Both the position numbers and the translations under genes were made by a program. From a virus, in IMG/VR virus record IMGVR_UViG_3300043331_000996, positions 1-21,360 of that record: a stretch of DNA of 21,360 nt. One strand, 5' to 3'. Position 1 is the stretch's first letter. Each line of letters opens with the position of its first letter. The notes below the pieces were generated by a model. That model made no database searches. It was not told the DNA's origin and saw only the letters and a program-made list of their open reading frames with translations. Shown piece by piece: positions 1 through 21,360 of this stretch.

Positions 1-54
1 GGGCAGTTCGCCACGCAGGATCTTGGCAAACACATTGTTGCTATCGTACGCCAT
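1..54 (-). CDS. HIT-family (histidine triad) protein, N-terminal fragment, host gene
   Basis: Only the first 18 codons lie in the window. They read MAYDSNNVFAKILRGELP, which matches the start of bacterial HIT-family nucleotide hydrolases/transferases, whose N-terminus typically reads N-x-F-x-K-I-x-x-G-E-x-P. The catalytic HxHxH triad would lie beyond the left edge and cannot be checked. The start is the ATG at 54-52, preceded on the minus strand by AGAGGA at a good ribosome-binding distance. The gene reads away from the integrase, so it is taken as host chromosome flanking the prophage. The short match is characteristic, but identification rests on 18 residues. Confidence 0.75.
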   Translation of the reverse strand, partial: MAYDSNNVFAKILRGELP

Positions 55-125
55 GGCATGTCCTCTACACGCTGCCGGCGTGTTAATGGTTTGATAACAG
101 CGCCGGCCCAAATTCCCCAGCAGAA
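55..125. other. Host/prophage boundary spacer
   Basis: These 71 bases separate the host HIT gene start from the integrase stop codon. The spacer holds the HIT ribosome-binding site (complement of about 61-66) and a small inverted repeat, ACACGC (67-72) with GCGTGT (78-83) around a 5-base loop. No tRNA or T-tracted terminator is visible. The left attachment site should lie here or in the 3' end of the integrase gene, but its core cannot be defined without the right end of the prophage. Confidence 0.4.
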
Positions 126-1229
126 TCAATCGTCCAGCCTCTGTTTACCACTCCGCCCCGAGGGTCGTTTACCACTCGGCGTTCTTTTCCCGTTCTGTTC
201 CAGCTTCAGAATGGCGGCCTTGGCCAACCGCTTCTGATCGGCCGCCTTGGTATAGCGCTGCACCTCGGCCAGCGACTTGTGTCCGGTAACGGACATAATC
301 TCGTGCTCGCTGCAGCCAGCGTCCGCCAGGTCGCGCGCCGCCACCTTTCGCAGCCCGTGCATCACGCAATCGTCCGGCAGCCCGGCATTCTCGATCGCGT
401 CGGCAAACCACGGGCTCAAACCCTCCCCGTCGAAACTCCCCCCGTCCGCCTTGGTGAGCAGGCTCATATGTCCCTGCTCGCCGCGGCCCAGCTCGGCCAT
501 CAGCTCCCTGTGCTCAGCAACCCACAGCTCCGCGCCTGTCTTCTGTTGCACCACGCGGATCATGCCGCCGCGGCGATGCGCGCGCGTCATGGCGGCAAGA
601 TCCCCGCAGCGCTGTCCGGTGTAGCGGGCCAGCGCATAGGCGCGACGCTGCATGGTGCCGGCGGGCCAGCGGTGCTCAAAAGCCATTAGCTCCTCCGGCG
701 TCCAGGCCCGGTGCTCGCCCAGCCTGAACAGTTTGATGCGCAGGGCGGGATTATCATCGCGGTGCTCGTTGTCGACCGCGAAGGCCATCAGCGTGCGCGC
801 CACGCTCACGACCATGTTGGCCATGCCGGGCGTCTCGGAGCGCGCATCGCGCCACTTCTTGATGTGCTTGCGCCTAATCAGCGCGACAGGCCTCTGCCCG
901 CCCTTCTTGATCAGCCAGCCGAGCACGTAGCCGTAAACACGTTTCGATGCAGGCTTCAGACCGCGCCACTCGGGCGAGGCCTGATATTCCAGGATCAGCG
1001 CACCCATGGATTGCGGCGGGTAGACGGCAGGATTCTCGACCAGCGGCGCCTTGGGCTCGCTGGCGGCCTTGGCCTCATGATAGGCCGCCATCCATTCCTC
1101 GGAATGCGCCTTGCCCGGCAGACGCCAATAGCGGCCGTTGCGGCGGAAGTACCAGTAGGCCCGGCCGTGCCGGTCGCGCTGCTCCTTGACGTAGGGCAGC
1201 GGCGGAACTTTGCCCATGGCCTCCCCCAT
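126..1229 (-). CDS. int: Tyrosine recombinase / phage integrase
   Basis: This 367-residue protein is a site-specific tyrosine recombinase that would integrate and excise the prophage. The catalytic set is visible: Arg207 in YTGQRCGDL, Lys230 in QQKTG, His291-x-x-Arg294 in MHGLRK, His317 in TGHKS, and the nucleophile Tyr326 in EVQRYTKA. Residues about 70-165 form the usual core-binding, SAM-like domain, and the first 45 residues (DRHGRAYWYFRRNGRYWRL) resemble the N-terminal DNA-binding segment of Rhizobiales phage integrases. A basic tail follows residue 345. The ATG overlaps the stop of the upstream gene as TGATG, so it is the last gene of the leftward operon; an internal ATG at residue 5 is an alternative start. 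It lies directly beside the host HIT gene, as expected for an integrase at a prophage end. Confidence 0.95.
   Translation of the reverse strand: MGEAMGKVPPLPYVKEQRDRHGRAYWYFRRNGRYWRLPGKAHSEEWMAAYHEAKAASEPKAPLVENPAVYPPQSMGALILEYQASPEWRGLKPASKRVYGYVLGWLIKKGGQRPVALIRRKHIKKWRDARSETPGMANMVVSVARTLMAFAVDNEHRDDNPALRIKLFRLGEHRAWTPEELMAFEHRWPAGTMQRRAYALARYTGQRCGDLAAMTRAHRRGGMIRVVQQKTGAELWVAEHRELMAELGRGEQGHMSLLTKADGGSFDGEGLSPWFADAIENAGLPDDCVMHGLRKVAARDLADAGCSEHEIMSVTGHKSLAEVQRYTKAADQKRLAKAAILKLEQNGKRTPSGKRPSGRSGKQRLDD
143..178. repeat. 11-bp direct repeat at the integrase 3' end
   Basis: GTTTACCACTC occurs at 143-153 and again at 168-178, a centre-to-centre spacing of 25 bases. It encodes part of the basic integrase tail (SGK...SGK on the minus strand). 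The position close to the presumed attL makes an integrase or excisionase arm-binding role conceivable, but simple duplication within the tail is an equal explanation. Confidence 0.5.
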
Positions 1230-1432
1230 CAGTCGTCATCCCACGGGTTGGGGGCTGAGACTGGCACGGCCTCGGGCGTGCCGGGAATGACCAAAATGCT
1301 GCCGTCGGGTTCGATTCGCACAGCCGCGATGGCCATGTTCGCCTTTCGTGCCGCCTTGATAACACGCACCACGTCCTTTTCCCGGAAGCGCGCGGGACCA
1401 CGTACGGCTCTGGCTGCACGCTCTTGGGTCAT
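1229..1432 (-). CDS. Small conserved phage protein upstream of the integrase
   Basis: A 67-residue protein. Its middle, VVRVIKAARKANMAIAAVRI, continues into EPDGSILVIPGTP, and the protein ends NPWDDD. This resembles small hypothetical proteins often found immediately upstream of integrases in Rhizobiales prophages (recalled, not searched). The pattern of a helix then two short strands around a DG turn would fit a small alpha/beta fold. No catalytic motif is visible. It is coupled on both sides: its start overlaps the previous gene's stop as ATGA, and its stop overlaps the integrase start as TGATG. A role with the integrase, such as recombination directionality, is inference from position only. 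Confidence 0.75.
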   Translation of the reverse strand: MTQERAARAVRGPARFREKDVVRVIKAARKANMAIAAVRIEPDGSILVIPGTPEAVPVSAPNPWDDD

Positions 1433-1713
1433 TGTCGCCGCTTGGCATTATGACGATTGTGTTGGTGCTTCGCGAATCCAGTTCGATAAGCCAAGGGCGG
1501 CAAATTTGGATCTTCGTTATTGCCCCCGCCGTTCAGGAACCGCTCAAGCTCGCTGACGCGGATGCCTAAAGCTAGCATGCCGAGGCGGACGGCCTTTAGG
1601 CGCCCGGCCTTGATGTGCCGACGAACGGTTTTGACGGAAAGGCCCAAGTATTTCGCCGATTCGGGAAGTCGAAGGGCCGGGTCAGGATTTGTAACGCTCG
1701 GTCGATTTCTCAT
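1429..1713 (-). CDS. Excisionase/AlpA-like helix-turn-helix protein
   Basis: A 94-residue DNA-binding protein with a MerR-type, HTH_17-like domain at residues about 12-60: LRLPESAKYLGLSVKTVRRH followed by IKAGRLKAVRLG and a closing VSELERFL helix. This is the usual pattern of excisionases and AlpA-like regulators. The C-terminal 30 residues are polar and Asn/His/Arg-rich, with no recognised domain. Its place two genes upstream of the integrase in the same coupled operon supports an excisionase (recombination directionality) role, but a transcription regulator is also possible. Its stop overlaps the next start by ATGA. Confidence 0.8.
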   Translation of the reverse strand: MRNRPSVTNPDPALRLPESAKYLGLSVKTVRRHIKAGRLKAVRLGMLALGIRVSELERFLNGGGNNEDPNLPPLAYRTGFAKHQHNRHNAKRRQ

Positions 1714-1717
1714 CGGC

Positions 1718-1948
1718 TCACACGTTCCACCCTTCCGCCGCGGCCAGCTTCATCAACGCATCCGCAATCGCCTGCATCCGGGCAATCTCGGCATCCGCAA
1801 AGGCGCGGCTCATGCGCTGATCCTGCACCAGACGCGGGTAGACCCGCTTTCGCTGCACTACCTCCCGCTCCGCGCACTTGATGAGCTCGAGGAGGGAGTA
1901 GCGCCGCCGCTGCGGCGCCCCCACGTCCATCGTGTCCTGAATAGCCAT
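1718..1948 (-). CDS. Small phage protein, unknown function
   Basis: A 76-residue protein starting MAIQDTMDVG. The start is set by the TGATG overlap with the preceding gene at 1948; an upstream in-frame ATG at 1996 would run far into that gene and is less likely. The core, EREVVQRKRVYPRLVQDQRM then ADAEIARMQAIADAL, is a helical charged segment seen in small hypothetical proteins of alphaproteobacterial phages (recalled similarity). No membrane segment or metal site is visible. Four bases separate its stop from the start codon of the HTH gene. Confidence 0.7.
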   Translation of the reverse strand: MAIQDTMDVGAPQRRRYSLLELIKCAEREVVQRKRVYPRLVQDQRMSRAFADAEIARMQAIADALMKLAAAEGWNV

Positions 1949-2376
1949 CACGCAATCCCGGAGAGATGCACGCTCGCCCACAGCAGCGCGAGCCACGCGA
2001 CCGCCATGGCCCCGCTGCCGCGGCCGTTGGCGTAGCGAGAGAGATGATCCATCATGCTGCTGCCATGCGCCGGCCGGTCCATGTCCTCGACCACAGCCGG
2101 GAACCGCTCTGGCACCTCGAATGCCGGCTGGCTTGCCGGTGTCGTGCGGGCGGCCGGCGGCGCCTCCTCCACCATGTGATAGCGGTTCGGATACCAGGCG
2201 CGCTCCTTGAACAGCTCCGCCTTTTCCTGATGCTCGATCTCCTGCGCCTCGATCAGCGTGGTGCAGTAGGCCACTACCTCGGCCGTGATCTGCCCGCCGT
2301 CGAGGCCGGTGATGCGCGAGAGCTTGTAGCCGCCCTTGGGGGCCTTATCCAAAACGAAACCGATTGCCGGTGTCAT
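1948..2376 (-). CDS. Unknown phage protein with a C-terminal membrane segment
   Basis: About 142 residues from the ATG at 2376, or 145 from the ATG at 2385. The ribosome-binding sequence GAAAGAGG abuts the 2385 ATG directly but sits about 9 bases from the 2376 ATG, so the inner start is preferred although the outer ATG makes an ATGA overlap with the upstream gene. The N-terminal third (GFVLDKAPKGGYKLSRITGL) looks like a small folded domain, the middle is Pro/Ala-rich, and the last 20 residues (GAMAVAWLALLWASVHLSGI) form a single hydrophobic helix with almost nothing beyond it. This suggests a tail-anchored inner-membrane protein. Function is not recognised. Confidence 0.65.
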   Translation of the reverse strand: MTPAIGFVLDKAPKGGYKLSRITGLDGGQITAEVVAYCTTLIEAQEIEHQEKAELFKERAWYPNRYHMVEEAPPAARTTPASQPAFEVPERFPAVVEDMDRPAHGSSMMDHLSRYANGRGSGAMAVAWLALLWASVHLSGIA

Positions 2377-2381
2377 GATGC

Positions 2382-2609
2382 TCATCCTCTTTCAGCACCC
2401 CCCAAGGCCCCGAAAGAAAGCAGCGGCCGAAGTTTTGCAGTTGACCGGCTCCGGCCGCCAATTCCAAAGACAAACTCCCAGCGGTGCGTAGCCTTGCGTC
2501 CAGCCTCCCAGCCTTGCTGAGCCTTCAGCTCCATCGGCCTGTTCGGCTTCACGCGCTTACGCGGGGTCCCCTTTCTCGTCGGCGGGGAAGGCCCCCGCCT
2601 GGCCATCAC
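2382..2609 (-). CDS. Small basic protein, unknown function
   Basis: A 75-residue, very basic protein (MMARRGPSPPTRKGTPRKRV at the N-terminus) with no recognised domain. Its reality rests mainly on coupling: its start overlaps the upstream stop by ATGA at 2606-2609, and its end falls immediately before the next gene with a shared ribosome-binding site. Amino acid composition alone would not distinguish it from a chance open frame in GC-rich DNA. Nucleic-acid binding would be a guess from charge. Confidence 0.5.
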   Translation of the reverse strand: MMARRGPSPPTRKGTPRKRVKPNRPMELKAQQGWEAGRKATHRWEFVFGIGGRSRSTAKLRPLLSFGALGGAERG

Positions 2610-2968
2610 GGCGCCTTGCCGCGATTCTTCTCACGCCATGCGTCCATGGCGTCGCCCAGGGCACGCGCATTGGCGGCCTGCAACGGACGGTCATGCTCAT
2701 GGGCGTTGGCCCAGAAGCGCACCAGCATGCCGCTGAGCGGGTCTGACGCCCGCAGAACGAATGTCGGCTCGGCCTGCCCGGCAGGAGACGGCGAACTGCC
2801 CAGCTGCGCCTCATCGGACAGATCGGCGCGGCGAGCAGGAAACGGCCAGTCTTTGCGATCCTCATGCCGCAGCGCCGTCTTGGCCTCAGCTGCATAGGCG
2901 TTCGATGGGTGGTTGCCCTTGCGGATGCGTGCCGGCTTGACGGGCGGAAGCTTGCGTTTGGCTCTCAC
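2606..2968 (-). CDS. Unknown phage protein
   Basis: A 120-residue protein with a basic N-terminus (MRAKRKLPPVKPARIRKG) and a helical C-terminal half (LSGMLVRFWANAHEHDRPLQ, then NARALGDAMDAWREKNRGKA). No domain is recognised and no membrane segment or Cys motif is visible. ATGA overlaps on both sides place it firmly in the leftward operon. Confidence 0.6.
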   Translation of the reverse strand: MRAKRKLPPVKPARIRKGNHPSNAYAAEAKTALRHEDRKDWPFPARRADLSDEAQLGSSPSPAGQAEPTFVLRASDPLSGMLVRFWANAHEHDRPLQAANARALGDAMDAWREKNRGKAP

Positions 2969-3429
2969 TGCAGCCTCGCGCGCTTGATTGCCTCGATCTC
3001 CGTACCGGCAATGGGAAGCATCTCGCAGATGGCGTTGAACTGGTGCTCCAGCAGCGTCCGGCGTACCTCATCGCTCACCTGATGCCCGGCTGCCCATAGG
3101 GCCATGAGATAGGCCAGTGCGCTGCCCTGGACGACAGGATGGAGACCCCCGAGCGTGAGCCTGAGATGGCCGACAAGCCGCTCGTGCTGATCCTCCCAAT
3201 CGGCCGGTGGCGGCCCGATCTCTCGCGTCGTCGCATCCACGCGCACGACGGTCTGGGGCAGCAGCTCGCGTTCAAAGGCGGCCAGCGCCTCCGGATCGTG
3301 CGTCTGCGGCGATACCGTGCGTATCCAGGCCTTCACAGGCACGCCATGGTCGCTCGTACCCTCCCAGACGCGGCAGGGAATGCCGTCGACGTCCTCGATG
3401 GTGCCGGTCGACTCAATCGTCAGCTTCAT
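2965..3429 (-). CDS. Conserved phage early protein, unknown function
   Basis: A 154-residue protein. The N-terminus, MKLTIESTGTIEDVDGIPCR followed by VWEGTSDHGVPVKAWI, strongly resembles a small beta-rich module that recurs in early-region proteins of alphaproteobacterial phages (ITIEST...VWEG...G(I/V)PV; recalled, not searched). The segment ending AAFERELL is the usual close of that module. The second half, about 75-150, is helical and of unknown role. ATGA overlaps join it to both neighbours. Confidence 0.7.
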   Translation of the reverse strand: MKLTIESTGTIEDVDGIPCRVWEGTSDHGVPVKAWIRTVSPQTHDPEALAAFERELLPQTVVRVDATTREIGPPPADWEDQHERLVGHLRLTLGGLHPVVQGSALAYLMALWAAGHQVSDEVRRTLLEHQFNAICEMLPIAGTEIEAIKRARLQ

Positions 3430-3812
3430 GCCGCTTCCCTCACATCGTCCAGGACCGCGCCTACCAGCTTGTCGTCCACGATGCGGTCGATCAGCAGGCG
3501 CACCAGCGCGTTGACGTGCAGGCCGCGCGCTTCCGCGTCCGGTTGCAGGGATTGCAGCACCTCGGTGTAGAAGACGACCGTGCGCCGGTCCGCGATCTCC
3601 GCATGGGCGATCCGTCTGAGCGCGTTATCCTCGTGCAGCTCACAGCCGTCGTCGCGATAGCGCGGCTCGTGCCCGCGCACTGCGCACTGGCCGGGGACCT
3701 GGCGGCGGACGCGGCCCCGCCAGTGATGGTCCTGGAACGGCGCCAGGAACCATGCGCAACAGCCGCAGGTGCCGGAGCGGATGCGATTGAAGCAGGTGGG
3801 ATCGGCTCTCAT
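3426..3812 (-). CDS. Cys-rich phage protein with possible zinc site, unknown function
   Basis: A 128-residue protein. Residues 16-60 hold C16-G-C18-C19, C43, C57 and H60 in a layout (CxCC...W...C...CxxH) like small Cys-rich zinc modules found in phage hypothetical proteins; metal binding is inferred. The C-terminal half (ARGLHVNALVRLLIDRIVDD) is helical and resembles the helices of ribbon-helix-helix-type proteins, without a clear strand. The start overlaps the upstream stop as ATGA at 3809-3812, and the stop is similarly coupled to the next gene. Confidence 0.6.
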   Translation of the reverse strand: MRADPTCFNRIRSGTCGCCAWFLAPFQDHHWRGRVRRQVPGQCAVRGHEPRYRDDGCELHEDNALRRIAHAEIADRRTVVFYTEVLQSLQPDAEARGLHVNALVRLLIDRIVDDKLVGAVLDDVREAA

Positions 3813-4381
3813 GCAGCCGTCCTCATCTGCTGCCGGCCGCTCTTGCAGCTCGCCTTCACCGTCTCGATGAACTCCTCGGGATCGGCACCCGGCACGATCT
3901 CCTCGCAGATGACGTGCAGCACCTTGTCGAACAGCACGGCCATCTCGTCCGACATGGTGGCCGTGAAGCGTACCGACTTGGCCGTGCGCTCCACGAACTC
4001 TCCCGTCCGCGGATCGTAGGCCACGCCGACGTAGCCGTCCCGCGCACGCAGCCCGATGGCCAGCGCCTTGCCCGCCGCCTCAGCCGTCGCCATCGTGAGC
4101 TTGCCGACGTGCACGCGGCGCTCGTCGAAGTGGTCGGCGCGGATCAGTAGATATTGCTTCAGCGCCTGCCATGTCGGCAGGATGATGCCGGCGCGCTGGT
4201 TGTCATGGGCGTAGTGGCACATTGCGTGAAAGAGATTGTTCTGGTGCACCGAGCGCTTGTGCGTGATCTTCGCCGCGCACTCCTCGCCCGCCTGGAACGT
4301 CCTCTCGGCCAGCTCCAGGTCGAGCCTGGTCGCCGTCTGATAGGTGCCGCCGCCGCGGTAGATGAGCCGCTGTTCGAGCAT
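3809..4381 (-). CDS. DUF1367/NinB-like phage protein
   Basis: A 190-residue protein starting MLEQRLIYRG, chosen because this ATG overlaps the preceding stop as TGATG and has AGAGG about 8 bases upstream; a longer open frame to 4531 would bury the previous gene. Residues 40-58 (THKRSVHQNNLFHAMCHYA) and 135-164 (KSVRFTATMSDEMAVLFDKV then LHVICEEIVPG) follow the pattern of DUF1367 proteins: (R/K)xxxxxxKFxAL, then KS(I/V)xF..MxxxxFxxxxxxVxxxxxxxxxPG. The first segment is also reminiscent of lambda NinB/Orf recombination mediators. A role in phage recombination or replication is therefore possible but not shown. Confidence 0.6.
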   Translation of the reverse strand: MLEQRLIYRGGGTYQTATRLDLELAERTFQAGEECAAKITHKRSVHQNNLFHAMCHYAHDNQRAGIILPTWQALKQYLLIRADHFDERRVHVGKLTMATAEAAGKALAIGLRARDGYVGVAYDPRTGEFVERTAKSVRFTATMSDEMAVLFDKVLHVICEEIVPGADPEEFIETVKASCKSGRQQMRTAA

Positions 4382-4647
4382 CAGTGCAGCCTCTGCTGGC
4401 ACGCCAACTTGATGGAGCGCGGGTCGTCCGGCCGGCCGGCTGTGGTGACGATGATTGATCGCCCACACAGCAGGCAGCGCACGGCATAAAGGCCGCAGCG
4501 CTTGGCCGGGTAGGGCAGTTGCACGGTGCACCCCAGCTTCCCATTGGTCTCGTCGAGGTCGATGCCGTTGGGATATTCAGGATTGGGCGCGCATTGCGGC
4601 TCCCGTCCGCGGTCGATCCATTGGATTTGGAACCTGCCGGTCATCAA
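4381..4647 (-). CDS. Small conserved phage protein with Cys pair
   Basis: An 88-residue protein. The C-terminal part, YPAKRCGLYAVRCLLCGRSI then TTAGRPDDPRSIKLAC, matches a small conserved hypothetical found in many proteobacterial prophages (pattern C-G-x-Y-x-x-x-C-x-x-C-G...TTAGRxDDPR; recalled). Cys51, Cys58, Cys61 and Cys83 could hold a metal. The N-terminal part (DRGREPQCAPNPEYPNGIDL) is also typical of these proteins. It overlaps the upstream gene as ATGA and the downstream one as TGATG. Biochemical role unknown. Confidence 0.75.
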   Translation of the reverse strand: MMTGRFQIQWIDRGREPQCAPNPEYPNGIDLDETNGKLGCTVQLPYPAKRCGLYAVRCLLCGRSIIVTTAGRPDDPRSIKLACQQRLH

Positions 4648-5024
4648 TTGTCATGCTCCGGATCGAAATCGAGGCCGCCCTGGTGATCCACATCGAAGCG
4701 GGACTCGAATGCCTTGCAGACTCCATCGAAGTGCTTGAACTCCAGCGCCGCCAGATCCCGCAATTGAAAGACGACGTGCGCGGATAACTCCGTGGCTTCC
4801 TTTTGGGCCTCAAGGCTTGGGAAGTCCTCGCGCTTGGAATAGATATGGATGCCGCCGTCAATCAGCTTGATCACGCCCCAGGTCGGCATGTGGTACTTCC
4901 ACATGCTGCGCTCCTTGGAGACAACGTGCACAACGCCGGCCATGTCGTATTTTTTGAGCACGCCGACGATCTCCGCCATGCACTCGCGATAGTCCTTATT
5001 CTGACGCTCACCCCAACCCATCAT
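4644..5024 (-). CDS. Unknown phage protein
   Basis: A 126-residue protein starting MMGWGERQNKDYRECMAEI. The ATG at 5024 is chosen because it overlaps the stop of the upstream gene fragment as ATGA and follows AGAAGG at a proper distance; the open frame continues to 5159 but that part is out of frame with the upstream gene. The body looks like a soluble alpha/beta protein (GVVHVVSKERSMWKYHMPTW, then IKLIDGGIHIYSKR) with an acidic C-terminus (DFDPEHDN). No family is recognised. Confidence 0.7.
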   Translation of the reverse strand: MMGWGERQNKDYRECMAEIVGVLKKYDMAGVVHVVSKERSMWKYHMPTWGVIKLIDGGIHIYSKREDFPSLEAQKEATELSAHVVFQLRDLAALEFKHFDGVCKAFESRFDVDHQGGLDFDPEHDN

Positions 5025-5131
5025 GCCGCCTTCTTCGCTTGGGGATGCTTGCGTGCGAGCCGCAGAGCTTTGTCCAGCCCGACCAGCGACAGCCACACCT
5101 CCCGGTCGCGCTCGTCGTCCTCGATGCTGCA
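5021..5131 (-). pseudogene. 3' remnant of a leftward phage gene, 5' end missing
   Basis: On the minus strand the frame from 5131 to the TGA at 5023-5021 encodes SIEDDERDREVWLSLVGLDK then ALRLARKHPQAKKAA. It has a protein-like composition and ends in an ATGA overlap with the next gene, as throughout this operon, so it is a genuine gene end. There is no ATG in this frame, and a TGA lies immediately upstream at 5134-5132; a GTG at the VWLSL valine would give only about 25 residues without a spaced ribosome-binding site. The 5' part therefore seems lost at a junction near 5130. Parent family not recognised. Confidence 0.6.
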
Positions 5132-5503
5132 TCACTCCGTCGGATGTACGCACACGCATGCGCTTCGCGGGCCCACGTCATGGTTCACCGCATGATGGAC
5201 GTGATTGAGCAGGAGGAGTGTCCGCACAAGGCGCGAGTGAAGATGGACGCGCTCAAGTGGATGGCCGGCAAGCTCAACCGCGCCGACTTCGGGGATGAGC
5301 CTACTCAGCCGGGTGTGTCGGTGACCATCAACAATGATGGTGGCTCAGCCCTGATGGAGGAGATCAGGCAGCGCCTGGCCCGCAAGCGGCAGGCCCTCTC
5401 AGGCAAAAGCATGCTTTCCGGGACCGGGGGGCCGGTTGAGAGCCGGGGGGCGGGGGAGGGGGAGGGGGCCACTCGACCTCCCGCTCTATCCTCGGACGCG
5501 TGA
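5132..5503 (+). pseudogene. Terminase small subunit, N-terminally truncated
   Basis: In the plus frame ending at 5503, SLRRMYAHACASRAHVMVHR then MMDVIEQEECPHKARVKMDA and LKWMAGKLNRADFGDE follow the C-terminal half of small terminase subunits of the HTH type: xxYAxAxxxxAxxxxxxIxxI...(R)xDAxKWxxxKLxxxxYGD. The N-terminal helix-turn-helix that recognises the packaging site should precede this, but the sequence upstream of about 5130 instead belongs to the opposite-strand gene fragment. In-frame ATGs at 5144 and 5180 could start a product of 119 or fewer residues, neither with a good ribosome-binding site. The C-terminal 35 residues are low-complexity Gly/Glu/Pro sequence from a G-rich tract. It sits just upstream of the packaging and portal genes, as expected. 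Confidence 0.65.
5445..5468 (+). other. G-quadruplex-like tract at the terminase small subunit 3' end
   Basis: Four G runs of 6, 5, 5 and 5 bases are separated by single C, A and A bases, with another six-G run at 5426-5431. This fits the canonical G4 pattern with one-base loops. It lies near the end of the small terminase gene. In P22 the packaging (pac) site lies inside the small terminase gene, so a packaging or regulatory role is conceivable but unproven. Confidence 0.6.
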
Positions 5504-5658
5504 GCCCTGCAGAAAACCCACGCGCGCGTGGGGTCTGTGAGAGGTGGAGGGGATGGAGCCGTGAGGGGGCGCCGCATCAGTATAAGCGCCGCAAGCGACG
5601 CTTGAAGCAGGCTGTCACATTCAGTGTCAAGATGGCCCGGTATGCCACGGGTTTCTGA
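5500..5658 (+). CDS. Small basic protein, possible upstream part of an interrupted gene
   Basis: A 52-residue frame starting at GTG 5500, which overlaps the terminase stop as GTGA. It contains a strongly basic stretch (HQYKRRKRRLKQAVTFSVK) and ends MARYATGF before TGA 5656. The frame stays open through 5671-6018 apart from that single TGA, and MARYATG is identical to the first seven residues of the protein at 10026. Two readings are possible: a separate small basic protein, or an interrupted gene whose own start is the ATG at 5632. No Shine-Dalgarno sequence precedes the GTG. Function unknown. Confidence 0.4.
   Translation: MSPAENPRARGVCERWRGWSREGAPHQYKRRKRRLKQAVTFSVKMARYATGF
5513..5532 (-). 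terminator. Candidate intrinsic terminator, leftward
   Basis: The 16-base palindrome at 5517-5532 (CCCACGCG/CGCGTGGG) forms a stem of at least six pairs with a CGCG loop. Read on the minus strand it is followed directly by TTTTCT (complement of 5511-5516). No T tract follows on the plus strand. It would stop leftward transcripts before the early operon. It lies inside a small rightward frame, so it could also be coincidental. Confidence 0.4.
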
Positions 5659-5670
5659 ACGGGGGATGGA

Positions 5671-6018
5671 GTGCCGACGGGTCTCGATCTGCGCGGTCTC
5701 GGTATGAGATCACAGCTTACTGGAACGGCGCTCCAGGGAACGCGGCCGATAAGGGTTGCCGACGTCGATGTTGGGGACCCTGGGGAAGCGTGGAATGAGG
5801 TCAACCGCCTTCGAGGCTATGGGGACGCCACATATCATGGGCCGCCGGAGATTTACGGCAATGCGGCTGAGCGACAGCGCATTATCAATGAGGAGGCGGC
5901 GAACGTGACGAATGAGATGGAGGCGGAGATTCTGCACCAGCTGGCGCTGAAGTGGGGCGTCGCCTCTCCGTTTGGGAACGGGGCGCCGATGGGACCGCCG
6001 CTGCCGGCCGAGAAGTGA
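5671..6018 (+). CDS. Small virion-operon protein with TGxxL motif, unknown function
   Basis: A 115-residue protein from GTG 5671, preceded by GGGGGA. The N-terminus has two copies of a short motif, PTGLDLRG (2-9) and LTGTALQG (16-23), shared with the proteins at 10026 and 10538. The rest is helical and polar (ERQRIINEEAANVTNEMEAE then ILHQLALKWGVASPFGNG) and ends Pro-rich. The same frame is open upstream to 5500 apart from one TGA at 5656, so the original gene may have started at ATG 5632 (MARYATGF, stop, TGDGVPTGLDLRG). No family is recognised; its position between terminase subunit genes suggests a packaging or head role. Confidence 0.65.
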   Translation: MPTGLDLRGLGMRSQLTGTALQGTRPIRVADVDVGDPGEAWNEVNRLRGYGDATYHGPPEIYGNAAERQRIINEEAANVTNEMEAEILHQLALKWGVASPFGNGAPMGPPLPAEK

Positions 6019-6021
6019 GCC

Positions 6022-6186
6022 ATGCCGAAGGGGACGAGGGTTGACCGCGTGTACCGGGCGCTGCGGCGCAAGGGCGACGATCCGGGCAAGGCTGCGCGAA
6101 TAGCGCAGGCTGAGACGGGGTTGAGCTTGCAGACGGGCAAGCCTCCGAAGCACAAGACGGGACGGAGCTTGAGGAAGGGGCGATAG
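6022..6186 (+). CDS. Small basic conserved phage protein
   Basis: A 54-residue protein, MPKGTRVDRVYRALRRKGDD then PGKAARIAQAETGLSLQTGK, ending in a Lys/Arg-rich tail. It resembles the short basic proteins with VxRxxxxLxxxGxxxxxAARIAQAxTG that sit in structural operons of alphaproteobacterial phages (recalled). It starts 3 bases after the preceding stop and its TAG is followed directly by the next ATG, so it is clearly within the operon. Function unknown. Confidence 0.75.
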   Translation: MPKGTRVDRVYRALRRKGDDPGKAARIAQAETGLSLQTGKPPKHKTGRSLRKGR

Positions 6187-6456
6187 ATGGCGCTGGGCGA
6201 CACGACGTACCGGGGTGCTCTGCCCCTCTCCTCCATTGTGGCGGTGAAGACGGTTACGCCCTCGGACGCCAACGACCTGCCGGACGGGATGTGCCGAGGG
6301 TTCATGATCGGGGCGGCCGGCAATATCTCGATTATCGACGCGGCCGGCAACACGTCGACGATCACGGCGCCGGCGGTCGGGGTGATCCACTGGATTGCAT
6401 GCATGCGGGTGCGGGCGACCGGCACCACCGCGACGGCCATCCAGGCGCTGTACTGA
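6187..6456 (+). CDS. Small beta-rich protein resembling the Rcc01079-type spike base protein
   Basis: An 89-residue protein. The body, VTPSDANDLPDGMCRGFMIG then AAGNISIIDAAGNTSTITAP and ATGTTATAIQALY, is a beta-rich pattern of small phage/GTA proteins like the Rcc01079-family spike base protein of the Rhodobacter gene transfer agent (D-L-P-x-G...RGxxxGxxGxIxxxxxxG...G...xVxATGTTATxIxALY; recalled similarity, not searched). If so it is a virion surface or decoration protein. It lies between the two terminase genes rather than near the coat gene, which is unusual. It begins immediately after the previous stop. Confidence 0.6.
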   Translation: MALGDTTYRGALPLSSIVAVKTVTPSDANDLPDGMCRGFMIGAAGNISIIDAAGNTSTITAPAVGVIHWIACMRVRATGTTATAIQALY

Positions 6457-6470
6457 AAAAAGCCGCGCGC

Positions 6471-7853
6471 GTGAGCCTGGCGAAAGAGCTGGCCATCCTC
6501 AGCGAGGCTGAGAGCAACGAGGTTCTGGCGGAGCTGACGCCGGAGCAGCTGGAAAGCCTGGCGTATGACTGGGCGACGTGGGCGCGGCCCGAGCAGCTGC
6601 CGCCCGAGCTGGGCAACGACGGCATGCCCTGGAACACGTGGGTCTACCTGGCCGGCCGCGGCACCGGCAAGACGCGCGCGGGAGCCGAGTGGCTGAGGGC
6701 GGAGGTGTGCGGGGCCACTCCGCTGGGCGCCGGACGGCGCAAGCGCTTTGCGATCATCGGCGAGACGTCGAAGGACGTGCGCGACGTTCTGATCGAGGGG
6801 GAATCGGGGCTGCTGGCCGTGCACCCGCGCGACTTCCGGCCGATCTACAAGCCCAGCGTGGCGACCTTGGAGTGGCCGAACGGGGCGCGGGCGACGCTTT
6901 ACAACGGCACCGAGCCCGATCAGCTGAGGGGACCGCAGTTCGACGGCGCGCTGGTCGACGAGCTGGCCAAGTACCGCTACGCGCAGGACACCTGGGACAT
7001 GCTGCAATTCGGCTTGCGGCTCGGGAATCATCCGCGCGCGATGGTGACGACGACGCCGCGGCCGATCAAGCTGCTCAAGGATCTGGTGAAGGATCCCAAG
7101 TCGGCCGTCACGCGCGGCAAGACGGAGGACAACGCGGAGAACCTGGCGGCCTCGTTCCTGCTGCAGGTGCGCGCGCGGTACGCCGGCACGCGGCTGGGTC
7201 GGCAGGAGCTGGATGCCGAGCTGCTGGAGGACGTGCCGGGGGCCTTGTGGCGGCGCTCAAACCTGGACGAGTACCGGGTGAAGCCGGCCGGGCTGCCGGA
7301 CATGAAGCGAATCGTGGTGGCGGTCGATCCGGCGGCGAAGGCGAAGGACAGCCAGCGCGGGGAGAACGGAGCGGAGACCGGCATTGTGACATGCGGGCTC
7401 GGCGTCGACGGCCGCGGCTACGTGCTCGACGATTCAACGACCATCGAGGGGCCGGACAAGTGGGGCAGGCTGGCGGTGGCGGCCTACGACCGCAACCAGG
7501 CCGATGCCATCGTGGCGGAGATCAACAACGGCGGCGACATGGTGCCGTTCGTGATCCGGAGCGTGCGCGATTCGATCAAGGTCATCGTCGTCACGGCGTC
7601 CAGAGGGAAAGTGACGCGCGCGGAGCCGGTCTCCGCGCTCTACGAGCAGGGCCGGGTGTCCCATGTCGGCAGCTTTGCCGCGCTTGAAGATCAGATGTGC
7701 GCATTCACGGTCACCGATGCCGACGATGTGAGCCTCAAGGACCGCACCGACGCGCTGGTATGGGCCTTCACCGAGCTGTTTCCGGCGCTGGTAACGGTGA
7801 AAAAGCGCAAGTGGGCGGACAAATGGGCCGGCCGCCGCGGCTGGATGGGGTGA
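6471..7853 (+). CDS. Terminase large subunit, packaging ATPase/nuclease
   Basis: A 460-residue motor protein that translocates phage DNA into the prohead and cuts it. The ATPase domain has Walker A GRGTGKTR at 62-69, Walker B GALVDE at 159-164, and the coupling motif TTTPRP at 193-198. The nuclease domain has acidic residues in VAVDPAA (Asp286), AEINNGG (Glu350) and DRTDALVWAF (Asp427), the RNase H-like set of the T4 gp17/Terminase_6 group. The GTG at 6471 fits the usual N-terminus (SLAKELAILSEAE); the open frame reaches further upstream only as a shadow of the preceding gene. The stop lies 4 bases before the portal GTG. All catalytic motifs appear intact. Confidence 0.95.
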   Translation: MSLAKELAILSEAESNEVLAELTPEQLESLAYDWATWARPEQLPPELGNDGMPWNTWVYLAGRGTGKTRAGAEWLRAEVCGATPLGAGRRKRFAIIGETSKDVRDVLIEGESGLLAVHPRDFRPIYKPSVATLEWPNGARATLYNGTEPDQLRGPQFDGALVDELAKYRYAQDTWDMLQFGLRLGNHPRAMVTTTPRPIKLLKDLVKDPKSAVTRGKTEDNAENLAASFLLQVRARYAGTRLGRQELDAELLEDVPGALWRRSNLDEYRVKPAGLPDMKRIVVAVDPAAKAKDSQRGENGAETGIVTCGLGVDGRGYVLDDSTTIEGPDKWGRLAVAAYDRNQADAIVAEINNGGDMVPFVIRSVRDSIKVIVVTASRGKVTRAEPVSALYEQGRVSHVGSFAALEDQMCAFTVTDADDVSLKDRTDALVWAFTELFPALVTVKKRKWADKWAGRRGWMG

Positions 7854-7857
7854 AATA

Positions 7858-10026
7858 GTGGCCTATGCCGCGTTGGCGACCCGCGACGAGCTGAGGGGCA
7901 GCGACGACCTCGTAAAGGAGGCGGTGGAAGTCGCGGAGGCCAACTACAATCATGACCGCGAGAACCGCATGGAGGGCATCCGCGACCTCCAATTCCTGGC
8001 CAACGACCAGTGGGACGCGCGCGACCGGCGCCAGCGCGAGGCGGACGACCGGCCGGTGCTGACGGTCAACCGGCTGATCCAGCCGGTGAAGCTGGTCGCC
8101 AACTCGATCCGCTTCTCGGTGCCGGGCGTCAAGACCGTGCCGGTGGACCGCGAGGGCGACGAATCGACGGCGTGGGTGCTGGGCGGGCTGATCAGGCAGA
8201 TCCAGCGCCAGTCGATGGCGACATGGGTCTATTCGGTGGCGACGGGTCACGCGGCGGCCTGCGGCATCGGCCATTTCCGCGTGCTCAGCGATTACGTCGA
8301 CGACGACGTTTTCGACCAGGAGCTGAAGGTCAAGCTGATCCCGCACCCCTTCGCGGTGCTGTGGGACGCGGCCGCCCAGGAGCCGGACCGCTCGGACGCC
8401 TGCAACTGCCTCGTTCTGGAGTTCATACCGCCCAAGGAGTTCAAGCGGCGCTATCCGGGCGCGGCCGCGAGCGACTTTCAGGGCTCGAGCGCCATCCTGC
8501 CGGGCGGCAATTTCCAGTGGTTCCGGCCCGAGGCGGTGGTGATCGCGGAATTCTGGCGCCGGGTGCCGTGCGAGAAGAAACTGGGCCAGCTCGCCGACGG
8601 CAGCGTGATCGACCTCACCAACGTCAAGGCGCTGCCCGGAGGCATGCAGGTGGTGAGGGAGCGGACCGTCAACAGCTACCGCGTCGAGCAGAGCCTGGTG
8701 TCGGGGCGCGAGGTGCTCGAAGGCCCGAACGAGTGGGCGGGCAAGTGGATTCCCATCGTGCCGGTGCTGGGCAACGAGATTCCACAGGAGTCGACGGTCG
8801 TGCGGCACGGGCTCGTCCGCTTCGCCCGCGATCCGCAGAGGATGTATAATTACTGGCGTTCGCAGTCGGCGGAATGGATCGGGCAGGCGGCCAAGGCGCC
8901 ATGGCTGGCTGAGGCCGAGCAGATCGAGGACTACAAGGATCTGTGGGACACGGCGAACACCACGCCGCGGCCCTATCTGCTTTACAAGGGCGACCCGCAG
9001 AACCCGCAGAGGAAGCCAGAGAGGATGCGCCCAGCCGAGCCGCCGGCGGCTCTCTGGCAGGAAGGCAACATCTCCTCCGACGAGATCAAGGCGACCACGG
9101 GCATGCAGGACGCGAGCCTGGGGGCGCGATCGAACGAGATTTCCGGGCGGGGCATCGAGGCCAGGCAGCGACAGGGCGAGATCGGCAACTACGAGTTCAT
9201 CCATAACCTTGGGATCAGCCTCAACCACACGGGCCGCATCCTCCTCGACCTCGCGCCCAAGGTCTACGACACCAGCCGCACGGTGCGCATCCTCGACGAA
9301 TTCGAGAAGGAGCACTTCGTGCCCGTCAACGCCGTCGCCTACACCGAGGACGGCCAGGCGGTGCTGGTGCATGACCTGACGGCCGGCAAGTACGACGTGG
9401 CCATCAAGCTTGGGCCGTCGTTCCTGACGCGGCGCGAGGAGGCGGCGGCCCAGCAGGTGGAGTTCCTGAAGCTCAACCCCGAGGCCTTCAGCCTGGTCGG
9501 CGACATCGTGGCGGAGGAGCAGGACTGGCCGGGCGCCTCCAAGATCGCCAAGCGGCTGAAGCGCGCCATCCCGCCCGACATCCTGGGCGACGATGCCACC
9601 GAGCCGCCCAAGCCGCCAGACCCGCTGATGGTCGAGGGCGCGAAGCAGGAGGTGCGCGAGAAGAAGGCGAGCGCCGACAAGAAGGAGGCCGAGGCGCGGC
9701 GTGCGCATGCCGAGGCGGAGCTGGCCGGCGCACAGGCCGGCAAGCACGCCGCGGATGCCCATCTGGCGGTCGCCAAGGCCTTCCGCGAGCGCGTGGGCGC
9801 TCTTGTCGATGCCTCTCCGCAGGGCGATCCAGGCGCGGCGCGGCGCGAGGAGGAGATGCATGCCGCCGAGCTGCGGCACGAGGCGGAGATGCATGCCGCC
9901 GACATGGCCAAGCGGGGAGCGGAGGTGGAGCTGACACGTACCAAGGCCATGCGCGAGCGCATGGGGGCGAGGGTCGACGTGCACAACGCGACCAAGCCTG
10001 AGCCGAGACCGAAGGGCTCGAAGTAG
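7858..10026 (+). CDS. P22-type portal protein
   Basis: A 722-residue protein, close to the 725 of P22 gp1, that forms the dodecameric channel through which DNA enters and leaves the head. Diagnostic stretches are the N-terminal NYNHDRENRMEGIRDLQFLA followed by NDQWDARDRRQREADDRPVL and TVNRL, the central EFWRR, and MYNYWRSQSAEWIGQAAKAP. About the last 140 residues are a charged Ala/Glu/Lys/Arg helical region, matching the long C-terminal helical barrel of P22-type portals. A 15-base direct repeat in this tail encodes EMHAA twice. It starts at GTG 7858, and its TAG overlaps the next GTG by one base (TAGTG). Terminase and scaffold neighbours agree. Confidence 0.93.
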   Translation: MAYAALATRDELRGSDDLVKEAVEVAEANYNHDRENRMEGIRDLQFLANDQWDARDRRQREADDRPVLTVNRLIQPVKLVANSIRFSVPGVKTVPVDREGDESTAWVLGGLIRQIQRQSMATWVYSVATGHAAACGIGHFRVLSDYVDDDVFDQELKVKLIPHPFAVLWDAAAQEPDRSDACNCLVLEFIPPKEFKRRYPGAAASDFQGSSAILPGGNFQWFRPEAVVIAEFWRRVPCEKKLGQLADGSVIDLTNVKALPGGMQVVRERTVNSYRVEQSLVSGREVLEGPNEWAGKWIPIVPVLGNEIPQESTVVRHGLVRFARDPQRMYNYWRSQSAEWIGQAAKAPWLAEAEQIEDYKDLWDTANTTPRPYLLYKGDPQNPQRKPERMRPAEPPAALWQEGNISSDEIKATTGMQDASLGARSNEISGRGIEARQRQGEIGNYEFIHNLGISLNHTGRILLDLAPKVYDTSRTVRILDEFEKEHFVPVNAVAYTEDGQAVLVHDLTAGKYDVAIKLGPSFLTRREEAAAQQVEFLKLNPEAFSLVGDIVAEEQDWPGASKIAKRLKRAIPPDILGDDATEPPKPPDPLMVEGAKQEVREKKASADKKEAEARRAHAEAELAGAQAGKHAADAHLAVAKAFRERVGALVDASPQGDPGAARREEEMHAAELRHEAEMHAADMAKRGAEVELTRTKAMRERMGARVDVHNATKPEPRPKGSK

Positions 10027-10538
10027 TGGCCCGCTACGCGACGGGTGCCGACCTGCGCCAGAGAGCGGTGCAGCTGGCTACCGGGCCCAGTGGTGCAGAC
10101 TTGTCGCGCGGCGCTCCGCCGCCTCAGCCTGGCCAGCCTTCATCTCGCTTCACTCCGTTGGATGATCTCGATGTGAACGGTTACCAGCTGCGGCTGGGCG
10201 ATCCTAAATTGCAGGATGGAGCGGACAGGGACGACGACGAGGAGCTGGCGATCCAGAATGCTTTTGAGCGCCTCGTGGGTCTGCCGGTCAGCAAAAGCCT
10301 GGACGAGGCTTTCGAGGCGAACCAGGGCGATAATCCGAGAACACCCTTCCTTGATCGGCTGAGGAGCGATCAGGGGGCGACCGATCATCCCGGCGAGCCC
10401 TCGATGGCCGGCATCTTCATGCGGAGGTGGCGCACCGATCCCTCCGAGCAGACCCGGCAGGATATCGAACTGTTGAGCAAGGCGACGGGCGTGCGGCCGC
10501 CTTGGGAACGAGTGCCGCGCAACTATCGAGGTTTCTGA
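10026..10538 (+). CDS. Small portal-adjacent protein with paired TGADL motif, unknown function
   Basis: A 170-residue protein beginning MARYATGADLRQRAV, with a second copy PSGADLSRG at residues 21-29. This paired motif recurs in the next gene and in the protein at 5671. Residues 35-170 are polar and acidic, with no recognised domain, membrane segment or coil (FTPLDDLDVNGYQLRLGDPK near the start, TGVRPPWERVPRNYRGF at the end). The GTG start is supported by the TAGTG overlap with the portal stop, and the end overlaps the next ATG as TGATG. Lying between portal and scaffold, it is probably a minor head component or assembly factor, by inference only. Confidence 0.7.
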   Translation: MARYATGADLRQRAVQLATGPSGADLSRGAPPPQPGQPSSRFTPLDDLDVNGYQLRLGDPKLQDGADRDDDEELAIQNAFERLVGLPVSKSLDEAFEANQGDNPRTPFLDRLRSDQGATDHPGEPSMAGIFMRRWRTDPSEQTRQDIELLSKATGVRPPWERVPRNYRGF

Positions 10539-11029
10539 TGGCGAGAATGATGACGGGTGCATCCTTGCGCGGCGCGCCAATGGCGATGCCGGCCGGTGGC
10601 ACTCCCACAGGTGCCGATCTCCAGCGCGGGCCCAGCATGATGGCCGGCGACGGGCCCGACGCGGAGCCCGATGCCGACCCGGACGATCAGGGGGCTCCGG
10701 CCGGCGGCAATCTCGACCAGGCCATCGCGCAGGTGCTCCAGGCGGCCCAGGCGCAGGGTTTCCGGCTGCCCCAGGGCGTGGTGCCCCCCGACCAGCTGCC
10801 CCAGGTGTACGATCAGATCCTGAAGGCTGCCGCGCAGAACCCGGACATGCAGACGGATGGCGGCATTGCGCTCATCGAGCGCTTGGCGAAGTCGCTGGGC
10901 CTCCCCTCGCCCTACGGAGAGCAGGACCCAAACGCGCCCGACTATGCGCTGGGCGGCGAGGACCCGACCGCCATCCCGAGCGCGCGAAACATGACGCCCG
11001 TTCCGCCGGGCTTCAATCCGCGACGCTGA
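10538..11029 (+). CDS. Small acidic portal-adjacent protein, unknown function
   Basis: A 163-residue protein starting MARMMTGASLRGAPM at the TGATG overlap with the previous stop; a longer frame from 10427 is only a shadow. A second motif copy, PTGADLQRG, follows at 23-31. Residues 36-60 are an acidic Asp/Pro/Glu linker, and 60-135 form a helical domain (NLDQAIAQVLQAAQAQGFRL, then GVVPPDQLPQVYDQILKAAA). The C-terminus is Pro-rich (MTPVPPGFNPRR). No family is recognised. It is the last gene before the internal terminator at 11056. Confidence 0.7.
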   Translation: MARMMTGASLRGAPMAMPAGGTPTGADLQRGPSMMAGDGPDAEPDADPDDQGAPAGGNLDQAIAQVLQAAQAQGFRLPQGVVPPDQLPQVYDQILKAAAQNPDMQTDGGIALIERLAKSLGLPSPYGEQDPNAPDYALGGEDPTAIPSARNMTPVPPGFNPRR

Positions 11030-11052
11030 CGAACCCCGAAAGGGAGACCTTT

Positions 11053-11088
11053 ATGGCCCGCCAACAGGCGGGCTTTTTGTTGGAGTGA
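11053..11088 (+). CDS. Candidate 11-codon mini-ORF overlapping the terminator
   Basis: ATG 11053 opens an 11-residue frame, MARQQAGFLLE, preceded by AAAGGGAG 6 bases upstream and ending at TGA 11088, four bases before the scaffold TTG. The coding sequence runs through both arms of the terminator, so ribosomes on it would disrupt the hairpin, like a leader-peptide control. Coding status cannot be proved from sequence. It begins MAR like other short genes of this operon. Confidence 0.3.
   Translation: MARQQAGFLLE
11056..11078 (+). terminator. Intrinsic terminator inside the virion operon
   Basis: Perfect 7-base arms GCCCGCC (11056-11062) and GGCGGGC (11067-11073) enclose an AACA loop and are followed by five Ts (11074-11078). 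This is a textbook Rho-independent terminator on the plus strand. It separates the terminase/portal block from the scaffold/coat block. Transcripts for the coat must either read through or begin at an unseen promoter nearby; no clear promoter was identified in 11030-11091. Confidence 0.8.
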
Positions 11089-11091
11089 CCC

Positions 11092-11943
11092 TTGGCTGCA
11101 AGAACCCCCGCCGCGCCGGCCGACGGAAATGCCGGCAACCCCGCTGATCCGCAAGCTTCCGACCCCGGTAGGGAGCCCGATGCGCACGAGACCCCGGAGC
11201 AGGACGACAGCGAGCTCGAGGCCCGCACCCAAGAGGGTGAGGGCGACGGCGAGCCTCCAAGTCCAGACGGCGAGCCCGCGGCCGACCCAGCGGCAAAGGC
11301 AAATGCAGAGCCGCAGCCAAAGCCCAAATCGCGCTACCAGCAGCGCGTCGAACGGCTGGTTCAGGAACGAGATGCGGCTGTCAGGCGTGCCGAGCACTAT
11401 GAAGGCATGGCGAAGAAGCACGGCACGGCGAAGCCGCTCGATCCCTTGGCCTTCCGGTCCGACGCCGACTATCAGCGTGCCCTCATCAAGGACACCTCGC
11501 GCGAGCAGCGCGCGGAGTTCGCCCGCTCGGAAGCCGAGAGCGCCGCCCAGCAGGCGCAGGTCGTCGAGCAGCAGATCTGGGACGCGCGGGTAGCCGACTA
11601 TCGCGAGCAGGTGCCCGATTTCGAGCAGGTGGCCTATTCCAACGGCGTCACCTACTCCCAGCACGGCATCAAGATGCTCAGGCAGCACCCGTCGGGGCCG
11701 CAGCTCGCCTACTACCTGGGCAAGAATTCGGCCGAGGCTCAGCGCATCGCCAACCTGTCGCCGCTGGAAACGGCCTTCGAGCTTGGCTCCCTGTCAGAAC
11801 GCCTGAAGGGGCCGCCGAGGAAGGTGGTTTCCAAAGCCCCCAACCCCGTGCCCACCGTGCGTGGCCGCACCGCCGCCACCGGCTTCCAGCCGGACAGCGA
11901 CGACATCGACGGCTATTTCGCATGGAGGGACAAGCTGCAGTGA
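11092..11943 (+). CDS. Scaffolding-like protein
   Basis: A 283-residue protein in the P22 scaffold position, between portal and coat. Residues 1-80 are low-complexity, acidic and Pro/Ala-rich (DAHETPEQDDSELEARTQEG); residues 82-110 form a charged coil (SRYQQRVERLVQERDAAVRR), and further helices follow (AEFARSEAESAAQQAQVVEQ). The C-terminus is basic then acidic (RKVVSKAPNPVPTVRGR...DSDDIDGYFAWRDKLQ). This is the general design of P22-type scaffolds, which are mostly helical and bind coat through the C-terminus. The start is TTG 11092, supported by GGAG at 11082-11085 with a 6-base spacing; no ATG or GTG fits better. Family assignment rests on position and composition. Confidence 0.75.
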   Translation: MAARTPAAPADGNAGNPADPQASDPGREPDAHETPEQDDSELEARTQEGEGDGEPPSPDGEPAADPAAKANAEPQPKPKSRYQQRVERLVQERDAAVRRAEHYEGMAKKHGTAKPLDPLAFRSDADYQRALIKDTSREQRAEFARSEAESAAQQAQVVEQQIWDARVADYREQVPDFEQVAYSNGVTYSQHGIKMLRQHPSGPQLAYYLGKNSAEAQRIANLSPLETAFELGSLSERLKGPPRKVVSKAPNPVPTVRGRTAATGFQPDSDDIDGYFAWRDKLQ

Positions 11944-11954
11944 GCTGACCTCCC

Positions 11955-13226
11955 ATGTCAAACGCCTTCAACGTCCACAAGATCATCGCCAACGAGGCCC
12001 TGTATTGGTTCGAGAACGAGCTGGTGCTGGGCAACCTGGTCTGGCGCGGCTACGAGCGCGAGTGGCGCTCGATGAACGGCCACCGGGTCGGTGACAACAT
12101 CGACATCGACCGGCCGGCGCGCTTTATCTCCGTCAACGGCCCCGATATCAGCGGCCAGGTGCAGGACGTCGTCTACGGCAAGAAGAACATCAAGCTCAAC
12201 ATCCAGAAGACGGTGCCCTTCCAGTTCGACGCCCGCGGGCTTACGACCGATGCCGATATCCGGCGCGTGGGCGAGGAGTCGATCAGGGCCGCCGCCTCGC
12301 GTCTTGCTCAGGACGTGGAAAGCGCCATTGCCGGCATCTACTGGCAATTCGCCAACGTGTTCGGCACGCCGGGCACGCCGGCGACGGTGACCAAGGTGCT
12401 GGGCACCGGCGGCGCCATCCTCACCAACCTCGCGGTCGAGATGCCGGGCCGCAACGCCGCGCTTGAGCCCAACGTCAAGGTCGAGTTCGCCGATCAGCTC
12501 AAGAGCCTGGCCAACACCGGCAAGGAGCGCGCGGCCCTGGAGCGCACCAGGCTGGGTCCGCTGCACAACTTCGATACCTACGAATCAGCCTCCATCGCCG
12601 TGCATACCGCGGGCGACTGGCAGGGAACGGTGCTCGTGCAGGGTGCGGGCCAGGCCTCGACCTTCGCGCTGACCAAGGACACCTGGACGCAGAACTTCAA
12701 CATCGACGGCTTCACGACCGCCACGGCGGCCCTGAAGAAGGGCGACTGCTTCACGATTGCCAACTGCTTCGAGGTCAATCCGGGAACGCTGCAGTCGACC
12801 GGCCGCCTGCGCCGCTTCGCGCTGACGGCGGATGCGGCGGCGGTGGCGAGCGCGGCGACGGTGAACATCACCCCGCCCATCATTCCACTCACCTCCGGCA
12901 CTGCGGCCGACAAGGCCAACGCGACGGTGACCGTGGCGCCAGCGGACAACGCGGTCATCACCCCGATCTTCGGCACCTCGGCTCCGACGGTGGGCGCGCA
13001 GTACCTGCAAAACCTGCTGTTCCACAAGAAGGCGATCAGCCTCGTGATGCGGCCACTGCAGCGGCTGGAGAGCTTCGTTGTGTGGGAGCAGAGGAACCGC
13101 AAGGGCCTGTCGCTCACGCTGTCGAAGGGCGGGGACATCCTGAAGCACTCGGAAGTGTGGCGCCTCGATGCCCTGTTCGGGGTTGATGTACTGCACACCG
13201 ACCTGGGCTTGAGGCTGACCAACTGA
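11955..13226 (+). CDS. Major capsid (coat) protein, P22 gp5-like
   Basis: A 423-residue coat protein, close to the 430 of P22 gp5, forming the icosahedral shell with an HK97-type fold. The N-terminus MSNAFNVHKIIANEALYWFE, then NLVWRGYEREW, NGHRVGDNIDIDRPARF, GKKNIKLNIQKTVPFQFD and ARGLTTDADIRRV match the P22 coat family pattern. A beta-rich middle (about 195-330) with Ala/Thr-rich stretches could include an insertion domain. The C-terminus (VWRLDALFGVDVLHTDLGLR) is typical. It begins 11 bases after the scaffold stop, and its TGA overlaps the next ATG as TGATG. Confidence 0.93.
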   Translation: MSNAFNVHKIIANEALYWFENELVLGNLVWRGYEREWRSMNGHRVGDNIDIDRPARFISVNGPDISGQVQDVVYGKKNIKLNIQKTVPFQFDARGLTTDADIRRVGEESIRAAASRLAQDVESAIAGIYWQFANVFGTPGTPATVTKVLGTGGAILTNLAVEMPGRNAALEPNVKVEFADQLKSLANTGKERAALERTRLGPLHNFDTYESASIAVHTAGDWQGTVLVQGAGQASTFALTKDTWTQNFNIDGFTTATAALKKGDCFTIANCFEVNPGTLQSTGRLRRFALTADAAAVASAATVNITPPIIPLTSGTAADKANATVTVAPADNAVITPIFGTSAPTVGAQYLQNLLFHKKAISLVMRPLQRLESFVVWEQRNRKGLSLTLSKGGDILKHSEVWRLDALFGVDVLHTDLGLRLTN

Positions 13227-13720
13227 TGAGCGACACAATCCCGACCTGGGGCTACTGCAAAGGTGGCTCCCAGATTTTCGAGCTGAAGCCGGGCGAGGGC
13301 CTGCCCAAAGGCTGGTATGACAGCCCGGCGAAGATCCCGGCCTCTGCGGGGCCGGGTGAAGGGGGGGCACCTGCGGTCGCGGATTCGCACCCGCCGCAGC
13401 AGGTCGCTCCCCCGCTTCCCTCCATCGAGCAGCAGGAAGCGGTGGCCTACGCCGCCTTGCTTGCCGAGAACGGGGAGCTGAGGGCGCGCGTGGCCGAATT
13501 GGAGGCGCAGCTTGCCGACCTCGCAAATCCGCTCATGCCGGAGCCCGGTCTGCCGCTGGCGCCGGGTGCCTCTATGGGCGAGATCCTGGCCGGTGCGGGG
13601 CCAGGTCTCGAACCCGATATCGAGGGGCTGCGGGCCCGCGCGCGCGAATTGGGCGTCAGGGTCGACAACCGATGGGGCGTCCAGCGCCTGCAGGCTGAGA
13701 TCGCGGCGGTCGGCAAATGA
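13226..13720 (+). CDS. Head-associated accessory protein with coiled coil and HeH/LEM-like C-terminus
   Basis: A 164-residue protein directly after the coat gene. Residues 8-38 (WGYCKGGSQIFELKPGEGLP, then KGWYDSPAKIP) match a short phage module with GWYDSPAKV-like sequence. Residues 66-99 form a leucine-spaced coiled coil (LLAENGELRARVAELEAQLA). Residues 132-161 (IEGLRARARELGVRVDNRWG, then VQRLQAEIAA) resemble an HeH/LEM-like helix-extended-loop-helix motif. This three-part design is common in small proteins next to phage coat genes. Precise role unknown; head completion or decoration is inference. The start is set by the TGATG overlap and the end by an ATGA overlap with the next gene. Confidence 0.75.
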   Translation: MSDTIPTWGYCKGGSQIFELKPGEGLPKGWYDSPAKIPASAGPGEGGAPAVADSHPPQQVAPPLPSIEQQEAVAYAALLAENGELRARVAELEAQLADLANPLMPEPGLPLAPGASMGEILAGAGPGLEPDIEGLRARARELGVRVDNRWGVQRLQAEIAAVGK

Positions 13721-14145
13721 GCAAGGGCAATACCTGGGAGAACGACCTTCTCAAGCTCTTGTTCAACGCCACCGCCATTGCCAACATCGCGGACAATGCA
13801 GCCTCCTCGCCGCTCACCAATCTCTACGTTTCGCTGCATACGGCCGATCCGGGCGAGGCGGGAGATCAGACGACCAGCGAGGCCAATTACGGCTCCTATG
13901 CGCGCGTGGCGGTAGCGCGCACCTCGGGTGGCTGGACGGTATCGGGCAATCAGGTGACGCCGGTTGCCAATATCGACTTTCCGCAGGCGTCGAGCGGATC
14001 GAACACGATCACGCATTTCGGCATCGGCACGGCGGTAAGCGGCGCCGGCAAGCTGCTCTATTCCGGCACCGTGAGCCCCAACATCGCCGTGACAGCCGGC
14101 GTCACCCCGCGGCTGACGACCGCAACGCAGGTCACGGAAGACTGA
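13717..14145 (+). CDS. Conserved phage structural protein, beta-rich
   Basis: A 142-residue protein. Residues 33-105 (TNLYVSLHTADPGEAGDQTT, then SEANYGSYARVAVARTSGGW and a later ITHFGIG) match a conserved virion-region protein found in many phages (LYxSLHTxxPG...Q...E..Y.GYxRxxVxRxxxG.W, ...ITxFGIG; recalled), variously annotated as tail or minor structural protein. The hydrophobic N-terminal helix (LLKLLFNATAIANIADNA) also fits. It starts at ATG 13717, overlapping the previous stop. Assignment to tail or head is uncertain. Confidence 0.75.
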   Translation: MSKGNTWENDLLKLLFNATAIANIADNAASSPLTNLYVSLHTADPGEAGDQTTSEANYGSYARVAVARTSGGWTVSGNQVTPVANIDFPQASSGSNTITHFGIGTAVSGAGKLLYSGTVSPNIAVTAGVTPRLTTATQVTED

Positions 14146-14149
14146 ACCC

Positions 14150-15364
14150 GTGGCCTCCGCACTGCTCGCCAACCGCGTCAAGGTCAATACCGCAACGACA
14201 GGCACCGGCACCGTCACGCTCGGGGCCGCCTCGTCCAACGCCTTCTGCACGTTCGCGGAGGCCGGCATCGCCAATGGCAATGTCGTCAGCTATCTGATCG
14301 AGGAAGGGACCGACTTCGAGATCGGGCGGGGCACCTACACGTCCGCCGGCACCACGCTCTCGCGCGATACCGTGCTGTTGTCCAAGATCGGCGGCACGGC
14401 GGGCACCTCCAAGATGAATCTGGGCGGCGTCGCGGTGGTGTCGATCACGGCACCCAAGGAAGATTTGGACGTAAACGACTTCACCGAGGATACCAGCCCC
14501 GACCAGGCCAACGATTTCGCCTGGGTGCATGACGCCTCGGCGGCGATGAAGAAGAAGGTCAAACTCAACAAGTTCAACACCGTCGACCGCCAGCAGTTCG
14601 ATTCGTCGGGCACATGGACAAAGCCCGCCTTCGGCGCCTTTGCGCTCATCCAGGCATGGGGCGGCGGCGGCTCCGGCGGGCGGGGCGGGGCTGGCGACGC
14701 GGGCGGCGGCGCGGGCGGCGGCTCCTACGTCGAGCGCTGGATGCTGCTCTCCGATCTGGGCTCCTCGGAGACCGTGACGATCGGCGCTGGCGGGGCCTCG
14801 CGCACGACCGACGATACTGATGGGCAGGCCGGCGGCAACACCACGTTCGGCGCACACGTTACGGCTTATGGCGGCGGCGGCGGCTCGGGCTCAGGCACGG
14901 CTAACGGCGGCGGTGGCGGCGGCGGAATGCTCGGAGCTGGCGCTTCCTCGGCCGGCTCAAGCACGGGAGGAGCTGGGGGCGCACCCAAAACGGCCACGGG
15001 TCCAGTTGGCGCCGGAGGTGGCGGCGCTGGAGGCCAGGGAGGGAGCGGTACTGCAGCTGGGTCGATAACAGAACACGCCTTCATGGGCGGCGGGGGAGGC
15101 GGTGGCGGAAGCGAAGTCGCGCCGACCGGGAACCAGGGTGCAGGCATGACGTCGATCTATGGCGGAGGCGGGGGAGGCGGCGGCAGCTCGACGACAAATG
15201 CAGCCGCCGGTGGCAGTTCCCTGCATGGCGGCGCGGGCGGCGCGGGCGGGTTCGATGCGAACAACGCCGTTGCCGGTACGCAGCCCGGCGGCGGCGGCGG
15301 CGGCTCCGAGACGGGCAACTCCGGCGCCGGCGCGGCCGGCCGCGTGATCGTGACGGTGTGGTGA
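14150..15364 (+). CDS. Glycine-rich tail fibre / receptor-binding protein
   Basis: A 404-residue protein with three parts. Residues 1-105 are a beta-rich virion-attachment-type domain (NGNVVSYLIEEGTDFEIGRG, then TYTSAGTTLSRDT) seen at the N-terminus of fibre proteins in alphaproteobacterial phages (recalled). Residues 110-170 are a linker ending in FDSSGTWTKPAF...LIQAWG, the usual lead-in of glycine-rich adhesin domains. Residues 171-398 are dominated by Gly runs alternating with short polar loops, as in polyglycine-II sandwich adhesins, and the chain closes GRVIVTVW. The variable loops between glycine runs would bind the host receptor. It starts at GTG 14150, with GGAAG 9 bases upstream. Confidence 0.85.
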   Translation: MASALLANRVKVNTATTGTGTVTLGAASSNAFCTFAEAGIANGNVVSYLIEEGTDFEIGRGTYTSAGTTLSRDTVLLSKIGGTAGTSKMNLGGVAVVSITAPKEDLDVNDFTEDTSPDQANDFAWVHDASAAMKKKVKLNKFNTVDRQQFDSSGTWTKPAFGAFALIQAWGGGGSGGRGGAGDAGGGAGGGSYVERWMLLSDLGSSETVTIGAGGASRTTDDTDGQAGGNTTFGAHVTAYGGGGGSGSGTANGGGGGGGMLGAGASSAGSSTGGAGGAPKTATGPVGAGGGGAGGQGGSGTAAGSITEHAFMGGGGGGGGSEVAPTGNQGAGMTSIYGGGGGGGGSSTTNAAAGGSSLHGGAGGAGGFDANNAVAGTQPGGGGGGSETGNSGAGAAGRVIVTVW

Positions 15365-15371
15365 GGGCGTC

Positions 15372-15869
15372 ATGCTCGGCTTCTGCCCCATTGCCGCAAC
15401 GCCGCTGGCGTCATTGCCGGGCGGCGCGGGGAATGGAGTTGGCACCGCCGCCGGCGCCGCGACCGTCTCTGGAGCGCTGGCGGCCACGGCCGGCTTGGCC
15501 GGCACATCCGCCGGCCTTGCGACCGTCTCTGGCACTCTCGCGGCAATTGCGGCGGCAGCCGGACTCTCGCAGGGCACGGCGACCGTCCTCGGGTTCCGGT
15601 TCTTCGCCTTGGAAGGTGCGGGCCTGGCGGCCGGAAGCGGCCTGGCGGAGGCCGTTGGCGAGGCAGCGACGAAACTGCCCCGTCCAATCACCGAATCCAA
15701 CCAGCTGCTGCGCGCCGACGCGCTCACGCATGCAGCCGTCATCGCCCAGGCGCTCACTGAGTCCAGCCAAATGCTGCGCATTGATGAGCTGACGGAAACA
15801 GCCGCCCTCGGCCAGGCTCTCAAAATCACCGATACCGTGCCGATCATTCGCACAACCAGGATGTTCTAA
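15372..15869 (+). CDS. Repeat-built small phage structural protein
   Basis: A 165-residue protein. The start, MLGFCPIAATPLASLPG, resembles small fibre/tail-region proteins of Caulobacterales/Rhizobiales phages (MFGFxPLAxxPLA; recalled). Residues 25-74 contain three units with exact 20-residue spacing marked by GAATVSG (28), GLATVSG (48) and GTATVLG (68). Residues 106-160 contain two clear 22-residue units (ITESNQLLRADALTHAAVIA... and LTESSQMLRIDELTETAALG...) and a degenerate third (ITDTVPIIR). Such repeats suggest an extended fibrous segment. It starts 8 bases after the fibre gene and ends 2 bases before the next start. Function not known. Confidence 0.65.
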   Translation: MLGFCPIAATPLASLPGGAGNGVGTAAGAATVSGALAATAGLAGTSAGLATVSGTLAAIAAAAGLSQGTATVLGFRFFALEGAGLAAGSGLAEAVGEAATKLPRPITESNQLLRADALTHAAVIAQALTESSQMLRIDELTETAALGQALKITDTVPIIRTTRMF

Positions 15870-15871
15870 AA

Positions 15872-16450
15872 GTGGCAACCGCCCAGGATATCGTCACCCG
15901 CGCCTTCCGCGCGCTCTCAGCAATCGACATCAACGAGCAGCCCACGCCCAATGAGGCGCAGGTCGGCCTCGACAGCCTCGAGGCCATGATCGCCGCCTGG
16001 GGCACGGGCCTCAACGTCGCAGATCAGACGCTGACCGGCACGACGGCGCTGGATTCGCCCGAGGTGGCTGACATCGACACCACGGGTCTGTCGCGCGGCT
16101 TCAACGTCTCGGGAACAGGCATCCCGGCGGCGACCAGGATCAAGAGCATCGACGCTGCGAACAGCAAGATCGTGCTCACCGCCAATGCCACCGCCTCCGG
16201 CACGTCCTCGCTCATTTTCACGCTGTTGCCGTTCGAGGCCAAGCATGAGCAGGGGGTGATCGCTCTGCTTGCCCTGCAGCTCGCACCGCAGGTCCCCGTC
16301 GACAACATCCCGGCCATGGTCGTGCGCAACGCGCAGAACGGAATGGCCTCGATCAGGGCGCAGTTCTTCCCGCGAGTGCCGCTCTCCGGCAACGACCTGC
16401 CGCGCAATGAGCGCCTGGTGAAGCCGACGACGGGCACAGATGCCGGCTAA
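15872..16450 (+). CDS. P22 gp4-like head-completion / tail accessory protein with inserted domain
   Basis: A 192-residue protein. The N-terminus (ATAQDIVTRAFRALSAIDIN, then EAQVGLDSLEAMIAAWG) and C-terminal part (EAKHEQGVIALLALQLAPQV, with a later FFPRVPLSGNDLPRNERL) follow P22 gp4, which binds the portal ring after packaging and starts tail assembly. P22 gp4 has 166 residues; the extra length here is residues about 53-117, a beta-rich insertion (TGLSRGFNVSGTGIPAATRI ending ANATASGTSSLIFTL) of the (V)SGxGIPxxTxIxSIDxxxxxIxLxxxATASGTxxLxF type that also occurs in other phage proteins. The GTG start at 15872 is supported by position. The gene overlaps the gp10-like gene by 11 bases. Confidence 0.82.
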   Translation: MATAQDIVTRAFRALSAIDINEQPTPNEAQVGLDSLEAMIAAWGTGLNVADQTLTGTTALDSPEVADIDTTGLSRGFNVSGTGIPAATRIKSIDAANSKIVLTANATASGTSSLIFTLLPFEAKHEQGVIALLALQLAPQVPVDNIPAMVVRNAQNGMASIRAQFFPRVPLSGNDLPRNERLVKPTTGTDAG

Positions 16451-17903
16451 GCTCGTTCCCGTCTCCTTCGGCAAGGGCTCCAACGTGGGCCAGACCGGCC
16501 AGGAAGGCATCGCGGAGTTCGTCAACGCCTACCTGGAAGCGCGGGGAGAGACGGGCAAGACGCCGTTCGTGGCCAAGGCCATTCCCGGTCTCGTGGAGTT
16601 CGGGACGCTCGGCAGCGATCCGGCCGACGGGGTGCGCGCGATCCTCGACCTCGATACCCTGCTGCTGACGGTTGCCGGCCGCAAGCTGTTCTCCTCGACC
16701 GCGGCCGGTGGGCTCGCCTCGTTTGTGGGCGGTATTCCTGCCGATGGCGTCGTCACCATGGCGGCCAACCGGAAGTTTCCCAACCGGCAGGTCGTCATCG
16801 TCTGCGACGGGACGTATTTCATTTTCGAGGGCGGTGTGCTGACAGTAGGGGCTGACGCCGACCTGCCGCCGCCAATTGCTGTCATCGAGAAGGGCGGCTT
16901 CTTCATCTTCCTGATCGCCGACGGGCGCATCTTCTTCACCGAGGTGAACGACGTGGCCGTCGATCCACTCAACCTGATCGAGGCCAACGCCAATGCCGAC
17001 GGGCTGCTGATGGGTGCGGTGCGCGGACCCGATGCCGTCTTCGCGGGACCCAAGAGCCTGGAGTTCTGGCAGCTTAACGGAACGACCGACCCCGATGCGG
17101 CGCCGTTCTCGCGCGGGCACTCCATCGACATGGGGCTCTATGCCGCCGGCTCCATGCAGAAAGTGACAGTGCAGGTGGGCAACAAGCTCGGCGACAGCAT
17201 CATGTGGGCGGCAACGGACCACGAGGGGCAGTATGCCGGCGTCTACATGCTCGACGGCTTTACACCGATCAAGGTCTCGACGCCCGAGATCGACCGCCTG
17301 TTGCTGGGAGAGCCCAACCCGGCACTGATCCGGTCGGAGGCGTGGACCGAGAACGGCAGCGCCTTCTATGCGCTGTCGGGAACGGACTGGACGCGGGCCT
17401 ATGACACGGGCATCGCCCAATGGCACACGCGTCGGAGCCACGGGCGCGGCGGCTGGCGCTGCGGTGCGCATGCCTTCTTCGCGGGCAAGACGATCTTCGG
17501 CGATCCGGAGACCAACAGGCTCTATGCCTCGCACCCAGATTATCTCGACGAGATAGGCGATCCGATCAACTGGACGATCATCACCCCGCCTATCCACATG
17601 TGGCCCAAGAAGTTCAAGCTGGGCGAGATGCACGCCGATGCGCTGACCGGGACGGGCATCAACAGCGCCGACGAGGAGGAGGCCAACCCGGTGCTGTTCA
17701 TCGACTACACCAAGGACGGCGGGCGGTCCTGGGCCGCGCAGCGCCAGGTGCGGTTGGGCGAGCAGGGGCAGCCCTTCGTGCGCGTCAAGGAACGCGGCTT
17801 CGGCATCTTCGACCATAACGGCGTCAGCTTCCGCTTCTCCTCCTACGCGCGCGTCATGAAGGGCCTGCAGAGCATGGCCGTGGTGGTTGAACCGCTCCGA
17901 TGA
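16440..17903 (+). CDS. P22 gp10-like packaged-DNA stabilization / tail hub protein
   Basis: A 487-residue protein in the gp10 position with gp10-like length (P22 gp10 is 472). The regular beta-strand pattern with recurrent aromatic/Gly turns (FPNRQVVIVCDGTYFIFEGG, KGGFFIFLIADGRIFFTEVN, GPDAVFAGPKSLEFWQLNGT, KLGDSIMWAATDHEGQYAGV) fits a beta-propeller-like tail hub. The C-terminus (LFIDYTKDGGRSWAAQRQVR, then SFRFSSYARVMKGLQSMAV) matches family style. It would bind gp4 and carry fibre/needle proteins, sealing the portal after packaging. It overlaps gp4 by 11 bases at the start and the next gene by ATGA at the end. Confidence 0.85.
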   Translation: MPAKLVPVSFGKGSNVGQTGQEGIAEFVNAYLEARGETGKTPFVAKAIPGLVEFGTLGSDPADGVRAILDLDTLLLTVAGRKLFSSTAAGGLASFVGGIPADGVVTMAANRKFPNRQVVIVCDGTYFIFEGGVLTVGADADLPPPIAVIEKGGFFIFLIADGRIFFTEVNDVAVDPLNLIEANANADGLLMGAVRGPDAVFAGPKSLEFWQLNGTTDPDAAPFSRGHSIDMGLYAAGSMQKVTVQVGNKLGDSIMWAATDHEGQYAGVYMLDGFTPIKVSTPEIDRLLLGEPNPALIRSEAWTENGSAFYALSGTDWTRAYDTGIAQWHTRRSHGRGGWRCGAHAFFAGKTIFGDPETNRLYASHPDYLDEIGDPINWTIITPPIHMWPKKFKLGEMHADALTGTGINSADEEEANPVLFIDYTKDGGRSWAAQRQVRLGEQGQPFVRVKERGFGIFDHNGVSFRFSSYARVMKGLQSMAVVVEPLR

Positions 17904-18565
17904 CGATCAGTCTGCCGAATCCGACGGAGGCCCTCGTCGACGAGGTTAAAAAGCCCTCCGCGGTCTGGCTTCGGTTCTTCCAAGATTTGGTGCGCGGGCT
18001 CAATGCGCCAGGCGCCAAGGCAGCCGCCGTCCCCTACGACAACGTGGCGTCGGGCCTGAGCGCCACCGACGTGCAAGCGGCAATCGACGAGCTGGCCGCA
18101 GCGCCCAGTGTGATTGCATCCGGAACGCTGTCTGGTACTGCAGTCGATATCCTCGACATTCCGCAGAACTTCTCGCGGCTATGGCTCACGATTGCCGGCC
18201 TCAGCTTCAATGCCGCCGCCTGCAACCCGGTGCTGCGGGTCTCGACCGACAACGGAGCGAACTTCGATGCGACGGCCGGCAATTACGTCTTCTATGCATG
18301 GGCGTCAGCGGTGGCGACGGCCTCGCTGCTGGTGCCGCTCGCTCATGCCAATGCGGCCGATCAGTCCACCCACATGCTGATCATCGACGGTTACCAGACC
18401 GGCGGCTACCCAATGGCATTCGGCAACTACAATCTGGGCGGTCCTGGACAGCCGACGTGGGCCGCCTACTTCGGCTCGACCGCCGCGATCAATGCCTTGC
18501 GGATTGCGGCCCAGGGCGGCGGCAGCTTCGACGGCGGCAACTGGGCTCTCTTGGGAGTGCGTTAA
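17900..18565 (+). CDS. Fibre-like tail protein in the needle position
   Basis: A 221-residue protein. The N-terminus (NPTEALVDEVKKPSAVWLRF, then FQDLVRGLN) looks like a virion-anchoring segment. Residues 45-68 (PYDNVASGLSATDVQAAIDE) are the V-x-Y-D-N-x-x-S-G-L-x-A-x-x-V-Q-A-A-I-D-E motif common in phage fibre proteins. The C-terminal domain (about 70-221) is a beta-sandwich-like module (SRLWLTIAGLSFNAAACNPV, then LRVSTDNGANFDA) found in fibres of many phages. The gene lies where P22 has the gp26 needle, but no long trimeric coiled coil is visible, so this is more likely a short fibre. It starts with an ATGA overlap. Confidence 0.75.
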   Translation: MTISLPNPTEALVDEVKKPSAVWLRFFQDLVRGLNAPGAKAAAVPYDNVASGLSATDVQAAIDELAAAPSVIASGTLSGTAVDILDIPQNFSRLWLTIAGLSFNAAACNPVLRVSTDNGANFDATAGNYVFYAWASAVATASLLVPLAHANAADQSTHMLIIDGYQTGGYPMAFGNYNLGGPGQPTWAAYFGSTAAINALRIAAQGGGSFDGGNWALLGVR

Positions 18566-19197
18566 TGAGCTTCTTCGGCGACCTCTGGGACAGCTTTACC
18601 GGCGAATCGCAGCGTCGCGACATCGGCAAGGGCAGGACTCAGGCTACCGCCCAGCTGACCGGCGGCCGGGATGCCGCCGTGGCCGACGACAGTGCGGCGG
18701 AAGGCTACTTCGCGCCCTTCGCCTCCGGCGGTGCGCAATACTACAAGACCGGCGCCGACCTGATGGGCCTCAACGGGCCGGAGGCGCGCGAGGCAGCGCA
18801 GGGCGTCTACCTGTCCGATCCCATCTACCAGGCCATGGGCGACCGGGCGCTCAAGGGCATCTCGCGCGGCGTGGCCTCCTCGGGGCAGACCGGCGCCGGC
18901 ATCCAGGCCGGCACCAATGCGCTCTATGCGAACTATAAGGATTACCTCGACCGCTTGACGCAGGGCAGCCAGCTAGGGCTGGCGGGGGCCAGCGGCGCAG
19001 CCGGCGCGCGCATGCAGGCGGGCGCCACGCGCTTTGCCACGGGCCAGCAGCTCGCCGGTGTGGACATGTCGGCGGCGAATGCAGAGGCCGCATCGCGTTC
19101 GACCACGCTCAACAACCTGCTCGCCATCGCCGGCCTCGGGGTGCAGGCCTATACCGGGGCCAAATATCCATCGTCCTCGCTCAAGGCGGGAGTCTGA
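18565..19197 (+). CDS. Candidate DNA-ejection (internal virion) protein
   Basis: A 210-residue protein starting MSFFGDLWDSFTGESQRRDI at the TAATG overlap with the previous stop; a longer frame upstream is a shadow. It is Ala/Gly/Gln-rich and helical (GISRGVASSGQTGAGIQAGT, then NALYANYKDYLDRLTQGSQL, GLAGASGAAGARM), with a hydrophobic C-terminal helix (NNLLAIAGLGVQAYTG). Composition and position after the gp10 homologue resemble the first ejection-type protein of P22-like phages (gp14/gp7 positions). No sequence-specific family motif is certain. Confidence 0.7.
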   Translation: MSFFGDLWDSFTGESQRRDIGKGRTQATAQLTGGRDAAVADDSAAEGYFAPFASGGAQYYKTGADLMGLNGPEAREAAQGVYLSDPIYQAMGDRALKGISRGVASSGQTGAGIQAGTNALYANYKDYLDRLTQGSQLGLAGASGAAGARMQAGATRFATGQQLAGVDMSAANAEAASRSTTLNNLLAIAGLGVQAYTGAKYPSSSLKAGV

Positions 19198-19201
19198 GAC
19201 C

Positions 19202-20695
19202 ATGCCTACCGGCGTCGACCTGGTGCGCCTGCCTTGGTTCGAATACCCGGCCAACGCCAAGCTCGACTTCGGCCCTCTTGAGCGCGCGCTGACCCAGAAC
19301 ATCAATGCTGGCTTCCGGCAGGCGCAGGGCGAGCGCGACCAGCAGCGCATCGGACTGGAGGAGCAGCGCGTCGGCTATGAGGGCGAGCGGGTGGGCCTGG
19401 AGCGTCAGCGCCTCGCCGCCGGTCAGCAGGAGCGCAACCGCCAGGAGCAGCAGCGTCAGCTCACCGTCCTCGGCAACATGGCGGAGGTGGTACGCGGCAT
19501 CCAGGATCCCGAGCAGCGCAAGACGGCATGGGGGCGGCTGGTGCAGGGCTATCCACAGCTGCCGGGCCTGTTGCAGAGGTACGGGCAGGACCCGGCCGAT
19601 CATGTGAACGGACCTGACTTCATTATCGCCCAGACCCGCGACCCGCTGCAGCGGCGGGCGACCGAGGCCTACGTCGACAGCGCCACGGAGCGTTCGCGGG
19701 CACGCGCACTCGATGCCGAGACGCGGCGCGTGCAGGAGCAGCGCCGGCTCTACAATCAGTTCGAGGACCGGCTGGGCACCAATCCGACGCCGGAGCTGTG
19801 GGAGCAGGAAAGCCAGCCGGGCGGCATCCTCCACGCCCTATTCCCCGCCGGGCAGATCCCGCCTTTCAGCGAGGCGCCGCGGATTATCCAGCAGGTGCAG
19901 ACGCGCAGGTCGCAGCTGCCGATTCCGTCGCAGGATGAATTGGCCGAATTGGGCCTCAATCCCGCACAGGTGCAGTCGGCCAGAACGCAGGCGGCCTTGC
20001 GCAGACTGTTTGGCTCGGCGGGTCCCGGCTATTATTGGCAGATCGACGAGAGCGGCCGCGTGCGGCGGGTGCAGGAAGGCCGCGAGGACGCCCGCAATCC
20101 CATCTCGACTCCACAGATCGAGTTCAACCTGGAGCAGCTGCGCGACGTGCGCGCGCTACTGGCGGGGACCGTCAATGCCCAGGGCAGGCTCGACACCAGG
20201 GGCACCTCTGGCCCCATTGCGCGCGGTGCCTCGCAAATTCCGCTGATCGGCGGCTATCTCGCGCCGGCAACAAACGAGGCCTTCCAGGCTGCCCAGCATG
20301 CGGCCCTCAACCTCTCCTATGCCCTCTCGGGGCGCCAGATCGGTCAGATTGAGCAGGGACGCATCCTCGACATGTTCGTGCCCAAGCCGGCGGACAGTCC
20401 CGAGATTTCCGCCTTCAAGCTCAATGCGGCCGTCGGGCTGTTCGAGCGGCTTTTGGAGGCGCGCGGGCGCCCGCCGTCCGAGCGCGCCGCCATCTTCGAC
20501 AGTGAGCTGGTGCGGCAGGCGCGCAATCTGCGCCGGGCGCGCGAACTCGAGGAAAGCCGCAGATCGGGGCGACCGGCCGCACCGGCACAGGCACCGGCCT
20601 CCCCGCAGCCGCCGGCCGCAGCGCCCGCCGCACCGGCAAGCCCGGCCGGCGATCTGTCCGACGATGAGCTGCTGCGGCGGCTTGGCGTGAAGTAA
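19202..20695 (+). CDS. Candidate DNA-ejection protein with heptad-repeat N-terminus
   Basis: A 497-residue protein starting MPTGVDLVRLPWFEYPANAK, 4 bases after the preceding stop. Its N-terminus shares the PTGxDL motif with other proteins of this operon. Residues 38-88 are a charged coiled coil with tandem heptads RIGLEEQ, RVGYEGE, RVGLERQ and RLAAGQQ from residue 49. The middle (90-450) is mostly helical without a recognised enzyme motif. About residues 455-485 are a Pro/Ala linker, and the chain ends DLSDDELLRRLGVK, an acidic/leucine terminal peptide of a kind seen at C-termini of phage internal virion proteins (recalled). Position corresponds to P22 gp20. No catalytic residues identified. 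Confidence 0.7.
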   Translation: MPTGVDLVRLPWFEYPANAKLDFGPLERALTQNINAGFRQAQGERDQQRIGLEEQRVGYEGERVGLERQRLAAGQQERNRQEQQRQLTVLGNMAEVVRGIQDPEQRKTAWGRLVQGYPQLPGLLQRYGQDPADHVNGPDFIIAQTRDPLQRRATEAYVDSATERSRARALDAETRRVQEQRRLYNQFEDRLGTNPTPELWEQESQPGGILHALFPAGQIPPFSEAPRIIQQVQTRRSQLPIPSQDELAELGLNPAQVQSARTQAALRRLFGSAGPGYYWQIDESGRVRRVQEGREDARNPISTPQIEFNLEQLRDVRALLAGTVNAQGRLDTRGTSGPIARGASQIPLIGGYLAPATNEAFQAAQHAALNLSYALSGRQIGQIEQGRILDMFVPKPADSPEISAFKLNAAVGLFERLLEARGRPPSERAAIFDSELVRQARNLRRARELEESRRSGRPAAPAQAPASPQPPAAAPAAPASPAGDLSDDELLRRLGVK

Positions 20696-20696
20696 T

Positions 20697-21360
20697 ATGG
20701 CCGATCCCAGCAAGATCGACCTGCTCCTTGAGGCCGAGCGGCGCGGCATCCTGCCGGAGGAGATGAAGCCGCTGCTGGCGGAGGCCAGGAAGCGCGGCCT
20801 GGTGCCAGGATTGCTGCCGGAGACCGAGGAGGGCCGGCACCGCGCCGAGATCGACACCGAAGCGCGACGCCGGCAGGCCTCCACCGTGCCGGGCGAGGCG
20901 GTCGATACCACCACTGCCACCGTCGGCGAGATGGCGTCCCTGGGGGCGCTGCCACAGATCGTCGCCGCCGGCCGCACGGCCCTCGATTTTCTGGAGCAGC
21001 CTTTCACGGGGCGAAGCGTCGATATCCCCGAGCATTATGGGCGCGAGCGCGATATTTTCCGGCGCCAGATCGACCTGAAACGCGAGGAGATGGGCTGGGG
21101 CACTCTGCCCTTCGACATCGCCGGCGGGGCAACCATGGTGCCCGTTGCCGGGGCCGGCGCGGCTGCTGCGGCTGCAACGAGCTACGGCCGCCAGCTCCTC
21201 GATACCGCGCGCGCGGGCGCGGCCTACGGCGGCGTCTATGGCTTCAACGTCGAGACCGGCGACTGGATCGACAAGATCAAGAGTTCCATCGGCCATGCCT
21301 TCGGCGGCGCCGTGGCCGCTCCGGCGCTCCGCGTCGGCTTCGATGCCGTGGGAGCCGCCA
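20697..21360 (+). CDS. Candidate large ejection protein, C-terminus outside the window
   Basis: At least 221 residues, cut by the right edge. The N-terminus (IDLLLEAERRGILPEEMKPL, then LAEARKRGLVPG) is a short helical motif with a self-similar repeat EA-x-x-RG-x-LP / EA-x-x-RGLVP. Residues 136-161 (LPFDIAGGATMVPVAGAGAA) and 173-212 (GAAYGGVYGFNVETGDWIDK, then SIGHAFGGAVAAPAL) are hydrophobic, Gly/Ala-rich segments with the Y/FG-x-V-x-G-F pattern seen in membrane-interacting ejection or large internal virion proteins. The TAAT spacing sets the ATG one base after the preceding stop. Position corresponds to P22 gp16. Any enzymatic domain downstream cannot be seen. Confidence 0.7.
   Translation, partial: MADPSKIDLLLEAERRGILPEEMKPLLAEARKRGLVPGLLPETEEGRHRAEIDTEARRRQASTVPGEAVDTTTATVGEMASLGALPQIVAAGRTALDFLEQPFTGRSVDIPEHYGRERDIFRRQIDLKREEMGWGTLPFDIAGGATMVPVAGAGAAAAAATSYGRQLLDTARAGAAYGGVYGFNVETGDWIDKIKSSIGHAFGGAVAAPALRVGFDAVGAA

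Follow-up and report, generated by a model that had tools for sequence, protein, structure and literature searches.

Back-to-back truncation of a putative exonuclease gene and a small terminase gene in a P22/Sf6-like phage record

The window analysed here, a linear sequence of 21,360 bases, is an entire IMG/VR virus record that shows no host flank, and it raises the question of how two divergent genes, each without its 5' part, came to abut back to back at about positions 5124-5133. A first-pass annotation made from the sequence had pointed to this double truncation and had proposed either a single central deletion or an assembly chimera as its cause; the truncation itself was confirmed, since both 5' parts are indeed missing there. 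The left arm of the record is read leftward and carries a tyrosine integrase, small genes and a NinB-like gene, while the right arm is read rightward and carries the remnant of the small terminase subunit (TerS), the large subunit (TerL), a P22-type portal, a P22-type coat and more virion genes (Table 1). The best explanation for the contig, which we consider likely together with a real central deletion, is a temperate P22/Sf6-like podovirus related to the IMG/VR records G002-G004. Because the record shows no host flank, the label of prophage given to it earlier is not demonstrated. As to the small gene g4647, a PHROG match suggesting a holin was weak (E 0.016) and was not believed.

Table 1 Features of the window and of the corresponding region of the intact relative G002 (IMGVR_UViG_3300038421_000138)
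Feature	Record	Position	Strand	Support
Tyrosine integrase, left end of record	window	126..1229	-	PF00589, E 2.7e-12
NinB-like recombination mediator	window	3809..4390	-	PHROG 319, E 4.8e-06
g4647, small gene of the left arm, function unknown	window	4644..5024	-	67% identical homologue in G002
Likely PD-(D/E)XK recombination exonuclease C-terminus, ~36 codons, 5' part missing	window	5021..5131	-	C-terminus match to G004
Junction	window	5124..5133		TerS similarity starts; minus-frame TGA
TerS remnant: oligomerisation core and C-terminal tail, without DNA-binding domain	window	5126..5503	+	72% identity with L004 TerS in the shared part
Terminase large subunit (TerL), intact	window	6471..7853	+	PF03237, E 1.6e-27; PF17289, E 8.6e-12
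P22-like portal protein, intact	window	7858..10026	+	PF16510, E 6.1e-166
P22-like coat protein, intact	window	11955..13226	+	PF11651, E 3.2e-47
g4647 homologue	G002	286-672	-	
TerS	G002	15068-15700	+	
Rest of nuclease	G002	interval		PDDEXK_1, E 7.4e-06
Rad52-like annealase	G002	interval		Rad52_Rad22, 5.7e-16
Repressor	G002	interval		HTH_3, 3e-09
Small Cro/YdaS-like regulator	G002	interval	opposite	weak match
RusA	G002	interval		2.9e-30
Primase	G002	interval		Toprim, 9.2e-10
ATPase	G002	interval		AAA_25, 1.2e-25
Outer-membrane beta-barrel protein	G002	interval		4.4e-10
DUF932-like gene	G002	interval		below its cut-off

The two truncated genes

The minus-strand frame ends in a TGA at 5023-5021, overlaps the next gene as ATGA, and stays open up to a TGA at 5134-5132 without a start codon. 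These features had been read correctly in the first-pass annotation, and the GC content by codon position (0.73/0.43/0.81) adds a coding character to the frame. Its 36 residues alone, which are too short for such scans, gave no family match in Pfam or PHROG; a comparison with phage and plasmid records returned nothing meaningful, and a degenerate DNA search found no match. Against all loci, the best match was the C-terminus of the PD-(D/E)XK nuclease of G004. In a dedicated C-terminus test this pair scored 52, a value reached by none of 5,000 shuffles, and the G004 C-terminus ranked first of 2,787 distinct ORF C-termini, with the next score at 38. The homologous C-terminus of G002 falls in the same register but aligns weakly (44 of 5,000 shuffles). 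In both relatives the nuclease follows the Rad52-like gene, one gene before NinB in G004 and two genes before g4647 in G002, and the NinB-like gene of the window has a homologue in G004 (39-40% identical). Because the C-terminus match and the gene positions agree, the fragment is likely, although not certainly, the end of a phage PD-(D/E)XK recombination exonuclease, whose catalytic core is absent from the remaining codons. An exonuclease profile found no further contig among the viral contigs and no match in 398 genomes of the Methylosinus order and six genomes with a related TerL, so that these host genomes gave no intact copy; among named phages, the relatives of the exonuclease are distant only.

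The plus-strand frame that closes at 5503 matches the Pfam profile Sf6_terminase (PF20901) only from position 40 of 106 (E 2.7e-10) and the TerS family PHROG 1482 only from position 55 of 147, in keeping with the earlier statement that this TerS begins in the middle of its conserved region and lacks its helix-turn-helix domain. The TerL of the window is 79-90% identical to those of L002-L005, and the close relatives used here, L003, L004, L005 and L006, were found via TerL (68-82% identical). All four have a whole TerS, of 223, 210, 210 and 217 residues, respectively. The match of the window to the profile built from the relatives covers positions 91-208 of 212, and its alignment with the L004 protein (210 aa) opens with AASLRRMY at residue 85 of the latter. 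For this L004 protein, AlphaFold2 with a five-row alignment predicted N-terminal helices at 28-36, 38-53, 58-66 and 71-84 and long core helices at 86-113 and 117-139, with a block-mean pLDDT of about 80-97 in the helical region and a whole-model mean of 69, both ends being disordered. The relatives' sequence profile matches residues 20-117 of Sf6 gp1 (E 6e-10), and a fold search with the predicted L004 structure placed six Sf6 gp1 chains on top, with modest scores (best E 0.015). The relatives resemble Sf6 gp1 (PF20901; PDB 3HEF, 4DYC, 4DZJ) in profile, and the L004 protein does so in predicted fold; unlike gp1, the copy in the window is without the part equivalent to the N-terminal DNA-binding domain. 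Judged from these matches, the window's TerS can be classed as Sf6-type, with an oligomerisation core, then a variable C-terminal tail, and a gene upstream of TerL. TerS proteins consist of an N-terminal helix-turn-helix followed by an oligomerisation core (PMC9611059; PMC6854486). Given this published architecture, the predicted helices and the start of the alignment, the remnant has lost its DNA-binding domain and kept its core, with the cut at the domain boundary.

The two truncations meet at one place. DNA similarity to L004, the nearest relative, sets in abruptly at window position 5133 and the TerS protein similarity at codon 5126, and the TGA closing the minus frame sits within the TerS-derived sequence, as a junction would give. 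Formally, the plus frame extends without a stop to a TTG at 5039. This TTG was rejected as the true TerS start, because the upstream codons lie opposite the exonuclease frame, in antisense, and show no similarity to any TerS. The first in-frame ATG lies at 5144, with no recognisable Shine-Dalgarno-like sequence before it. An inverted repeat, GATGC-T-GCATC (5-bp arms, 5123-5133), spans the junction; it is short and probably due to chance. On comparative grounds, both genes are cut at a single point and their juxtaposition is more than chance, because TerS is full-length in four of four close relatives and both cut genes are whole, 12-14 kb apart, in two.

One reading of the short TerS makes it an inherited form that works, belonging to a TerS family that has no DNA-binding domain. 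The position of the cut at the domain boundary is in its favour, and so is the small terminase gp1 of the gene transfer agent RcGTA, which works as a TerS without such a domain (PMC6854486). A wider search gave 19 viral TerS loci, four of which are the close relatives. In the other 15 and in L037, which was found by profile, an open frame extends beyond the shared block on its upstream side, by about 45 to 134 residues. Each frame was taken from the first start codon that follows a stop, so that the true starts may lie later; these 16 more distant loci include several near-duplicates. None of the four close relatives and none of the 16 more distant loci has a TerS cut at the window's point, so the short form does not look ancestral, and the condition named in the first-pass annotation as refuting its reading, homologues with an equally short TerS, gave a negative result. 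The whole gene in all four close relatives, the extension by at least about 45 residues in the distant loci, the cut in the neighbouring exonuclease at the same point and the missing Shine-Dalgarno-like sequence before ATG 5144 together largely refute an inherited short TerS, which by these comparisons seems very improbable.

Two further observations concern the surroundings of TerS. A conserved stretch of ~50-80 bp lies just downstream of the gene (AGCGCCGCAAGCGACGCTTGAAGCA...GTCACATT..GTGTCAAG; window 5569-5646, L005 5222-5300, L004 4544-4593). It is 79-81% identical between the window and the two relatives, contains, in the window, the word TGTCA twice at a distance of 12 bp, and is a candidate regulatory or packaging site. 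Upstream of TerS, three relatives encode a similar outer-membrane protein (L004 211-870, L005 1104-1898, L003 789-1544); that of L004 is a beta-barrel (PF13505), and these proteins could alter the lysogen surface.

The interval in intact relatives and the origin of the joint

In G002 and G004 both cut genes are complete and stand in the same order and orientation. The points equivalent to the fragment start and the TerS cut are 13,944 bp apart in G002 and 12,282 bp apart in G004 (13.9 and 12.3 kb), which supports the single central deletion proposed earlier. This comparison with intact related phages, suggested in the first-pass annotation, also allowed the content of the interval to be read (Table 1). 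That annotation had listed repressor/Cro, replication and lysis genes as missing: repressor, Cro-like and replication genes do occur in the relatives' interval, together with recombination genes, whereas no lysis gene could be named with confidence there. The comparison thereby fixes the place of the recombination, regulation and replication block in this phage group. As a separate observation, an open frame built from many DSAVDSAV/YSAVGSAV repeats is cut off by the end of the G004 record (L085 9853-10656).

We consider it probable that the central region was lost in one real deletion, that is, in DNA and not in the assembly. A single illegitimate recombination event would have removed the centre of the phage. 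It would have broken the leftward PD-(D/E)XK exonuclease gene on one side and the rightward TerS gene on the other, the latter where its DNA-binding domain gives way to the ring core. By comparison with the relatives, about 12-14 kb would be gone, containing the remainder of the exonuclease, the Rad52-like annealase, the repressor and Cro-like regulators, RusA, the primase, the AAA ATPase, the start of TerS and others. Open reading frames are kept on both sides of the junction (integrase, NinB-like gene, g4647, TerL, portal and coat), and since the flanking genes examined are still open, the event may be recent.

The same joint could have arisen as an assembly or library chimera, in which pieces of one phage genome, or of close relatives, became connected in silico or at amplification and the real phage keeps its central region. 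The window is a lone metagenomic record, and an exact search for the 34-bp junction among viral contigs, a collection that leaves out the window's own record, gave no match. Moreover, a single sample can contain related phages: L002 and L004 both come from 3300038421. On the other side, no ambiguous bases (Ns) were found in the 21,360-bp record, and no 9-mer is common to the 71 bp on the left side of the junction and the 5' region of the intact TerS of L004, the relative compared. Among viral contigs, g4647 has a single homologue, in G002, which is also where the nearest TerS occurs. The two sides of the junction therefore point to one phage lineage, in the orientation that a simple deletion would give. 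Tetranucleotide distances between the left and right arms (0.22-0.23) resemble those within the right arm (0.21-0.25), in a test that discriminates poorly: an unrelated bacterial locus, L089, lies just as near to the left arm (0.24), and the joining of two related phages from the same sample could escape it. On this circumstantial evidence the chimera is disfavoured, and we rate it as unlikely while still giving it some weight. An ordinary deletion in a defective phage is the most likely origin of the joint.

Packaging and comparison with known systems

With a deletion of this kind, the element would be unable to replicate, to regulate itself or to begin site-specific packaging without a helper; a self-sufficient phage is not expected, because the repressor, the replication genes and the DNA-binding domain of TerS are gone. 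The loss of site-specific packaging initiation is suggested by work on other TerS proteins (PMC4737164; PMC6854486). The TerS gene of P22 itself contains the pac site (PMC9611059), and therefore the packaging site might be gone here too.

RcGTA gp1 (rcc01682) shows that a TerS need not have a DNA-binding domain to serve in non-specific packaging, and the ring-forming core of that protein is what the remnant resembles (PMC6854486). In contrast to RcGTA, the window has no GTA-type cluster and carries a P22-like portal and coat and an integrase instead; in contrast to gp1, the remnant has no evident start signal and arose with the truncation of a neighbouring gene. By gene content, then, it would not be placed among the GTA-type TerS proteins: the domain is absent, yet the structural cluster is P22-type with an integrase. 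The remaining core could in principle be put to a use like that in a gene transfer agent, but this is unsupported, because there is no evident start signal and the repressor and replication genes are also gone. That the deletion is real and maintained, that the TerS core is made and used, and that DNA enters a P22-like particle regardless of its sequence seems to us extremely improbable as a whole; if true, non-selective packaging by a TerS core would bring the phage a step closer to a gene-transfer-agent-like condition.

Defective (deletion) prophages and phage deletion mutants are a known kind of element. The window is like them in having one internal deletion, flanking genes that remain open, and lost regulation and replication; it is unlike them in that its joint is known only from one metagenomic record. 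The finding is ordinary in kind. The record represents an incomplete phage layout and should serve neither as a reference genome nor to supply a TerS sequence. A real joint would provide a natural TerS deletion at a domain boundary, usable for tests of packaging specificity.

Two minor observations were made in the right part of the record. ARAGORN called a tRNA-Ala of 94 bases at 20554-20647 on the minus strand, inside a protein-coding gene, and this call is probably false. In addition, several proteins of the virion arm, whose genes start near 5671, 10026, 10544 and 19196, begin with a similar motif (MPTGLDL, MARYATGADL, MARMMTGASL, MPTGVDL), possibly an N-terminal feature common to virion proteins.
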